A stretch of DNA of 62,022 nt, taken from Corynebacterium yonathiae. Lineage in GTDB: Bacteria > Actinomycetota > Actinomycetes > Mycobacteriales > Mycobacteriaceae. A model generated the notes under the pieces. It ran no database searches. It was not told the origin of the DNA and saw only the letters and a list, made by a program, of their open reading frames with translations. The stretch lies in assembly GCF_022288805.1 (NCBI RefSeq), contig NZ_JAKOPM010000013.1, forward strand, positions 1-62,022. The letters run 5' to 3'. Positions 1 through 62,022 of the stretch are shown in pieces (within the stretch, counting starts at the first letter, position 1; the number at the start of each line of letters is the position of its first letter). Both the position numbers and the translations under genes were made by a program.

Positions 1-25
1 CGCATTCGTGTATCGAATATTAGAC

Positions 26-57
26 ATGCGGAAAATCCTCCAAGATTTCGTCCGCAT
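26..57 (+). terminator. Possible terminator of the gene upstream of the window
   Basis: Arms ATGCGGA and TCCGCAT enclose a partly paired interior (AAATC against GATTT) and are followed by CCCCTTTT. No coding frame is visible before the first gene. It could end the upstream gene, which by comparison with related genomes may be rplY, but the T run is short and the call is weak. Confidence 0.3.
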
Positions 58-61
58 CCCC

Positions 62-77
62 TTTTGACCCTTAACCC
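62..77 (+). repeat. 16-base sequence repeated inverted at the far end of the window
   Basis: TTTTGACCCTTAACCC occurs here and, on the other strand, at 61946-61961. It contains a TTGACC hexamer at 64-69 that could be the -35 element of pth, with GACAAT at 86-91 as a possible -10. That would place transcription start close to the GTG at 99, giving a leaderless message. The promoter reading is an inference. Confidence 0.5.
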
Positions 78-98
78 ACATATGAGACAATTGAGCTC

Positions 99-629
99 GT
101 GACTCCACTTCTCGTAGTAGGCCTTGGCAACCCTGGCCCCAAGTACGCAGGAACCCGTCACAATATTGGCTTCGATGTAGCTGATGAACTCGTTGGCGAG
201 CTCATGAGCAGCTTTTCGGTACATAAAAAGACCAATACCGAGGTCGCCGAGGCCATGGCGGGCGGCCGCAAGATTATCTGTGCCAAGCCACGGTCGTTCA
301 TGAACCTCTCCGGCGGGCCAATCAAAGCCCTAAGCCAATATTTTCATCTCTCCGCCGCCGATATCATCGTTATTCACGATGAGCTGGAGCTTGATTTCGG
401 CACCATTAAACTGCGTCAAGGCGGGGGCGACCACGGCCACAATGGCCTGCGTTCTACCACAAAGTCCCTGGGAACCAAGGACTATCAGCGGCTTTCGGTA
501 GGAATCGGACGCCCGCCTGGACGCATGGATCCAGCATCGTTTGTACTCAAACCATGGACAAAGCAGGAACGGGCGGAAATACCCATCATTTGCGCATACG
601 CGGTTGATGAAATCCTGCGCGTAATATAG
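99..629 (+). CDS. pth: Peptidyl-tRNA hydrolase (first of two)
   Basis: Cleaves the ester bond of peptidyl-tRNA released from stalled ribosomes, recycling tRNA in the cytoplasm. The 176 residues open with the family's VGLGNPGPKYAGTRHNIGF block, which carries the binding Asn and the catalytic His, then FMNLSGG and the VIHDELELDFG block with its conserved Asp, and the HGHNGLRS block with the second Asn. All catalytic residues are present, so it looks active. The start is GTG; there is no clear ribosome binding site, in keeping with a possibly leaderless message. A second complete pth lies at 9234. The FAH-family gene follows after 5 bases and is probably cotranscribed. In M. tuberculosis pth lies next to rplY. 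Confidence 0.95.
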   Translation: MTPLLVVGLGNPGPKYAGTRHNIGFDVADELVGELMSSFSVHKKTNTEVAEAMAGGRKIICAKPRSFMNLSGGPIKALSQYFHLSAADIIVIHDELELDFGTIKLRQGGGDHGHNGLRSTTKSLGTKDYQRLSVGIGRPPGRMDPASFVLKPWTKQERAEIPIICAYAVDEILRVI

Positions 630-634
630 TCGCC

Positions 635-1495
635 ATGAAACTGGCTACCCTACGCACCGGCTTTGGCACCTCCGCTATCCGCATCGACGGCGATAATGTA
701 GGCGTCGAGTTGGATTATGAGGATGTGGGCCAGCTGCTACGCAGCGAAGATTGGCAGAAGGCCGCACAGCTTTCCGGCGAACCCGTAGTCTTCAATCACG
801 CTGACTTGGAGGCCGTAGTACCGAATCCCGGCAAGATTATCTGCGTCGGGCTCAATTACGCCAAGCACATACGCGAGATGGGACGCGAATTCCCCGAACA
901 CCCCACCTTGTTCATCAAGTTCGCCGATGCCCTTACCGGCCCCTATGATGATGTCTTCATTCCAGAATATGCCACACAGAAGCTGGATTATGAAGGCGAG
1001 CTGGCGGTCATCATCGGCGAGCGCGCCCACCGCGTCAGCCAAGATGAAGCCCTAAAACACGTGGCCGGCTACGCCATTATGAATGACTACACGCTGCGCG
1101 ATTTCCAACGCCAGACTAGCCAATTCCATGCCGGTAAATCTTTTTATCGCACCGCCGGCTTCGGCCCCTGGTTAACCACCGCGGATGAGTGGTCACCCGG
1201 GTCCGGTGCCCTACTTACCACTTCCGTAGACGGGGAGGAAAGGCAGCGCGATAATACCGATGACCTTATCTTTTCCGTCGCTGAGCTCATCCAATTTTGC
1301 TCGCAGCTCTATCCGCTTAATCCAGGCGATGTCATCGTTACCGGCACACCGGAAGGCGTGGGCTTTGCCCGCACTCCACAGCAATTTATCGAGGATGGAC
1401 AGAACGTCACCATCGCCATCGAAGGCTTGGGGCATATTTCCAATACAACTTATTTCGGCGAACCAGGCTGCGGTCCAGGCTGCACCTGTTCTTAA
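635..1495 (+). CDS. Fumarylacetoacetate hydrolase family protein
   Basis: Belongs to the FAH fold, which includes fumarylacetoacetase, acylpyruvase and 2-hydroxyhepta-2,4-diene-1,7-dioate isomerase; the substrate cannot be read from sequence. Of its 286 residues the N-terminal 65 form the usual lid region. The catalytic domain starts at IICVGLNYAKHIREMG. Metal-binding acidic residues lie in KLDYEGELAVIIGERAHRV and in the GYAIMNDYTLRDFQ block, and GDVIVTGTPEGVG closes the active site. The C-terminus GCGPGCTCS is unusually cysteine-rich and lies outside the family core. It follows pth by 5 bases. Many Corynebacterium genomes carry FAH proteins in aromatic or gentisate catabolism, but no such pathway is seen here. 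Confidence 0.85.
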   Translation: MKLATLRTGFGTSAIRIDGDNVGVELDYEDVGQLLRSEDWQKAAQLSGEPVVFNHADLEAVVPNPGKIICVGLNYAKHIREMGREFPEHPTLFIKFADALTGPYDDVFIPEYATQKLDYEGELAVIIGERAHRVSQDEALKHVAGYAIMNDYTLRDFQRQTSQFHAGKSFYRTAGFGPWLTTADEWSPGSGALLTTSVDGEERQRDNTDDLIFSVAELIQFCSQLYPLNPGDVIVTGTPEGVGFARTPQQFIEDGQNVTIAIEGLGHISNTTYFGEPGCGPGCTCS

Positions 1496-1571
1496 GCTGT
1501 GCCCAGGTTCTCACTCCAAAGAGGGCGGTGCAGTTTTCTCCCCTGCTAGCAACGGCAGTTAAGCTGGGGTA

Positions 1572-2459
1572 ATGAGCACTAAGAGCAGTAAAGCCCCTAA
1601 GAAACTCAACAAGAAGGCCTACGAGAAGGAACTCGAGCGCCTTCAGGCAGAACTCGTGGACATGCAGCAGTGGGTCGTTGAAACTGGAGCCCGCGTCGTC
1701 ATCATCATGGAAGGCCGCGACGCCGCCGGCAAGGGCTCCGCGATTAAGCGCATCACCCAGTACCTCAACCCACGTACCTGCCGTGTCGAGGCGCTGCCCG
1801 CCCCGAACTCCCGCGAGCAGGGCCAGTGGTACTTCCAGCGCTATGTGGAAAAGTTGCCAACCAAGGGCGAGATCGTCATCTTTGACCGCTCTTGGTACAA
1901 CCGCGCCGGTGTCGAACGTGTCATGGGCTTTTGCACCGATCAGGAATACGTCCGCTTCTTGCACCAGGCACCTACCTTTGAGCAGATGCTGGTAGAAGAC
2001 GGCATCATGCTGCGCAAGTACTGGTTCTCTGTCTCCGATGAGGAGCAGATTAAGCGCTTTGAGTCCCGCCGCAATGATCCGCTGCGCCGGTGGAAGCTCT
2101 CCCCTATGGATCTGCAGTCCATTACCCGCTGGGAGGACTACTCCCGTGCCAAGGATGCGATGTTCATCCACACCGATACCCCAACCGCGCCGTGGTACAC
2201 CGTGGAATCAGAAGACAAGAAGCGCTCCCGCATTAACGTCATTTCGCACCTTCTGAGCACCATTCCGTACGAGAAGCTCGAGCGCGAGATGCCGGAAATT
2301 CCGCAGCGCCCGGATTCCGATGGCGAAACCTATGAACGCCCTGCCCGCGAAGAGTTCCGCTACGTGCCGGACGTCGCCGCCAAGCTAGAGCGCAAGTCCG
2401 AGCAGAAGACGGCAAAGAAGACGTCCAAGAAGGGCAAGAAGAAGGATAAGAAGAAGTAG
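1572..2459 (+). CDS. ppk2: Polyphosphate kinase 2 (PPK2)
   Basis: Transfers phosphate between polyphosphate and nucleoside diphosphates, linking the polyphosphate store to GTP or ATP supply. The 295-residue length suits a single-domain class I PPK2. The Walker A motif GRDAAGKGSAIKR lies near residue 49, the Walker B block FDRSWYNRAGVERVMGF near residue 104, and the lid arginines in KRFESRRNDPLRRWKLS near residue 165. The last 30 residues are a lysine-rich tail (KKTSKKGKKKDKKK) which could bind polyphosphate; that is an inference. Corynebacteria often have two PPK2 paralogues, and which one this is cannot be settled here. The gene stands alone between the FAH gene and the sensor kinase. Confidence 0.93.
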   Translation: MSTKSSKAPKKLNKKAYEKELERLQAELVDMQQWVVETGARVVIIMEGRDAAGKGSAIKRITQYLNPRTCRVEALPAPNSREQGQWYFQRYVEKLPTKGEIVIFDRSWYNRAGVERVMGFCTDQEYVRFLHQAPTFEQMLVEDGIMLRKYWFSVSDEEQIKRFESRRNDPLRRWKLSPMDLQSITRWEDYSRAKDAMFIHTDTPTAPWYTVESEDKKRSRINVISHLLSTIPYEKLEREMPEIPQRPDSDGETYERPAREEFRYVPDVAAKLERKSEQKTAKKTSKKGKKKDKKK

Positions 2460-2488
2460 CAGCACCGGCTGTATTACTATCTTCTTTT

Positions 2489-3667
2489 ATGAGCACTGAC
2501 ACCGTCGCGCAAGCGCGTTTAGGAGATAAAATCCTCACTGCGGTGGCGGTGCTCATTGCGCTATTTTATGTCATTTCTGCCGCGAAGAATCCCAGCATAA
2601 TTGAGATTATTCAGGCAGGTCTATCGTTGCTATTCCTGCCATTTATGTGGGTCTGGCGGAGCCGTCCCGTGCTCAGCGCCACGGGCTTTATTGTGCTGCT
2701 CGCGGCATGGGCCGTAGCTTGGATGAGCCAGCTGCCCACCAATCTAGGGCTTACCCCCTGGGCCCTGACGGCACCCATGGCGGTGTATGCCACCTCCCGC
2801 TATGTCACGCGCCGCGTTATTCCCCGAACGGTACTGGCGCTGGCGATTCTTGGCTCCTTCATCTCGCCATTCATGTGGCGCATTGATCCGGAGTCATTCC
2901 TGCTGCACTACCAGCTAGACCGCCGCTTCTTGGCCATGCTGGTGGTGCACTGGGCAGTTTTGGGCAGCACCTATTTCATAGCCGCGCGCTACTTTGACTT
3001 GGCGCGCCAACACGAGCGGCTAGCCCAGGAGCGTTTCCACCAAGCCCAAGAAGAAGAACGCCTGCTCATTGCTAGGGAATTGCACGATGTACTCGCTCAT
3101 TCTCTTACTTTGATCAAAGTTCAGGCGAATGCCGGGATCATTGCCGGGCGTGTAAATAGTGACGCTGCCCAGGATGCTCTTGCCACTATTCGTGAGGGCG
3201 CGGATTCTGCATTGGAAGAGGTCCGCGGCATTGTCACGGCACTGCGGAGCACCGGCCCCTCCGCTCTCAAACCGACAGAGCAGCTAGAGCACCTCGAGGG
3301 CATCATCGACGGTTTCCGCGCGGCGGGCTTAGAGATTGCAGCGGACTTACCGGTGACCTATGAGGCGCCTGCACTTACGCAATTGGCCTTGGTACGTATC
3401 ATTTCTGAAGGCCTGACCAATGCTCTGCGCCACCAAGGCCCCGGCACGCACGTCGAAGTAGAGCTCGCGCTTGCCGACGCCGCCCGGATCACCCTAACCT
3501 CTACCAATCCCTCCCCGACTCCCAGCGAAGTCCCAGGTAGCGGCGTGGGCCTAATCGGTGTGGAAGAACGTGCCCTCGCATTGGGTGGAAAGCTGGAGAG
3601 CTGGGGCGATGCCACAAATTTCACCCTGCTCGCCGAGCTTCCGTTGCAGAAGGAAAACCGTGTCTAA
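2489..3667 (+). CDS. Two-component sensor histidine kinase, NarL/DesK type
   Basis: Membrane sensor that should phosphorylate the response regulator encoded next. In 392 residues, five or six hydrophobic segments (about 20-165) form the sensor and no large extracellular domain is visible, which suggests sensing within the membrane or by contact with the transporter. A short coiled linker leads to the HisKA_3 dimerisation block ARELHDVLAHSLTLI, with the phosphorylated His. The ATPase domain follows, with ISEGLTNALRH as N box and GSGVGLIGVEERALALGG as G box. The stop codon overlaps the GTG start of the regulator by 8 bases, so the two are translationally coupled. With the ABC genes downstream this resembles the sensor-transporter modules for cell-wall antibiotics or bacteriocins; the ligand is unknown. 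Confidence 0.92.
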   Translation: MSTDTVAQARLGDKILTAVAVLIALFYVISAAKNPSIIEIIQAGLSLLFLPFMWVWRSRPVLSATGFIVLLAAWAVAWMSQLPTNLGLTPWALTAPMAVYATSRYVTRRVIPRTVLALAILGSFISPFMWRIDPESFLLHYQLDRRFLAMLVVHWAVLGSTYFIAARYFDLARQHERLAQERFHQAQEEERLLIARELHDVLAHSLTLIKVQANAGIIAGRVNSDAAQDALATIREGADSALEEVRGIVTALRSTGPSALKPTEQLEHLEGIIDGFRAAGLEIAADLPVTYEAPALTQLALVRIISEGLTNALRHQGPGTHVEVELALADAARITLTSTNPSPTPSEVPGSGVGLIGVEERALALGGKLESWGDATNFTLLAELPLQKENRV

Positions 3668-4319
3668 GATTCGTGTACTGCTTGCCGATGACCAAGCGCT
3701 GCTCGTCGCCGCTTTGTCCACGATCCTCAATGCTCAGGATGATATTGAGGTCGTTACCACCGCGCACACCGGCAACGAAGCCGTTACCGCGGCGATAAGC
3801 CACCGCATTGACGTCGCCATTTTGGATATCCGAATGCCTGGGATGGACGGTATTGCCGCGGCTCAAGCCATCCTTTCTCGGGTGCCTGACTGCCGAATCA
3901 TCATGCTCACTACGTTTAATGAAGATGATTTGGTGGCTCAATCTATCACCGCTGGCGCGCATGGGTTCCTCCTCAAAGACGCGGAACCGGAAGTATTGGC
4001 GGGGGCTGTTCGGGACGTCGCCAAGGGCGAATCGGTCCTAGCCGCTAAGGTAACCGGCCCAGTCTTGCAGACCTACCGCGCCGCAATTGCGCGCGGGCAG
4101 CTGAGCGCGCAAGAGCGCCAAGGCTTAAGCCTTGTCACCCGTCGCGAGCGAGAAGTCTTAACCCTCATCGCCCGCGGTGCCACCAACGCGGAAATTGCCC
4201 GTGAAATGGTCATCGCGGATACGACTGTCAAGACACATATTTCCTCTCTGCTTTCCAAACTGGCTGCACGCGACCGCGTAGCTCTAGTGCTCTTGGCGCA
4301 AAAGGCTGGCATCGCCTAA
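3660..4319 (+). CDS. LuxR/NarL-family response regulator
   Basis: Partner of the preceding kinase and probable activator of the downstream ABC genes. The 219 residues hold a receiver domain (IRVLLADDQALLVAAL with the acidic pocket, phosphorylated Asp in DVAILDIRMPGMDG, Thr in IIMLTTFNEDD, Lys in FLLKDAEPE) and a C-terminal LuxR helix-turn-helix (LVTRREREVLTLIARGATN followed by VKTHISSLLSKL). The GTG start at 3660 was chosen because residue 1 then leads straight into the receiver domain; upstream in-frame codons lie inside the kinase gene. A gap of 87 bases separates it from the ABC ATPase start at 4407, room for a regulated promoter, though none is evident. Confidence 0.93.
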   Translation: MSKIRVLLADDQALLVAALSTILNAQDDIEVVTTAHTGNEAVTAAISHRIDVAILDIRMPGMDGIAAAQAILSRVPDCRIIMLTTFNEDDLVAQSITAGAHGFLLKDAEPEVLAGAVRDVAKGESVLAAKVTGPVLQTYRAAIARGQLSAQERQGLSLVTRREREVLTLIARGATNAEIAREMVIADTTVKTHISSLLSKLAARDRVALVLLAQKAGIA

Positions 4320-4406
4320 GCCTCCTACCGTGGTAGGAGAACTTCGCGCTAAGGTCCACAGCCTGGGCGGAGGTTATTGCGGCGCTGTGCTGCAAGACTA
4401 GGCGGT

Positions 4407-5120
4407 ATGAGTTTTGAGATCTCCTTTGAACGCGTCAACAAATCCTTTGGCTCCCACGCGGTACTGCGGGATGTGGATTTTCGTATCACCCCTGGCCGAG
4501 TCCACGCCCTGCTAGGACGCAACGGGGCCGGAAAATCCACCCTCTTTTCCATCTTCCTTGGCCTGCTGCCGGCAGATTCCGGAATAGTACGCGTGGCTGG
4601 TGCTCCTTGGTCACGTGAAGTACTCGACCATGTGGGTGCATCCGTGAACGGGCCCGCCTTCTACGGGCATCTTTCCGCCGCTGCCAACCTGCGCGTACAT
4701 ACCCGCTTGCTAGGCCTGCCGGAGTCTGAGGTAGAGCGTGTTTTAGCCATTGCGGGGCTCACCGAGGTCGGTTCCAAGAAGGCCAAGTCCTTTTCCACTG
4801 GTATGAAGGCCCGCTTGGCATTGGCGCAGGCCTTATTAGGTGATCCAGAAATCTTGCTACTGGATGAACCTCAAAATGGTCTTGATCCACAGGGCATAGT
4901 GGAGCTGCGTACTTTGCTGCGAGACTTGGCAGCAGCCGGCCATACTGTTGTAGTCAGCTCTCATCAGCTTGGCGAGGTCCTTCATTTGGCCGACGACATC
5001 ACCATTTTGTCTCAGGGCACCATTCGCTACTCCGGGTCCTTGCAGGAGCTTGCCCCCAGCGGCCAATTGGAGTCCGCGTTCTTCCGCCTCACCTCCCTGG
5101 GTGGTGAGGCCGATGTTTAA
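4407..5120 (+). CDS. ABC transporter ATP-binding protein, antimicrobial peptide type
   Basis: Energises the membrane protein encoded next. The 237 residues contain one ATPase domain: Walker A LLGRNGAGKSTLF, the Q-loop region, signature SFSTGMKARLALAQAL (FSTGM replaces the commoner LSGGQ, as in several drug and lantibiotic exporters), Walker B EILLLDEPQNGLD and the switch His in VVVSSHQLGE. The ATG at 4407 has AGGCGG just upstream and begins directly with the domain; an upstream in-frame ATG at 4377 lacks support. The stop overlaps the permease start by 8 bases. The kinase-regulator-ATPase-permease order is typical of peptide-antibiotic detoxification or self-immunity modules, but no bacteriocin gene is seen nearby. 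Confidence 0.9.
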   Translation: MSFEISFERVNKSFGSHAVLRDVDFRITPGRVHALLGRNGAGKSTLFSIFLGLLPADSGIVRVAGAPWSREVLDHVGASVNGPAFYGHLSAAANLRVHTRLLGLPESEVERVLAIAGLTEVGSKKAKSFSTGMKARLALAQALLGDPEILLLDEPQNGLDPQGIVELRTLLRDLAAAGHTVVVSSHQLGEVLHLADDITILSQGTIRYSGSLQELAPSGQLESAFFRLTSLGGEADV

Positions 5121-6594
5121 GCGCTACCTTTCGGCAGAGCTGCTGCGCAGTCGCGGCAGCGCTGTGCAGTGGCTACCTCTTCTCGCCTTACCGCTTGCGC
5201 TAATGACCATAGTCTTTTCTGCTATCGCTTCCCCGGCTAAGGATGCTACCGGTGTTCTCGGCTGGCAATCTATGTTTGTCACCGGCATGTACGCCCCACT
5301 CGTTGCGGTATTTGCCGCGGTTACAGAGCGCCGAGAGGTTCTCGCCCGCGGCGGCGGCACCTGGTGGCGCCGTCTCACTACTCGCTACGAACACACTGCA
5401 CGCTTGGTGGTAGTGCTCGCCAGCTTGGCCGCGTTCCATCTCCTCAACTTTGGGGTGTCCTGGGCAGTAGTGTTCGCACAAGGCCGCGAACAGCACAACC
5501 TCGTGGCACTCGCCGGGCTATATTCTTTCCTCGGTGCTATTGGCATTGCTGGCCTTGCCTCTGCCTGCTCGCGACGCTATGGCCTTGGCGCGACACTAAT
5601 ACTCAGCGTTATCTGGCAGGTTTTAAGCGTGACTTCCAAGGTCGTCGAAGGCCCTATGTGGTGGGTTTTTCCACCAGCTTGGCCCATGCGACTCTTGCTT
5701 CATTCACTGCGCATTCATCAAAATTCCGTGCCCTTGGATCCAGGCGATCCGCTCCTGCAAGAAAATCCGCTGCCGGCCCTCGCTCTGACGCTACTTCTCG
5801 CAGTAATGGGCATCTATGCGGCCATCGTCACTCCGCGCCGCCTGCGCCGCCTCGCCTTACCTCGCCGCGGCCAGACGACCCCTGCCTTTAGCGGCGCCAC
5901 TGCCACGTGGCGCCCGGCCACAGCACCGCGTGCCACCGCCCGCCCCCGCTTTGCAGGCGCGCTAGTTGGTCTCCACCGGGCGGCGTGCAGCCCAGCGGTT
6001 ATCGCCTGCTTGGCGTTAAGTGCCTTGGCATTGCTATTTCTTACCCTTTTCTATCCTCCGACTTACGTCCAGGGCTTCTTTGTTTTTCTGCTTCTCCCCG
6101 TAGGGGCAGGTGTGCTACCGGTTATGGTGTGGCCATTACTCGCGCCGGTATGGCCGCTCAGCCACATGGAATCCCGCCATTGTTCCAGCGCCCTCCTCTG
6201 GTGGTTTTTCGGGATAGTATCCGCAGTATGCATGGGCGCTTCGCTCGCGCTTATTGCTTCTGGCAGCCCGGCTTCGACGTCGATCATCCAACTGCCCCTA
6301 GCCATTGGGGTGGGATATGTGATTTCGGTATTCTCTCTTCTCATCGTGATTCGTCTGGGCATCATGAGTGGCCTGGCACTGTGCATCGTCTGCACTATCG
6401 TCTCCGTGACCTTGGGTGGAGACGTCCTCGCTAGAACCCCGCTGTGGTTGATCGCCTTCCCCGCATGGCCCATGAACGCAGATTCCCCTGCCCGCTATAT
6501 TCTGGCAGTGGTGTTGACAGGAATCTTCGCCACGGCTGGCACGTGGATGGTCATCCGGCTGCTTAAGACTAAAGCGCTGCGACCGGCAAACTAA
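5113..6594 (+). CDS. ABC transporter permease with two fused membrane halves
   Basis: Membrane partner of the preceding ATPase. The 493 residues show two hydrophobic blocks. Residues 1-235 (starting MFKRYLSAELLRSRGSAVQW) contain about six membrane segments. A basic, Ala/Pro/Thr-rich linker spans about 235-280. Residues 280-493 contain another six or so segments. Each half opens with the same kind of amphipathic stretch before its first helix (SAELLRSRGSAVQWLPL; ALVGLHRAACSPAVIACL). Lantibiotic immunity transporters usually use two separate permeases of about 230-250 residues, so this may be a fusion of such a pair. Sequence similarity to MutE/MutG-type permeases is only suggested by pattern (MFVTGMYAPLVAVFAAVTERRE). 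The ATG at 5113 overlaps the ATPase stop, implying coupled translation. Confidence 0.8.
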   Translation: MFKRYLSAELLRSRGSAVQWLPLLALPLALMTIVFSAIASPAKDATGVLGWQSMFVTGMYAPLVAVFAAVTERREVLARGGGTWWRRLTTRYEHTARLVVVLASLAAFHLLNFGVSWAVVFAQGREQHNLVALAGLYSFLGAIGIAGLASACSRRYGLGATLILSVIWQVLSVTSKVVEGPMWWVFPPAWPMRLLLHSLRIHQNSVPLDPGDPLLQENPLPALALTLLLAVMGIYAAIVTPRRLRRLALPRRGQTTPAFSGATATWRPATAPRATARPRFAGALVGLHRAACSPAVIACLALSALALLFLTLFYPPTYVQGFFVFLLLPVGAGVLPVMVWPLLAPVWPLSHMESRHCSSALLWWFFGIVSAVCMGASLALIASGSPASTSIIQLPLAIGVGYVISVFSLLIVIRLGIMSGLALCIVCTIVSVTLGGDVLARTPLWLIAFPAWPMNADSPARYILAVVLTGIFATAGTWMVIRLLKTKALRPAN

Positions 6595-6653
6595 GCCGAG
6601 TGGTGCTCGGTGCTCAAACCTTTTACGCCTTGCTGAAAATACCCCGGAAAACG

Positions 6654-6685
6654 ACTATAGCCCGCGGGTAACCGCGGGCTATAGT
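6654..6685. terminator. Bidirectional terminator between the permease and gapB
   Basis: A perfect 14-base inverted repeat, ACTATAGCCCGCGG and its complement, is separated by GTAA. It lies between convergent genes (permease stop 6594, gapB stop 6696). There is no long T run on either side, so efficiency is uncertain. Confidence 0.65.
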
Positions 6686-6695
6686 TCATTGAGCT

Positions 6696-8159
6696 TTATA
6701 GCTCAGCAGGAGATACGCGCTTCGGCAGAACAACCGGGCGGGTACCCGCCAGCTCTTCTACGATGCGTACTACCTGGTTGGAGTAGCCGAACTCGTTGTC
6801 GTACCACACATAAAGCACGAGGTGCTTGCCGGAGGCGATGGTGGCAACACCATCGACAATGCCAGCGTGGGTATTGCCGATGAAGTCAGAGGAAACAACC
6901 TCTGGGGAGGCAATGTAGGAAATCTGCTGACGCAGGTCAGAGTGCAGCGAAACGTTGCGCAGGAAGTCGTTGACCTCTTCGCGGTCTACTTCCTTCTCCA
7001 GTTCAAGGTTGAGCACGGCCATGGACACGTCCGGGGTAGGAACGCGGATGGCGTTGCCGGTGAGCTTACCCTCAAATTCCGGCAGGGCCTTAGACACAGC
7101 CTTAGCAGCACCGGTAGCGGTGAGCACCATGTTCAGGCCCGCAGCGCGGCCTCGGCGATCGCCCTTGTGATAGTTATCAATGAGGTTTTGGTCATTGGTA
7201 AACGAGTGCGCGGTCTCCACGTGGCCGTGGGTTACGCCGTAGCGGTCATTGATGACCTTGAGCACTGGGGTAATGCCGTTGGTGGTGCAAGATGCAGCGG
7301 AGAGGATCTGGTCCTCATCGGTGATTTTTTCGTTATTGATGCCGTAGACGATGTTCTTGATATCGCCCTTGCCCGGTGCAGTCAAAAGCACACGAGAGAT
7401 ACCCTTGGCCTGGAGGTGCTGGGACAAGCCCTCACGGTCGCGCCACGCGCCGGTGTTATCTACCAGGATGGCGTTGTTGATGCCATAAGAGGTGTAGTCG
7501 ATTTCAGCGGGATCGTTGGCATAAATCATCTGGATCTTGGTGCCATTGGCCCAGATCACCTCGTTTTCCTCATCCACAGAGATGGTGCCGTTGAAAGCGC
7601 CGTGGACGGAATCGCGGCGCAGCAAGGAGGCGCGCTTGAGGATATCCCCATCGCCCTTCTTACGCAGGACAATGCCGCGCAGGCGGACTCCACCATAGGC
7701 TGCCTCGCGGGCGACGAGCAGGCGGGCCAGCAGTCGGCCAATGCGGCCGAATCCGTAGAGAACGACGTCGGTGGTTTCCAGATCCACGCCAGCACCGACG
7801 ATCTCGCACAGCTCGCCTTCCAGGTACATACGGAGGTTTTCCTCATTGGACTCCTCCCAGCCCAGAACCAAGCGGCCTAGATCCACGCTGGCGGCGCCTA
7901 GGTTCATGTCCGCCAATTCCACCAGGATTGGCAGGGTCTCCGCCGTGGACAGGTGGCGCTGCGCAATGCGGCGACCGTAACGGTGAGACTTGATGATGTC
8001 GATATCCGTCTGGCCCACCAGCGGGCGGCCGAAGATGGTGGTGACAACGTTATTGTTGCGGTGCAGCTGGTGGATGAGTGGAATCATCTGCTGCGCTAGC
8101 TCAAGGCGCTCGTTCCAATCATCATGGCCAACATGTGCGTTCGCGGTCACGTAATTCAT
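6696..8159 (-). CDS. gapB: Glyceraldehyde-3-phosphate dehydrogenase, long form (GapB/GapX type)
   Basis: Oxidises or, more likely for this subtype, helps form glyceraldehyde 3-phosphate in central metabolism. The protein has 487 residues, about 150 more than ordinary GAPDH, because an N-terminal region of roughly 125 residues precedes the nucleotide-binding domain (DVVLYGFGRIGRLLARLL). The catalytic block SAASCTTNGITPVLKVI carries the active-site Cys; AHSFTNDQNLIDNYHKGDRR and NAIRVPTPDVSMAVLNLELE are the usual substrate-binding blocks. C. glutamicum has the same long form (GapB) beside its glycolytic GapA. AAAAGGA lies almost directly before the ATG at 8159, so a GTG three codons in (8150) is a plausible alternative start. 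It is transcribed alone, convergent with the permease. Confidence 0.9.
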   Translation of the reverse strand: MNYVTANAHVGHDDWNERLELAQQMIPLIHQLHRNNNVVTTIFGRPLVGQTDIDIIKSHRYGRRIAQRHLSTAETLPILVELADMNLGAASVDLGRLVLGWEESNEENLRMYLEGELCEIVGAGVDLETTDVVLYGFGRIGRLLARLLVAREAAYGGVRLRGIVLRKKGDGDILKRASLLRRDSVHGAFNGTISVDEENEVIWANGTKIQMIYANDPAEIDYTSYGINNAILVDNTGAWRDREGLSQHLQAKGISRVLLTAPGKGDIKNIVYGINNEKITDEDQILSAASCTTNGITPVLKVINDRYGVTHGHVETAHSFTNDQNLIDNYHKGDRRGRAAGLNMVLTATGAAKAVSKALPEFEGKLTGNAIRVPTPDVSMAVLNLELEKEVDREEVNDFLRNVSLHSDLRQQISYIASPEVVSSDFIGNTHAGIVDGVATIASGKHLVLYVWYDNEFGYSNQVVRIVEELAGTRPVVLPKRVSPAEL

Positions 8160-8214
8160 TCCTTTTCTGTCACGGGGGTGGCATTGAATCTACAAACATA
8201 AATATTAGCGCCTA

Positions 8215-9198
8215 CTAGTGTGGGTTTTGGCATAGTCGGTTAAGGATGTCGGCCACAGTACCCCCGTTTATTTTCTCCACTTCGGTTCCTACGAGGCAAT
8301 AAGCTACGACATCATCGTGCTGCGCACGGCGTTCCTTGAGCACGGGATTCAAAAGCGGATACACCGGTGGAAGATCGGGATGTCTACGGGTGTAATCGCT
8401 CTCCAAACCGCGGGCGAACCGGCCAGAAAAGGCACGGGTGGAGACGGTCTTCCCACCACGGCGAAGAAGCTGCCGGTTATAGTCGCTCGTGCCGGCCTCG
8501 GCAGCCAACAAAAAGGCGGACCCGCAAGAGCAGGCGGCAACTCCGCTCCAGGACATAGCGTTGGCTACATCAGCCGCGGTGCGCAGGCCACCGGCTGCGA
8601 TAAGGGGAAGTTCTGGCGCCGCAGCGCGCACATCAGCCACTAGCTCTTTTAAGTCCCGGGAGTCTGGGGTTGCGGAAAGCTCCCAGGTTCCACGGTGTCC
8701 ACCAGCCGCCGGACCTTGGACGCAGAGCGCGTCGACGCCGCCACGTGCGGCCGCAATTGCCTCCTTAGGGGTAGTAACGGTGGCCCACGCCTCTGCTCCT
8801 GCGGCATGAATTTGCTCTACCTGATAAGCGTTAAAGGTTCCAAACATGGACCACACCACTCGGGCGCCGCCGCGCAGGGCTAGCTCCAGCTTTTCTTCAA
8901 AGCCAAAGGAGTAGTCGGGCTCGGGTAGCGGCTGGCTTTCTGCTTGAGCAAGCTCGCGTGCGGCTGCCAAGTACGGCTCGGGAAGTGGATCTTGGGGGCA
9001 AAAGAGGTTCACCCCGAAAGGAATGCCGGCGCACTGTTCTATCTGTGTGCGAGCAGAGTCGATACTGGCAGAGCCCAAACCTAGGGTGCCGAAAGAGCCG
9101 GCCGCAAATGCTGCGTGCACCAGTTCCGGGGTGGTGGGACCACCGGCCATTGGCGCGGGAATTACGTTACGGGAAAGGGAGCTAATAACCTGACTCAT
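8215..9198 (-). CDS. Nitronate monooxygenase / 2-nitropropane dioxygenase family flavoprotein
   Basis: FMN-dependent TIM-barrel enzyme that oxidises alkyl nitronates such as propionate 3-nitronate; the natural role is usually detoxification. In 327 residues the FMN-binding N-terminus reads NVIPAPMAGGPTTPELVHAA, followed by GFGTLGL-like strand residues, GIPFGVNLF, the class signature VQGPAAGGHRGTWE with its catalytic-type His, PLIAAGGLRTAADVANAM, and GSAFLLAAEAG for phosphate binding. The ATG at 9198 fits the family start; an in-frame ATG 12 bases upstream is less likely. It is divergent from the second pth, with only 35 bases between starts. Confidence 0.87.
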   Translation of the reverse strand: MSQVISSLSRNVIPAPMAGGPTTPELVHAAFAAGSFGTLGLGSASIDSARTQIEQCAGIPFGVNLFCPQDPLPEPYLAAARELAQAESQPLPEPDYSFGFEEKLELALRGGARVVWSMFGTFNAYQVEQIHAAGAEAWATVTTPKEAIAAARGGVDALCVQGPAAGGHRGTWELSATPDSRDLKELVADVRAAAPELPLIAAGGLRTAADVANAMSWSGVAACSCGSAFLLAAEAGTSDYNRQLLRRGGKTVSTRAFSGRFARGLESDYTRRHPDLPPVYPLLNPVLKERRAQHDDVVAYCLVGTEVEKINGGTVADILNRLCQNPH

Positions 9199-9233
9199 AC
9201 CACCCCACACTACCGAGAGAGGAAGCTAGCGCA

Positions 9234-9881
9234 GTGGCAGCTTTAGGAGATTTTTTCGCGCGGATCTTTGGCGCAGAAAAGAAGACGCAATCGGAGCTTA
9301 ATCCGAACGATCTGGAGGCGGGCTGGCTTATCGTGGGCTTGGGCAACCCCGGCGCGAAGTATGCCGCTACCCGCCACAATGTGGGCTATATGGCCATCGA
9401 TGATCTCCTCGCAGCTGGTGGAGATGTCCTCGTGCCGGTGCGCGGGATGGATGTCCAGGCAGCTCCGCTTATTTGGGAGGGCCATAAAGTACTTGCCGTG
9501 CGTTCGGGCACCTTTATGAACCTGTCGGGGGATCCTGTGGCACCGCTAGCGCAGCAATTAGGAATCGCTCCAGACCATGTGATTGTCCTCCACGATGAGC
9601 TCGATCTGCCGGCCAATAAGGTCCGGCTCAAGCAGGGTGGCAATGAAAACGGGCACAACGGGCTCAAATCCCTCACCGAGCGCTTAGGCACGCGCGACTA
9701 CTTGCGTGTACGAATTGGCATTGCACGGCCGCCCAAGGGCTCGTCGATTCCAGACTATGTATTAGGCCCGGTGGATACCGGCGCGGACTTTGACGACGCC
9801 ATTGCCACTGCAGCTAAGGCAGCTCGGCTCATCGTGACCGAAGGGCTAAGCAAAGCCCAAAACCAGATCCACTCGCGTTAA
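9234..9881 (+). CDS. pth: Peptidyl-tRNA hydrolase (second copy)
   Basis: Same activity as the gene at 99, and complete: GWLIVGLGNPGAKYAATRHNVGYMA with the catalytic His, FMNLSGD, VIVLHDELDLPANKVRLKQGG and NGHNGLKSLTERLGTRDY are all present. The 215 residues include an N-terminal extension of about 28 residues (ALGDFFARIFGAEKKTQSEL) ahead of the first strand, absent from the other copy. The GTG start at 9234 follows AGGAAGCTAGC loosely. The two proteins differ throughout, so this is not a recent duplication. Its stop lies in a 13-base tandem repeat shared with the convergent trkA. Confidence 0.94.
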   Translation: MAALGDFFARIFGAEKKTQSELNPNDLEAGWLIVGLGNPGAKYAATRHNVGYMAIDDLLAAGGDVLVPVRGMDVQAAPLIWEGHKVLAVRSGTFMNLSGDPVAPLAQQLGIAPDHVIVLHDELDLPANKVRLKQGGNENGHNGLKSLTERLGTRDYLRVRIGIARPPKGSSIPDYVLGPVDTGADFDDAIATAAKAARLIVTEGLSKAQNQIHSR

Positions 9882-9894
9882 CCACTCGCGTTAA
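9869..9894. repeat. Exact 13-base tandem duplication spanning two stop codons
   Basis: CCACTCGCGTTAA occurs at 9869-9881 and again at 9882-9894. The first copy carries the TAA of pth, the second carries the complementary stop of trkA on the other strand. A single copy would serve both genes as overlapping stops. Confidence 0.9.
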
Positions 9895-10583
9895 CACTGA
9901 GAGAATTTCTCTAGGGCCTGGGGGCTGCCGGCGGCGACGATGAAATCGGTGGGGGCGAGCTCGGTGGCGTCGGCAAGCGGGGCCCACTGCCCTTCCGCAC
10001 AACGCACCGAAACCAATTGCACGCGGTGGGTGCGCCAGATGGCGGAAAGGTCGAGCGGTCGGCCCACCAATGAGCTAGGAACGGCCATTTGGGTCACGCC
10101 GTAATCGGTAGCGATTTCTGCGAAATCACGAAAGCGCCCGCCCAAAAGGTAGGCCACACGGCGGCCGGTATCGCGCTCTGGCCGGATGACGTGGTGGGTG
10201 CCTATCTGGCTCAAAATGCGCGCATGCGCCTCCGAATCTGCCTTGGCCCAGATATCTTTCACCCCCAGCTCCACCAGGTTAGATGCGGTAAGAATGGAAT
10301 CTTCCAGGTGGGAGCCGATAGCGACGATGACGCGCTCGACCTCCTCCACGCCCAGCTGACGCAAGGCCTCTGGGTCAGTGGTGTCTGCCGCAATGGTCTC
10401 AGTGAGGTAAGGCGCTTCTTCGCGCACTCTCTTTTCGCTGGAGTCAATGCCAAGGACCTCTACACCATTGGCCATTAACTCATGGGCTAGCGAGGAGCCA
10501 AAGCGTCCCAAGCCGATGACGACGACGGGTGGAATATCGATGCCGGCGCGGGTGCGGCCCAGCGCCTTGAGAATATTAGCCAA
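9891..10583 (-). CDS. trkA: Potassium uptake regulatory subunit, TrkA/KtrA type
   Basis: Cytoplasmic gating ring of a potassium channel-like uptake system. The 230 residues comprise an RCK-N Rossmann domain (VVVIGLGRFGSSLAHELMANG nucleotide loop, acidic LGIDSSEKRV at the end of strand 2, DTTDPEALRQLGVEEVERVIVAIG) and an RCK-C domain from about 145, ending with TDFIVAAGSPQALEKF. This single-repeat layout suits KtrA/CeoB-type proteins better than the doubled E. coli TrkA. It overlaps the preceding trkH by 8 bases and is surely cotranscribed with it. Confidence 0.9.
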   Translation of the reverse strand: MANILKALGRTRAGIDIPPVVVIGLGRFGSSLAHELMANGVEVLGIDSSEKRVREEAPYLTETIAADTTDPEALRQLGVEEVERVIVAIGSHLEDSILTASNLVELGVKDIWAKADSEAHARILSQIGTHHVIRPERDTGRRVAYLLGGRFRDFAEIATDYGVTQMAVPSSLVGRPLDLSAIWRTHRVQLVSVRCAEGQWAPLADATELAPTDFIVAAGSPQALEKFSQC

Positions 10584-11928
10584 GGAACGGCCTTTCTTCG
10601 GGATAGCTAAAACGCCGACTTACGGTTTTTGCCGCCAGCGCCGCTACCAAGGTGGTTGGGCCAACTCGGCCCAGGTACATGATGAGGCACAGCACTATCT
10701 GCGAAGGAGCAGATAGGCTCGCGGTAATTCCGGTGGACAAGCCCACCGTAGCGAATGCGGAGAGCACTTCGAAAGAGACTTGGTCACCGCTGAATTCCGG
10801 ATCGAAAAAGCGCAGGGCCGCCACGCCCAGCGTGACCACCATGACTCCGGTAAAGCTCAAGGCCAGGGCCTGCCGCGTGACTGAGCGCGGAAGGCTGCGG
10901 TGCCCAATGGTGGTCGTCTCTCGGCCCATAAATTCAGCTGCCATGGCTGCCAGGAGCACGCACGCGGTGGTGACCTTGATGCCGCCGGCAGTACCGGCAG
11001 AACCGCCGCCGATAAACATCAAAATATCGGTGCCCATCAGGGTAATGGGATGAGCCTGCCCGTAGTCGATGGCATTAAAGCCGGCCGTGCGCGGAGATGC
11101 ACTGGCAAAGAAAGAGTTGAGCAGTTTTTCTCCCAGCGACATGGACGACATCAGCCCGGTCCATTCCATGCAGGCGAAAAAGACCGCACCAGAAACCAAG
11201 AGCACAGCCGTAGCAACCAAAGTCATGCGCGCGGTAATGGAGATGCGGTGGACCACGGGACGGTTGCGGCGCACGAGGCGTACCAGCTCGGCCCATACCG
11301 GAAATCCCAAGCCGCCACCGATCAGCGCGGCGGCTAAGGGCAGCAGAATCCAGGCATCTGCAACAAAGGGCACCAGGTTATCGCTATTGGTGCTAAATCC
11401 CGCGTTATTGAATGCAGAAATGGCGTGAAAGATGCCTTCCCATACCGCGCGCGGAAAGGAATGACCATAGCCAATCATCAACCGCGCAGCCACGATGACA
11501 GCGATGATGATCTCTGCTACAGCGGTAAAGGCAAAGGTAAAAATCAGCGTCTTGCGAATTCCGCCAGGAGCAATGGGGCGCCCTTCATAGGCACCCGTTT
11601 TGCGTGCTTTGAAGCTAATCCGGCCGGTAAAAAGCAGGCCGGAAAGCGAGGCTAAGGACATGATGCCCAAGCCACCCAGTTGGATGAGTGCCAAGATGAC
11701 CACTTGGCCGGCCGGGCTCCAGAAACTGCCGGTATCGACCACGATAAGCCCAGTCAGCGAGACTGCGGACGTGGCGGTGAATAGCGCAGATAAAAAAGAA
11801 GCGCGGGCGGTGCCGGCCTCGGCGAACGGCAGCATGAGCAAAACCGTTCCCAGTAAAATGAGCAAAAGAAATCCGGCTGCGGTTAAGCGCGCCGGTCCCC
11901 ACTGCCGTATGGAAAGCAGATGTTTCAC
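10576..11928 (-). CDS. trkH: Potassium uptake transmembrane subunit, TrkH/KtrB type
   Basis: Pore-forming subunit for K+ uptake in the plasma membrane. The 450 residues contain about ten membrane segments arranged as four M1-P-M2 repeats. Selectivity-loop sequences are recognisable: TATSAVSLTGLIVVDTG, ISAFNNAGFSTNSDNL, FASASPRTAGFNAIDYG and AFATVGLSTGITASLS, each with the single conserved Gly of this family. It is first in a two-gene operon with trkA, which overlaps its end by 8 bases. It is divergent from the short-chain dehydrogenase gene, with 80 bases between starts. Confidence 0.92.
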   Translation of the reverse strand: MKHLLSIRQWGPARLTAAGFLLLILLGTVLLMLPFAEAGTARASFLSALFTATSAVSLTGLIVVDTGSFWSPAGQVVILALIQLGGLGIMSLASLSGLLFTGRISFKARKTGAYEGRPIAPGGIRKTLIFTFAFTAVAEIIIAVIVAARLMIGYGHSFPRAVWEGIFHAISAFNNAGFSTNSDNLVPFVADAWILLPLAAALIGGGLGFPVWAELVRLVRRNRPVVHRISITARMTLVATAVLLVSGAVFFACMEWTGLMSSMSLGEKLLNSFFASASPRTAGFNAIDYGQAHPITLMGTDILMFIGGGSAGTAGGIKVTTACVLLAAMAAEFMGRETTTIGHRSLPRSVTRQALALSFTGVMVVTLGVAALRFFDPEFSGDQVSFEVLSAFATVGLSTGITASLSAPSQIVLCLIMYLGRVGPTTLVAALAAKTVSRRFSYPEERPFLG

Positions 11929-12008
11929 GAGCGGAAGTATAGACCTGCTTGGGGTACAAGGAAACTGCTAGCGGGCACCACCCCCGCCTCGAAGTTAAGA
12001 TTGGGGCT

Positions 12009-12845
12009 ATGACTTCGCCACATAGCACTGCCAAGACGATTGTGATTACGGGCGCATCGGGCGGGCTGGGTGCCGCGGCCGCACGACAGTTGCATCGCAC
12101 CTGCCCGCAAGACAACCTGGTTATCATCGGCCGCAATCCGGAGAAGACGCGCGCGGTGGCAGAGGAAGTAGGAGGCCAGTACTTCCTTGCCGATTTCGAG
12201 TCATTGGGGCAGGTGCGCCGCCTGGCCGGAGAGTTGAGCGAGCTGGAGCATATTCATGCGCTAGGCAATAATGCTGGCGGCATTTTCGATGGTCCCTCCA
12301 CCACTGCTGATGGATTTGAGCGCACCTGGCAGGTCAACGTGGTTGCACCTTTCCTGTTGACCTCTTTGCTGCGCGAGAAGCTGCGCGCAGATTCTGCCAA
12401 CGTGGTCCAGACCGCTTCGTTGGCCAATTTCCTCATGTCTAACTTTGACCCAAACGATCCCAATACTGTGGAGCACTTTAGCCCCGAGCGTGCTTATGGC
12501 AACGCGAAGCTGGGAGATATCCTACTTACCCGCTATTTCGATGCCCACGGGCTTAATGCAGTCTCTTTCCACCCGGGAGTGCTGGCCACGGACTTTTCCA
12601 AATCCTCGACTGGCATGATGTCCAGGATTTATTCGGGGTTTCTTAGCAAAACCTTTGGCAAGCCTGCAGATGGCGCCGATAGCCTCGCCTACTACCTGAC
12701 CGGCACGGAAGGCATCCACTTCGAATCCGGCGAATACTATAACGACAAGCGCAAACCCGGGCTGCAGCGTCCCATTGCGAAGAAGCTATCGGTAGCCCGC
12801 CGCATCTTTGATGATTTGGGGCGCCGCCTCAATGTGGAGTGGTAG
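12009..12845 (+). CDS. Short-chain dehydrogenase/reductase
   Basis: NAD(P)-dependent oxidoreductase of the retinol-dehydrogenase-like SDR branch; substrate unknown. The 278 residues show the cofactor loop TGASGGLGAAAARQL near residue 15, NNAGG near 90, the catalytic Ser in VVQTASLAN and the Tyr/Lys pair in AYGNAKLGDIL. IIGRNPEKTRAV after strand 2 carries an Arg, suggesting NADP preference (inference). The ATG at 12009 matches the family start; an in-frame ATG 60 bases upstream would add residues that resemble nothing in the family. prfC follows 24 bases after its stop. Confidence 0.88.
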   Translation: MTSPHSTAKTIVITGASGGLGAAAARQLHRTCPQDNLVIIGRNPEKTRAVAEEVGGQYFLADFESLGQVRRLAGELSELEHIHALGNNAGGIFDGPSTTADGFERTWQVNVVAPFLLTSLLREKLRADSANVVQTASLANFLMSNFDPNDPNTVEHFSPERAYGNAKLGDILLTRYFDAHGLNAVSFHPGVLATDFSKSSTGMMSRIYSGFLSKTFGKPADGADSLAYYLTGTEGIHFESGEYYNDKRKPGLQRPIAKKLSVARRIFDDLGRRLNVEW

Positions 12846-12869
12846 CGCGAACCCACTAGACTATGCCGC

Positions 12870-14504
12870 ATGAGTTCTGTCGTTTCTGAGGCCTCACGCC
12901 GCCGCACGTTTGCCGTCATCGCCCACCCGGATGCTGGTAAGTCCACGCTGACGGAGGCGCTGGCGCTGCACGCACACGTTATTAATGAGGCCGGCGCGGT
13001 CCACGGCAAGGGCAACCGCAAGTCCACAGTGTCTGACTGGATGGACATGGAAAAGGACCGCGGTATTTCCGTGGCTTCCTCAGCGCTGCAGTTCGAGTAT
13101 GCGCCCGAGGGACACGAGGGCGAGCCCTACATGATCAACCTGGTTGATACCCCAGGCCACGCAGACTTTTCTGAAGATACCTACCGCGTACTCACCGCGG
13201 TAGATGCGGCAGTCATGCTTATCGACGCCGCCAAGGGCCTCGAGCCCCAGACCCTCAAGCTCTTCCGCGTCTGCAAGGCCCGCGGCTTGCCGATCGTCAC
13301 TGTGATCAATAAGTGGGACCGCGTGGGCCGCGAGCCCTTGGAGCTCGTTGATGAGATCGTCAACGAAATCCAGCTGCAGCCCACCCCGCTGTACTGGCCG
13401 GTGGGCATCGCCGGTGATTTCCGCGGTCTGGCGCATATCAATGACGACGGCGAGGCCGATGAGTATATCCACTTCATCCGCACCGCAGGTGGCTCCACCA
13501 TCGCACCGGAGGAACACTTCGATCCGGAGGCCGCCGGTGAGAAGGAAGCAGATGTATGGGAAACCGCGGTCGAAGAGGCCGAGCTCCTCGCCGCCGATGG
13601 TGCCCTGCATGATCAGGAGCTTTTCGAGCAGTGCGTGACTTCCCCACTCATTTTTGCCTCTGCGATGCTGAACTTCGGTGTACACCAAATCCTGGATACG
13701 CTGTGTGCCATTGCCCCGGCCCCGCATTCGCGCGAATCTGATCCTAAGGCGGTTGAGGCTGCCACCAGTGCTATCGATGAGGTCCGCGAAGTAAGCGATG
13801 ATTTCTCCGGCGTCGTCTTTAAGGTTCAGGCAGGTATGGACCAAAAGCATCGCGATAATTTGGCCTTCATGCGCGTGGTCTCTGGCGAATTTGAGCGCGG
13901 CATGCAGGTCAACCACGCCCAGTCTGGCCGCAGCTTTTCCACCAAGTATGCGCTGACCGTCTTCGGCCGCACGCGCGATACCGTGGATACCGCCTATCCC
14001 GGCGATATCGTGGGTCTGGTCAACGCCGGATCGCTCGCCCCTGGTGACACCATCTATTCCGGCAAAAAGGTCCAGTTCAAGCCGATGCCACAATTCGCCC
14101 CGGAGGCTTTCCAGATTCTGCGCGCGAAGTCGCTGGGCAAGTACAAGGCCTTCCGCAAGGGCCTGGATCAGCTAGCAGCCGAGGGCGTGGTTCAGATTCT
14201 CAAGAACGAGACCCGTGGCGATGCCTCACCGGTCATGGCGGCGGTTGGCCCCATGCAGTTCGAGGTCATGCAGGCCCGCATGGAGTTCGAATACAACGTA
14301 GAAACCGTCACCGAACCCATCCCCTATTCCGTGGCCCGGCGCACCGATGCCGAATCTGCCCCGGAACTGGGCCGCCAGCGCGGAGTGGAGATCTTTACCC
14401 GCCAAGACGGCGAGCTCATCGCGCTCTTTGGAGATAAGTGGAAGCTCGCCTTCATTGAGAAAGAACACCCAGAGCTGACCATGGAAACGCTGGTGGCGGA
14501 TTAA
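12870..14504 (+). CDS. prfC: Peptide chain release factor 3
   Basis: Translational GTPase that removes RF1/RF2 from the ribosome after termination and aids quality control. The 544-residue length is normal for RF3. The G1 motif AHPDAGKSTLTEALALHA, the switch region with DWMDMEKDRGISVASSA, G3 DTPGHADFSEDTYR and G4 NKWD are intact. Domain II begins near 310 (DFSGVVFKVQAGMDQKHRD), and the C-terminal domain contains VGPMQFEVMQARMEFEYNVE, typical of RF3. It follows the dehydrogenase by 24 bases and ends at a strong terminator. Confidence 0.97.
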   Translation: MSSVVSEASRRRTFAVIAHPDAGKSTLTEALALHAHVINEAGAVHGKGNRKSTVSDWMDMEKDRGISVASSALQFEYAPEGHEGEPYMINLVDTPGHADFSEDTYRVLTAVDAAVMLIDAAKGLEPQTLKLFRVCKARGLPIVTVINKWDRVGREPLELVDEIVNEIQLQPTPLYWPVGIAGDFRGLAHINDDGEADEYIHFIRTAGGSTIAPEEHFDPEAAGEKEADVWETAVEEAELLAADGALHDQELFEQCVTSPLIFASAMLNFGVHQILDTLCAIAPAPHSRESDPKAVEAATSAIDEVREVSDDFSGVVFKVQAGMDQKHRDNLAFMRVVSGEFERGMQVNHAQSGRSFSTKYALTVFGRTRDTVDTAYPGDIVGLVNAGSLAPGDTIYSGKKVQFKPMPQFAPEAFQILRAKSLGKYKAFRKGLDQLAAEGVVQILKNETRGDASPVMAAVGPMQFEVMQARMEFEYNVETVTEPIPYSVARRTDAESAPELGRQRGVEIFTRQDGELIALFGDKWKLAFIEKEHPELTMETLVAD

Positions 14505-14540
14505 AGCGGCACAGCTTTCTCAATCTCTATAAAACATGGG

Positions 14541-14575
14541 AAAAGGCCGCTTCCCATTCTGGGGAGCGGCCTTTT
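14541..14575. terminator. Strong bidirectional terminator after prfC
   Basis: AAAAGGCCGCTTCCC pairs with GGGGAGCGGCCTTTT across a five-base loop. It reads as a Rho-independent terminator on both strands and lies between the convergent prfC and the exporter gene. Confidence 0.88.
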
Positions 14576-14585
14576 CGGTTGCCGG

Positions 14586-16217
14586 TTAAACCATCAGCAT
14601 CACTGGGACTACGGCGATTTTGACGACCTGCGCCACCACAATGGTGGCTGCATAACCGATCATAATCCGCGAGTCCGAGCTCAGCCCCGTGGCGTAGTTG
14701 ACTACGGCTGGCTGGGCAAAGATGCCGGAGTGTCCGCCGGCGGTGCGAGTTTCAGATTGTCCCATGAAGCGATTCGCCACGGCGAACAACACAGCAGTGA
14801 CCGAGGTGACGATCGCGGCGAGGATCATGCACTTCAGCCCCATCCAGGAGAATGCGGTGGACAGGAATGCCTCACCAGAAGATAGGCCCACGGATGCCAA
14901 GAAGATGACGAGGCCCCACTGCTGGAAGGCGGTGTTAATGGAGGCCGGAACCTGCCATGGGATGCGGCGGGTGCGGTGCAGCGCGCCGAGAATTAGGCCC
15001 GTAATCAGCGGTCCGAGTGCAAAGCCCAGTTCGAAGGAGGCACCACCGGGCATCGGTACCACGACTTGGCCGAGCAGGTAGCCCAAGAATAGGCCGCCGC
15101 CTAGTGCCACCCAGTTCAACTCGGAGTAGGACTTAACGGAGTCACCGAAGTAATCCCGGATATCGCCCAAACGGTCAAACTTCACGATGAGTTCAAGCGT
15201 ATCGCCAGAGGCCAAATGAGTTTCATTATTGGCCAGGAACTCCTCATCGCCACGCTGCACGCGCACGATGCGCCCGCCATAGCGAGAAAACAGGTTCAAC
15301 TCCCCTACGGTGCGACCGGCAATATCCTGGTTAGATACAGCCACGGTTTCAATAACTAGGCGCTTATCCACGAACGGAGTCTGCGGCTGGCGCTTGCCCA
15401 GCATTTGGGTGAGCTCACGGGCCTTAGCCTTGGTGACCATCACGCGCAGAATATCGCCTTTGCGCAGTTCTGGACGGTCACCAGCCACGCGCACCTTATT
15501 GCCGCGGCGGATGGTGGCGATCACAAAGTGATCCTTGAACTTTTCTTCCAGATCATCGTAGTTCACGTCTTTGGTGACGCGGATAGTGCGGGAACGGAAG
15601 ATCTTGGAGGCAGAATTGTCCTTATCCCGCTTGGCAGGCCAGTTTTGCTTGAGCAGGAAGGCCACCACCAGGATGGCCACTGCCACACCCACGGGATAGC
15701 CCAGCGAGTACCCCACGGCAGGTAGCTCTTCACCCGTTTGCTGTTGGGCCACAGCCAGCGACGGTGTCGAGGTGGTGGCGCCGGCGAATACGCCAACGGA
15801 AGCTAGGGTGTCTAGTCCCAGCATGCCACCAAAGAATAGGGCTGCACCTGCAGCCACAATAATCGCAATTGTAGCAGTGAGCATGTGCTTCATCTGCTTA
15901 GAAAAGCCCTTGAAGAAGCGCTCGCCGGCGGAGAGCCCCTGCATATAAATAAAGAGACCCAAGCCCATCTCTTGCAGGGAGCTTAGAATGTCTTTGTCCA
16001 GGTCAATAAACGAGCCGAGGGCCAAACCCACAAAAAGCGTGCCGGCCGCGCCAAAGCGCAACGGCCCGAAAGGAATCATGCCAAATAACGTGCCGAGCAG
16101 CACTATGAAAAAGATGCTCAGCCATATATTTCCATCAAAAATTGCTAACACGCTGGAATAGTTTAGGCATTTTCCAGCAAAGTGCCACGTGAAAGGCACT
16201 TTCTTCAAAGCCCACAC
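14586..16217 (-). CDS. AAE-family membrane exchanger/exporter, SucE-like
   Basis: Member of the aspartate:alanine exchanger family, to which the C. glutamicum succinate exporter SucE belongs; dicarboxylate export is therefore the best guess but not shown by sequence. The 543 residues form two membrane halves of about five segments each (about 25-190 and 375-543), each with a GLALGSFIDLD- or GLILGALHRTRRIPW-type hairpin, enclosing two cytoplasmic RCK-C/TrkA-C domains (about 205-365; FVIATIRRGNKVRVAGDRPELRKGDILRV contains the domain pattern). The start is uncertain: the hydrophobic core begins only near residue 27 and a GTG at 16151 would give a tighter N-terminus. Confidence 0.83.
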   Translation of the reverse strand: MWALKKVPFTWHFAGKCLNYSSVLAIFDGNIWLSIFFIVLLGTLFGMIPFGPLRFGAAGTLFVGLALGSFIDLDKDILSSLQEMGLGLFIYMQGLSAGERFFKGFSKQMKHMLTATIAIIVAAGAALFFGGMLGLDTLASVGVFAGATTSTPSLAVAQQQTGEELPAVGYSLGYPVGVAVAILVVAFLLKQNWPAKRDKDNSASKIFRSRTIRVTKDVNYDDLEEKFKDHFVIATIRRGNKVRVAGDRPELRKGDILRVMVTKAKARELTQMLGKRQPQTPFVDKRLVIETVAVSNQDIAGRTVGELNLFSRYGGRIVRVQRGDEEFLANNETHLASGDTLELIVKFDRLGDIRDYFGDSVKSYSELNWVALGGGLFLGYLLGQVVVPMPGGASFELGFALGPLITGLILGALHRTRRIPWQVPASINTAFQQWGLVIFLASVGLSSGEAFLSTAFSWMGLKCMILAAIVTSVTAVLFAVANRFMGQSETRTAGGHSGIFAQPAVVNYATGLSSDSRIMIGYAATIVVAQVVKIAVVPVMLMV

Positions 16218-16303
16218 TCGGCATCGCTACTGCTTAGACCAGTTTCACCGTCGACCGACCACCCCCAGCAGCGGTACATCTCACAACAACTATCCAAAGT
16301 GAA

Positions 16304-17173
16304 CTAGTCGAGGAGGAATTCCTTCCACCGCGGCCACTCCGTATAGGTCTGGGCTTTACCCGCCTGATAGTTCGCGCTCAGCTTGTGTACATTGCGCTCA
16401 GTAGAGGCGACCTGCATATCCTCGGGGAAAAATAGTTGGGCCCTACCTTGGCGTTCCAATTCCAAAAGGCGGTCCTTGGCGGCATTGTAGATAGCAGGGC
16501 GGGCTATCAGGGAGTCGGCAATAGCGGGGTACCTGCGGAAGATGCGGCGGATGAAGGCCGGGCGCGCCACCTCAGGACGTACATACCCACGCGGCTTAGT
16601 ACCGATGAAAAGGAACTTCTCATAGCCGGCCTCCTCCGCTTGCGCGATGGTGATGCCGCCGGAAGAGCCCAATGCGCCATCTACATATGGTGCGCCGTCG
16701 ATAAAGCGCATCGGCATAATCAGTGGCAGCGTGGACGAGGCTCGCACTCGCACAAAAAGATCCTCTGGGGTGTGAACATCCTCGCGCGTCCAATAAACGG
16801 ACTCGCCGGTATCCGCTCGTGCTGCCGCCAGCACCATATCGGCCGGGTGCTCGCGGTAAGCCTTCCAGTCAAAGGGCAGATCTTTATCGGCGGCTCGCTC
16901 ATAGATATATTCCGCATTAAAATAGCCCGTTCCACGCACCAGCGAACCCACGCCGCCAAAGCTGGGATTCTTGGCAAAGTCCGTAAACGACTCTTCCGCA
17001 CGCCGAGCATCGCGCGATAAATAATTAACGGTGTGGGATGCCCCGGCTGAAACACCGCCTACCCAACCAAAGTCTACTCCTTCTTCGATGAGCTTAACCA
17101 TGCAGGCGGCGGTATAAGAATTACGCATGCCGCCGCCTTCAATAACGAGTGCGGTGTTGCTGGCGTCAATCAT
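16304..17173 (-). CDS. Patatin-like phospholipase family protein
   Basis: Predicted serine lipid acyl hydrolase. The 289 residues include the oxyanion loop VIEGGGMRNSYTAACMVKL, the nucleophile elbow GVSAGAS (GxSxG) and the catalytic-dyad Asp in PYVDGALGSSGG, all in the order and spacing of bacterial patatins of the RssA/YjjU group. No signal peptide or membrane segment is evident, so it is probably cytoplasmic or membrane-associated. The ATG at 17173 was chosen because the Gly-rich loop then starts at residue 10; an upstream in-frame ATG has no support. It is divergent from a small unknown gene with only 25 bases between starts. Confidence 0.88.
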   Translation of the reverse strand: MIDASNTALVIEGGGMRNSYTAACMVKLIEEGVDFGWVGGVSAGASHTVNYLSRDARRAEESFTDFAKNPSFGGVGSLVRGTGYFNAEYIYERAADKDLPFDWKAYREHPADMVLAAARADTGESVYWTREDVHTPEDLFVRVRASSTLPLIMPMRFIDGAPYVDGALGSSGGITIAQAEEAGYEKFLFIGTKPRGYVRPEVARPAFIRRIFRRYPAIADSLIARPAIYNAAKDRLLELERQGRAQLFFPEDMQVASTERNVHKLSANYQAGKAQTYTEWPRWKEFLLD

Positions 17174-17198
17174 GGTGCCCCATACTACGCTGGGCCCA

Positions 17199-17540
17199 AT
17201 GAAGCGCATTTTCCGGCAACTGCTCGCGGACGAGGAAGGAACTTTCGACGTCGAAACCGGCCAGCAGCCCCGCACCGGGTTTGCCTATACCCCCACCGGG
17301 AAGGCACTGCTGAAAGCAGATGAGCCCACTCCGGACGTGATACGCACAGCCCTCGCACTAGCCAGGCAAGAAGGCGCACGCTATCTCAGTACCTATCGCC
17401 GCCCAGGCGGCCCTTTAGTATTTTTCGCTACGTCGGTTACCCAAGACGAATCTCTAGCTCACAAGCACGTTGCCGCCACGGGGCAACGCACCTACTTCGA
17501 TCTAGAGCGCGGCCGCACCGTTACGGTGCGCGCTCACTAG
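17199..17540 (+). CDS. Conserved-looking protein of unknown function
   Basis: The family was not recognised. The 113 residues begin MKRIFRQLLADEEGTFDVE and contain alternating charged and aromatic stretches (ARYLSTYRRPGGPLVFFATS, QRTYFDLERGRTVTV) that suggest a small alpha/beta cytoplasmic protein with no membrane segment. The ATG at 17199 excludes an upstream extension that would run into the divergent patatin gene. It is followed after 11 bases by another unknown gene and then a gamma-carbonic-anhydrase-like gene, all on the same strand with short gaps, so the three probably form an operon. Confidence 0.65.
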   Translation: MKRIFRQLLADEEGTFDVETGQQPRTGFAYTPTGKALLKADEPTPDVIRTALALARQEGARYLSTYRRPGGPLVFFATSVTQDESLAHKHVAATGQRTYFDLERGRTVTVRAH

Positions 17541-17551
17541 ACTAGGGGCTT

Positions 17552-17929
17552 ATGGGATTAAAAGATGCACTTGCTCGGCTCACCGGCACGCAGTCCCCGC
17601 GCTTAGCGCGCCCCGATTCCGCCGCTCCCATAGCCCAAGTGGAAAAACTGGAAATCCACACCGCCGGCTCAATGATCATAATGGTCACCAATCAGCCCGG
17701 CGCGGAGGTTCTGCGCGAGGTAGCACGCTCCCGCGAATCGGCCACACTGGTTTCTCCCACCGCAACGGCTCATTTCCCGGCTGTAAAGAAGGATGCACTG
17801 CCCATCAAGGATCCCAAGCGCGGCTGGGTTATTCCGCTTACGCCCGCGCTTGCCGACGCCCTCTTAGACCACCTTCCCCGCCCCGGCGAATATGAGCTCT
17901 CCCCCGCCTTGGCTTTAGTAGTCGAATAA
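17552..17929 (+). CDS. Hypothetical protein, second gene of a three-gene operon
   Basis: Family not recognised. It has 125 residues, is soluble, and is rich in Pro and Ala near the start; later stretches include IHTAGSMIIMVTNQPGAEVL and RGWVIPLTPALADALLDHL. It may adopt a small alpha/beta fold. It sits 11 bases after the preceding unknown gene and 20 bases before the gamma-carbonic-anhydrase gene, which has AAAGGA in front of its ATG. Nothing in the sequence gives a function. Confidence 0.6.
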   Translation: MGLKDALARLTGTQSPRLARPDSAAPIAQVEKLEIHTAGSMIIMVTNQPGAEVLREVARSRESATLVSPTATAHFPAVKKDALPIKDPKRGWVIPLTPALADALLDHLPRPGEYELSPALALVVE

Positions 17930-17949
17930 CTTTTGAAAGGAATCCGCAC

Positions 17950-18489
17950 ATGCTCCTTTTACCCTTTGCTGGAAAGAAGCCACGCATCCATCGCAGCGCG
18001 TGGATTGCCCCTAATGCCACCATCATTGGAGACGTAAAAATCGGCCCAGACTCCTCCGTATTTTATGGCAGCGTGCTGCGCGGTGATGTAGGCAAAATTC
18101 GGATCGGTGCGCGATGCAATATTCAGGACAACTGTGTCTTCCACGTGGAAGAAGATACCCCCTGCGTACTGGAAGATGATGTCACCGTGGGACACATGGC
18201 TATGGTCCACGCCGCACACGTGGAGGCAGGTTCTTTAGTCGGGATGTCGTCCTCGCTACTTTCGCGCTGCACGATCGGTGCGGGTTCGCTGATCGCCGCC
18301 GGTGCCGTGGTACTGGAGGGCACAGACATTCCGCCGCGCAGCCTCGCCGCCGGCGTGCCGGCCAAGGTCCGCCGCGAACTCAGCGCAGAAGAATCGGAAG
18401 CCTTCATCCCACACGCGGCGCGCTACGTGGAGTGCGCCCAGCGCCAATCCAATGAGGCATTAAGCCTGGATGAAGTCCTCTTTGATTAA
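17950..18489 (+). CDS. Gamma-carbonic anhydrase family protein (left-handed beta helix)
   Basis: Trimeric hexapeptide-repeat protein; family members include Cam-type carbonic anhydrase and many of unproved activity (YrdA, PaaY). The 179 residues show imperfect hexapeptide turns (WIAPNATIIGDVKIGPDSSV, RIGARCNIQDNCVFHVEE). The metal-ligand positions appear filled: His in CVFHVEE and two His in VTVGHMAMVHAAHV. AAAGGA precedes the ATG by 8 bases, supporting the start. The last 4 bases overlap the convergent membrane-protein gene. Whether it hydrates CO2 cannot be told from sequence. Confidence 0.85.
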   Translation: MLLLPFAGKKPRIHRSAWIAPNATIIGDVKIGPDSSVFYGSVLRGDVGKIRIGARCNIQDNCVFHVEEDTPCVLEDDVTVGHMAMVHAAHVEAGSLVGMSSSLLSRCTIGAGSLIAAGAVVLEGTDIPPRSLAAGVPAKVRRELSAEESEAFIPHAARYVECAQRQSNEALSLDEVLFD

Positions 18490-19139
18490 AGCGACAATGC
18501 GCCCATGAGGATGAGAAAGATCGCCACGAGGTAACCGCCAAAGAGCGCCACTTGGGTGCTATTGGCACGGGCGGCGGCAAAAAGCCTGCCCGCCGCCGAA
18601 TCGGGATGCGCGCGCACCACAGCGATAAATACGCCGCAGATGGTGGGCAAGGATAGGGCTAGGCTGGCGTACCACACTAGGCCTCCATATTGTGCTGCTG
18701 GAGCAATCTTTTCTGTGGCCAAGTGCATTAGCCCGTAATAAAAAGGCACCGAAGTCAGTGATTGCACGACACCCATCACAAAGCCGATGAGTGCAGTAAT
18801 CAGCGACGGCGTGCGCAATGGTTCTAGTAGCCGGTTGACCAAGGCATTGGGTTGCCCTTTGGAGCGCCACGAGCCGATGGCCACTGCGATGCCAACTGCG
18901 ACAAGCACCCAGCCGGCAATGGGCGAGCTCAAAATGGCCTCAATTTGATCTTTTACCCCAAGCAGCAAAAACATAACCACGGCCGCTGCGACGAGCACCC
19001 CGACCCAATCCCCTATCACCACCAATGCGGCGATGCGCCGGTACTTACCGCGGGGCAAAATGATGCCGATGGCCACAAGGATGCCAATAAGCAAGGCATT
19101 GACGGAATCCAAAAGGGCGAAACTAACGGCATGGAGCAT
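18486..19139 (-). CDS. Six-segment membrane protein, GAP/LysE-like
   Basis: Integral membrane protein of 217 residues with about six hydrophobic segments, beginning LHAVSFALLDSVNALLIGIL. The spacing and the short RGKYRR cytoplasmic turn after helix 1 resemble the GAP/Sap (sulfolipid-addressing) and LysE folds, but the family assignment is tentative. The ATG at 19139 avoids a polar Ser-rich lead-in that an upstream ATG at 19199 would add. It is divergent from the MMPL exporter, and the 230 bases between contain a candidate TetR operator. In mycobacteria, Gap proteins work with MMPL exporters, so a functional link is possible. Confidence 0.6.
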   Translation of the reverse strand: MLHAVSFALLDSVNALLIGILVAIGIILPRGKYRRIAALVVIGDWVGVLVAAAVVMFLLLGVKDQIEAILSSPIAGWVLVAVGIAVAIGSWRSKGQPNALVNRLLEPLRTPSLITALIGFVMGVVQSLTSVPFYYGLMHLATEKIAPAAQYGGLVWYASLALSLPTICGVFIAVVRAHPDSAAGRLFAAARANSTQVALFGGYLVAIFLILMGALSL

Positions 19140-19238
19140 GCCGGATAGTCTACCGCTCCACGCTGTAATCTCCGATGCCGAAGAAGATGAATGTTTCATC
19201 TCTCGATAGCGCTAACTTATGACACGACACACAGATCT

Positions 19239-19268
19239 TTGCACACACTAAGCAATCTTGCATAGACT
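19239..19268 (+). promoter_or_regulatory. Candidate promoter of the MMPL-TetR operon
   Basis: TTGCAC at 19239-19244 and TAGACT at 19263-19268 are 18 bases apart and match corynebacterial sigma-A elements. The -10 lies inside the palindrome at 19258-19274, the arrangement expected for repression. Inferred, not demonstrated. Confidence 0.5.
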
Positions 19269-19274
19269 GTGCAA
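19258..19274. promoter_or_regulatory. Candidate TetR operator
   Basis: TTGCATAGACTGTGCAA is a 17-base palindrome with seven of eight base pairs matched around a single central base. It lies between the divergent membrane-protein gene and the MMPL exporter, whose operon encodes a TetR repressor, and overlaps the proposed -10. A second TTGCACA half lies at 19239. A GC-rich inverted repeat (GCGGAT/ATCCGC) follows near 19303. Confidence 0.6.
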
Positions 19275-19370
19275 TGTTTCTCATGAAATGCAATCTTTGC
19301 TCGCGGATCGCATATCCGCGCTTATCCGCGCGCATAACATTGCCCGTTCACTCGACTAGAAAGCACGAAT

Positions 19371-21749
19371 ATGTCTAAATTTCTCTACCGGCTAGGCAGC
19401 TGGGCATACCGCAAGGTATGGCCCTTCCTGGCCTTTTGGCTTATCGTCTTGGTGGCCATGGTGGGTCTAACCGCCGGCTTTGCCAAGTCACCGAACCCCA
19501 ACTTCTCCATGCCGGAGATGGACTCGACCACCACCCAAGACAAGATGATGGAACGCTTCGGCCAAGACACCGATGCCATGAGCGCCCCCGAAGGCACAGT
19601 GGTTATCCAAGCGCCGGAGGGCAAAAACCTCACCGATAAGCAAGTAGCCGGCGAGGTGGATAACCTCCTCGGTGACCTCAAAGACACTGGTGCGCTCAAG
19701 GAGCAAGACAAGCTGGTCAGTCCGGTTATGGCCGCCGCTGGCATGGAAAAGCAAATGGGCGAAAAGATGAAAGCCCAGCACATGCCGGAGGAGCAGGTGA
19801 AGAAAAACCTGCAACAGCTCTCCCCTCTCAGCGAGGATAAAACTACCGGTACCGTCACTATTGCCTTCAACGCCGACGATGTCATGGACATCCCGGAAGA
19901 GGATATGACTGCGGTAACGGATGTGTTGAACAAGTACGACGAGGGCGAGCTCACGGTCAAATACCAGGGCAATGCTTTTAACTCCGCTGGCCAAGAGATG
20001 GGTGGCAGCGCCGAAATCATCGGCCTTATCGTCGCCGCAATCGTGCTGCTGATTACCTTCGGTTCCTTCGTCGCCGCCGGCATGCCGCTTATTTCCGCCA
20101 TCATTGGTGTGGGCATCGGCATTCTTGGTGTGCAGGTATGCACCGTATTCACGGATACTATCTCCGATATGACCCCGACCTTGGCTTCCATGATCGGCCT
20201 GGCGGTCGGTATCGATTACGCACTATTTATTGTTAATCGTTTCCGCAATGAGCTCATTACCTCTTCTGGCCTCAATGATCTTTCGCCTAAGGAGCTAGCC
20301 GCAGAGCTCAAGAAGATGGATAAGGCCACCCGAGCTCACGCCATGGGCATGGCGCTGGGTACCGCGGGCGGTTCCGTCGTCTTCGCCGGCACCACCGTGG
20401 TCATTGCCTTGGCCGCTCTGACCATCATCGGCATTCCTTTCTTGGGCACCATGGCCATCGCCGCCGCAGCAACGGTCATCATCGCTGTGCTGGTTGCCAA
20501 TACCTTTATCCCTGCCCTACTTGGCCTTTTGGGCACCAAGATTTTTGCCGGCCGGGTCCCCGGCCCCAAGGTTCCGGACCCAGAAGACGAAAAGCCCACC
20601 ATGGGCCTGCGCTGGGTGCGCCGCGTGCGCGCCCATCCGTGGCTACACCTTATCGCCGGCGTCGTCTTGCTGGGCATCCTGGCTGTACCATTCGCCCAGC
20701 TGCGCTTGGCCATGCCCACTGATGGCACCGCGAAGCCCGGTACCCCGCAGCGCGAGGCCTGTGAGATTACGGCAGATGCCTTTGGTCCAGGCCGCAATGC
20801 GCCAATGATCGCTTTCGTTGACGTAGCTAACGTGTCCGAACAGGATCGCATGCCGGCGTTCCAGGATCTGCTGCAGAAATTCAATGGTACTTCGGGTGTG
20901 GAAAACGCCCAGATCGTGCAAACCACTGACAACGGTGATGCTGCACAGATCATGATCACGCCAACCACCGGCGCCACCGATGAAGAAACCACCGAGACCC
21001 TCAACCACCTGCGCGATCACCAGGGTGAGTTTGAAAAGACCGGCGGCTCTTATGGCATCACCGGCATCACCCCGATCTTCGATGACATTTCTGAGCGCCT
21101 CAATAACGTGCTCATTCCTTATGTAGCCATCGTGCTGGGCTTGGCCTTCATCGTCTTGATGCTGGTCTTCCGTTCCATCTGGGTACCGCTTATCGCCGCG
21201 GCCGGCTTCGCACTCTCGATGGCCGCTACCTTCGGCATCACGGTAGCCATTTGGCAGGAGGGTATGTTCGGCATCGTCGATGACCCGCAGCCGCTTCTTT
21301 CCTTCCTGCCTATCATGCTCATCGGCCTTACCTTCGGCCTGGCCATGGACTATCAGGTTTTCTTGGTCACCCGCATGCGCGAGGGCTTTGTCAATGGCAA
21401 GACGGCTGGCAACGCTACCTCCAATGGCTTTAAGCATGGCGCCCGCGTGGTGACGGCTGCAGCCCTGATTATGATTTCGGTCTTCGCCGCCTTCATTTTG
21501 ATGGATGAGCTGTTTATCAAGACCATGGGCTTTGCTCTGGCCGCCGGCGTGCTTATCGATGCCTTCGTGGTCCGCATGATGATCATCCCGGCCACCATGT
21601 TCGTACTGGATAAGAAGGCATGGTGGTTCCCACATTGGTTGGATAAGATCACCCCAAACATGGATATCGAGGGAGAGGCCTTGCACTCAGAGCGCGAGGA
21701 GCTCTTGCGCACCCAACGAGAGAAGGTAGGCGAAACACACCGTGACTAG
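19371..21749 (+). CDS. MMPL/RND family exporter
   Basis: Large proton-driven membrane transporter; in corynebacteria MMPL proteins export trehalose monomycolate and other lipids or drugs. The 792 residues form two repeats of one segment, a large extracellular loop (about 40-205 and 450-580) and five further segments. The intramembrane Asp-Tyr pairs of the proton relay are present in both repeats (IGLAVGIDYALFIVNRFR and LTFGLAMDYQVFLVTRMR), so the protein looks functional. Its end overlaps the TetR gene by 8 bases, which indicates an autoregulated exporter operon. Its size and TetR link suit a drug- or fatty-acid-responsive MMPL better than the essential mycolate flippase, but this is inference. 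Confidence 0.93.
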   Translation: MSKFLYRLGSWAYRKVWPFLAFWLIVLVAMVGLTAGFAKSPNPNFSMPEMDSTTTQDKMMERFGQDTDAMSAPEGTVVIQAPEGKNLTDKQVAGEVDNLLGDLKDTGALKEQDKLVSPVMAAAGMEKQMGEKMKAQHMPEEQVKKNLQQLSPLSEDKTTGTVTIAFNADDVMDIPEEDMTAVTDVLNKYDEGELTVKYQGNAFNSAGQEMGGSAEIIGLIVAAIVLLITFGSFVAAGMPLISAIIGVGIGILGVQVCTVFTDTISDMTPTLASMIGLAVGIDYALFIVNRFRNELITSSGLNDLSPKELAAELKKMDKATRAHAMGMALGTAGGSVVFAGTTVVIALAALTIIGIPFLGTMAIAAAATVIIAVLVANTFIPALLGLLGTKIFAGRVPGPKVPDPEDEKPTMGLRWVRRVRAHPWLHLIAGVVLLGILAVPFAQLRLAMPTDGTAKPGTPQREACEITADAFGPGRNAPMIAFVDVANVSEQDRMPAFQDLLQKFNGTSGVENAQIVQTTDNGDAAQIMITPTTGATDEETTETLNHLRDHQGEFEKTGGSYGITGITPIFDDISERLNNVLIPYVAIVLGLAFIVLMLVFRSIWVPLIAAAGFALSMAATFGITVAIWQEGMFGIVDDPQPLLSFLPIMLIGLTFGLAMDYQVFLVTRMREGFVNGKTAGNATSNGFKHGARVVTAAALIMISVFAAFILMDELFIKTMGFALAAGVLIDAFVVRMMIIPATMFVLDKKAWWFPHWLDKITPNMDIEGEALHSEREELLRTQREKVGETHRD

Positions 21750-22341
21750 TCTGCGCGAAGAAAAGAAGCGAGCTACTCGTCAGGCCATGGCCGATGCGGC
21801 AGCGCGCCTCGTCCTCGACGGTGGCGCTGAAGCTGCCACGGTTTCAGGCATAACTGCCGCCGTCGGGGTTTCCCCGCGCACCTTCCATAACTACTTCTCC
21901 TCGGTTTCTGATGCGCTACTGTCCTTTGGCACCAATGTGCTTGCCGAGTTTTCTAAGGAAGTGCCCACTGTCTTTCCTAACTCATCCATTTCTGAATTCT
22001 TCGAACAGGTAACGCTCGATGCCACCGAAAATGAAGGAAAAGAGTTACATTCCATCACCTCTCTTTTCACTATCGGCGAGGCTTTAGAAAACTTGAGCCA
22101 TACCACAGAAGAGCGCCAACAATTCCAGGTCGTATCCGAGCAAGTTTTGGAAGCTTTCCACCAACGCGTTCCGGATAAATCGCGCTTTGAGGTCGCGGTC
22201 ATCCTCCAGGCCTGTGCGGGCGCCGCCGCGGTGAGCATGAAAGAAATCCACCGCCGCTCCCAGGCCGAAGAATCACTGACCGCTCACACACAACATGAGA
22301 TAGTGCGTACAGCCTTTGCTACCGTGCGCGCCATCGACTAG
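21742..22341 (+). CDS. TetR-family transcriptional repressor
   Basis: Probable repressor of its own operon. The 199 residues begin with a TetR helix-turn-helix (ATVSGITAAVGVSPRTFHNYF, residues about 33-53) and continue into an all-helical ligand-binding domain. The GTG start overlaps the MMPL stop by 8 bases, so translation is coupled. The likely target is the palindrome at 19258-19274 in front of the MMPL gene. The effector is unknown; MMPL-linked TetR proteins often bind fatty acyl or hydrophobic drugs. Confidence 0.92.
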   Translation: MTSLREEKKRATRQAMADAAARLVLDGGAEAATVSGITAAVGVSPRTFHNYFSSVSDALLSFGTNVLAEFSKEVPTVFPNSSISEFFEQVTLDATENEGKELHSITSLFTIGEALENLSHTTEERQQFQVVSEQVLEAFHQRVPDKSRFEVAVILQACAGAAAVSMKEIHRRSQAEESLTAHTQHEIVRTAFATVRAID

Positions 22342-22383
22342 CTAGCCTAATGGGCGCTTTAATCCGTATGCTCGGCAGTAGTT

Positions 22384-23559
22384 ATGGATAAGAAAGCCCC
22401 TATATCGAGCACCGCGCATAACGCCCGCTTCATTCAGGCGGGCGTTAATGCCACATTTCAAGACCACATTGGTAAGGCAACCGACGTGGAATTTAATTTC
22501 CTCGGCCCCTCCACTAACGGTAAAGGCAATTTTGTCACCGATCAGTTAGTGGAGACGAGGATAAGTTCCGCGCAGCAGGTTTCTGATTTCCGTGGCGTGC
22601 GGCTAGCCGTCATTTCTGCCAACACGTGGCACTGGACCACCACAGCCACCGAATATAGTGCTGATTTACCACAGGACAGCCCGGTGACAACAGACCCAGA
22701 AAGCATGATTGCTTTAGCTTCCCTCATCGTGGGCAATATGCCGATACTTCGCGCCCAGCAGGGTGAGCACGTGGCTATCGTTGCGGTAGATTTTCACCCC
22801 CACCTAGAGTTTCGCCAGGCTCTGCTATGCGGCCTGCGACAGAGCAGAGCGGACGAGGATGAAAAGGGGCCGGCCCTCACCCTTGCTCGTTATGTGGACA
22901 TAGACTCCACCGAGGAAGAGCCGTACGTGCACTTTTCCGATGGCACCACGGTGCGCTTTGAACAAGCCGAGCACGGCGTTCACAAGATTTCCAGCATCAC
23001 CCCGGGTTTTCCCGCCACCAGCATCCTCGAGGATGCTTTTTATCTCGGGGTGGAGAGCCAACTATATTTTCAGGGCCGTTTCCCCGCTGCCACAATAGAA
23101 CTCGATACAGACAAAGCCACCGCTAGCGTGTCCTATCGCGATGGACAATTTGTGGCGAGAGCGGTGCTTATAGCCACCATATCGGCGGAGGAATTCACCT
23201 GGGCTTGGGCCGATCCCTCGCTCAAGAACTCTGCGGCCGCCAAGTGGGCAGGTAGCCTGGCCCGCTTTGGCATGAACGAGGTCGTTCCCGAGCTGGTTCG
23301 TCCGCACCTTCCGCTCCAGCTGGCGCGCAGGCAGCAACTGCCCCACTTGGCCTTACCCATCCTCGGCATCTGGACGCTGGCTGGCACTACGCTTTCCGAC
23401 GGCCGCATCGCCCTCGTCCTCCTCGATGCGCCGGAGCTGCATCTGCCCGAGCCTACGCCCGCAGCTACAGAGGCAACTTTGGACGTTCAACCTCCGGAAT
23501 GGATCGATGCCGATCGTGCCCGCACCGCCTATGGATCATTTCGCGGGGTGGACGTGTAG
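22384..23559 (+). CDS. Unknown protein with a DUF6882-like motif
   Basis: The 391 residues contain near 270 a stretch (SAEEFTWAWADPSL) that resembles the W-x-W-x-N/D-P-S signature I associate with DUF6882; the remainder is not recognised. The N-terminal half contains DFRGVRLAVISANTWHWTTT, which may be a diverged copy of the same unit, so a two-domain architecture is possible. No signal peptide or membrane helix is seen. The last 24 bases overlap the convergent CoA-ester hydrolase gene. It stands 42 bases after the TetR gene and could be read through from that operon. No function can be given. Confidence 0.7.
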   Translation: MDKKAPISSTAHNARFIQAGVNATFQDHIGKATDVEFNFLGPSTNGKGNFVTDQLVETRISSAQQVSDFRGVRLAVISANTWHWTTTATEYSADLPQDSPVTTDPESMIALASLIVGNMPILRAQQGEHVAIVAVDFHPHLEFRQALLCGLRQSRADEDEKGPALTLARYVDIDSTEEEPYVHFSDGTTVRFEQAEHGVHKISSITPGFPATSILEDAFYLGVESQLYFQGRFPAATIELDTDKATASVSYRDGQFVARAVLIATISAEEFTWAWADPSLKNSAAAKWAGSLARFGMNEVVPELVRPHLPLQLARRQQLPHLALPILGIWTLAGTTLSDGRIALVLLDAPELHLPEPTPAATEATLDVQPPEWIDADRARTAYGSFRGVDV

Positions 23560-24579
23560 GGCGCTGCGGATGGCGTCCACGTCGACGTCGTCAAGCACAG
23601 CTGGCTCAAACGCTGCATCATTAGTCTTATCCACCAAGACCGCACACACTCCCTCGGCGAAGTCCGCGCGTCGGTACATGAAGGCGCCCAAATTGGTCTC
23701 CATCTCCAAGGCCTCGCGCACGCTGCTGCACTCCTGCTCGGCACGGAAGAGCTCCATCGCCGCGACAATAGAGGTAGGGCACGCCTGTGCAGTCAACTTC
23801 TCTACCTGCTGCTTAAGCTCAGGGTAGTTATCCAAAGCCGCGGTGACGTCCTGCCAGGTGTCGTGGGAAAAGGCGTCTTCGATGGAATCAATAAGCCCAG
23901 CCAAAGCAGGCTCATCCGCGGGTTCCGTGGCGTGCTGGGAAAGCGCCGCGGCCAACCCCTCCTCGATAACCGCGCTAGCAAAGGCCTCTGCGTCCGCCAC
24001 ATAGTGAGTGGCCAACCCACTCCACACAAGGTCTGCGGCATACATGCGATACCCGGTGATACCCCAGAACTTTGCCAACTCAGGCGAGGCCTTCCCGCGC
24101 GTTCCCACCACACGCTGGGCGGCATAAGCTATGCCTACGTCCGTGACATAGCCAATATTCATCTCCGGCATAGAGGCAAAAGTCTTATCCGTAACTACGC
24201 GGTGGGTGCCATGGGCGGCAATGCCCAGACCACCGCCCATAGCGATGCCATCGATGAGCGCGATGACCGGCTTCGGATACTCCGCAATATCGCCGTTTAA
24301 GGTGTATTCCTCCGCAAAGAACTTGTCGACATCGCCTAGTTTTCCTTCTTGGACGCCTTCGCGGGCAAAGCGGACGTCACCACCGGCGCAATATGCCTTA
24401 GAACTGGTCGAGAGAAAAAGCACCTGCTCCACCGCATCGTTATCACGCCACTGCGCTAACGATGCCGCGATGAGGTCAATCATTTCCGGGGTGAGGGAAT
24501 TGAGAGCCTTCGGGCGGTTGAGCTCAATGACTCCGGTATGGTTACGGATTGAGGACACGATAGGTGCAGTAATAGCCAT
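23536..24579 (-). CDS. 3-hydroxyisobutyryl-CoA hydrolase-like enoyl-CoA hydratase/isomerase family protein
   Basis: Crotonase-fold enzyme acting on a CoA thioester; the 347-residue length and the block SMPEMNIGYVTDVG (PExxIGxxxDVG) point to the 3-hydroxyisobutyryl-CoA hydrolase branch of valine breakdown. N-terminal ELNRPKALNSLTPEMIDLI and KAYCAGGDVRFAREG form the CoA site, and AMGGGLGIAAHGTHRVVTD the oxyanion hole. It is transcribed alone, divergent from the HAD phosphatase, and overlaps the convergent unknown gene by 24 bases. Other valine-catabolic genes are not seen, so the physiological substrate remains open. Confidence 0.85.
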   Translation of the reverse strand: MAITAPIVSSIRNHTGVIELNRPKALNSLTPEMIDLIAASLAQWRDNDAVEQVLFLSTSSKAYCAGGDVRFAREGVQEGKLGDVDKFFAEEYTLNGDIAEYPKPVIALIDGIAMGGGLGIAAHGTHRVVTDKTFASMPEMNIGYVTDVGIAYAAQRVVGTRGKASPELAKFWGITGYRMYAADLVWSGLATHYVADAEAFASAVIEEGLAAALSQHATEPADEPALAGLIDSIEDAFSHDTWQDVTAALDNYPELKQQVEKLTAQACPTSIVAAMELFRAEQECSSVREALEMETNLGAFMYRRADFAEGVCAVLVDKTNDAAFEPAVLDDVDVDAIRSALHVHPAK

Positions 24580-24603
24580 AACCCCTAGTGTGACACAGAA
24601 CTC

Positions 24604-25446
24604 ATGCTCCTATCCACCAATAGTCAATTCACAGATAGGTTTGGAATTTTGCTCCCACAGCTCATCGCCCTGGATATGGACGGCACCCTACTGGACGGCA
24701 ACGGCCAGCTTCCACCAGATTTTGCAGCGATCAGCACCCGTGCCCACCAGCTCGGAGTCACGCTCGTCCCCGCCTCGGGCCGCCAGCTTGCCACTCTGCA
24801 AGAGATGTTTCCGCAGGAAGACACCTTCATTGCCGAAAATGGCTCCGTCGTCGTGCACGATAATCGCGTTATCAGCGCCACTACCCTGCCCACCGCAGCG
24901 GTGCGCGCCGCCGTTGCTACCCTCCGCACTGTCGATGCCGCACATACCGTAGTGCTGTGTACTCCGGATACCGCCTATGTACATAAAGGCGCCGATGAGC
25001 AGGCCCGCGCAGAGATTTCCAAGTACTACAAGGCAGTGCAATGGGTAGATGACCTCGATGCCCTACTCGATGCGGACATAATCAAGATCGCGGTTTACTG
25101 CGCCGACGGCAGCGAAAAGCACCTCCACCAGCCTCTCCTCGCGGCCGTTCCGGAGCACAATATCGCCATTTCCGGCGCCGTCTGGCTCGACGTTATGGCC
25201 GCGGGCGTCAATAAAGGCGAAGCGCTACACACCATGGCCGAGCTCCTCGCGGTTCCCATCTCTCGCACCGCCGCCTTTGGCGATTTCCTCAATGACTACG
25301 AGCTTCTCCGCGAGGCCGGCACCGCCATCGCGATGGAGAATGCACACCCAAAGCTAAAGGAGATGGCCGATCGCATCGCCCCACCCAATACCGAATATGG
25401 GGTCATGACAGTTCTGCGTCAGCTTTTTGACAGCGAAGAGTCTTAG
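24604..25446 (+). CDS. HAD-superfamily phosphatase, Cof/YidA type
   Basis: Predicted phosphatase of sugar phosphates or similar metabolites. The 280 residues contain all four HAD motifs: LDMDGTLLDG with the nucleophilic Asp, a motif II Ser/Thr near PASGR, the Lys in VNKGEALHTM, and GDFLNDYELL for the metal-binding acids. The large cap between motifs II and III defines the Cof-type C2 subclass. The N-terminal 16 residues before the core are irregular, so a TTG at 24649 (LPQLIALDMDG) is an alternative start. It is divergent from the crotonase gene by only 24 bases. Confidence 0.88.
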   Translation: MLLSTNSQFTDRFGILLPQLIALDMDGTLLDGNGQLPPDFAAISTRAHQLGVTLVPASGRQLATLQEMFPQEDTFIAENGSVVVHDNRVISATTLPTAAVRAAVATLRTVDAAHTVVLCTPDTAYVHKGADEQARAEISKYYKAVQWVDDLDALLDADIIKIAVYCADGSEKHLHQPLLAAVPEHNIAISGAVWLDVMAAGVNKGEALHTMAELLAVPISRTAAFGDFLNDYELLREAGTAIAMENAHPKLKEMADRIAPPNTEYGVMTVLRQLFDSEES

Positions 25447-25554
25447 ACTCGAATTTTCGCCTCCAGCCGGCGCCGCACCCTTGCTCCCCTCTTGGGGGCA
25501 AAGTGCTTGTGTGCAGGCTAAAATAATCCGTTTAGAAAATATACGTAGTGCTTT

Positions 25555-25559
25555 GGGAG
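25555..25559 (+). promoter_or_regulatory. Ribosome binding site that sets the acyltransferase start
   Basis: GGGAG five bases before the GTG at 25565. It places the start after the HAD gene; an upstream in-frame ATG lies inside that gene. Confidence 0.6.
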
Positions 25560-25564
25560 TTTTT

Positions 25565-28500
25565 GTGAAGCAGATTTTGCGCTCACTGCTGGGAAAGAAG
25601 AAACCTGGGCGTTCAGATGAACCACGCACACCGGTCTATCAGCCAGTAAAGCCCAAAGCTGGCTCTGCCAGTGCGCCCCAGGCCCCAAATAAAAAAGATT
25701 CCGCGCCCCAAGAATCGGACAACACCAAGTCCACCACGAGTGCACGATCCACCACACCGCAAGGAAAACCACAGGACCGCTCTGCGCAGGAGGGCCAGTC
25801 TAAGGACCAAGCTAAGAAGACACCTGCAGGAAAGCCCGCGAAGGCTACCGAGCCCAAGCCTGCTGCCGCCAAAGACGCCTCTCGTCCCGAGGCCGCGCAG
25901 CCACACTCCAGCGCGGCAAATTCCGCTAAACCGCAGCGGGCAAAGGCAGCCTCGCAGTCGCCCGCAAACAAAGCAGCGACAAACAAGCCAGCTTCCCAAA
26001 ATTCCGAATCTAAACCCGCCGCCACTAAGCAGAGCAAGCCAGCAGCCTCTCCTAAGTCAGCAGCGGTAGAGAAACAGCCGCAATCGAACGCGCAGGAGAA
26101 GAAGCCCCAACGCAAGGCGCACGAACCGGTTCAGCGACCGCGCCGCGGTGCCAGCTTTAGCTCCACGACCTCGCCGAGCTCCCCGAAGGCCGATTCTGCC
26201 CGCGATACCTCCCCGAAGCCGGCGGGAAAGCCCGGCAAAAAGCCGTCTCAGCAAGGCGCTGCAAAGCCATCGCAGCAGACTCGACCTGCAGCCCAACAAC
26301 CAAAGAAGGCACCCAAGTCATCCACCTCTCCCAACCCGAAGAAGCCTTCCCCGAAGCCGGCGTCGCCGCGCCCGTCTGCTGCACAAGCACAGGCACCTTC
26401 TAAGCCAGCTAAACAACAAAAGGCTAAGCCGAAGCAGACTAACCCTGCCACCGCTAAACCTGCCACAGCCAAGCCGGCCGCAGACAAGCAGCAGCAAACA
26501 CAGAAGCCACGCCCCCAAAAGCGCAGGCAGGAAGACACCGCAAAGGAGACGACTCAGCCACGCCCAGCATCGAAAGAAAAAAAACAGCCTTCTAAGAGCA
26601 AGGGCGAAACATGCACGCCTAGTACCGCAAACCAAAAGGCTGCCCCGCAGGCATCAGCACCGAAAACTGCTACACAAAAGAAGAACACTACTGCCCCCAC
26701 GCCGAAGGCAACCGCACCAAGGACTGGGGCTGCCCCTTCCCAGCAGCCCACTAGGTCGGCTCAGAATAAGACTGCCCACAATAGGGATAAGGTAGCCCAG
26801 CCGAAGAAGGACCAAAGCGGATCCTCACAGGGCAGTCTTGATAAGCAGCAGGAGCAAAGGCCACAGCCACAGTCGAAGGCGTCGACGCCTCAGGACAAGG
26901 CTAGGAAGACGACAAAGCGCCGCCCAGAGGTAAAACCATCTGATATCAGCCGCGGGCTGGCCCGTAAATCTCAGCAGGTAGGCACCCCTACCTCGGCTCA
27001 GCAAAATCCACCGCGCGCTGTACCAAAGCCTAAAGCGAAGCAGCAGTCTGGACAGCCCCGGCCGAAGAAGGCAGAGCCCCAAGCAGCCCCAAAGACGGCT
27101 TCGGCAAAAACCAGCACGCCCGCAGCGACGGGTGGTATAGCTGGAGCAGGGGCGGCCACCGCCGCCGCTGCCGCCGCGGCTAAAGAGAGGCAACGAGACA
27201 AGGCACAGCCAGCAAAGGCACCACAGCCAGCTCCGAATAAGCCAAAGGCACCAGTAGCGCCGGACCAAGCGCAACCAGCTGCCCAGAAACCAGCAACACA
27301 GAAAGCGACAGCTCCGCAGGGGGATGCTAAATCCAAGTATCCGCTGCAAAAGCAGGCCAATGACCCTGAAGCGCTGGCGACACCGCCGGAGAGCAAGGTA
27401 GTCAAGAAAAAGCGTCACGCCCGTCTGCGCCAGGTCAAGGGTCTTGACGGCCTGCGCGGCCTCGCAGTCATTGCCGTGGTGCTCTATCACTTCTTCCCTT
27501 CCCTTCTACCCGGAGGCTACTTAGGCGTTGACCTCTTCTTCGTTCTTTCCGGATTCCTCATTACCTCGTTGCTGGTACGAGAATTCCGCACCTCCGGCAC
27601 GATTAGCTTGAAAGATTTCTGGGTGCGGCGATTCCGGCGCATTCTCCCGGCCGCAGTATCCGTTCTGGTCATGTGCACCGCGCTGGTGGCATGGATCGGA
27701 GACGACCTAGCGATTGGCTTGCGCCAGCAGTTCTTGGGCACCCTGTTCTTTGTCAATAACTGGACCCAAATCGCGACCTCCCAGTCCTACTTCGCGGACA
27801 ATGAGATTCAGGTTTTCGCCCATTATTGGTCGCTGGCCGTAGAGGAGCAGTTCTATGTCATTTGGCCACTTCTTATCACCGGCGTTTTCCTGATCTCTCG
27901 CCGCAAGCCGCGCCGGCTTCCTATCCTCGTAGCGACGGTCTTGGCCATAGGCTCTGCCGTGGCCATGGCGCTTCTTTTCGTGCCGGGAGAGGACCCAACA
28001 CGCGTCTACTACGGCACTGATACCCACGCTTTCGGCCTGCTCACCGGTGCCGTGCTGTCTTTGCTGATGACATCTACTAAGTCTGACCCAAAGGCGGATT
28101 CTTGGGCCGCGGCCGGCAAGTCTGAATCCCGTATAGCAGGGGTCATCGGCGCCCTAGCTCTCCTCGGCTACGGTGCACAGCTATTCCTCATGCCGGATGA
28201 TGCGGAAATCACCTACCGGGGCGGGCTCCTCCTCACCAGCGTGCTCGGTGTCCTTATGGTCTGGGGCGTGGTCCGCGAATACGGCCCTATGACCTCGCTA
28301 TTTAGGACCAAGGTCATGCGCTGGTTTGGCCAGCGTTCCTTCTCGCTGTATCTCTGGCACTGGCCAGTCATCATGATTCTCAAGGCGCTTTTCGAGGGCA
28401 ACCAGAATTCCGATAAATCCTGGATTCTGGGCCTGGTAGCCGTGCCAATTTCGTTGCTTCTATCCGAGATTTCTTATCAGTTCATTGAAAATCCGTTCCG

Positions 28501-29326
28501 CCGCGGCGGATATAAGAAGACGTGGAAGACCTACTGGTCATCCCGCCCAGGATTTAGCGAATTGCGCGATGGCTTTGGCAAGACCATGTGGCCGGTAGTC
28601 CCATTCCTCGTCATTGCCTCTGTAGCGGGCGTAGTCTACGGCGTTATTAACTCCAGCGATAAAACTGAGTTGGAGCAGCAATTGGAACAGCTCCAGCAGC
28701 AGAACCAGAGCAGCAACAATGCCCCAGTTCAGCCGAATAATGCTGCACCACAGCCACCTGCCGAGGACGAGGATCAGACTTCTTCGAAGGACAAGAAGAC
28801 CCGCCCCATGCCACAGGGTAAGGACATTACCGCTGTGGGTGACTCTGTGATGCTGGCTTCTAGCGGCGCCCTCAAGCAGCGCTTCCCGCAGATTTATGTC
28901 GATGCAGACGTATCCCGCCACTACACCGCGGGAATTCAAGTTCTCCAGCAGCTGAAGGATTCCGGCCAGCTGCGCGATACCGTTTTCCTCGGGTTCGGCA
29001 CTAACGGACCTGCCTTCCCGGATCAGATCAAGGAAGCTCTAGATATCATCGGCAAAGACCGCACCGTTGTTATGGCGGTTCCCTATGGCGACCGTGAATG
29101 GATGTCCCAGTCCCAACAGGATGTCATTGATGCAGCCAAGGAATACGACAATGTCTACATCGCTGACTGGTGCGGACACGCTCAGAGCGACCCCGCAATC
29201 CTCTATTCCGATGGTGTTCACCCAATGCCGGAGCGCACCGGCGAGTATTCGGATGCCTTCTACGATGCCCTGAAGCAGTACTCGAAATACGACAAGACTG
29301 TGTCCTCGCAGTGCGCGCCGCAGTAG
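25565..29326 (+). CDS. Acyltransferase-3/SGNH membrane protein with a giant disordered N-terminal tail
   Basis: Predicted envelope O-acyltransferase of the OafB/OatA type, 1253 residues. Residues 1-15 form a short helix; about 15-615 are a low-complexity, strongly basic tail of Lys, Ala, Pro, Gln and Ser, including a poly-Ala run near 535; AT3 family topology puts this in the cytoplasm. From about 620 (RQVKGLDGLRGLAVIAVVLY) comes an acyltransferase-3 domain of ten or so membrane segments, with the catalytic-type His of AVVLYHFFPS and LGVDLFFVLSGFLIT. A last segment lies at 1008-1030, then a Gln-rich coiled stretch, then an SGNH hydrolase-like domain from about 1086 with nucleophile GDSVML and the DGVH acid-His pair near 1214. 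AT3-SGNH proteins usually span 600-700 residues; the tail doubles this. Likely substrates are peptidoglycan or wall polysaccharide (inference). Confidence 0.9.
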   Translation: MKQILRSLLGKKKPGRSDEPRTPVYQPVKPKAGSASAPQAPNKKDSAPQESDNTKSTTSARSTTPQGKPQDRSAQEGQSKDQAKKTPAGKPAKATEPKPAAAKDASRPEAAQPHSSAANSAKPQRAKAASQSPANKAATNKPASQNSESKPAATKQSKPAASPKSAAVEKQPQSNAQEKKPQRKAHEPVQRPRRGASFSSTTSPSSPKADSARDTSPKPAGKPGKKPSQQGAAKPSQQTRPAAQQPKKAPKSSTSPNPKKPSPKPASPRPSAAQAQAPSKPAKQQKAKPKQTNPATAKPATAKPAADKQQQTQKPRPQKRRQEDTAKETTQPRPASKEKKQPSKSKGETCTPSTANQKAAPQASAPKTATQKKNTTAPTPKATAPRTGAAPSQQPTRSAQNKTAHNRDKVAQPKKDQSGSSQGSLDKQQEQRPQPQSKASTPQDKARKTTKRRPEVKPSDISRGLARKSQQVGTPTSAQQNPPRAVPKPKAKQQSGQPRPKKAEPQAAPKTASAKTSTPAATGGIAGAGAATAAAAAAAKERQRDKAQPAKAPQPAPNKPKAPVAPDQAQPAAQKPATQKATAPQGDAKSKYPLQKQANDPEALATPPESKVVKKKRHARLRQVKGLDGLRGLAVIAVVLYHFFPSLLPGGYLGVDLFFVLSGFLITSLLVREFRTSGTISLKDFWVRRFRRILPAAVSVLVMCTALVAWIGDDLAIGLRQQFLGTLFFVNNWTQIATSQSYFADNEIQVFAHYWSLAVEEQFYVIWPLLITGVFLISRRKPRRLPILVATVLAIGSAVAMALLFVPGEDPTRVYYGTDTHAFGLLTGAVLSLLMTSTKSDPKADSWAAAGKSESRIAGVIGALALLGYGAQLFLMPDDAEITYRGGLLLTSVLGVLMVWGVVREYGPMTSLFRTKVMRWFGQRSFSLYLWHWPVIMILKALFEGNQNSDKSWILGLVAVPISLLLSEISYQFIENPFRRGGYKKTWKTYWSSRPGFSELRDGFGKTMWPVVPFLVIASVAGVVYGVINSSDKTELEQQLEQLQQQNQSSNNAPVQPNNAAPQPPAEDEDQTSSKDKKTRPMPQGKDITAVGDSVMLASSGALKQRFPQIYVDADVSRHYTAGIQVLQQLKDSGQLRDTVFLGFGTNGPAFPDQIKEALDIIGKDRTVVMAVPYGDREWMSQSQQDVIDAAKEYDNVYIADWCGHAQSDPAILYSDGVHPMPERTGEYSDAFYDALKQYSKYDKTVSSQCAPQ

Positions 29327-29380
29327 AGGCGTAGTAAGTGCCGGAGTGCGGCGTCGGCAAGCGCCTAGGCTCCCCCTGCC

Positions 29381-29447
29381 CGCCCTTCGCGCTCACCGGA
29401 AGCTCATGCACCACTAGCATTAGCATTCGCCGTGAGCGCGGAGGGCG
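29381..29447. repeat. Large imperfect inverted repeat downstream of the acyltransferase gene
   Basis: CGCCCTTCGCGCTCAC at 29381-29396 pairs with 29432-29447 with one mismatch, enclosing 35 bases. It lies between the acyltransferase stop and the terminator at 29473. Its role is unknown; it may stabilise the transcript end or be part of a small RNA. Confidence 0.6.
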
Positions 29448-29472
29448 TTATGCTATACGGGCCTAGACATGG

Positions 29473-29514
29473 ATAAAGCTCGCCCTCTACAGCGCGGTAG
29501 AGGGCGAGCTTTAT
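29473..29514. terminator. Strong terminator between convergent genes
   Basis: ATAAAGCTCGCCCTCTAC pairs perfectly with its complement across AGCGCG, an 18-base stem with A-rich and T-rich ends that can act on both strands. It ends the acyltransferase transcript and the convergent monooxygenase transcript. Confidence 0.88.
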
Positions 29515-29523
29515 TCGTTGGGA

Positions 29524-29847
29524 TTAGTCGACGGAGAATTCTCCCATCTTGTCCCAACCGGTGCGGCCGTCGATGTGGACGTTAATGATGTCCGGAGTCT
29601 CCACGAGGTACTTCGGGAACTCCTCGGTCGAGCGCTGGAAGTGCTCGCTCTGGACGTGCTCTACGTCCTTGCCGTCTACGTAGGACTCCAGCAGCAGGAA
29701 GCGCTGGCGATCTTCCGGATCACGGAACCACTTAAAGTCGATGCAGCCCGGCTCTGCATTGCAGGCCTCGGTGTACCAGTTAATTTCATCGAGGAAGGTC
29801 TCTGCATATTCAGGCTTGACGTGGAATTGTACGTTAATCAGAATCAT
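29524..29847 (-). CDS. Antibiotic biosynthesis monooxygenase (ABM) domain protein
   Basis: Small dimeric ferredoxin-like enzyme of the ABM/quinol monooxygenase (YgiN-like) family, 107 residues. Typical features are INVQFHVKPEYAETFLDEIN at the first strand and helix, EPGCIDFKWFRDPED, and RFLLLESYVDGKDVEHVQSEHFQ, where the His-rich stretch lines the pocket. Such proteins oxidise quinols or act in stress protection; a heme-degrading role is less likely because the IsdG-type Asn-Trp-His set is not evident. It is a single-gene unit between a terminator and the secreted-protein gene. Confidence 0.85.
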   Translation of the reverse strand: MILINVQFHVKPEYAETFLDEINWYTEACNAEPGCIDFKWFRDPEDRQRFLLLESYVDGKDVEHVQSEHFQRSTEEFPKYLVETPDIINVHIDGRTGWDKMGEFSVD

Positions 29848-29935
29848 GCCTCGATTCTACCGGTGCCTTGCGGCTTCGTCATCGTTGCAGATGAATGCTA
29901 GGAACGCGGCGGAATCGAGGCTTGCGATAAGAAAT

Positions 29936-30526
29936 TTAGTTGAGGAAGAACTCCGCAACATAGATGTAGATCCCATCGTAGGCGGTTGCCACGCCAAAGC
30001 CGTGCTGGGGAGCAGCGTTGACTGGGACGTCGCGGTTGAACCAGTTCAGGCGGTCTTGCGCCTGTTGTTCATTAAGGCGACGAACCGTGCCCTGGCCCTC
30101 GTCCTTGTGATTCAACCCGTGGGCTATGCCATCCTTGTACTCAAGCTTGCCGGCGGCACCTTGGTTGGCCCATTCCTGGGCGATAGCCGCTGCACGCGCA
30201 TCTTTACGGTGCCCGGCCTCTTCAAGGTGGGCGGTGGTGGCGGCGCCTAGCTGGCCGGCAACCTTGGGCGCCTGGCCCACCGGCTTGGCGAGGAATTCTG
30301 GCAGCGGGATATTGTACTTCTCGGCCAGCTCATAGGCCTGCGGCGGCAGGGTGAGGCGGAAATCTTCTAAAGCGGCGAAAGGATCAGAAGAAAGCTGCTG
30401 AGCCTGCGAAGAAGCCTGCTGAATCTGCGGCGGCAAGGCCGGCTGAGCAGAGGCCACGGTAGACGTTCCGGAGATCACGAGGACGGTGGATAGGGCGGCT
30501 ACGGTTGCGCGGTGAGAAAGCTTCAT
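29936..30526 (-). CDS. Secreted protein with a degenerate CAP/SCP-like domain
   Basis: Exported protein of 196 residues. Residues 1-28 form a signal peptide (KLSHRATVAALSTVLVIS, then STVASAQ with an Ala-x-Ala cleavage site). The mature part starts Pro/Gln-rich; from about 110 (AAIAQEWANQGAAG) to the end (GVATAYDGIYIYVAEFFLN) it resembles a CAP domain, though the family's central His and TQxVW motifs are not clear, so the fold call is tentative. The start at 30526 was chosen because it begins at the basic region of the signal peptide. Function unknown; CAP proteins are common in corynebacterial secretomes. Confidence 0.75.
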   Translation of the reverse strand: MKLSHRATVAALSTVLVISGTSTVASAQPALPPQIQQASSQAQQLSSDPFAALEDFRLTLPPQAYELAEKYNIPLPEFLAKPVGQAPKVAGQLGAATTAHLEEAGHRKDARAAAIAQEWANQGAAGKLEYKDGIAHGLNHKDEGQGTVRRLNEQQAQDRLNWFNRDVPVNAAPQHGFGVATAYDGIYIYVAEFFLN

Positions 30527-30692
30527 GCCCTCCACCGTGCCACAAAGCGCCAGCAAAAAGGAAGGCGTTTCGGAGCTACATAGGCAATTCGATACAACTT
30601 TGTTATGTCCCCGAATTCTGAGGCCACCACGGGTAATGGGACAATGACCCCACGGCGCATTTGGCTGGACTAGTGCGAAAGGTTATTGGCTG

Positions 30693-31607
30693 TTGCTGGA
30701 CGTATTGACTGGGTTTGCAATCATTTTCGTAGTCATCGGTGTGGGATTTGTGCTGGCGCACAGGGGCATCATTGGCAAGGGCGAGGCGCGATTGCAATTC
30801 AACCGCACCGCCTTTTGGGCGGCAACGCCGGCTCTTATTTTCTCCAGCGTGGCTAAATCCGATACCTCTGCGTTCGTATCTCCCGTGGTGGCTGTTATCG
30901 CGGTTGCGTCCATAGCCACCATGGCTGTGTACTGGCTGTGCAGCCGGCTACTCTTTCCGCGCAGTGGTGGCGAAACCATGGCAGGTGCCGCAGCGGCGAG
31001 CTATTACAACTCGGTCAATATTGGCCTGCCGATTGCCACCTATGTCATAGGTGATGCCACCTACGTCATCCCTGCTTTGGTCCTCCAGATGGCGGTGCTC
31101 TCGCCGTTTATCATTGCGGGACTCAATGCGCGGGGCACCAGCATGCGATCAATATGGAGCTCCGTGGTCTCCGGAATTACCGCGCCTGTAGTGCTAGCTG
31201 CGGTGGCGGGATTTATCGTCTCCGCAGCAGAGTGGCAGCTACCGGATGTGGTGATGAAGCCATTAGAGATTCTGGGTGGCGCATCTATTCCCATGATCCT
31301 CATGAGCTTTGGCGCCTCTTTAAAAGGCGATGCACTGTTGGAAGAAGACCGTCTACCCACCGTTACCGCGACGGTTTTGAAGTTGGTAGGAATGCCCGCT
31401 ATCGCGCTGACTGTAGGTACCGCCTTGGGTTTGGGCGGCGCGCAGTTATACGCGGCGCTAATTTTGGCAGCCTTGCCCACGGCGCAAAACGTGTATAACT
31501 ATGCCGCCACCTATGAGGTGGGAGAAACCGTGGCCCGGGATACAGTTTTTCTCACTACTTTCCTCTCGCTGCCGGCGATGCTGGCCATCGCAGCCCTATT
31601 TGGCTAA
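30693..31607 (+). CDS. AEC-family transporter (auxin efflux carrier-like)
   Basis: Membrane carrier of 304 residues with about ten segments in two inverted five-helix repeats, as expected for the AEC family; bacterial members move malate, malonate or other organic anions. Recognisable stretches are the start DVLTGFAIIFVVIGVGFVLA, the discontinuous-helix regions AAASYYNSVNIGLPIATYV and LILAALPTAQNVYNYA, and GGASIPMILMSFGASL. The start is TTG, with AAAGG ten bases upstream. It is divergent from the secreted-protein gene and convergent with the hydrolase, whose stop lies 6 bases beyond its own. Confidence 0.88.
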   Translation: MLDVLTGFAIIFVVIGVGFVLAHRGIIGKGEARLQFNRTAFWAATPALIFSSVAKSDTSAFVSPVVAVIAVASIATMAVYWLCSRLLFPRSGGETMAGAAAASYYNSVNIGLPIATYVIGDATYVIPALVLQMAVLSPFIIAGLNARGTSMRSIWSSVVSGITAPVVLAAVAGFIVSAAEWQLPDVVMKPLEILGGASIPMILMSFGASLKGDALLEEDRLPTVTATVLKLVGMPAIALTVGTALGLGGAQLYAALILAALPTAQNVYNYAATYEVGETVARDTVFLTTFLSLPAMLAIAALFG

Positions 31608-31612
31608 AAGAC

Positions 31613-33346
31613 CTAGTAAACGCCGACGTCGAGTGCGGCAAATTCGCGCTGCAGCTCATCGGGATCGATGTCTCCTGCCACGTCTGGCCCGGCGATGGCG
31701 GCGAAGCCGTCGAGCACCGAAGCCCCATAATTATGTCCGTGTCCATCGGAAACGTCCTTTGCGCCGGGCAGATCGGCGGCTACCTGCAGGGAAGAGATGA
31801 TGGGCATCCATCGCATTACGCGCTCGGCAGAGTACGGTGTCCGCTCACGCATCCAATCCGGTTCTGTGAAGGCCGTCTGAGGCGACCACCAAGCCACGGG
31901 ATCCGAGGGGTGCTGAATATAGAGCATGCGGGTGCGCCCCCACTCTTGTTCCGGCACCGTACCCCACTGGCGCACCTGTGCATCATCATTGGCAAAGCGC
32001 ACCACGAGGCCCCCGGCATATTCGGGGGAGATCTCAGAGGATCCGGGGTCGCGGCGCTCTACAAACTGGGTACGCAAGCGGTTAAAGTGCGGCGGTCCGG
32101 TCAGCAGAATGCCATCGACGGAGTTGGCAATGTCGCGCACCCCAGAAAAAGCCGCTTCAATGCCGGTGGTGCCCAAGGATTCACCATATAGGTAGAGCTT
32201 CGGGCGCTTGTCCTCCGGCAGCCCGTTCCACCAGTCCACAATAGGGTTGATGAACTCCTCCCCGGCGCGCTCTACCTGGGCGCCGCCTGATAGAAAGTGC
32301 AGTGCAGAAGGCATAGCGGAGTATTGGGCGGCCGCAATGGCGGTATCGCCGCCGTAGAGGAGTTCGAAGGCTTGGGCAGAATAGGACGACACCCATCCTG
32401 TGCCGGTGGTCATAATCAGCAGCAGGGCTTTGCGGTCTTGGGCGTGGGTGCGCTCTAGTTCGTCGATAAGCAACTGCGCTCGTTCCTCATTGGAGTCACG
32501 ATTGCCCAGGCCAGCATAGGCGCGGATGGGTTCTTTGGCGGGTTTTCCGGTCACCTTCTCCAATTCCGCACGGTGCGCACCGGAAGAAAGGAAGCGCGAG
32601 CCCTGCAGGCCCACGCCGTTCCAATCCACACGGGACGTCGGGGAACCACTACGTTCGGCGGTGGAGGGCCGCTGGGTGGCGGGATCAGGCTCGGCGTTTT
32701 GGGCGGTAAAAAAGCGCTCTCCCACCCCCACGATGGCACCAGGGATGAGGTTTTCCACGGTATACGTGCCCACCAGCGCCACGATGACCACCGCGCCTAC
32801 GACGCGGTAGGCAGCGCGGAAGCGCTGGGGAAAGTGGCTAGAAAGCCAACGCACGCAAAAGCGCAGGACACGCAATATGAACAAGAAGGCAGTAAATACC
32901 GCTAGGGCGAGGGGAACCACAAGAACATAGCTGGCAATGGTCGGCGCCGGGGCAGCTAAGGCATCTGCAAGTTGACGCTGCCAACGCACGGCGAAGACAG
33001 CAAAGCCCACCATCCACAGCACAAAGACGCCGGTAGCGATGCGAGAGGCAACGCGGTAGCGCCTAGGCGGCCACGTGGTGGCATCGAGCCAGGAATATCG
33101 GGGCGCCACATAGCGCACCACGAGCCGGTACCACACGTGCTTGAGAGCAATGCCCAGCGTATAACCAAGTCCGGCGGCGATGCCGGAGACCAGCCCTTGG
33201 TAGAGCCAGTCCCGCGGCAGGAGGGATGGGGTAAGGCCTAGGGTAAAAAGGACTGCTGCGCCGATAATGCCCCACAGATCGAGGTGACCGACGATATCGG
33301 CGATGCGAGCCTCTACCCTTCGAGCTTCTCCCCCAACTCCAGCCAT
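31613..33346 (-). CDS. Membrane-anchored alpha/beta hydrolase (Abhydrolase_9 family)
   Basis: Protein of 577 residues found widely in mycolate-containing actinobacteria. About five membrane segments occupy residues 20-210, beginning LDLWGIIGAAVLFTLGLTPS, followed by an extracytoplasmic alpha/beta hydrolase domain. The nucleophile elbow is LYLYGESLGTTG near 395, an acidic residue follows in YIQHPSDPVAWWSP, and a His lies in GHGHNYGAS. The substrate is unknown; a lipid esterase or wall-modifying role is inferred from the family. It overlaps the ABC-F gene by 34 bases, so either the two are coupled or the true start is slightly downstream (GTG at 33337). Confidence 0.85.
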   Translation of the reverse strand: MAGVGGEARRVEARIADIVGHLDLWGIIGAAVLFTLGLTPSLLPRDWLYQGLVSGIAAGLGYTLGIALKHVWYRLVVRYVAPRYSWLDATTWPPRRYRVASRIATGVFVLWMVGFAVFAVRWQRQLADALAAPAPTIASYVLVVPLALAVFTAFLFILRVLRFCVRWLSSHFPQRFRAAYRVVGAVVIVALVGTYTVENLIPGAIVGVGERFFTAQNAEPDPATQRPSTAERSGSPTSRVDWNGVGLQGSRFLSSGAHRAELEKVTGKPAKEPIRAYAGLGNRDSNEERAQLLIDELERTHAQDRKALLLIMTTGTGWVSSYSAQAFELLYGGDTAIAAAQYSAMPSALHFLSGGAQVERAGEEFINPIVDWWNGLPEDKRPKLYLYGESLGTTGIEAAFSGVRDIANSVDGILLTGPPHFNRLRTQFVERRDPGSSEISPEYAGGLVVRFANDDAQVRQWGTVPEQEWGRTRMLYIQHPSDPVAWWSPQTAFTEPDWMRERTPYSAERVMRWMPIISSLQVAADLPGAKDVSDGHGHNYGASVLDGFAAIAGPDVAGDIDPDELQREFAALDVGVY

Positions 33347-35121
33347 TCCATCTCCAGTTCCTCGTAGGCGCTACGGTTGTCTTTTAGTTCTCCGTCCAGT
33401 TCGGTCAAGGCTTGACTGTCGACCTTTTCCGCAGCAGTTGCCATTTTCTCATTAATCTGCGCGGCCGCCTTCTCGAGCTTTTGCATCTTGCGCTCGAGCG
33501 CGTTCATTTTCTTGGTGATTTCGCGCTCCTGCTGGGATGAGAGCTTCTTTTCCGGCTTCGGTGTAGAACTGTCTGGTTTCTTCTCTCCCAGATTGAGTAC
33601 ACCGGAGCTCTGCTGTGCCTCAAGTGCGGCGCGCTTGCGCAGATACTCATCGATACCGCCGGGCAGGTTGGTGAGCTTGCTATCTCCAAAGAGCGCATAA
33701 GTATTGTCCGCGATGCGCTCGATAAGGTAGCGATCGTGCGAAATGACCACCATAGTTCCTGGCCAAGAATCCAAGAGAGACTCCAGTTCCTGCAGGGTAT
33801 CAATATCGAGGTCGTTGGTGGGCTCGTCTAGCAGCAACACATTAGGCTCGGCCATGAGCACGCGAGTAAGCTGCAGGCGGCGGCGCTCGCCGCCAGAGAG
33901 ATCTCCTACCGGGGTGCGCTGTCGCTTGGCAGAAAAACCTAGACGCTCGGCCAGCTGAGAGGCGGAAAGCTCCTTTTTACCAAGCTGGACATAGGTGGCG
34001 ACGTCTTCGACGGCGTCGATAAGCCGGCGTTGCGGATCCAGGTCATCGAGCTCTTGTCGCAACCAGCCAAGGCGCACCGTTTGGCCCTCGATGCGCTTGC
34101 CCGCGGCCAGCTCGTACTCGCCGGCCAGGGTGCGCAATAAGGTGGTCTTGCCAGAACCATTGACGCCTACCAAACCAATGCGCTCGCCAGGGGCTAGGCG
34201 CCAAGTAAGGTGATCGACCAAGGTGCGGCCGTCTGGGGACTTGACGGTGGCATCCTCAAGCTCGATGACCACGCGGCCCTGGCGCTGCTTGGAAAAGGCC
34301 ATGAGCTCGACCTTATTGCGCGGCTCCGGTACGTCTGCGATGAGCGCCTCGGCAGCTTCAATGCGGTAGCGCGGCTTGGAAGTACGCGCGGGCGCGCCAC
34401 GGCGCAGCCACGCCAGCTCCTTGCGGGCAAGATTCTTGCGGCGCTGTTCCATGGCATCGGCCTGACGGGCGCGTTCGGCGCGGGCGAAGGTCCAGTCGTT
34501 GTAGCCGCCCTCGTAGGTATCAACCACGCCATCGTGCACCTCCCAGGTCCACGTGGCCACGGTATCGAGGAACCAGCGATCGTGGGTGACCACGACCACG
34601 GCTAGATTGCGCTTGAGCAGGTGATCTGCGATCCACTGCACGCCCTCCACATCGAGGTGGTTGGTGGGCTCATCGAGCACCACGAGGTCCAGATCCTGCA
34701 CCAGCGCCGCGGCTAGGTTCACGCGGCGGCGCTCTCCACCAGAAAGCGAACCTACTGGGGTATCTAGCCCAAGATCCACAATACCCAGGCCGCCCAAGAC
34801 ATCGCGCACCTTGGCATTGGATGCCCACTCATAGGTCTCCAGTTCTAGGGGCTCGATAATGACTTGGGCGATGGTTAGCTCATCGGGGAGGTCGAAGCGC
34901 TGGGTAACCACCGCCATGCGCAGGTCCGAAGTATGGGATACACGACCAGCATCGGGCGGTTCGATGCCGGTAAGCACCTCCAGCAGGGTGGTTTTTCCGC
35001 CGCCATTAACGCCGACGATGCCAATCCGATCGCCGCTTTGCACACCTAGGGACACCCCGTCTAAAAGGGTTTTTAATCCATAAGTTTTGCTGACTTGCTC
35101 GAGGTTGATCAGGTTTGCCAT
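33313..35121 (-). CDS. ABC-F family ATPase, Uup-like
   Basis: Soluble ATPase with two nucleotide-binding domains and no membrane partner, acting on ribosomes or DNA structures. In 602 residues, domain 1 has Walker A GVNGGGKTTLLEVL, signature LSGGERRRVNLAAAL and Walker B LVVLDEPTNHLD; domain 2 has GVNGSGKTTLLRTLAG, LSGGERRRLQLTRVL and VLLLDEPTNDLD. Between them lies the charged linker (DAMEQRRKNLARKELAWLRR). A C-terminal coiled coil of about 80 residues (QEREITKKMNALERKMQKLE) is the Uup hallmark, against EttA. The abhydrolase gene overlaps its end. Confidence 0.93.
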   Translation of the reverse strand: MANLINLEQVSKTYGLKTLLDGVSLGVQSGDRIGIVGVNGGGKTTLLEVLTGIEPPDAGRVSHTSDLRMAVVTQRFDLPDELTIAQVIIEPLELETYEWASNAKVRDVLGGLGIVDLGLDTPVGSLSGGERRRVNLAAALVQDLDLVVLDEPTNHLDVEGVQWIADHLLKRNLAVVVVTHDRWFLDTVATWTWEVHDGVVDTYEGGYNDWTFARAERARQADAMEQRRKNLARKELAWLRRGAPARTSKPRYRIEAAEALIADVPEPRNKVELMAFSKQRQGRVVIELEDATVKSPDGRTLVDHLTWRLAPGERIGLVGVNGSGKTTLLRTLAGEYELAAGKRIEGQTVRLGWLRQELDDLDPQRRLIDAVEDVATYVQLGKKELSASQLAERLGFSAKRQRTPVGDLSGGERRRLQLTRVLMAEPNVLLLDEPTNDLDIDTLQELESLLDSWPGTMVVISHDRYLIERIADNTYALFGDSKLTNLPGGIDEYLRKRAALEAQQSSGVLNLGEKKPDSSTPKPEKKLSSQQEREITKKMNALERKMQKLEKAAAQINEKMATAAEKVDSQALTELDGELKDNRSAYEELEMEWLELGEKLEG

Positions 35122-35177
35122 AACGAGTGTCCATCTTAATACTTCCCTGCGCGTACCCCCGCATTTCTGCTACCTAT

Positions 35178-35198
35178 TGCTATTGATTTTCAGGTCCA
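35178..35198. promoter_or_regulatory. Candidate Zur-like box and promoter of the AztD-like gene
   Basis: The stretch contains TGCTATTGATTTTCAGG, resembling actinobacterial Zur boxes as I remember them (about 15 of 21 positions). It overlaps TTGCTA (35177-35182), which with TATTGT (35200-35205) at 17 bases would make a promoter starting almost at the ATG at 35214. The repression model is an inference. Confidence 0.4.
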
Positions 35199-35213
35199 AT
35201 ATTGTTTCTACGT

Positions 35214-36563
35214 ATGAAGAATTACACACTTTCCCTCTGCACAGTCCTGTCCGCTGCCGCAGTAGCCATCGCCTCCTGCTCCGCCCCCACCGAGGAGGAA
35301 AAGGACTCACTACACTCCCACAACCATGCACATAGTGAGGCCGACCATGCCCATGAACACGACCATGAGCACGCGCATGACCACGAGCACGGCCATGAAC
35401 ACGCTGGGCACTCACACGAAGGCTTCGAAGCCGAAGAGGGTGAGACCGAGGTAGCCCAGCTGCCCACCCGCATCGTTATCTCTCATGCGGACGGCTTGAG
35501 CGCTTATGACGCCAAAACGGGCAAAGTAATCGGCGAGGACAAGATGAATGCCTTCCTTCGCCTCAGCGATGCCGGAGATAATCGCCACGTCATGGTGACT
35601 AAGGGCGATAGCTTCCTCACCTACGACACTGGGCGCATTACCAAGGGCCATGGTGATCACAACCACTACTACACCGCAGAGCCCGCGCTTGGCGACGCCC
35701 CCATTAAGGCACCGCATGCCGGCCACGTGGTCCACCACGACGGCTTTACCGCGCTATTTTCAGATGGCGATGGCGTAGCAAAAATTTATAAAACCGAAGA
35801 CATTGGCAAAAAGGACGCCCAGCCAGTCAATACCGTTGATACTGGGGCCGCACACCACGGTGTGGCCGTACCGCTCAAGGATGGCTCGGTAGTTATCACT
35901 AAGGGCACCGAGGACGAACGCCACACCATCCAGCATCTGGACAAGGAGGGCAAGCTCCTTACTGAGACCACCAAATGCCCTGGTGTGCATGGCGAGGCTG
36001 CCGCTGGTAACGGCAATATTTTCTTTGGCTGCGAGGACGGCCCTGTGGTTTTTGATGGCAAGAAGTTCCACAAGGTAGACGCTTCTGCTTATGCCGGTGC
36101 AGGAGGCTACCAGCGCTCCGGAAATGCCGCAGGCTCGGAAGAATCCGATGTTATTCTGGCCGATAATAAAACTGACAAGGACGCAGAGCTCGAGCGCCCT
36201 ACCTCCGTAACCTTGGTAGATACCAAGAATTTTTCGGCCAAGAAGGTAGACCTCGATGCTTCTTATTGGTTCCGCTCCCTAGCCCGCGGCCCGCTGGGCG
36301 AGGCGCTAGTACTCACCACCGACGGAAAGCTTAACGTCATCGATCCAGACTCCGGTGAGATCACCAAGCAGATTGATGCCATTACCCCGTGGAAGGAAAA
36401 TAAGGAATGGCAGCAGCCGGGCCCCATTCTGCAGGCTGCTGATGGCTATGCGTTCATTACTGACGCGCAAAAGAAGCAACTCGTGGTGATCGACCTCCTC
36501 CAGGAAAAGGAAGTCAACCGCTTCGATCTCGACATCGAGCCCACCGAGATGACGGTGCTCTAA
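35214..36563 (+). CDS. Histidine-rich zinc-binding lipoprotein, AztD-like metallochaperone
   Basis: Exported zinc-binding protein of 449 residues. Residues 1-23 are a signal peptide ending in a lipobox-like AVAIASC, so a lipid-anchored protein is likely. Residues about 32-75 are a His/Asp/Glu-rich loop (HAHEHDHEHAHDHEHGHEHA) with some twenty histidines, a classic zinc-gathering segment. The remainder consists of repeated beta-strand units (GLSAYDAKTGKVIGEDKMNA; GDSFLTYDTGRITKGHGDHN; VVIDLLQEKEVNRFDLDI) that fit the beta propeller of AztD, which hands zinc to the AztABC importer. No aztABC gene is in the window. The start at 35214 begins at the signal peptide; an in-frame ATG 12 bases earlier is less fitting. 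Confidence 0.82.
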   Translation: MKNYTLSLCTVLSAAAVAIASCSAPTEEEKDSLHSHNHAHSEADHAHEHDHEHAHDHEHGHEHAGHSHEGFEAEEGETEVAQLPTRIVISHADGLSAYDAKTGKVIGEDKMNAFLRLSDAGDNRHVMVTKGDSFLTYDTGRITKGHGDHNHYYTAEPALGDAPIKAPHAGHVVHHDGFTALFSDGDGVAKIYKTEDIGKKDAQPVNTVDTGAAHHGVAVPLKDGSVVITKGTEDERHTIQHLDKEGKLLTETTKCPGVHGEAAAGNGNIFFGCEDGPVVFDGKKFHKVDASAYAGAGGYQRSGNAAGSEESDVILADNKTDKDAELERPTSVTLVDTKNFSAKKVDLDASYWFRSLARGPLGEALVLTTDGKLNVIDPDSGEITKQIDAITPWKENKEWQQPGPILQAADGYAFITDAQKKQLVVIDLLQEKEVNRFDLDIEPTEMTVL

Positions 36564-37544
36564 CTACAGCACCACGGCGCCATCAGCTGGCCCCTGGGTA
36601 GCCACTCCCTTGGTGCCGGGAATCTCCACCGTCACTTGGGCCACCACTTCCCGAGCTTCCGCTGCTCCCGCACAGAGGAAGGCACAGGTCGGCCCGCTGC
36701 CGGAGACAATGCCCGCGAGGGCTCCGGCAGCCACACCGGCCTCCAAAGTTTTACGCAGATCGGGGCGCAGCGAAAGGGCCGCCGGCTGCAAATCATTATG
36801 CAAGTGCTGCGCCACTCGGTGCGGATCGCCCGAGATGAGCGCCTGCGATACCGCGGCGGTGTCCATGTGTGGCTCACCGCCGCGGCCCTTCTCCCGCATC
36901 TCATCGAGCTTATGAAAGACCTGCGGGGTAGAAAGCCCCCGGTCCGAGGCGATGAGCGCCCAATGGTAGGTACCGCGCGCCATCATCGGGGTCAGCTGCT
37001 CGCCGCGCCCCGTGCCGAGCGCGGTGCCGCCCAGCAGCGTAAAGGGAACATCCGAGCCCAATGCCGCACCCAGCGCATCCAAGATCGGCTCACCCACCGA
37101 ATCGATGCCGTAATAGCCGCCATAGCAGCGCTCAGCCAGTCGCAGCGCGGCCGCCGCATCCGCTGATCCACCCGCCATGCCACCAGCGGTAGGGATGGCC
37201 TTATGGATTTCCAGCGCCACCTCCGGCAACGCCTTCGGCCCATGGGTGGTGTACAAGTACTGCATTATGCGGTTTACCGCGGTCCACGCCAAGTTCGTAT
37301 AGTCCCCCGGCACACCTTGTGCGTGAGGGCCCGTGACTGTTAATCCTTGAATGCGTGGCTTATCCACCTCGAGGTTGCCGAGGTCCGTCAATGTCACGGT
37401 GTCGTGCAATTCCAAAGACTGAAAGACGCTGGCGAGCTCATGAAAGCCATCCTCGCGTGGCTCATCCACGCCAAGGTGAATATTGATCTTGGAGTGAGCC
37501 CGAGCCGTGTAGACGAATGGTTCGTTATCGATGGGGGCGGTCAT
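36564..37544 (-). CDS. ispE: 4-diphosphocytidyl-2-C-methyl-D-erythritol kinase
   Basis: Fourth enzyme of the MEP isoprenoid pathway: phosphorylates CDP-methylerythritol with ATP. The 326 residues have the GHMP kinase fold: YTARAHSKINIHLGV with substrate-binding Lys near the start, the Gly-rich ATP loop IPTAGGMAGGSADAAAALRL, and the C-terminal motif GIVSGSGPTCAFLC. Its start shares one base with the stop of ksgA (TAATG), so the two are translationally coupled. ksgA-ispE order is conserved in actinobacteria. It is convergent with the AztD-like gene, the stops being adjacent. Confidence 0.95.
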   Translation of the reverse strand: MTAPIDNEPFVYTARAHSKINIHLGVDEPREDGFHELASVFQSLELHDTVTLTDLGNLEVDKPRIQGLTVTGPHAQGVPGDYTNLAWTAVNRIMQYLYTTHGPKALPEVALEIHKAIPTAGGMAGGSADAAAALRLAERCYGGYYGIDSVGEPILDALGAALGSDVPFTLLGGTALGTGRGEQLTPMMARGTYHWALIASDRGLSTPQVFHKLDEMREKGRGGEPHMDTAAVSQALISGDPHRVAQHLHNDLQPAALSLRPDLRKTLEAGVAAGALAGIVSGSGPTCAFLCAGAAEAREVVAQVTVEIPGTKGVATQGPADGAVVL

Positions 37545-38404
37545 TAGATTCCTGCCAATCGTACAAAGTCTTCTACGCTAAGCTTTTCGCCGCGCTGCTT
37601 CGGATCAATGTCTGCCGCTCGCAGCGCCTCCTCGGCATCGGCTCCCGAACCAAAGTGACCCGATAATGCCGCGCGCAAAGTCTTGCGGCGTTGGGCAAAG
37701 GCGGCGTCGATAACCGGCCAGACCTTAGCACGCGACTCGTCAGTGACGGGCCAAGGAGCAGAGTCGAAGACGTCTATGCGTACCAGCCCGGATTCAATAT
37801 TGGGCGCCGGCCAAAAGACATTCTTACCAATCGTGCCGGCTTTGGAGACCTTGCCATAAAAGCCCGCCTTGACCGAGGGCACGCCGTAGACCTTGCTGCC
37901 CGGCTTTGCAGCGAGACGATCCGCTACCTCTAGCTGAACCATAACCAGCACGCGGCGAATGGAAGGGAATGTCTCCAATAGGTGCAGCAGCACCGGAACG
38001 GCCACGTTATAAGGCAAGTTGGCCACCAGAGCGGTTGGCTCTGTGACATCAGTTTTTGTCACCCGCAGTGCATCCTTTTCCACCACCCGAAGGCGCTGGG
38101 CACGCCTAGGTGCCCGCTCGGCCACGGTATCGGGCAGTTGCGCGGCTAGGCGCGAATCGATTTCTACCGCGGTAACCTCACCCACGGCTTCAACCAGGCC
38201 AAGGGTCAGCGAGCCCAATCCGGGGCCTACCTCGAGTACGCGATCTGCGGGATCCAGCTCAGCGGCGGCGACGATGCGCCGGATGGTATTCGGATCGTGC
38301 AGAAAGTTCTGCCCCAGCTTCTTCGTGGGCACAATATCGAGCTTCTCCGCGAGGGCGCGGATCTCTACGGGCCCCAAAAGCGCGGCGCCGGTGGAATCAG
38401 TCAT
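37544..38404 (-). CDS. ksgA: 16S rRNA dimethyladenosine transferase
   Basis: Dimethylates two adjacent adenosines in the 3' hairpin of 16S rRNA (A1518, A1519) during small-subunit assembly. The 286 residues contain [18 protein letters not shown], the SAM-binding motif [18 protein letters not shown] and the catalytic [16 protein letters not shown], all family-defining. The ATG at 38404 yields the usual N-terminus; another in-frame ATG 42 bases upstream is unlikely. ispE follows with a one-base overlap, and rpf2 lies upstream on the same strand after a 73-base gap. Confidence 0.97.
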
Positions 38405-38477
38405 GCCCTCTAATTTAGTAGAAGAGGTGAAAAAGCCGCACACCACAGTGTGGCGTGCGGCGATAAGGCGCTTCAGT

Positions 38478-39704
<1,227 letters not shown>

Positions 39705-39807
39705 TTAGGCCAGCAAAGTTGTCCTCGCAGGCAATTGCTGTGCTCAGATCCGCTGCTGCCGCACCAAAGGCGGCGCTGCGGGATACTAAAACCTAAACGA
39801 ACGTTTA

Positions 39808-39823
39808 ATAACGATACGATAAC
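39808..39823 (+). promoter_or_regulatory. Candidate MtrA box upstream of rpf2
   Basis: ATAAC-GATACG-ATAAC matches the direct repeat RTAAC-N6-RTAAC reported for the response regulator MtrA of C. glutamicum, a known repressor of rpf2 there. It lies about 150 bases ahead of the rpf2 ATG. An inverted repeat (TAAACG/CGTTTA) at 39794-39807 adjoins it. No other gene or element was seen in the 285-base gap 39660-39944. Confidence 0.55.
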
Positions 39824-39944
39824 AGCAACATAAAGTCGAGGACTAATCCGCCACACGTCTCACTGAGCACACAGCCGTCACAACAAACACCCACGCCACC
39901 CCTGACCAGCGGGTTTTATTTTTGTGAAAACCATCACCCAGGCA

Positions 39945-40772
39945 TTAGTTCAGGCCGTAGACGCGATCAAAGGTGTCGTTTACCTCCGCCACAAGCGCCT
40001 GCACCGTCTGATGGCGCGCGCGGGCGATACATTCATATGTGTGGCCGATAAGAGCGGGCTCATTGCGTTGCCCACGGTAGGGCTCTGGAGTCATATACGG
40101 CGCATCAGTTTCTACCAACAATTGGCCGGCCGGCGCCTTCGCCGCCGCCTGCCGCAGCTCGGCGTTGCGCTTGAAGGTTACGTTGCCAGCGAAGGACAAT
40201 ACGTAGCCCCGCTCCAGGGCCTCCTCTGCCACCTTCAGCGGCGAAGAAAAACAGTGCAGCATAACGGTAGCGGGAGCGGGGGCGTCGGCAAGAATGCGCA
40301 TTAAATCCGCGTCCGCCTCGCGGTTGTGGATCATTAGCGTCTTGCCTTGGCGCACCGAAAGATCAATATGCCACCGCAAGGATTCCTCTTGCTGGGCCAT
40401 GGTCGCAGTAGTCTCCGGCTCGTGATGCACCCAGTACGCATCCAGGCCAGTCTCCCCTATCGCTACGCAACGCGGATCCGCCACCATCTCCTCGAGCGCT
40501 TTCTTAGTTGGTGCATCCAGCTCATTGGCGCGCACTGGATGGATGGCACAAGCAGCATAAACATCCGGGAAGGCATGAGCAGTAGCCAGTGCAGCCTCCG
40601 ACTCGCGGCGGTCATCGCCTACCGTGACCATGCGGCCAACGCCGGCGGTGCGCGCGCGATTGACCAGCACCTCATCGGTGTCCTTATGAGAAAACAGGTG
40701 CGTGTGTGCATCAGTAAGGCCGCTTAAGCCCGGTGCCGGAACGGGAGTGCGACGTCGCTTCTTTTTAGCCAT
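39945..40772 (-). CDS. tatD: TatD-family metal-dependent DNase
   Basis: TIM-barrel hydrolase with 3'-5' exonuclease or D-aminoacyl-type activities reported for the family. The 275 residues start with a basic tail (AKKKRRRTPVPAP), then the metal ligands: His pair in LTDAHTHLFSH, Glu in CVAIGETGLDAYWVHHEP, His in TLMIHNREADADLM, His in TVMLHCFSSPLK and Asp in LLVETDAPYMTPEPYRG. The ATG at 40772 fits because an upstream extension would add irregular sequence into the divergent GNAT gene. It corresponds in position to M. tuberculosis tatD next to rpfB. Confidence 0.93.
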   Translation of the reverse strand: MAKKKRRRTPVPAPGLSGLTDAHTHLFSHKDTDEVLVNRARTAGVGRMVTVGDDRRESEAALATAHAFPDVYAACAIHPVRANELDAPTKKALEEMVADPRCVAIGETGLDAYWVHHEPETTATMAQQEESLRWHIDLSVRQGKTLMIHNREADADLMRILADAPAPATVMLHCFSSPLKVAEEALERGYVLSFAGNVTFKRNAELRQAAAKAPAGQLLVETDAPYMTPEPYRGQRNEPALIGHTYECIARARHQTVQALVAEVNDTFDRVYGLN

Positions 40773-40797
40773 GTTCGCAATTGTAATATTGGCTGCC

Positions 40798-41292
40798 ATG
40801 TTGATCAGACCCGTCGGTCTTGCGGATGTGCCCGCTATGACCGAAACCCTCAACTGGGCTATCGAGCACACCGACGTTATTTTCCGCACTAACCCGGCCA
40901 GCATCGCCGAACGCGAGGACTACCTGCGCCATATCTGGGAAGAAGATTGCCCTTGCTTCATTGCGGAGTCCGATTCTGGCGACTACCTGGGGTGGGCGCT
41001 CTACCATCCCTACCGCGATCCACAGGTGTGGACTGGTTGTTATGAGACCACCATCTATCTTTCCCCGACTGCCCGGGGCAAGGGCGTGGGCACCGCCCTC
41101 CTGAGCGCCTTGATTGAGGAGGCCCGTACCGATAAGAAGGTACATTCACTGCTCGCCCTCATCGTCTCCACCAATGCGGCATCGCTTAAGTTGCATGAGA
41201 AGTTCGGTTTTGAAAACGTGGGTACTCTTAAAGAGGTTTGCTACAAGTTCGATCATTGGCTGAACCTCGCCCACCTACAACTTCTGGTGTAA
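40798..41292 (+). CDS. GNAT-family N-acetyltransferase
   Basis: Acetyltransferase of 164 residues. The acetyl-CoA loop is GKGVGTALLSALIEEA; ETTIYLSPTARG precedes it as strand 4, and VSTNAASLKLHEKFGFENVG is the family's C-terminal substrate block, as in phosphinothricin and methionine-sulfoximine acetyltransferases. The ATG at 40798 starts the domain directly. The next gene encodes a paralogue 10 bases downstream, so the pair arose by duplication and is cotranscribed. Substrate unknown; an amino-acid analogue is plausible. Confidence 0.88.
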   Translation: MLIRPVGLADVPAMTETLNWAIEHTDVIFRTNPASIAEREDYLRHIWEEDCPCFIAESDSGDYLGWALYHPYRDPQVWTGCYETTIYLSPTARGKGVGTALLSALIEEARTDKKVHSLLALIVSTNAASLKLHEKFGFENVGTLKEVCYKFDHWLNLAHLQLLV

Positions 41293-41302
41293 AGGAATTT
41301 CT

Positions 41303-41803
41303 ATGCATATCCGCCCTGCTGAGCTTGCCGACGCCCCCGCGCTCACCGCTATCTACAACGCCGGCTCCGCAGCGAAACCCGCCGCCAACCTGGTCACCTG
41401 GCAAGAAGATGTGGCCGACCGCGAAGAGTGGCTCAAGGAGATGTTTGAGGCTGGCTCCCCGGTCTTCGTCGCCGTACACGACGATGAAATCATTGGCTGG
41501 GCGGCCTACTTCCAATTTGTAACCCCCGCCATCTATTACGGCACCGTAGAAGATTCCGTCTATATTGCCCCCTCCGCCCAGGGCAAGGGCGTGGGCTCCG
41601 AGCTTCTCGACGCCCTCATGGACCATGCAGCCGATGACGACTACGTGCAGACGATGATCACCTATATCGTCGATACCAACAAGGGCTCTATTGCCCTGCA
41701 CAAGAAGTTCGGCTTTACCGAGACCGGCCGCATGCCGAATATCCATACTAAGGATGGCGTCCGCCTCGGCCTGGTGCACCTACAGCGCGATTTCCAGCAC
41801 TAA
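41303..41803 (+). CDS. GNAT-family N-acetyltransferase (paralogue)
   Basis: Acetyltransferase of 166 residues, a diverged copy of the preceding gene: HIRPAELADAPALTAIYNAG, EDSVYIAPSAQGKGVGSELL with the acetyl-CoA loop, and VDTNKGSIALHKKFGFTETG align block by block with it. AAAGGA seven bases before the ATG supports the start. The pattern matches phosphinothricin N-acetyltransferase-like proteins. A terminator follows at 41850. Confidence 0.9.
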   Translation: MHIRPAELADAPALTAIYNAGSAAKPAANLVTWQEDVADREEWLKEMFEAGSPVFVAVHDDEIIGWAAYFQFVTPAIYYGTVEDSVYIAPSAQGKGVGSELLDALMDHAADDDYVQTMITYIVDTNKGSIALHKKFGFTETGRMPNIHTKDGVRLGLVHLQRDFQH

Positions 41804-41849
41804 CCGCCAAGTTTTCCTAGCCGCTCCACGACAAAGCGCCGGAGCACAC

Positions 41850-41905
41850 AAATAGCCGCGTTATGCCCTTAATTTCGTAAAAAGAGGGCAATAACGCGGC
41901 TATTT
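41850..41905. terminator. Terminator between the GNAT pair and metG
   Basis: AAATAGCCGCGTTATGCCCT pairs with 41885-41905 with one bulged A, around a 15-base loop. The ends are A- and T-rich on both sides, and it lies between convergent genes. Confidence 0.8.
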
Positions 41906-41913
41906 ATATGGTG

Positions 41914-43746
41914 CTACTGGGAGACAGGAGCCCACTCTGGGCCAGTCTCACCCAGCTCTGGGTCCAGCTTGGAGATGAGCGGCTTCGGCTTCGCCAGCGT
42001 GACTCCTGGCTCTACCTGAATGCGCTCCCACTTTGCCTGCTGCTGGGTATAGTCTCCCATGATGACCGGATATTCGTGGCCCTCTGGCGGCAGACCAGCG
42101 CCCACGAGTTCTACTGGAATATCGTCCTTAACGTCGCGTACCTCTGGCTGGGCCGCCCACACGCCGCTGCGGCCTAGGGTTTCGTGCACCTTCTGCGCGG
42201 TAAACGGCAGGTACGGCGTGAGCATGACATTGCAGTCAGAAACGACCTGGAGGGCGGTCCACAGCACAGTGGCTAGGCGCTCGCGCTGGGTTTCATCCTT
42301 AGCCAGCTTCCAGGGCTCTTGGTCTGCAATATACGCGTTGGCCTCGCCCACAACGTGCATGATCGCGGTAATCGCCTGCTTGAACTTGGACTGCTCCAGC
42401 AAGGCTCCGGCGGTATCGAAGGTCTCCTCCGCTAGCTGCAGGATTTCCTTATCTTTTTCTTCCAGCCCCGCCGGTGCAGGAACCTCGCCGAAATTCTTAA
42501 AGGCCATGGATACGGTGCGGTTGACCAAGTTTCCCCACCCATTGGCCAGTTCGTTGTTGATACGGCGCACGAACTCATCCCAGGTAAAGTCCGTGTCGTT
42601 ATTTTCTGGCCCAGCCACGGCGATGAAGTAACGCAAAGCATCAGGGCCAAACTCCGCCAAAAAGTCTTTGACGTAGATGACAACGCCCTTGGACGAGGAG
42701 AACTTGGAGCCCGACATGGTCAAGTACTCGGAGGAGACGATTTCCGTAGGCAAGTTCAGCTCGCCGTACTGGTGGAGTTCGCCGCCCTTGCTGCCCTTGC
42801 CGGCATAGCCCAAAAGCTCGGCCGGCCAAATCTGGGAGTGGAAGGTGATGTTGTCCTTGCCCTGGAAATAATAGTGGCGAGCCTCTGGGTTCTGCCAAAA
42901 ATCCTTCCACGCCTCAGGCTGTCCGGTTCGATATGCCCACTCGATGGAAGAAGACAGGTAGCCGATGACCGCGTCGAACCACACGTAGAGTTTCTTCGCA
43001 TTATTGTCCTGCCAACCCTCGACCGGAATCGGAATACCCCAGTCAATATCGCGCGTCATGGTACGCGGGCGCATATCTTCTAGCAGGTTCAAGGAGAACT
43101 TCAGGACGTTCGGGCGCCAATCTTCGCGGGTAGAAAGCCACTTTTGCAGCTCATCCTTGATGGATGGCAGATCCAGCAGGAAATGCTCGGTTTCAATAAA
43201 CTTCGGGGTCTCGCCGTTGATCTTGGAAACGGGATTGATCAGGTCCACAGGGTCAAGCTGATTGCCGCACTCATCGCACTGGTCGCCGCGGGCACCATCC
43301 GCACCGCAGATGGGGCAGGTGCCTTCGATATAGCGGTCCGGCAGGGTGCGCCCAGTAGACGGCGAAATAGCGCCCTGAGTGGTCTCCTTGAGCATGTAGC
43401 CGTTGGCATAAAGGCCCTTGAATAGCTCCTGCACTACGGAGTAGTGATTACGGGTGGTAGTGCGAGTAAAGAGATCGTAGGACAAGCCCAAGTTGGCTAA
43501 GTCGGTAACGATCTGACGGTTGTAGCGGTCTGCAAGTTCCCGAACAGAGACGCCTTCCTTGTCCGCCTGAACCAATAGCGGAGTACCGTGCTCGTCGGTG
43601 CCAGAGACCATGAGAACGTTGCGGCCACGCATTCGCTGGAAACGTGCAAAGACGTCGGAAGGTACACCGAAGCCGGCCACGTGGCCGATGTGGCGCGGGC
43701 CGTTGGCGTAGGGCCAAGCAACATTAACTACTACAGACTCAGTCAT
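41914..43746 (-). CDS. metG: Methionyl-tRNA synthetase
   Basis: Charges tRNA-Met in the cytoplasm. The 610 residues comprise the class I catalytic domain with the HIGH-type motif in [16 protein letters not shown], a zinc knuckle ([18 protein letters not shown]) near 145, the KMSKS-type loop [11 protein letters not shown] near 350, and an alpha-helical anticodon domain from about 400. The C-terminal tRNA-binding EMAP-like domain of some MetG proteins is missing, as is usual in actinobacteria. The ATG at 43746 begins at the canonical [15 protein letters not shown]; an in-frame ATG 36 bases upstream is less likely. Confidence 0.96.
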
Positions 43747-43830
43747 GGGTTCTACTCTATCGAAGCCGACTCCTGCCCACACGATTAGGGCGAATATTTG
43801 CCTCGCAGGTGAACCGCATTTTCAGCAGAA

Positions 43831-43872
43831 AGCGCCCACCGCTTCCCCACTGCTGTGGAAACGATGGGCGCT
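43831..43872 (-). terminator. Terminator downstream of the BCCT gene
   Basis: AGCGCCCACCGCTTCC and GGAAACGATGGGCGCT form a stem with one mismatched region in the middle and a 10-base loop. On the minus strand it is followed by TTTCTGCTGAAAA. It lies just past the BCCT stop and ahead of metG. Confidence 0.7.
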
Positions 43873-43898
43873 ATCTAGGCAACCGAGCAAGGCGCGTT

Positions 43899-45755
43899 TT
43901 ACTTGCGCTTCATCGGGTGCTTCAAACGCTCATTGCGGCGCTTCTTGAGAACCTGCGTGCGCTGGTACTCGCGGTGCAGGCGACGCTCGCGGGCCATCCT
44001 GCGCTGGAACTGCTGTGCCTCGCGGTACTCAAGGTAGATAATATCCTCGCTCAACGCCTTGTAGATGGCGAACATCAGGCCGATAACGATGAACAGGAAT
44101 GGCAATGCGGCAACGATGGTGACGTTCTGCAGGTTAGACAGTGCGTCCTCATTAGCCAAAAGCAGGGTCAGGCCTACCAAGGCAGTCAGTGCACCCCATG
44201 CGGCAGATAGCCATGGTTTAGCGGTGGAAGCACCATTTTGGGACATGGAGCCCATCACCGTGGAAGCGGAGTCCGCAGAGGTGATGAAGAAGGTAGCCAG
44301 AAGGATTGCCGCGACGATGCCGGCAACGAAGCCACCAGGCATGGACTGCAGGAGGTTAAACAGCTCTTCCTCGGCAGACTCACCGGTAATAGATTCGCCG
44401 TTTTGCTCCATGTGGATAGCAGTGCCGCCGAAGATAGCGAACCACAGGGTAGATACACCAGCTGGGATAAGCAGTACGCCCAAGCAGAACTCGCGAACGG
44501 AACGGCCGCGGGAAATGCGTGCAAGGAACATGCCCACGAACGGAGACCAGGAAACCCACCATGCCCAGTAGAAGATGGTGTAGCCGGATAGCCACTCAGC
44601 GGCGGCGCCGTTTTCGGACTCGGCGGTGCGGCCGATCATCTCGGTGAAGTAGTTCAGGTAGTTACCAATGGAGCCAGGAATCTGGTTCAGGATGGTAACG
44701 GTCGGGCCCAAGATGAACACGAAGATAGCCAACACTGCGGCGAGGACCATATTCGCATTAGAGATGTACTGAATACCCTTGCCCACGCCGGACATCGCAG
44801 ACAGCATAAACGCAAGGGTCAGAACCAACACAATACCGATAACCACGGAGTTGGTGGGGTTATCGATGATTCCGGAAGCCTTCAGGCCGGCCTGAATCTG
44901 CAGGGCACCCAGGCCCAAGGAGCAGGCGGTACCGAAGACGGTGGCGAAAATGGACAGGATGTCGATGAACTTGCCCACCGCACCATTAGCATTACGCTCG
45001 CCGATAAGCGGCACGAAGGCTTGGCTCAATAGCTGCTTGCGGCCAATGCGGAACGTGGAGTAGGCAATAGCCAGGCCAACGATGGCGTAGACGGCCCACG
45101 GGTGCAGCGTCCAGTGGAACATGGCATAGGCCATGGACGAACCGACGTTGCCAGTGCCCTGGCCCGGAGTTCCGTCACGGTAGTTAGCCAGCGGCTCAGA
45201 GGCGCCGTAGAACATCAGGCCGATGCCCATACCAGCGGCAAACATCATGGCGATCCACGATGGCGTGGAAAATTCCGGCTCCTCATTAATGCGGCCCAAC
45301 TTGATGGAGCCAAACTTGGAGGCAGCAATAAAGACAACGAACACCACAAAGACGGTGCCGAAGAGAATATAAGCCCATCCAAAGTTGTCTACGACCCAGG
45401 TCAGAGCCGAAGAGGAGAAGTTTGCAAAGTTATCCGGAGCGGCCAGGCCCCAGACGACGATCGCGGCAATCAGCACGCCCGCGATGCCAACGATGGACCA
45501 ATCGATTGGCATATTGTCACGATCGGCCGCAATTTCCACCTCAGGATCGTCGTAGCGCTCCGGGTGGAAACCATCGGAGTGAATCATATCCTGCAGCTGG
45601 CCGGTGGCAGATTGTGCGTCCAGCTGCTCATCTACAGTCTGATAATTCTCAATAGGCTGCTCGCTCGAAGAAGCAGAAGCCGGCTGCGCCTGTGCGCCGA
45701 CCGGTTCCTTTCCCTCTTCTGGCACGCCTGTGCCCATGTTATCCGAGTTTGTCAT
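43899..45755 (-). CDS. BCCT-family compatible-solute transporter with extended basic C-terminus
   Basis: Sodium- or proton-coupled carrier of betaine, ectoine, proline or carnitine. The 618 residues show a hydrophilic acidic N-terminus of about 80 residues, twelve membrane segments, the family motif [20 protein letters not shown] near 400, and the Gly-rich segment [22 protein letters not shown] near 170. The last 45 residues are Arg/Lys-rich ([20 protein letters not shown]), comparable with the C-terminal osmosensing region of BetP. C. glutamicum has BetP, EctP and LcoP; length and tail would suit EctP or LcoP as well, so no symbol is given. A possible MtrA box lies upstream at 45919. Confidence 0.9.
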
Positions 45756-45918
45756 GAACTATACAGTGGTGCCGGACTGCCCAATTATCAAACGATTTAC
45801 GCATAAACTTCGCTGCTCAACGCCGTTTGCCAGGGATTTTCCACGATTATCTGAAGGATTTTTACGCTTCATTTCCCCATGTAGATAGCGCTTTAAGCCG
45901 CTCACACGCCCGAAAACT

Positions 45919-45934
45919 ATAACAATTCAATTAC
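45919..45934 (+). promoter_or_regulatory. MtrA-box-like direct repeat upstream of the BCCT gene
   Basis: ATAAC-AATTCA-ATTAC departs by one base from RTAAC-N6-RTAAC. It lies about 165 bases ahead of the BCCT start. In C. glutamicum MtrA activates osmoprotectant transporter genes such as betP and proP. The same TATAAC could instead be a -10 element of the + strand; the rest of 45756-46001 shows nothing else clear. Confidence 0.35.
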
Positions 45935-45947
45935 AAAGGGACCATTA

Positions 45948-46091
45948 GTGAAGCTGTCTACGGGTGCTGCAAGGTGGGACGTAGTCGAAAAACAATGCTG
46001 TCTAAGACTTGCGGGCTTGCAAAGCGGCGTCGTAAAGCTCGCGGTTGGAAACTTCGGTACTCTTCGCTACCTGCTTACAGGCGTCCTTTAG
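45948..46091 (+). CDS. Possible short reading frame with promoter-like lead (doubtful)
   Basis: A 47-codon frame opens with GTG, preceded at a spacing of 7 bases by AAAGGGA and further upstream by TATAAC. Its 3' two-thirds run antisense inside rsmI. The translation (start VKLSTGAARWDVVEKQ) resembles nothing known. It may be the remnant of a lost gene's start or a chance signal. Confidence 0.15.
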   Translation: MKLSTGAARWDVVEKQCCLRLAGLQSGVVKLAVGNFGTLRYLLTGVL

Positions 46092-46856
46092 CCGCATTCC
46101 CGCTGCCGCCAATTCGAGCGCCTGGGGAACCAAATCTGCGGCGGTGGCGGCCGCGGCAGTACCGCCTTCAATTACCACGGTGATCTCTCCCCGGGCTCCT
46201 TCTGCCGCCCACTCGGCCAACTCACGCAAGCTGCCGCGGCGTACTTCTTCATAAGTCTTGGTCAGCTCCCGACACACCGCGGCCGGGCGATCGGCGCCGA
46301 GAACCTCCGCTGCCTCTGCCAGTGTTTCGGCCACGCGGTGGGGCGATTCGAAGAAGACAATGGCGCGCTTTTCATTCTGTAATGACTCCAGCCAGGCTCT
46401 GCGGGGCCCGGGCTTGCGGGGAGGAAAGGCGTCGAAGAGGAAATGCCCCACGCCTAGGCCAGACAGTGCCAGGGCTGTCGGCACGGCAGAAGGTCCGGGA
46501 AAGCAGGTCACGGGGATATCGCGCTCGGCCGCCGCAGCCACAATGGACAGGCCCGGATCAGAAATAATCGGCATTCCGGCATCGGTAACAACAAGGACAG
46601 TGCCGGCCGCGGCGGCGTCGATAAGCTGCTGGGCACGGTCTTTTTCATTGTGATCAAAATTGGACACCACGCGCCCGGAAATCTCGATCCCCAAAGCCTG
46701 GGCCAAATTGCGCACGCGCCGTGTGTCTTCGGCCGCGATGACGTCCGCATGCTGCAAGGCATGCATTAAACGCGCGGAGGCGTCCCCCACGTTTCCCAGC
46801 GGCGTGGCGGCGAGGATAACCCCGCGCGGTAATGGATCCAGACCTAAATCAGACAT
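46002..46856 (-). CDS. rsmI: 16S rRNA 2'-O-ribose methyltransferase (C1402)
   Basis: Methylates the ribose of C1402 in the ribosomal decoding centre. The 284 residues contain the tetrapyrrole-methylase-fold motifs GVILAATPLGNVGDASARL, VIAAEDTRRVRNLAQALG, VLVVTDAGMPIISDPG, PVTCFPGPSAVPTALALSG and AIVFFESPHRVAETLAE, each diagnostic of RsmI. It is divergent from pmt with 24 bases between starts, the same order as Rv1002c-Rv1003 in M. tuberculosis. Confidence 0.96.
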   Translation of the reverse strand: MSDLGLDPLPRGVILAATPLGNVGDASARLMHALQHADVIAAEDTRRVRNLAQALGIEISGRVVSNFDHNEKDRAQQLIDAAAAGTVLVVTDAGMPIISDPGLSIVAAAAERDIPVTCFPGPSAVPTALALSGLGVGHFLFDAFPPRKPGPRRAWLESLQNEKRAIVFFESPHRVAETLAEAAEVLGADRPAAVCRELTKTYEEVRRGSLRELAEWAAEGARGEITVVIEGGTAAAATAADLVPQALELAAAGMRLKDACKQVAKSTEVSNRELYDAALQARKS

Positions 46857-46880
46857 GTCTCTAGCATTCCATACTCTCTA

Positions 46881-48500
46881 ATGCGCGGTCGCGGTAGCTT
46901 GTCGCCTAGACTCAACCAAGTGACTATTGCTACCGCTGCCCCATCGCGCACCACGCACGACACCGTGGCCCCGCCAGCACCCCGCGCCTATCAGTGGGGC
47001 AAGGCTGACTGGATAAGCACTAGCGTCGTCGGCGTGCTCGCGCTCCTTACCCGATTTGTCGGACTGACCGCGCCCGTATCAAAAGGCACGCCCGTCTTTG
47101 ATGAAAAGCACTACGTTCCGCAGGCCTGGGACATGGTGCGAAGCTGGGATAACCTTTTCATCGGCGGCATTGAAACCAACCCCGGGTACGGCTTGGTGGT
47201 TCACCCACCGCTAGGCAAGCAGATCGTGGCACTATCCGAATGGGTCTTTGGCTATTCCCCTCTGGGGTGGCGCTTTATGACGGCCCTCTTCGGTGCAGCC
47301 ACCGTATTGTTGACCATGTCACTCGCGCGCCGCGTCTCTTTATCCTGGCAGGTAGCAACACTGGCTGGCCTTATCGCCGTCTTTGATGGCGTGCTCTTGG
47401 TCTCCTCCAAGTTCGGCATGCTGGATATTTTCCAAGTCTTTTTCGTCGTAGCCGCCGCCTGGGCGCTCGCCCGCGATCACAATCAGATGCGCGAGCGCCT
47501 CCACGCCGCTTTTCTACAAGGCCGGATGGGCTCTTCGGCCTTCGGCCCGCGTTTTGGATTTCGCTGGTGGCGTCTCCTCGCTGGTGTCTTCCTCGGTCTT
47601 TCCTTGGGCGTAAAGTGGTCCGGCCTGTACTTCATCATGTTCTTCGGCCTGATGTCCGTCTTTAGCGACCTTGCCCTGCGCAAGCGCTACGGGGTGCGCC
47701 GCTATATCCTAGGCACCCTAGTGCGCGATACCCCCGCTGCCTTGGCCTCCATCGTCCTCGTTCCAGTGCTGCTCTACGCCTGGACCTGGCGCGCCTGGTT
47801 CTCTTCAGAGACTGCCGTATACCGCCACGCCAAGGTTGACGGCACCATAGAGAATGGATCGTGGCTGATGCACCTGCCCGATTCCCTGGCCGGCTGGTTC
47901 TACTACCACTCCTCTGTACTAGAGTTTCACGCCAGCCTGACCTCTTCCGGTGGCCACCACCACCCATGGGATTCCAAGCCATGGGCTTGGCTCGTAGCTG
48001 CCCGCCCCATCTTGTACTACTCCTCCACCGACTTGCAGTGCGGCGACGGCAGCAACGAATGCCGCAAGATGCTCTACCTCTTTGGCACCCCGGCCATCTG
48101 GTGGCTGGTCATCCCGGCCGTGTTGTGGGGACTGTGGTCCCTCATCATTCGCCGCAACCGCGCCTTTCTTATCCCCTTGGTGGGCTTTGCAGCAGGTTTT
48201 GTGCCATGGCTTGCAGCCTTTGACCGCCAGATGTATTTCTTCTACGCCACCGCCTTTATCCCCTTTGTCATCGTGCTCATTGCCTTGGCACTCGGCCAAC
48301 TCATCGGCCATGGCAGGCCGGTGCGCTGGGGGTGGCTGGAAAGTCTAGCGGGCGGGCCCGTGCGCTGGGGAACTATCGCCGCCGTATTCTACCTAGCGCT
48401 GGTAGTAGCGATGTTCTTCTATTTCTCTCCCATTTTGTACGGATACAAGATTCCAGATTCCTGGTACCACTCCATGATGTGGCTGCCTAGCTGGACTTAG
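46881..48500 (+). CDS. pmt: Polyprenyl-phosphate-mannose protein mannosyltransferase
   Basis: Transfers mannose from polyprenyl-phosphate-mannose to Ser/Thr of proteins as they cross the membrane. The 539 residues have about eleven membrane segments. The first extracytoplasmic loop carries the catalytic Asp-Glu (GTPVFDEKHYVPQAWDMVRS). Later blocks YHSSVLEFHASLTSSGGHHH and SKPWAWLVAARPILYYSS are characteristic PMT stretches. The start is ambiguous: ATG at 46881 gives 13 extra residues; a GTG at 46920 would begin TIATAAPSRTTHDT. Neither has a good ribosome binding site. Confidence 0.94.
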   Translation: MRGRGSLSPRLNQVTIATAAPSRTTHDTVAPPAPRAYQWGKADWISTSVVGVLALLTRFVGLTAPVSKGTPVFDEKHYVPQAWDMVRSWDNLFIGGIETNPGYGLVVHPPLGKQIVALSEWVFGYSPLGWRFMTALFGAATVLLTMSLARRVSLSWQVATLAGLIAVFDGVLLVSSKFGMLDIFQVFFVVAAAWALARDHNQMRERLHAAFLQGRMGSSAFGPRFGFRWWRLLAGVFLGLSLGVKWSGLYFIMFFGLMSVFSDLALRKRYGVRRYILGTLVRDTPAALASIVLVPVLLYAWTWRAWFSSETAVYRHAKVDGTIENGSWLMHLPDSLAGWFYYHSSVLEFHASLTSSGGHHHPWDSKPWAWLVAARPILYYSSTDLQCGDGSNECRKMLYLFGTPAIWWLVIPAVLWGLWSLIIRRNRAFLIPLVGFAAGFVPWLAAFDRQMYFFYATAFIPFVIVLIALALGQLIGHGRPVRWGWLESLAGGPVRWGTIAAVFYLALVVAMFFYFSPILYGYKIPDSWYHSMMWLPSWT

Positions 48501-48517
48501 CCGCACGACAACGGGGT

Positions 48518-49219
48518 TTATTGCGGTTGCGCGTTGAGGGACTTCCACCAAGCGCGCACCAAGTAGCCCTTTTCTGCTGCCCAAGCCCACCCCAGGCTCA
48601 GAGTTGCCAGCGCGGTAGCAATAAGGAAATACACCTGCTCAATGGTCACGGTGCCCAACGCTATGTCCCGCATGCCAAAGCCGAAGAGAAAGGCAAACAT
48701 CGTGGCCGAAACGGGGAGCAGGCCGGTCACCGCCGCGGGGCGCCAAGCGCTGAACAATAGGCCACAGGCCATGCCAAAACGCACCGCTGCGCCCTCCATT
48801 AACAGGTTGGCTCGCCCTGGATCCGCAGTAGGATCAAGCACCTTTGCATCCTCCCCCAACGGCACAAGCCCGGAGGCATGCACGATAAGCACCACAGCCC
48901 AGACCGCAAAGACGGCGCCCATAGCCACCATGGCGGCGCGCGCGACCGTGAGGTTGGCTTGGCGAGCGCTCGAGGTGCGCCGCCATTCCGGCTCCACACC
49001 GGCCAAAATGACCTCAGAAAGGTCCGTTGGCGGCGCCATGCCGGAATCCGCGGGCTCTACAAAGCTCAATGAGCGCGATAACGCGGCCGCTTTATCCCGG
49101 AAAGCGCGGCACTCGGCGCAGCTTTCCAGGTGAGCATCAATGACGTCCTTAGGCAGATCCGAGTGCTCACCGTCCAATTGGGCAGAGATCGCCGCTTGGA
49201 CTTGACTATGCGTCAACAT
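48518..49219 (-). CDS. Membrane protein with N-terminal anti-sigma zinc finger
   Basis: The 233 residues begin with a zinc-binding anti-sigma (zf-HC2) motif, HLESCAECRAFRDKAAAL near 37-54, with His-x3-Cys-x2-Cys intact, followed by a linker and about five hydrophobic segments (from ARAAMVAMGAVFAVWAVVLI). Anti-sigma factors normally have one membrane segment, so this is a variant. No ECF sigma gene adjoins it. The ATG at 49219 begins just before the finger; translation overlaps the preceding DoxX gene by 14 bases, so the two are coupled. It is convergent with pmt. Confidence 0.8.
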   Translation of the reverse strand: MLTHSQVQAAISAQLDGEHSDLPKDVIDAHLESCAECRAFRDKAAALSRSLSFVEPADSGMAPPTDLSEVILAGVEPEWRRTSSARQANLTVARAAMVAMGAVFAVWAVVLIVHASGLVPLGEDAKVLDPTADPGRANLLMEGAAVRFGMACGLLFSAWRPAAVTGLLPVSATMFAFLFGFGMRDIALGTVTIEQVYFLIATALATLSLGWAWAAEKGYLVRAWWKSLNAQPQ

Positions 49220-49619
49220 TGCTGAGCACCCCATCCATGCTGGCTCGACCGGAGCCAAAAATTACGATCATCAGCAAAGATAGCAGTAAGACCAGTGGGT
49301 ATTCGATTCCACCATCGGCGGCAAAAAAGCCGTGGCCCAGGTGCACGAAATACAAGGCACACCCCATGAGCAAGGCAAGAGCACCGGCGACAAAGGTGGT
49401 GAGCAGCCCGACGACGAGGAAGGCTCCGCCCGCCATCTCCCCGATGGCGGCTATATAGCCAGAAAGTTGTGGCTGCGGCACCCCGAGGGCGGAAAATTGC
49501 CCCACGGTTTCATCCATGCCAGTCATAAACATCTTGTCCACGCCGTGTGCGATAAAGATTAATCCGAGGACCGCTCGAAAAATTAGCAGTGCAGCATCGC
49601 GTACGGCAGGTCTATTCAT
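49206..49619 (-). CDS. DoxX family membrane protein
   Basis: Small integral membrane protein of 137 residues with four segments. The start DAALLIFRAVLGLIFIAHGV and the block IAAIGEMAGGAFLVVGLLTTF match the DoxX fold; M. tuberculosis DoxX takes part in membrane oxidoreductase complexes with SodA and SseA, and functions elsewhere vary. The ATG at 49619 was preferred to an upstream ATG that would add 57 soluble residues unlike the family. The zinc-finger gene overlaps its end. Confidence 0.88.
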   Translation of the reverse strand: MNRPAVRDAALLIFRAVLGLIFIAHGVDKMFMTGMDETVGQFSALGVPQPQLSGYIAAIGEMAGGAFLVVGLLTTFVAGALALLMGCALYFVHLGHGFFAADGGIEYPLVLLLSLLMIVIFGSGRASMDGVLSNVDA

Positions 49620-49764
49620 GCTGAACAGATTACCCTGAACCACTCTCCCGATGCGAAGGCAGTGGGCTAGACCCGTACTCCTGGGAAATTCGCCCTTTGG
49701 CGGGGGGAAGGAGCAGCTCTGCGGGGAACGAGCTGTTTCAATGGGTACCACGCACAGAAGAATT

Positions 49765-49771
49765 AAAGGAG
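49765..49771 (+). promoter_or_regulatory. Ribosome binding site that sets the tag start
   Basis: AAAGGAG six bases before a TTG at 49778. This is the only strong Shine-Dalgarno sequence here and favours the shorter product. Confidence 0.7.
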
Positions 49772-49777
49772 AACACC

Positions 49778-50494
49778 TTGAGCGAATCAACTACGCAGTC
49801 CGAAGATCGCACCACCTTGGTCTACGACGATGATGGTTTGGGCCGCCCGCCCTGGGCCATGTCCTCGCCGATGTTGAAGGAGTACTACGACACCGAATGG
49901 GGTCTGCCCATTTTCGATGAAGCTGCGCTCTACGAGCGTTTGAGCCTGGAGTCTTTCCAGTCCGGCCTCTCCTGGGCAGTGGTTTTAAAGAAGCGCGAGG
50001 CCTTCCGCGCGGCCTTTTGTCACTTCGACCCGGACAAGGTTGCCCAGTTCGGTGAAGCAGATATTGAGCGTTTGCTTGGCGACGCCTCCATTATCCGCAA
50101 CGAAACCAAAATCCGCGCCGCAATTAATAACGCCAAAGCAACCATTGCTCTGCGCGAAGAAGGCGGGCTAGCGGAGTTCATTTGGGCCTTCCAACCTCCA
50201 GAGAACCTCTACCCCACCGTGATGGAAGATATTCCGAAAAAGAGCTACGAGTCCAAGCTCATGTCGCGCGAGCTAAAGAAGAAGGGATTCCGCTTCGTCG
50301 GCCCAGTTACCTGTTTCGCCCTCATGGAGGCTATCGGCATGATTGATACTCACCTCATCGGCTCTCACCGCCGCGGCACCTCCGGGGTATGGCACGACAG
50401 CGGCGTACCGAATTACGGCCTAGCCCAGGAATATAACGCGCTCACGCACTCCCAGCCAGCCTCTTCCGCCGGGCCCCAAAGCGCCGCTAGCTAA
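49778..50494 (+). CDS. tag: DNA-3-methyladenine glycosylase I
   Basis: Excises 3-methyladenine from alkylated DNA, first step of base excision repair. The 238 residues contain the Tag signatures LVYDDDGLGRPPWA, MLKEYYDTEWGLPIFDE, ERLSLESFQSGLSWAVVLKK with the aromatic base pocket, and a C-terminal FVGPVTCFALMEAIGMIDTH. The TTG start is set by AAAGGAG; an in-frame upstream ATG would add 27 residues with no family match. The zinc-binding His and Cys typical of Tag are partly recognisable (CFALMEA, DTHLIGSHRR). Confidence 0.93.
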   Translation: MSESTTQSEDRTTLVYDDDGLGRPPWAMSSPMLKEYYDTEWGLPIFDEAALYERLSLESFQSGLSWAVVLKKREAFRAAFCHFDPDKVAQFGEADIERLLGDASIIRNETKIRAAINNAKATIALREEGGLAEFIWAFQPPENLYPTVMEDIPKKSYESKLMSRELKKKGFRFVGPVTCFALMEAIGMIDTHLIGSHRRGTSGVWHDSGVPNYGLAQEYNALTHSQPASSAGPQSAAS

Positions 50495-50508
50495 GCCATC
50501 ATCAATTC

Positions 50509-51906
50509 CTATCCAGCGCGGCGGGCTGCTAAGTCATCGCGGCGGCCATAGCCGTCGGGCCCGGCATGCGGGCCGTCAAAGTCGCCGTCTTCACCATCGC
50601 TATAGCTCAGCGGAAGGTGCACGAAGTCGGGACTTTCATCATCGATTTCCACGACCACAGCGCCCGGGCGGCGCAAGTTGCGCGGGATCTTCAATGCTTC
50701 ATCGTCCGCGTTGCGCACGCCTAAACGGGCGCGGCGCAAGTGACGTACTCGGCGACGCATGAGTGCTTGTTCTTGGCGAACCTGGGCGCGAAGCGCTATC
50801 AGGTAGACCACGGTAAGTACTCCGGCGACCGCAGCCAACCACCAGGTCCAGCCGCCCACCACGATGCCCAGGGCCACTGTGAGGACCACGGCCACCGCTA
50901 GGCCCAGCAGTGTGCGCTGGCGGCGCTGGTAGCGAGTAGCAGATTTTTCCTTTTCTGCTACCGGATCCCAGCCACCCCGGCCCAAGCGGCGCTGCGCAAA
51001 TTCCACCTCGTCCTCGGATAGATCGGTGTCCATGCCGGCATCGTCTACTTCAGCGGCATTGGCCGGCTCTTCAGCGAGCTCGGCATCAGCCGCATTCGCA
51101 GAGTGAGGCTCGGAATCCTCCGCGGCATCAGAACCCGCAGCGTCATTTTCACTGACTTCGGCCTTATCTACAGCGCCCGGATACATAAGATCTACCGGGG
51201 AGGTATAGGTCTCGTCGTAAGCATAAGCATCGCTCGCCACGGAAGAAACTGCCGGAGCGCTAAAGACCTCTGCCTCGGCGGCGTCAACAGTGGAAGAATC
51301 ATCCTTTGCGGCGTTGTCCGCGGCATCCTCCTCGTCTTCAAGAAGAACATCATCAGCATCGTCTGCATCGCCGGTATCAGCGGCCTGGTCCGCATCAGGC
51401 TGTCGAGAGGCCGGAACCGCATCTGCCTGTGGCTTAGCAGCAGAATCGCCTTCTTCCGCGAGGCCCTCCTCCACCACTTCGCCGTCGACAGTGTCCGCCT
51501 CTGCTGGGGATTCCTCATCAGTGGTAGACGCCGCCGTTGTAGTAAACGCACGGCTACCGGTGCCAAAAGGCTGAGACTTAGCGCGGCGGGCGGCGCCGGC
51601 AATAGTCACCGAGCGCGAGGAATTTTTAATGGACTCGACATCCGGTTCATCCTCGGCAGCGTCTGCGGCCTCTACCACTTCATAGTCCGCCTCATCCTGG
51701 TCATCGCGGAGGTGGACATCATCAGCGCGCAAACGTGGGCGTCGGCGGCCGGCAACCTTGCCGGAATCTCCCTCGAAAAGGACACGAGTATCCTCAAAGG
51801 CCTCACCGGTATGGCTCATAGGGCGATTATTCCTCCCCAATAGCCACGGTGCGAGTACGAAGAGCCACACCACGATGATCGCGATAATCGGCACAGCTGT
51901 CGACAC
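50509..51906 (-). CDS. glpR: Membrane receptor of the gephyrin-like division protein (GlpR)
   Basis: Probable divisome membrane protein, 465 residues. One membrane segment lies at 5-24 (VPIIAIIVVWLFVLAPWLLG), followed by a long acidic disordered region (about 30-315, rich in Asp, Glu, Ala), then two adjacent segments (329-369) and a basic then acidic cytoplasmic end. Gene order glp-rimJ-glpR matches C. glutamicum, in which GlpR recruits the MoeA-like Glp to the division site, and Rv0996 in M. tuberculosis. Assignment rests on context and topology rather than strong motifs. The start is GTG. Confidence 0.65.
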   Translation of the reverse strand: MSTAVPIIAIIVVWLFVLAPWLLGRNNRPMSHTGEAFEDTRVLFEGDSGKVAGRRRPRLRADDVHLRDDQDEADYEVVEAADAAEDEPDVESIKNSSRSVTIAGAARRAKSQPFGTGSRAFTTTAASTTDEESPAEADTVDGEVVEEGLAEEGDSAAKPQADAVPASRQPDADQAADTGDADDADDVLLEDEEDAADNAAKDDSSTVDAAEAEVFSAPAVSSVASDAYAYDETYTSPVDLMYPGAVDKAEVSENDAAGSDAAEDSEPHSANAADAELAEEPANAAEVDDAGMDTDLSEDEVEFAQRRLGRGGWDPVAEKEKSATRYQRRQRTLLGLAVAVVLTVALGIVVGGWTWWLAAVAGVLTVVYLIALRAQVRQEQALMRRRVRHLRRARLGVRNADDEALKIPRNLRRPGAVVVEIDDESPDFVHLPLSYSDGEDGDFDGPHAGPDGYGRRDDLAARRAG

Positions 51907-52049
51907 GAATAGGACCTTCCCCTAGGATGCAGATGATTACTCCACCTTAAACGGTAAAAGCGCACTGTAGCACCCTAAATACACATAAATTACAATGTTG
52001 TGACTTATGTGAAAATTGAGGTTGTTAACTCAGTGAATGGGAAGCTGAT

Positions 52050-52760
52050 TCATACCAATCGACCAGCCTGGCGGAGGCGATCTACAGCAGTAAAGGCGTA
52101 GTCCTCTCTTACCAACGCCACGTAGTGGTGGTCCTGCCACGCGCCGTCGATATGCAGGTTGCGCCGCAAGTACCCCTCGTGCCGGAACCCATTGGCGGCC
52201 AAAACCCGACCGGAAGCAGGATTGTGCTCCAAATAGGTGGCTGTCACTCGGTGTAGGCCCACCCGCCCAAAGGCATGGTCCACTCCCAAGGCGGTTGCGG
52301 CCGTAGCTACTCCAGCACCGTGGACCGCGGAATATACCCAGTAGCCGATCCAGCAATCGCGAATGCTGCCATGCTGGATATTTCCCAAAGTCATCTGGCC
52401 TACAAACTGGCCCTCGACCTCAATGACCAGTGGGACCACCAGCCCCTCGCGCGCGGCGTTGCGCAGGTACATCAGGTGATTCCACCACGCCTGCTGGCTA
52501 TGCGCCGCCGCCCAAGGAGCGGTTTGGGTCGGCTCAACGGGGCGAAGGAACATTTCATCTTCGATGCGTTGCCGCCGCCATTCGTGGCCATCGGAACGCA
52601 GCAGCGGCCGCAAACGCAGCCGCGCCCCAGAAGGGAAGACAGAAGAAGAGGGCAGCCGCACAAAGGGAGTAGATTCCGGCCACCCCGGATGCACGTCATC
52701 GGTAGGGCCGCTAGCAGGATGGCGGAATCTATCCGCTGCGTTGCCAAAGGGATCAAGCAT
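52050..52760 (-). CDS. rimJ: GNAT acetyltransferase, RimJ type
   Basis: N-alpha-acetyltransferase, in E. coli acting on ribosomal protein S5. The 236 residues show an N-terminal extension of about 35 residues, then the GNAT core: GARLRLRPLLRSDGHEWRRQ, LVIEVEGQFVGQMTLGNIQH, SIRDCWIGYWVYSAVHGAGV with the acetyl-CoA loop, and RVTATYLEHNPASGRVLAAN with GFRHEGYLRRNLHIDG, all RimJ-type. The start shares one base with the glp stop (TAATG), so it is coupled to the division gene. Actual target in corynebacteria is unknown. Confidence 0.88.
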   Translation of the reverse strand: MLDPFGNAADRFRHPASGPTDDVHPGWPESTPFVRLPSSSVFPSGARLRLRPLLRSDGHEWRRQRIEDEMFLRPVEPTQTAPWAAAHSQQAWWNHLMYLRNAAREGLVVPLVIEVEGQFVGQMTLGNIQHGSIRDCWIGYWVYSAVHGAGVATAATALGVDHAFGRVGLHRVTATYLEHNPASGRVLAANGFRHEGYLRRNLHIDGAWQDHHYVALVREDYAFTAVDRLRQAGRLV

Positions 52761-54070
52761 TAGCTGCGCTGGGTCAAAAACAACACATCAACCACATCGC
52801 CAGGGCGAATTTCCGTTACCTCTTCTGGTACGCGAACCATGGCATTGGCCTCTGATAAGCCAGCCAAAAGGTGCGCCGGAGCGCCTGCAGCACCGCCGAG
52901 GCCTTCCACCAGATAGTCTGCGGTTTCCGCATCACGCATCAAGCGCGCGCGGATGAATCCGCGCCGGCCAGGACGCGAATCAATGTGGTTCAACGCGCGG
53001 GCACGCACCACGCGGCGGTGTGCATTGCGCTTGCCTAGTGCCAAACGGATGAGCGGGCGGATATATACCTCGAAGACCACGAGCGCGGACACCGGATTAG
53101 ACGGCAGCAAAAAGGTCGGGATGCGCTCCTCGCCTACCAAGCCAAACCCCTGGACAGAGCCGGGATGCATGGCCACACGGGAGGTATCGACATCACCAAG
53201 GTCATCCAGAATCTCACGGATGGCCTCGGCACCTGCGCCGCCAACCGCGCCTGAGATCACCAGCACCTCACTGCGGGCAATATGCTTTTCCAGCGCCTCG
53301 CGGATGCGGCGCGGCTCGCCCTCGGCAATGCCAACGCGATGTACCTCTGCCCCAGCCTCGCGGGCCGCGGCGGCAAGAGAATAAGAATTGACGTCAAAGA
53401 CTTGGCCCAGTGCTGGCTCTTGGTCCAAATCAACCAGTTCGCGGCCAAAGGAAATGATGGTGATGCGCGGGCGAGGATAAACCAGCACCTTAGAGCGGCC
53501 GACAGCGGCCAGAAGTCCGATCTGGGCGGGGCCCAACACGGTTCCAGAAGATACGGCGACATCACCAGGCTGGATATCATCGCCTACTCGGCGCACAAAG
53601 TCACCGGAGCGCACTGGGCGATGAGCGGTGACACGCTTGCGGCCGCGATCGGTCCACTCGAGGGGGAGGACGGCGTCGGCAAGCGTAGGCAAAGGCGCAC
53701 CCGTATACACGCGCACCGCCTGCTTAGGCTGCAGGCGCAGCGGCTGCTTGGAACCGGCCGGAACCTCACCCACCACAGGTAAGGAACGCTCTACCTCTGG
53801 CTGCTGGGGCTCTGACTCCTCTTCGCCCTGCGCAGGCTGTTCTTCCTGCCCTTTGGGACGGCGTACCCTCAAGCCACGCTCGCCTCCAATATCTACGGCG
53901 CGCACCGCATAGCCATCGATGGCTGCCTGCGGAAAGCCCGGCAGGGGCTGGTTAGCCTGCACTTCCTCTGCGCACATTAAGCCCAGCGCGTTGGAAATAC
54001 CGATGCGTACCGGCTCCGGTGTCGTCGCCGCATCCGTTACCAGCGCCAACTGGTCATCCACTGAACGCAT
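52760..54070 (-). CDS. glp: MoeA/gephyrin-like division protein Glp
   Basis: MoeA-fold protein of 436 residues, related to the gephyrin E domain. N-terminal ALGLMCAEEVQANQPLPGF, PQAAIDGYAVRA and RVYTGAPLPTLADAVLPLEW are MoeA blocks. In active MoeA the molybdate-site loop reads GGVSVGxxD; here it is GAVGGAGAE (about residues 270-280), and GLPGNPVS reads LLPSNPVS. This argues against the usual molybdopterin molybdotransferase role. The locus matches C. glutamicum glp, in which the protein binds FtsZ and the receptor GlpR. It lies between galU and rimJ, the latter translationally coupled. Residual Moco activity cannot be excluded. Confidence 0.85.
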   Translation of the reverse strand: MRSVDDQLALVTDAATTPEPVRIGISNALGLMCAEEVQANQPLPGFPQAAIDGYAVRAVDIGGERGLRVRRPKGQEEQPAQGEEESEPQQPEVERSLPVVGEVPAGSKQPLRLQPKQAVRVYTGAPLPTLADAVLPLEWTDRGRKRVTAHRPVRSGDFVRRVGDDIQPGDVAVSSGTVLGPAQIGLLAAVGRSKVLVYPRPRITIISFGRELVDLDQEPALGQVFDVNSYSLAAAAREAGAEVHRVGIAEGEPRRIREALEKHIARSEVLVISGAVGGAGAEAIREILDDLGDVDTSRVAMHPGSVQGFGLVGEERIPTFLLPSNPVSALVVFEVYIRPLIRLALGKRNAHRRVVRARALNHIDSRPGRRGFIRARLMRDAETADYLVEGLGGAAGAPAHLLAGLSEANAMVRVPEEVTEIRPGDVVDVLFLTQRS

Positions 54071-54126
54071 AAGGTCTCTGCCCGCCCTTTCTTCGCTTCC
54101 GCGTCCTCGGCCCCTGGGAAACCTCC

Positions 54127-55053
54127 CTAGGCTAGGCCGTGCTCTTCCTCATACTCGGCCATAATCTGCTTAATCGCTTTATACAGCGCGGGACCATATT
54201 TTTCATCGCGCAGGCCGAAGTCCACATTAGCGGGAATATAGCCGCCGGGATTACCCAAGTCATGGCGCTTTCCTTGGTGGACTACTACGTGGACGGGCTC
54301 ACCTTCCTCAATGAGGAGCTCAATGGCATCGGTCAACTGCAGCTCGCCACCTTTGCCTGGCTTAATGCGGCGCAGGGCATCAAAGATCTTGCGATCCAAT
54401 AGGTAGCGACCGGTGGCCACAAGATTAGACGGGGCATCTTCTACCGCCGGCTTTTCCACCATGCCCACGACCTTCTTAACGCCGGGGGCATTTGTATCTT
54501 CTACGTCGAAGACGCCGTAGTTATAGGTCTGCTCGCGCGGGACTTCGAAGGCGCACAGCACGCTACCGCCCAAAGCAGCGCGCACTCGAGCCATGTCCGC
54601 CATGACAGTGGCGGGCAGCACGATGTCATCTGGGAGCATGACAGCGAAGGAATCCTCATCCTCGCCGAGCACCTCTTCTGCCAGCCCTACCGCGTGGCCC
54701 AAACCCAGGGGCTTTTTCTGCTCCACCGCAACGGGGTGGATGAGCTGGTTGGCGCGCTTGACCTTGACTACTTGCTCATCCTTGCCACGGGATTCAAGGG
54801 TATCCACCAACTCTGGGAAAGCCTCAAAGTGGCGCATGACTTCTTGCTTATCAGGCGCGGTAATCACCGCTAGGCGGCGCGCTCCCACAGAGGCCGCCTC
54901 CTCTGCGATGAGCTCAATGCCGGGAGTATCAACAACGGGCAGCAGTTCCTTCGGAACCGTCTTGGTGGCGGGCAAAAATCGCGTGCCCATACCTGCCGCT
55001 GGAACTACAACCGTGGTGATTCCGCGTGCGGAATCTTCGCGTTCTATAGCCAT
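54127..55053 (-). CDS. galU: UTP-glucose-1-phosphate uridylyltransferase
   Basis: Makes UDP-glucose from UTP and glucose 1-phosphate for trehalose, glycogen and wall-polysaccharide synthesis. The 308 residues begin with VVVPAAGMGTRFLPATKTVP, the nucleotide-binding loop, followed by KELLPVVDTPGIELIAEEA, FAVMLPDDIVLPA and GKGGELQLTDAIELLIEEG, all GalU blocks. The ATG at 55053 was preferred to an upstream ATG. The operon galU-glp-rimJ-glpR is the same in relatives. It is divergent from fthC with 68 bases between. Confidence 0.97.
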   Translation of the reverse strand: MAIEREDSARGITTVVVPAAGMGTRFLPATKTVPKELLPVVDTPGIELIAEEAASVGARRLAVITAPDKQEVMRHFEAFPELVDTLESRGKDEQVVKVKRANQLIHPVAVEQKKPLGLGHAVGLAEEVLGEDEDSFAVMLPDDIVLPATVMADMARVRAALGGSVLCAFEVPREQTYNYGVFDVEDTNAPGVKKVVGMVEKPAVEDAPSNLVATGRYLLDRKIFDALRRIKPGKGGELQLTDAIELLIEEGEPVHVVVHQGKRHDLGNPGGYIPANVDFGLRDEKYGPALYKAIKQIMAEYEEEHGLA

Positions 55054-55121
55054 GCGTAATAGCGTACAACGCCACATTATTTTTCCCGTGCACCGCTACG
55101 CCGCGGGGCTATGATTTATTT

Positions 55122-55697
55122 ATGACGTCTCCCAACACTGCTAAAAACGAGCTGCGCGCCCGCTTGGTCCAGGCCCGCCGCGAACTTTCCACCGAGGACC
55201 GCGCTGCCTTTACCGCCGCCGTGCGCAAGCACCTTGAATCCGAACTCACTGCGTCCATGACCGTGGCCGCATATTGGCCACTAGACTCCGAGCCCGGTGG
55301 CGCCGACTTTGTGCCTTGGCTCAAGGAACATGTCTCCCGCGTCCTTTTGCCAATTTCCGGCAAGAATGGCACGTTGACCTTTGCCGAATACCGCGGCAAA
55401 GAGGCCATGCACGAAAGCCCACTGGGCTTGAATGAGCCGCAGGGTCCGACCTTTGATAGCAGCGTGCTGGCCGAGTGCGATCTGGTGCTCGCCCCTGCCA
55501 TGGCGGTAGATGCCAAGGGCAACCGCATGGGCAAAGGCGGTGGCTACTATGACCGCGCATTAGAGCCGCTTCCCCACGGCAAGCCACCGGTCTTCGCCAT
55601 GGTCTACCCCGCCGAGTTGGTAGATGAACTGCCTACCGAAGACCATGACCGCAAGGTCGATGCCGCCGTTACTGCTGAGGGCATCACCTGCTTCTAA
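55122..55697 (+). CDS. fthC: 5-formyltetrahydrofolate cyclo-ligase
   Basis: ATP-dependent conversion of 5-formyl- to 5,10-methenyl-tetrahydrofolate, salvaging a folate by-product. The 191 residues include the basic start AKNELRARLVQARRELS, and the family signature MGKGGGYYDRALEPL with its Gly-rich ATP/Mg site near 135, followed by VFAMVYPAELVDELPTEDHD. The gene is divergent from galU, as is Rv0992c from galU (Rv0993) in M. tuberculosis. It is probably cotranscribed with the SAF-domain gene 48 bases downstream. Confidence 0.95.
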   Translation: MTSPNTAKNELRARLVQARRELSTEDRAAFTAAVRKHLESELTASMTVAAYWPLDSEPGGADFVPWLKEHVSRVLLPISGKNGTLTFAEYRGKEAMHESPLGLNEPQGPTFDSSVLAECDLVLAPAMAVDAKGNRMGKGGGYYDRALEPLPHGKPPVFAMVYPAELVDELPTEDHDRKVDAAVTAEGITCF

Positions 55698-55745
55698 TTT
55701 CCAGGGCGTGGGAACCATGCGTGGCTTCGGGCAGTCTAAAAGAGT

Positions 55746-56447
55746 ATGTCCACTTCGCGTTTACCCCGCCTCTTTTCCACCCTTCGCACCCCTGGCCACC
55801 GCCGCGGCGTATTAGTACGCCGCGCCATTGCAGTGGCCCTGCTTATTGCCGCGCTTGTCTCGGCCCTGTCCGCAGCCAAGGAGCTACCGCGCGTGCCCGT
55901 CTTTAGCCGCGATCTGCCGGCGGGAGCAGAGCTTGCGCTTGCCGACGTCGAGTTGGCCCGACTTCCGGCTTCCTCTATCCCCGAATCCGCGGTAGCTGCA
56001 CAGCCAGAAGAACTTCGCGGCCGCATTATCACCGCCGCAGCCGGCAAGGGCGAGGTAGTAACCGATGCCCGGCTTCTGGGAGAAGATCTAGTCTCCACCC
56101 TGGTCGGCGGCCCCAAAGCCACGGCAGGACGGATGATTCCGGTCAAACTAGCCGAGCCCGATATTATTCCGCATTTACATCACGGCGATGCCGTGGACGT
56201 GGTGACCGCGGTGGACGCCGGGTCTGCCCCAGCCGAGGAGGGTGCGGATCCTGCGATGCCCACCACGCGCGTTATCGCCACCGGCGGACGCGTGGTGTCC
56301 ACCTCTAACGCTGAAGGCAAGGCTTCTTCGTCTACTGTTTTGCTCGCGCTGCCCCATGACCATGCCAATGATGTTGCCGCGGCGTCATTAAGCCAGCCAC
56401 TCACCGTCGTCATAGTTGGTGACCGCGCTCACCCTCAACAACACTAG
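55746..56447 (+). CDS. SAF-domain membrane protein (CpaB/RcpC-like)
   Basis: The 233 residues begin with a basic stretch and one membrane segment (about 27-45, AIAVALLIAALVSALSA), followed by an SAF domain (about 48-105: VPVFSRDLPAGAELALADVE, with ELRGRIITAAAGKGEVVTDA). The rest (about 125-233) resembles the extracytoplasmic part of CpaB/RcpC proteins of Tad pilus systems (HGDAVDVVTAVDAG). No pilus genes are nearby, so a role in pili is not supported here. Likely anchored in the membrane facing outward. Downstream is mscL after 110 bases. Confidence 0.8.
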   Translation: MSTSRLPRLFSTLRTPGHRRGVLVRRAIAVALLIAALVSALSAAKELPRVPVFSRDLPAGAELALADVELARLPASSIPESAVAAQPEELRGRIITAAAGKGEVVTDARLLGEDLVSTLVGGPKATAGRMIPVKLAEPDIIPHLHHGDAVDVVTAVDAGSAPAEEGADPAMPTTRVIATGGRVVSTSNAEGKASSSTVLLALPHDHANDVAAASLSQPLTVVIVGDRAHPQQH

Positions 56448-56557
56448 ACCTTTTCAGACACAACAGTTGTGGTTGGTTACCGGCTCCACTAAGGTTTCGC
56501 ACTGTCCTTGGTTTTAGCAACCGTTAGTTATTCCCAGAAAGGTTAGTGCATTTCACC

Positions 56558-57052
56558 ATGCTCAAGGGATTTAAAGACTTCATCATGCGCGGCAACGTTA
56601 TCGAACTTGCCACCGCGGTCATCATCGGCTCTGCCTTCACCGCAATCGTCAAATCCATTACGGATTCTATTATCCAGCCGCTCATTAACTCCCTTGGATC
56701 CGCCGAGGTGGGAGCCGTTGGCTTCCAGATCACGGATGCAGAAAACACCTTTGTAGACTTTGGCGCCGTCATCTCTGCGGCGATCAACTTCCTCATTATC
56801 GCCGCAGTAGTCTACTTCCTCATCGTGATGCCAATCAATAAGCTCACCGAGGCCGCTAAGCGCCGCCACGGTGTCGACCCTGAGGCGCCCGCCCCAACCT
56901 CCGAGGAGCTGCTTGCCGAAATCCGCGACCTGCTTGAGGCCCAGAGCGTTTCCGCTAAGGAGATCCCGGGCACCGGGATCAACGGTTCCGCCGACGCCGC
57001 GACCGACACTGACTACGGTTCCACCGGCGGCGGCCGCCACCAGGCCAAGTAA
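56558..57052 (+). CDS. mscL: Large-conductance mechanosensitive channel
   Basis: Releases solutes on sudden osmotic downshift; opens under membrane tension as a pentamer. The 164 residues have the two membrane helices: MLKGFKDFIMRGNVIELATA leading into TM1 with the pore-lining Gly/Ala pattern, and AINFLIIAAVVYFLIVMPIN as TM2; a longer than usual acidic and Ser/Gly-rich C-terminus follows the helical bundle (EELLAEIRDLLEAQ). The ATG at 56558 matches the family start; an in-frame GTG at 56546, only 3 bases from AAAGG, would add four residues. It has the same neighbours as M. tuberculosis mscL. Confidence 0.95.
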   Translation: MLKGFKDFIMRGNVIELATAVIIGSAFTAIVKSITDSIIQPLINSLGSAEVGAVGFQITDAENTFVDFGAVISAAINFLIIAAVVYFLIVMPINKLTEAAKRRHGVDPEAPAPTSEELLAEIRDLLEAQSVSAKEIPGTGINGSADAATDTDYGSTGGGRHQAK

Positions 57053-57116
57053 CCCCTTCCTGCGCGGGCTTTTGCATACCTTTTATTAGCTACGTGGCCG
57101 CAGATTTCCCTGTGCA

Positions 57117-57338
57117 CTAACCGCCATAGTGCGGGGGCCGGTTCTCCCGATAGAACTGCTCATCACGCTGGCCAGACTCGCTTTCTGCTTCGGCGGCTGA
57201 GCCTGCGTCATCTACGGTGACGATTCGCCCTTCATCGGACCCATGTGTCACCGATACACCGGGCTGATCGGCGCTGCGATCATAATCGGCCGCATCCGAT
57301 TGGCGGAATGCGCGCCGGCGATACTTCCGAGACGTCAT
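57117..57338 (-). CDS. Small hydrophilic protein of unknown function between moaB and mscL
   Basis: Family not recognised. The 73 residues start with a basic, Tyr-containing stretch (TSRKYRRRAFRQSDAADYD), continue into an acidic region, and end in YRENRPPHYGG; the whole looks disordered. A longer reading that starts upstream would use the sequence antisense to moaB's end and is not credible. It follows moaB on the same strand by 16 bases, so it is probably the end of that operon. Function unknown. Confidence 0.55.
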   Translation of the reverse strand: MTSRKYRRRAFRQSDAADYDRSADQPGVSVTHGSDEGRIVTVDDAGSAAEAESESGQRDEQFYRENRPPHYGG

Positions 57339-57354
57339 AGAAAATGCCTTGAGA

Positions 57355-57963
57355 TTACTGGACGCTGGACTGCTGCAGCTGATCAATGAGGTGATGTACC
57401 AGCGGCGCCAATGTAGCCATGCCATCGCGCACCGCAGCGCGCGAAGAGGCAAGGTTGACCACGACAGTAGAGCCAGAAACGCCCGACAGGCCACGAGATG
57501 TGCAGGCATCCACCGCACCGCAGGCTTGTCCAGAAGACCGCAGCGCCTGGGCTACGCCCGGAACCATCTTGTCGATCACCGAGCGCGTAGCCTCCGGAGT
57601 CTTATCGCGCGGGCCTACACCGGTGCCGCCAACGGTCAGTACCAAGTCCACGCCACCGACCACGGCGGTCTCAATAGCCTGGCGGATCTTGGACTTCTTG
57701 GAACGGACCACAATGGCGCCATCAACCCGGAAGTTAGCCTCTGCAAGCAACTCACTTACCAACTGAGAGGTGCTATCAGATTGCTCGCCAGGATGATCGG
57801 TGACAATAACGATGAGAGCGCGGCGCGGGGCAGCTACGCTATCCTCCTGCTCACTGGCGAGCAGAAAGGCATCATCTGGTTCGGCGACATCCATCAAAGA
57901 ATCGTGCTTGTCTTCGCCCTCCAGCTGCGCGGAGTCGGTCAAGTCGTGCTGCGAATCTGGCAT
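57355..57963 (-). CDS. moaB: MoaB/MogA-family molybdopterin-binding protein
   Basis: Member of the family that adenylates molybdopterin (MogA, gephyrin G domain) or of its MoaB branch. The 202 residues begin with an acidic extension of about 45 residues, then the fold: ALIVIVTDHPGEQSDSTSQL, LVLTVGGTGVGPRDKTPEAT with the signature TGGTGxxxxDxTPEA motif (first T replaced by V), and SGVSGSTVVVNLASSRAAVR. The active-site Asp is present. TAAGGAG five bases before the ATG supports the start. It lies beside mprAB-htrA, like Rv0984 in M. tuberculosis. No other Moco genes are in the window. Confidence 0.9.
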   Translation of the reverse strand: MPDSQHDLTDSAQLEGEDKHDSLMDVAEPDDAFLLASEQEDSVAAPRRALIVIVTDHPGEQSDSTSQLVSELLAEANFRVDGAIVVRSKKSKIRQAIETAVVGGVDLVLTVGGTGVGPRDKTPEATRSVIDKMVPGVAQALRSSGQACGAVDACTSRGLSGVSGSTVVVNLASSRAAVRDGMATLAPLVHHLIDQLQQSSVQ

Positions 57964-58049
57964 ATTTCTCCTTAGTTTAGGGCGGTATGGCCTTTCGGCG
58001 GGGTGAGGTACGGCGCATTCAGCACCTAACAGTGCTCTTGCACAGTAAT

Positions 58050-59498
58050 TTACTCGCCAGAGAGGGTTACCTCTACCTGACGGGATTCATCCGAGTCTTC
58101 GCGGGTAGCCTCCAAGGTCACCGTCGCACCAAAGTCTTGCGAACGCGCCGCTGCAATAAGTGCATCGGCATTCTCGATCAAGCGATCATTGACGCGGGTA
58201 ACAATGTCGCCATCCTTCAGACCCGCCTTATCCGCTGGGCCGCCCGGCTCGACCTCGGCGATGCGAGCACCATTGCCGTCGTCACGCGCCAGCACCTTCA
58301 CGCCAAGGGTCGGGTGGGTAACCTTGCCGTTGTTGATCAGCTCATCTGCCATGCGCTTAGCAAAGTTGGACGGGATAGCAAAGCCGAGTCCAATGGAGCC
58401 ACCCTCACCGGTGGAATTACTCGATAGCGAAGCAATCATGGAATTCATGCCCACGATATTGCCGTCGCGGTCCACCAACGGACCGCCGGAGTTGCCAGGA
58501 TTAACCGCGGCGTCGGTCTGAATGGCGTCAATCAAGGAGGATTCGCCACCTTCTTGGGACGCACGGACAGGACGGTTCTTAGCAGAAACGATACCGGAGG
58601 TTACGGTTGCATTGAGCCCCAAAGGAGAGCCCACTGCGACTACTTCTTGCCCCACAGCGACGGAATCAGAATCACCGAACTGCAGGAACGGCAAATCCTT
58701 AACATCCTTGATTTTCACAATGGCCACGTCAGTATTCACATCGGAGGCGACTACGTCAGCATCATGCTTGCTACCATCATTCATGGTCACCTGCAGTATG
58801 CCGCCCTGTTCGGCGCCGGCCACCACGTGGTGATTGGTCAACACGTAGCCGTCCGGGGAGATAACGGAACCGGAGCCTTCTGCCCCGCCCGTCCGAGTCA
58901 TCGTCTGGATAGAAACCACCGCCGGCAAAACCTTGGAGGCCACCTCTTCAACGGAGCCCTTTTCTGGTTCCTTGCCAGTGCTATTGTTGGCCGGCTCGGC
59001 CTTGAGCGCCTCATTGACCACTGACGTATCGTTATTTCCTCCCCCGGAGTTCATTCCAACAACAGCTCCGGCGATAGAACCCGCAGCGATGGCAGTTACG
59101 GCCGCCAAGGCAGTGGCAGCGCCGAGGCCGATCTTCTTCTTTTGCTCCGGCTGTGGGGGCAGCGGGGTAACCATCGGACCTTCCTGCCCCTGAGTGTTAA
59201 AACTTTGGGTCTGCGGTCCATTCGGGTACGGACCCAGCGCTTCTGCTGTGTGCGGATCAGCGCTTTCCGCGCCGCCGCGCGGCTGGTTCCAGCCTTGCGA
59301 GTAGGAGCCAGTCTCATATGCTTGCGCGCCGGCGCCGTTGCTATAGGGACCAGCATTGCCAGCGTCTGCGCTCGGCTGGCCGCCTTCTCCAAAGTTCGGA
59401 CCACCGTGTACCGGCTCGGCCCGACTAGAGCCTTCTTGGGACTCCCCCTCCGGGGAGGTTCCTTCAAAGCCGCGGTAATCGTCATTCCTCATGTTCAT
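58050..59498 (-). CDS. htrA: HtrA/PepD-type serine protease
   Basis: Membrane-anchored envelope protease and chaperone. The 482 residues have a cytoplasmic Gly/Pro/Gln-rich N-terminus of about 130 residues, one membrane segment (about 133-155, GAATALAAVTAIAAGSIAGA), a trypsin-like domain with His in YVLTNHHVVAGAE, Asp in NTDVAIVKIKDV and Ser in AVNPGNSGGPLVDRD, and a C-terminal PDZ domain (AEVEPGGPADKAGLKDGDIV). It is the same layout as M. tuberculosis PepD (Rv0983), which MprAB and SigE control. The ATG at 59498 was chosen; another ATG lies two codons later. TTGACA occurs upstream near 59549 but a -10 partner is unclear. Confidence 0.95.
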   Translation of the reverse strand: MNMRNDDYRGFEGTSPEGESQEGSSRAEPVHGGPNFGEGGQPSADAGNAGPYSNGAGAQAYETGSYSQGWNQPRGGAESADPHTAEALGPYPNGPQTQSFNTQGQEGPMVTPLPPQPEQKKKIGLGAATALAAVTAIAAGSIAGAVVGMNSGGGNNDTSVVNEALKAEPANNSTGKEPEKGSVEEVASKVLPAVVSIQTMTRTGGAEGSGSVISPDGYVLTNHHVVAGAEQGGILQVTMNDGSKHDADVVASDVNTDVAIVKIKDVKDLPFLQFGDSDSVAVGQEVVAVGSPLGLNATVTSGIVSAKNRPVRASQEGGESSLIDAIQTDAAVNPGNSGGPLVDRDGNIVGMNSMIASLSSNSTGEGGSIGLGFAIPSNFAKRMADELINNGKVTHPTLGVKVLARDDGNGARIAEVEPGGPADKAGLKDGDIVTRVNDRLIENADALIAAARSQDFGATVTLEATREDSDESRQVEVTLSGE

Positions 59499-59606
59499 GA
59501 GAAAACTATGCCTCACTTCGCTTGGTCAAGACTGATACTGATCTGTCAACCTACTAGGAGTTCCTGAAAGGTAACTGTGTGACATCACCAGTATAAAGGC
59601 TCTTGC

Positions 59607-61166
59607 TCACCCCTGGTTAAACCAGCGTTGTGCAAAGATTTCACCGCGATCACGCGGGTCTTCTTTGCCACCCGGCAGCCCCTCCTGCGGATCCGCCAAA
59701 CCATCTACAAAGATCTCACCCGGCACGGGCTGGCCCGGCAATATCACTTCCATACGGGTGCCGCCATCATTGGACTCACGGATTTTAATGGTGCCGTCGT
59801 GACGCTCAATCACCGATTTAACGATGGCCAAGCCCAAGCCAGAACCCGGCATTGAGCGAGCCTCTGCAGAACGGTAGAAGCGCTCAAAAACCTTTTCCCG
59901 CTCTTCGGGTGCAATGCCCGGCCCGGAGTCATCGAAGCGCAACCGCACCTCGTGGGAGGATAGTTGTTCCATAGAAACGCGAACCGTGCCAGTAGCCGGC
60001 GACCACTTAGCCGCATTGTCCATCAGGTTAAGCGTGGCACGACCCAACGCGAAAGGATCGCCATCTAGCTCCCACGGAATAAAGCGCACCAAGAATTCCA
60101 CATCGGGACGACGGCGCCTAGCACGTTCCAGGGAAGACATCATGACTTCACAAAGATCCACCGGTTCCGGCTCGCGTTCGTTGCCGTCTTCGCGTGCCAG
60201 ATCAACGAGATCCCCAATCAAAGTGGATAGTTCGTTCATTTGGGACATGACGTCGTCTTCCAGGTCCTTACGGTCCTCATCACTCATGCCAAAGCCACCA
60301 CCAGCGCGGTTGAGCATCATCAGCAACTCAATATTGGTACGCATTGAGGTCAGCGGTGTCTTCAACTCGTGTCCGGCATCGGCCACGAATTGAGACTGCT
60401 GCGAACGAGATTCCTGCAGCGCCTCTAGCATCTGGTTAAAGGAGGTAGTCAGTTGGGCCATCTCGTCATTACTAGAGACCTCAATGGGGCGCAGATCATT
60501 TGTCTGCGTCACGTAATCCACTGCGCGCTTCAACCTAGCAATGGGCTGCATACCGGTCTTAGAGACGATGAGTCCGGCAAAGATGGCGAGCACAATGCCA
60601 ATGGCAACAATGATCAGGAGAACCGTACCCAGGATGGCGATGAGCTCTTGGGTAGGAGCTAGGGACTGCGCGACGACAACTGTTGAGCCAAGGTCGTGAC
60701 GCTTAGCTAATACGCGCTCGCCCCCGACGGTACGCACGGAGGTTTCCGTATAGTCTTCGGTCCGGTGAAAGTCCCCGCCCACGGGAATAGTATCGCCATA
60801 GGAAAAGCTCATAGAGGGCGGAGATAGGGCCACCCGGGTACCGGGGTTATAGGACTTGAAGTCCTCAATTTCCTGGTCCACGTGGTCCATGAACCGGGGG
60901 TCTTGGCTTTGCCGCAACAAAACATCAGCCTTGGCCTCCAGGCGGTCATCTACGGAGGCGGTCAAGGACATAGAAACCACCCAGTAGGTTGCCAAGGTCA
61001 TCAAGGCTACAGCTACCGCCACTACAAGGCCGGTTACAGTAGCTAGGCGCCACCGCAGTGGCGCCCGTGAGGCCCAGCTGCCCTGACTATCGGAGAACTC
61101 AGAAACGGGCGTGGACTGTTCATTCCCGGAAGCCACCGCGGGGGAAGCGGGCTTCCTTAAAATCAC
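59607..61166 (-). CDS. mprB: Envelope-stress sensor histidine kinase
   Basis: Partner of MprA. The 519 residues have a membrane segment near 42-63, an extracytoplasmic domain of about 120 residues, a second segment near 180-204 ([18 protein letters not shown]), HAMP, and the HisKA block [20 protein letters not shown] with the phosphorylated His, N box [17 protein letters not shown] and G2 [16 protein letters not shown]. It overlaps mprA by 4 bases (ATGA). The htrA gene follows after 91 bases, and the layout mprA-mprB-htrA-moaB equals Rv0981-Rv0984 in M. tuberculosis. Confidence 0.95.
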
Positions 61167-61861
61167 GGATTAGACTCCCTCAAGACATAGCCCACACCAC
61201 GCACAGTGTGGATGAGGCGGGAGTCACTATCCGCCTCTGTCTTCTTGCGCAGGTAGCCAATGTAGACCTCGAGCGCATTGCCAGAGGTAGGGAAATCGTA
61301 GCCCCAAACCTCTTCCAAGATCTTGCTACGAGAGAGAACCTTGCGGGGATTTTCCATAAGCAACTGCAACAGGGCAAACTCAGTGCGCGTCAAAGAAATT
61401 GCGCGGCCACCGCGGCTTACTTCGCGGGTATCTGCATCCAGTTCAAGGTCCGCGAAGCTGAGTTTGCTCTCCACGGGAGCTTCAGTAGCAATGGAGTCTG
61501 CAGAGGCGCGACGAACCAAAGAACGAACGCGAGCTAAAAGCTCTTCCAATGCAAACGGCTTTGGTAGGTAATCATCCGCGCCGGCATCAAGGCCAGCAAC
61601 GCGGTCCGAAACACCATCGCGTGCGGTCAGCACGAGAATAGGGCGGTCCCAGCCTTCGCTGCGCAGAGTGCGGCACACCTCAAGGCCATCCATGTTAGGC
61701 ATCATGACGTCCAAAATGAGCAATTCTGGATTCTCAGTACGCACCGCCTCCACGGCCTCCAAGCCGTCATTAGCGGTCAGAACATCGTAGCCGTTGAAAC
61801 GTAGGGAACGGCGTAGCGATTCGCGGACAGCTTGTTCATCATCCACCACAAGGATTTTCAT
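61163..61861 (-). CDS. mprA: Envelope-stress response regulator
   Basis: OmpR-type regulator of envelope stress. The 232 residues show a receiver domain: acidic pocket [18 protein letters not shown], phosphorylated Asp in [16 protein letters not shown], Thr in [13 protein letters not shown], Lys in [16 protein letters not shown]; and a winged helix: [40 protein letters not shown]. The start ATG at 61861 is the only sensible one. It is first in the mprA-mprB operon. In the 161 bases upstream, a 14-base palindrome lies 27 bases ahead of the ATG. Confidence 0.96.
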
Positions 61862-61887
61862 AGTCCTAATTATTACTTATGGCAGTC

Positions 61888-61901
61888 AACTTCATGAAGT
61901 T
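61888..61901. promoter_or_regulatory. Perfect palindrome upstream of mprA
   Basis: AACTTCATGAAGTT is its own complement and lies 27 bases before the mprA ATG. A CCCTTAAC element follows on the minus strand at 61899-61906. It may be a regulator binding site; identity unknown. Confidence 0.45.
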
Positions 61902-61945
61902 AAGGGAAATATTTACCCCCATGGTCCCCCAAATACGGTGAGAAC

Positions 61946-61961
61946 GGGTTAAGGGTCAAAA
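61946..61961 (-). repeat. Second copy of the 16-base end repeat
   Basis: Minus-strand TTTTGACCCTTAACCC, identical to 62-77 of the + strand. It lies upstream of mprA, with TTGACC as a possible -35 and TATTTG 18 bases on as a weak -10. The two copies sit some 62 kb apart in opposite orientation. Confidence 0.5.
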
Positions 61962-62022
61962 AGTGTGTCCGGAATCGCGGATTTTCACGGATTGACCTGT
62001 AGGTTTCCGGAAAGTATATGCT

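Follow-up and report, generated by a model that had tools for sequence, protein, structure and literature searches.

What role, if any, does a basic, low-complexity extension of about 610 residues play ahead of the AT3 domain of an envelope acyltransferase in Corynebacterium yonathiae? The gene lies on the forward strand at positions 25565..29326 of the 62,022-nucleotide stretch of DNA that we analysed (the window), and it runs as a single frame from GTG 25565 to the stop at 29326, encoding 1253 residues in the order arm, AT3, SGNH. The kind of enzyme is already known, and the long disordered arm is a new variation on it; judging from the alignments, what is new here is that a drifting arm keeps three short islands. 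Our literature search covered titles and the openings of abstracts, with most subscription papers outside its reach, and within that scope we found no paper on a long disordered arm of an AT3 or OatA protein, nor any on the charge rule or the mobile motif described below; the word "disordered" has no occurrence in the available text of PMC9558356 and PMC12423673.

The catalytic part of the protein resembles a well-known type. The sole domain found by Pfam is Acyl_transf_3 (AT3, PF01757; residues 625-966, 27437..28462; E 8.5e-37, 127.4 bits against a cut-off of 31), with R631-X10-H642 and an RXXR region at residues 688-692; R/K-X10-H and RXXR are described as AT3 motifs (PMC7448272), and R27, H38, R84, R85, R87 and R88 in core numbering are invariant in 16/16 rows. 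Beyond a hydrophobic segment that we take, from its hydropathy, as transmembrane helix 11 (residues 1010-1028, 28592..28648), the SGNH domain (residues 1090-1220 as matched to OatA, 28832..29224) contains the blocks GDS at 1092, GTNG at 1145 and DGVH at 1216, and its S1094, N1147, D1216 and H1219 (core S490, N543, D612 and H615), aligned to OatA, are likewise invariant in all 16 rows. OatA is the one solved structure that this domain matches by profile, and it also comes clearly first by fold, nearer than other SGNH enzymes in both respects; the PDB fold-match lists consist of SGNH domains and are therefore silent on the AT3 part. These features point to an OatA-like AT3-SGNH acyltransferase, in agreement with the architecture that the initial annotation proposed; the kinship with OatA, like the short conserved motifs of the arm, had escaped that annotation.

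OatA, the AT3-SGNH peptidoglycan O-acetyltransferase of S. aureus and S. pneumoniae, has the SGNH domain closest to ours; OatA-type enzymes acetylate O-6 of MurNAc, which would be the putative target here. In the two OatA-like rows of our tree, from Enterococcus and Lactococcus, no more than 22 and 5 residues precede AT3, against about 610 in the window's enzyme. The Salmonella O-antigen acetyltransferases OafA and OafB share the AT3-SGNH architecture with its R-X10-H and RXXR motifs (PMC7448272); they are absent from the PDB matches of the profile, and the portion of that article available mentions no long arm. TmaT, the corynebacterial trehalose corynomycolate acetyltransferase, is likewise an AT3 enzyme of corynebacterial envelopes, but as far as the accessible accounts describe it has no SGNH domain (PMC9558356, PMC6174289), and a stand-alone AT3 of the TmaT type was ruled out for the window's enzyme, which has one.

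Independently of what the arm does, the acyl group might be placed on arabinogalactan or a lipoglycan, by comparison with the mycobacterial succinyltransferase SucT, instead of on peptidoglycan. Arabinogalactan is present in the cell wall of the genus, and of the specific NCBIfam models SucT (NF058601) alone gives a long match (residues 609-981, E 7.7e-30, covering the AT3 part). Nevertheless, we consider such an acceptor unlikely: the score of 103.9 bits falls short of the cut-off of 1275, the match ends before the SGNH domain, and that domain has OatA as its nearest counterpart in both sequence and fold. SucT identity was rejected on the same score and on the unmatched SGNH part.

In AT3-SGNH proteins the SGNH domain is reported to lie outside, behind the eleventh helix (PMC7448272, PMC9558356), so the N-terminus of the arm would be inside the cell, and the basic juxtamembrane stretch VKKKRHARLR fits this placement. 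By this topology the arm (residues 1-625, 25565..27439) most plausibly sits on the cytoplasmic side, as had been supposed. Up to the AT3 start motif, its 625 residues add up to a net charge of +91 (NCPR 0.146) and comprise 18% A, 15% K, 15% P, 12% Q and 10% S, with 4.3% ILVMFWY. A charge-hydropathy plot puts the first 605 residues of the protein on its disordered side, and AlphaFold2, run on residues 447-1253, gave block pLDDT values of 31-46 across the first 160 residues; by both measures the arm is predicted to be unfolded. The earlier description of a disordered, strongly basic tail is thus upheld, and the poly-Ala run it mentioned is a real Ala-rich stretch encoded by a run of GCC-type triplets (27155..27177). 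A search of the organism's own genome with the arm returned one match, the arm itself, among 130 candidates scored.

Relative to six close relatives, identity is 93-95% in the core and 56-64% over the aligned residues of the tail, where the frame stays open throughout despite 9-17 alignment gaps. The tail dN/dS is 0.20-0.25, against 0.041-0.054 for the core, and the tail ratios are rough because dS (0.9-1.7) is near saturation and the low-complexity alignment is uncertain. The tail is under purifying selection, and the open frame together with a dN/dS of about 0.2 indicates that it is translated.

What is retained within the arm is concentrated in a few places. In an alignment of 15 sequences selected from the clade (with L086, L092 and L035 excluded), residues 1-17, 454-484 and 594 onward exceed the mean conservation of 0.36. 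The first island is the N-terminal motif (M)KQILRSLLGKKKPGRS (residues 1-17, 25565..25615), of the form M-K-x-F-L-R-S-L-L. This motif or its MKQVFGLLR variant begins 98 of the 120 homologues listed (of 230 found), a set in which a few are fragments or start elsewhere; the strict pattern is missing from the other 22, two of which have MKQIFGLLRAVR. An N-terminal amphipathic membrane anchor was considered and rejected, since the hydrophobic moment of 13 distinct N-termini did not clearly exceed that of shuffles (p 0.035-0.374), and on its sequence we describe the motif as conserved and hydrophobic-basic and claim no more. The third island, the juxtamembrane stretch DPEALATPPESKVVKKKRHARLRQVK (residues 594-625, 27344..27439), has its pattern in 113 of the same 120 listed homologues. 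Two weaker islands, at residues 30-41 and 156-178, resemble low-complexity alignment, and the latter covers LPKASAVRKAQLTKARE, which is truly common to L094, L095, L097, L099 and L101.

The second island, DISRGLARKSQQVGTPTSAQQ (residues 460-480, 26942..27004), is the mobile motif ISRxLARxSQxVGTPT. With a profile built from nine other loci, the window's tail reaches 26.7 bits, against 7.3 bits for the best of 3080 shuffled tails, and in the window's own genome both the pattern and the profile (E <= 0.1) match once, in the AT3 gene. Across the 121 genomes searched, the profile matches at E <= 4e-6 in 17, every time in a reading frame of the same AT3-SGNH gene, and at E <= 0.1 in 35, the weaker matches (E 0.0016 and above) spanning part of the motif. 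Its position in the tail differs widely among loci (96 of 384 in L082, 461 of 625 in the window, 95 of 159 in L099), so the motif is retained as the surrounding arm grows, shrinks or shifts. AlphaFold2 placed short, low-confidence helices over the first island (L102 residues 2-9) and the second (L102 169-178, window 459-466), and left the remainder of the arm mostly coil.

We also considered GlpR, whose acidic tract the initial annotation had offered as a partner of opposite charge. The window probably encodes GlpR, the receptor of the divisome protein Glp, at 51906-50509: the product has a hydrophobic N-terminus, a long acidic stretch and two further hydrophobic segments, and its gene is near one of the MoeA/Glp type. 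GlpR is a corynebacterial membrane protein in which long, charged, disordered cytoplasmic regions bind partners (PMC10522489), and the comparison concerns only how the two proteins may work; GlpR and the AT3-SGNH enzyme have no common Pfam domain and no conserved common motif. The window's GlpR contains ARRAKSQPFGTGS, which resembles the second island, but among the 30 GlpR loci compared the SQPFG wording occurs in 4, one of them the window's own; L221 carries a near variant, and the rest do not have it. GlpR was therefore rejected as a second bearer of the motif, the likeness is taken as chance, and the proposed partnership gained no support.

A survey of the genus found matches at E <= 1e-30 in 131 of 201 genomes, paralogues included, and 80 loci were fetched beside the window; our tree, made by a quick method and with long branches, has 88 rows: the window, 78 of those 80 loci (L070 and L113 excluded) and nine named loci. 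Each extension length is an upper bound that takes the earliest start codon in the open frame. The nearest named loci are those of Corynebacterium sp. p3-SID1241 (93%), and the nearest named proteins, among the matches listed, belong to C. kefirresidentii, C. marquesiae and C. tuberculostearicum; the window's organism thus probably belongs to the C. tuberculostearicum group. The window falls within a 29-row clade (support 98) in which 27 rows carry long extensions, with upper bounds of 163 to 737 residues; the other two, L086 at a contig end and L092 with undetermined bases, were dropped from the counts of gains and losses. L035 (at most 156 residues) branches next, followed by C. pseudodiphtheriticum and C. 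propinquum, with core identities to the window of 52% and 50%. In these sister species no more than 12 and 59 residues, respectively, precede AT3, and the arm is thus a clade-specific addition. They are tail-less relatives of the kind that the initial annotation said would refute it if their localisation and activity proved identical.

Across the tree, classifying extensions as long or short at five thresholds from 80 to 250 requires 6-9 changes in 86 rows, so that long N-terminal frames probably arose several times; starts in distant rows are putative, and the extensions of L062, L065, L067 and L068 may be partly untranslated. Genes for a HAD hydrolase, an enoyl-CoA hydratase and a DUF6882 protein lie upstream in 21 of the 28 clade loci L075-L102; the set is missing from the jeikeium-type loci L087-L091, L086 is cut, and L092 is arranged otherwise. 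This comparison covers the clade, as distant loci were fetched with too little flank.

The tail is net positive (NCPR 0.061 to 0.178) in 120 of 120 homologues listed (of 230 found), drawn from a search that admits proteins of 0.55-1.75 times the query length and so cannot return tail-less ones. In contrast, the NCPR of 15 further long N-terminal frames from the genus spans -0.112 to +0.115, from acidic to basic; a positive charge thus holds throughout this clade but not for such arms generally. Of the conservation that the initial annotation had suggested aligning for, the positive charge is kept within the clade and the length is not, varying from 159 to 707 residues.

Docking arms usually combine a drifting, charged bulk with short conserved motifs. 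We favor, with slightly less than even confidence, an OatA-type enzyme carrying a flexible arm that docks or tethers it to one or more putative cytoplasmic partners. The AT3 part would accept the acyl group of acyl-CoA on the cytoplasmic side, and the SGNH part, on the outer side, would transfer it onto a wall glycan, most likely peptidoglycan. In one Corynebacterium clade, this enzyme has acquired an N-terminal arm that is long, basic, predicted to be disordered and probably cytoplasmic. The drifting bulk of the arm would provide reach and loose attraction to an anionic surface, the N-terminal and ISRxLARxSQxVGTPT motifs may make specific contacts with the partner or partners, and the latter would control the place, timing or extent of wall acylation. 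Purifying selection, the three islands, the retention of the second at differing places and the clade-wide positive charge favor docking. Against it, the sister species are almost armless; the second island is absent by profile scoring from the five jeikeium-type loci L087-L091, where arm and charge are kept, degenerate in the accolens-like L081 and L116 (6.2 bits, under the best shuffle), and present by strict pattern in 67 of the 120 homologues listed (of 230 found); and the N-terminal motif is not clearly amphipathic. The conserved motifs could also act on the enzyme itself instead of on a partner.

How well the wall withstands lysozyme and the lytic enzymes of the cell itself is governed by its O-acetylation (PMC6174289, PMC1199599). 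If the arm places the enzyme, it would offer spatial control of wall O-acylation that can be tested via two short motifs. A bolder version of docking, which we hold to be doubtful, is that the arm is a recruitment module that binds a scaffold, places the enzyme at poles or septum and couples O-acylation to growth and division, such arms having been added and altered in charge and length more than once in corynebacteria. The locus is also a clear example of a bacterial disordered region that drifts rapidly while its short linear motifs persist and change position.

Alternatively, the arm may be tolerated low-complexity growth, a near-neutral expansion whose islands are leftovers serving only translation start and membrane insertion. 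The breadth of arm lengths in the clade, a long repeated block seen by eye in the C. striatum arm, sister species that manage without an arm and long N-terminal frames of differing charge in other lineages are all consistent with this idea, which would show how much such growth a membrane enzyme tolerates. We nevertheless regard it as a minority possibility, because the second island, remote from either end of the arm, has persisted through the turnover of the sequence around it, and because every listed homologue, from a search that excludes tail-less proteins, has a positively charged tail.

Somewhat less probable, in our estimate, is an electrostatic antenna, in which the basic arm, making no specific docking contact, concentrates polyanions at the inner face: either acyl-CoA to supply the AT3 pore, or else RNA, polyphosphate or nucleoid DNA. 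The strong clade-wide charge and the Lys/Pro/Ala composition suit it, as does acyl-CoA being the AT3 donor (PMC12423673); however, it leaves the second island unexplained, and the same enzyme has neutral or acidic N-terminal frames in other lineages. Docking shares the field with both of these readings because sister species do without the arm and the partner is only putative.

That the arm is an annotation artefact, with the real start near the AT3 domain and the upstream frame open by chance, is highly improbable: some homologue records do start downstream (e.g., P0032 and P0107, perhaps at contig ends), but the low dN/dS of the tail and the conservation of residues just after the start argue otherwise. 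The initial annotation had named a start near AT3 as grounds for abandoning its view, and the same two results do not bear it out. Residues just after the start are conserved, while the upstream open frame is different or 7-10 codons long in L093, L097 and L102, and GGGAG at 25555-25559 is separated by five bases from GTG 25565; short of a peptide, translation from or very near 25565 can be regarded as established. An alternative in-frame start nearby, TTG 25553 (MGVFVKQ...), is possible and alters nothing material; the homologue record P0043 starts at the equivalent position. A promoter scan found 0 sites where 1.0 was expected. Terminator-like sites numbered 12 against 5.5 expected, 11 of them on the minus strand.

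The arm, the disordered basic stretch preceding the AT3 domain of the OatA-like acyltransferase, takes several forms among relatives. In L084, whose sequence region is also represented by C. striatum L119, inspection by eye shows a long block present twice in the tail, and such block duplication is a likely route to length change in this arm. In the five jeikeium-type loci (L087-L091), the arm begins with a variant sequence, MKQVFGLLRAVR, and island 2, the mobile internal motif ISRxLARxSQxVGTPT, is absent from all five arms. Gene neighbours also differ at these loci, where the gene is perhaps a transferred or relocated copy. Distant orthologues (L044, L046, L047, and L069) have long, mildly basic arms of approximately 370-490 aa in which island 2 was not found.

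In another lineage, the N-terminal frames of L039, L051, L052, L059, L065, and L068 share repeated VIxLxxPxGAPPAP-like wording and are near-neutral or acidic in charge; they appear to constitute a second, different arm type on the same enzyme. In four genus genomes (G031, G042, G110, and G133), the AT3 and SGNH matches fall on two separate, neighbouring stretches. Three of the four show a stop, and these genes appear to be broken or split.

GlpR, the divisome-protein receptor guessed in the initial annotation to be an opposite-charge partner of the arm, is probably encoded at window positions 50509-51906 (minus strand), with an acidic disordered region, and relatives occur in all 61 of the 61 genus genomes searched. 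A MoeA-type gene at 52760-54070 (minus strand) may encode Glp. Another wall enzyme is encoded approximately 9 kb from the AT3-SGNH gene (38478-39659, minus strand); this protein is Rpf-like and combines DUF348, G5, and transglycosylase domains.
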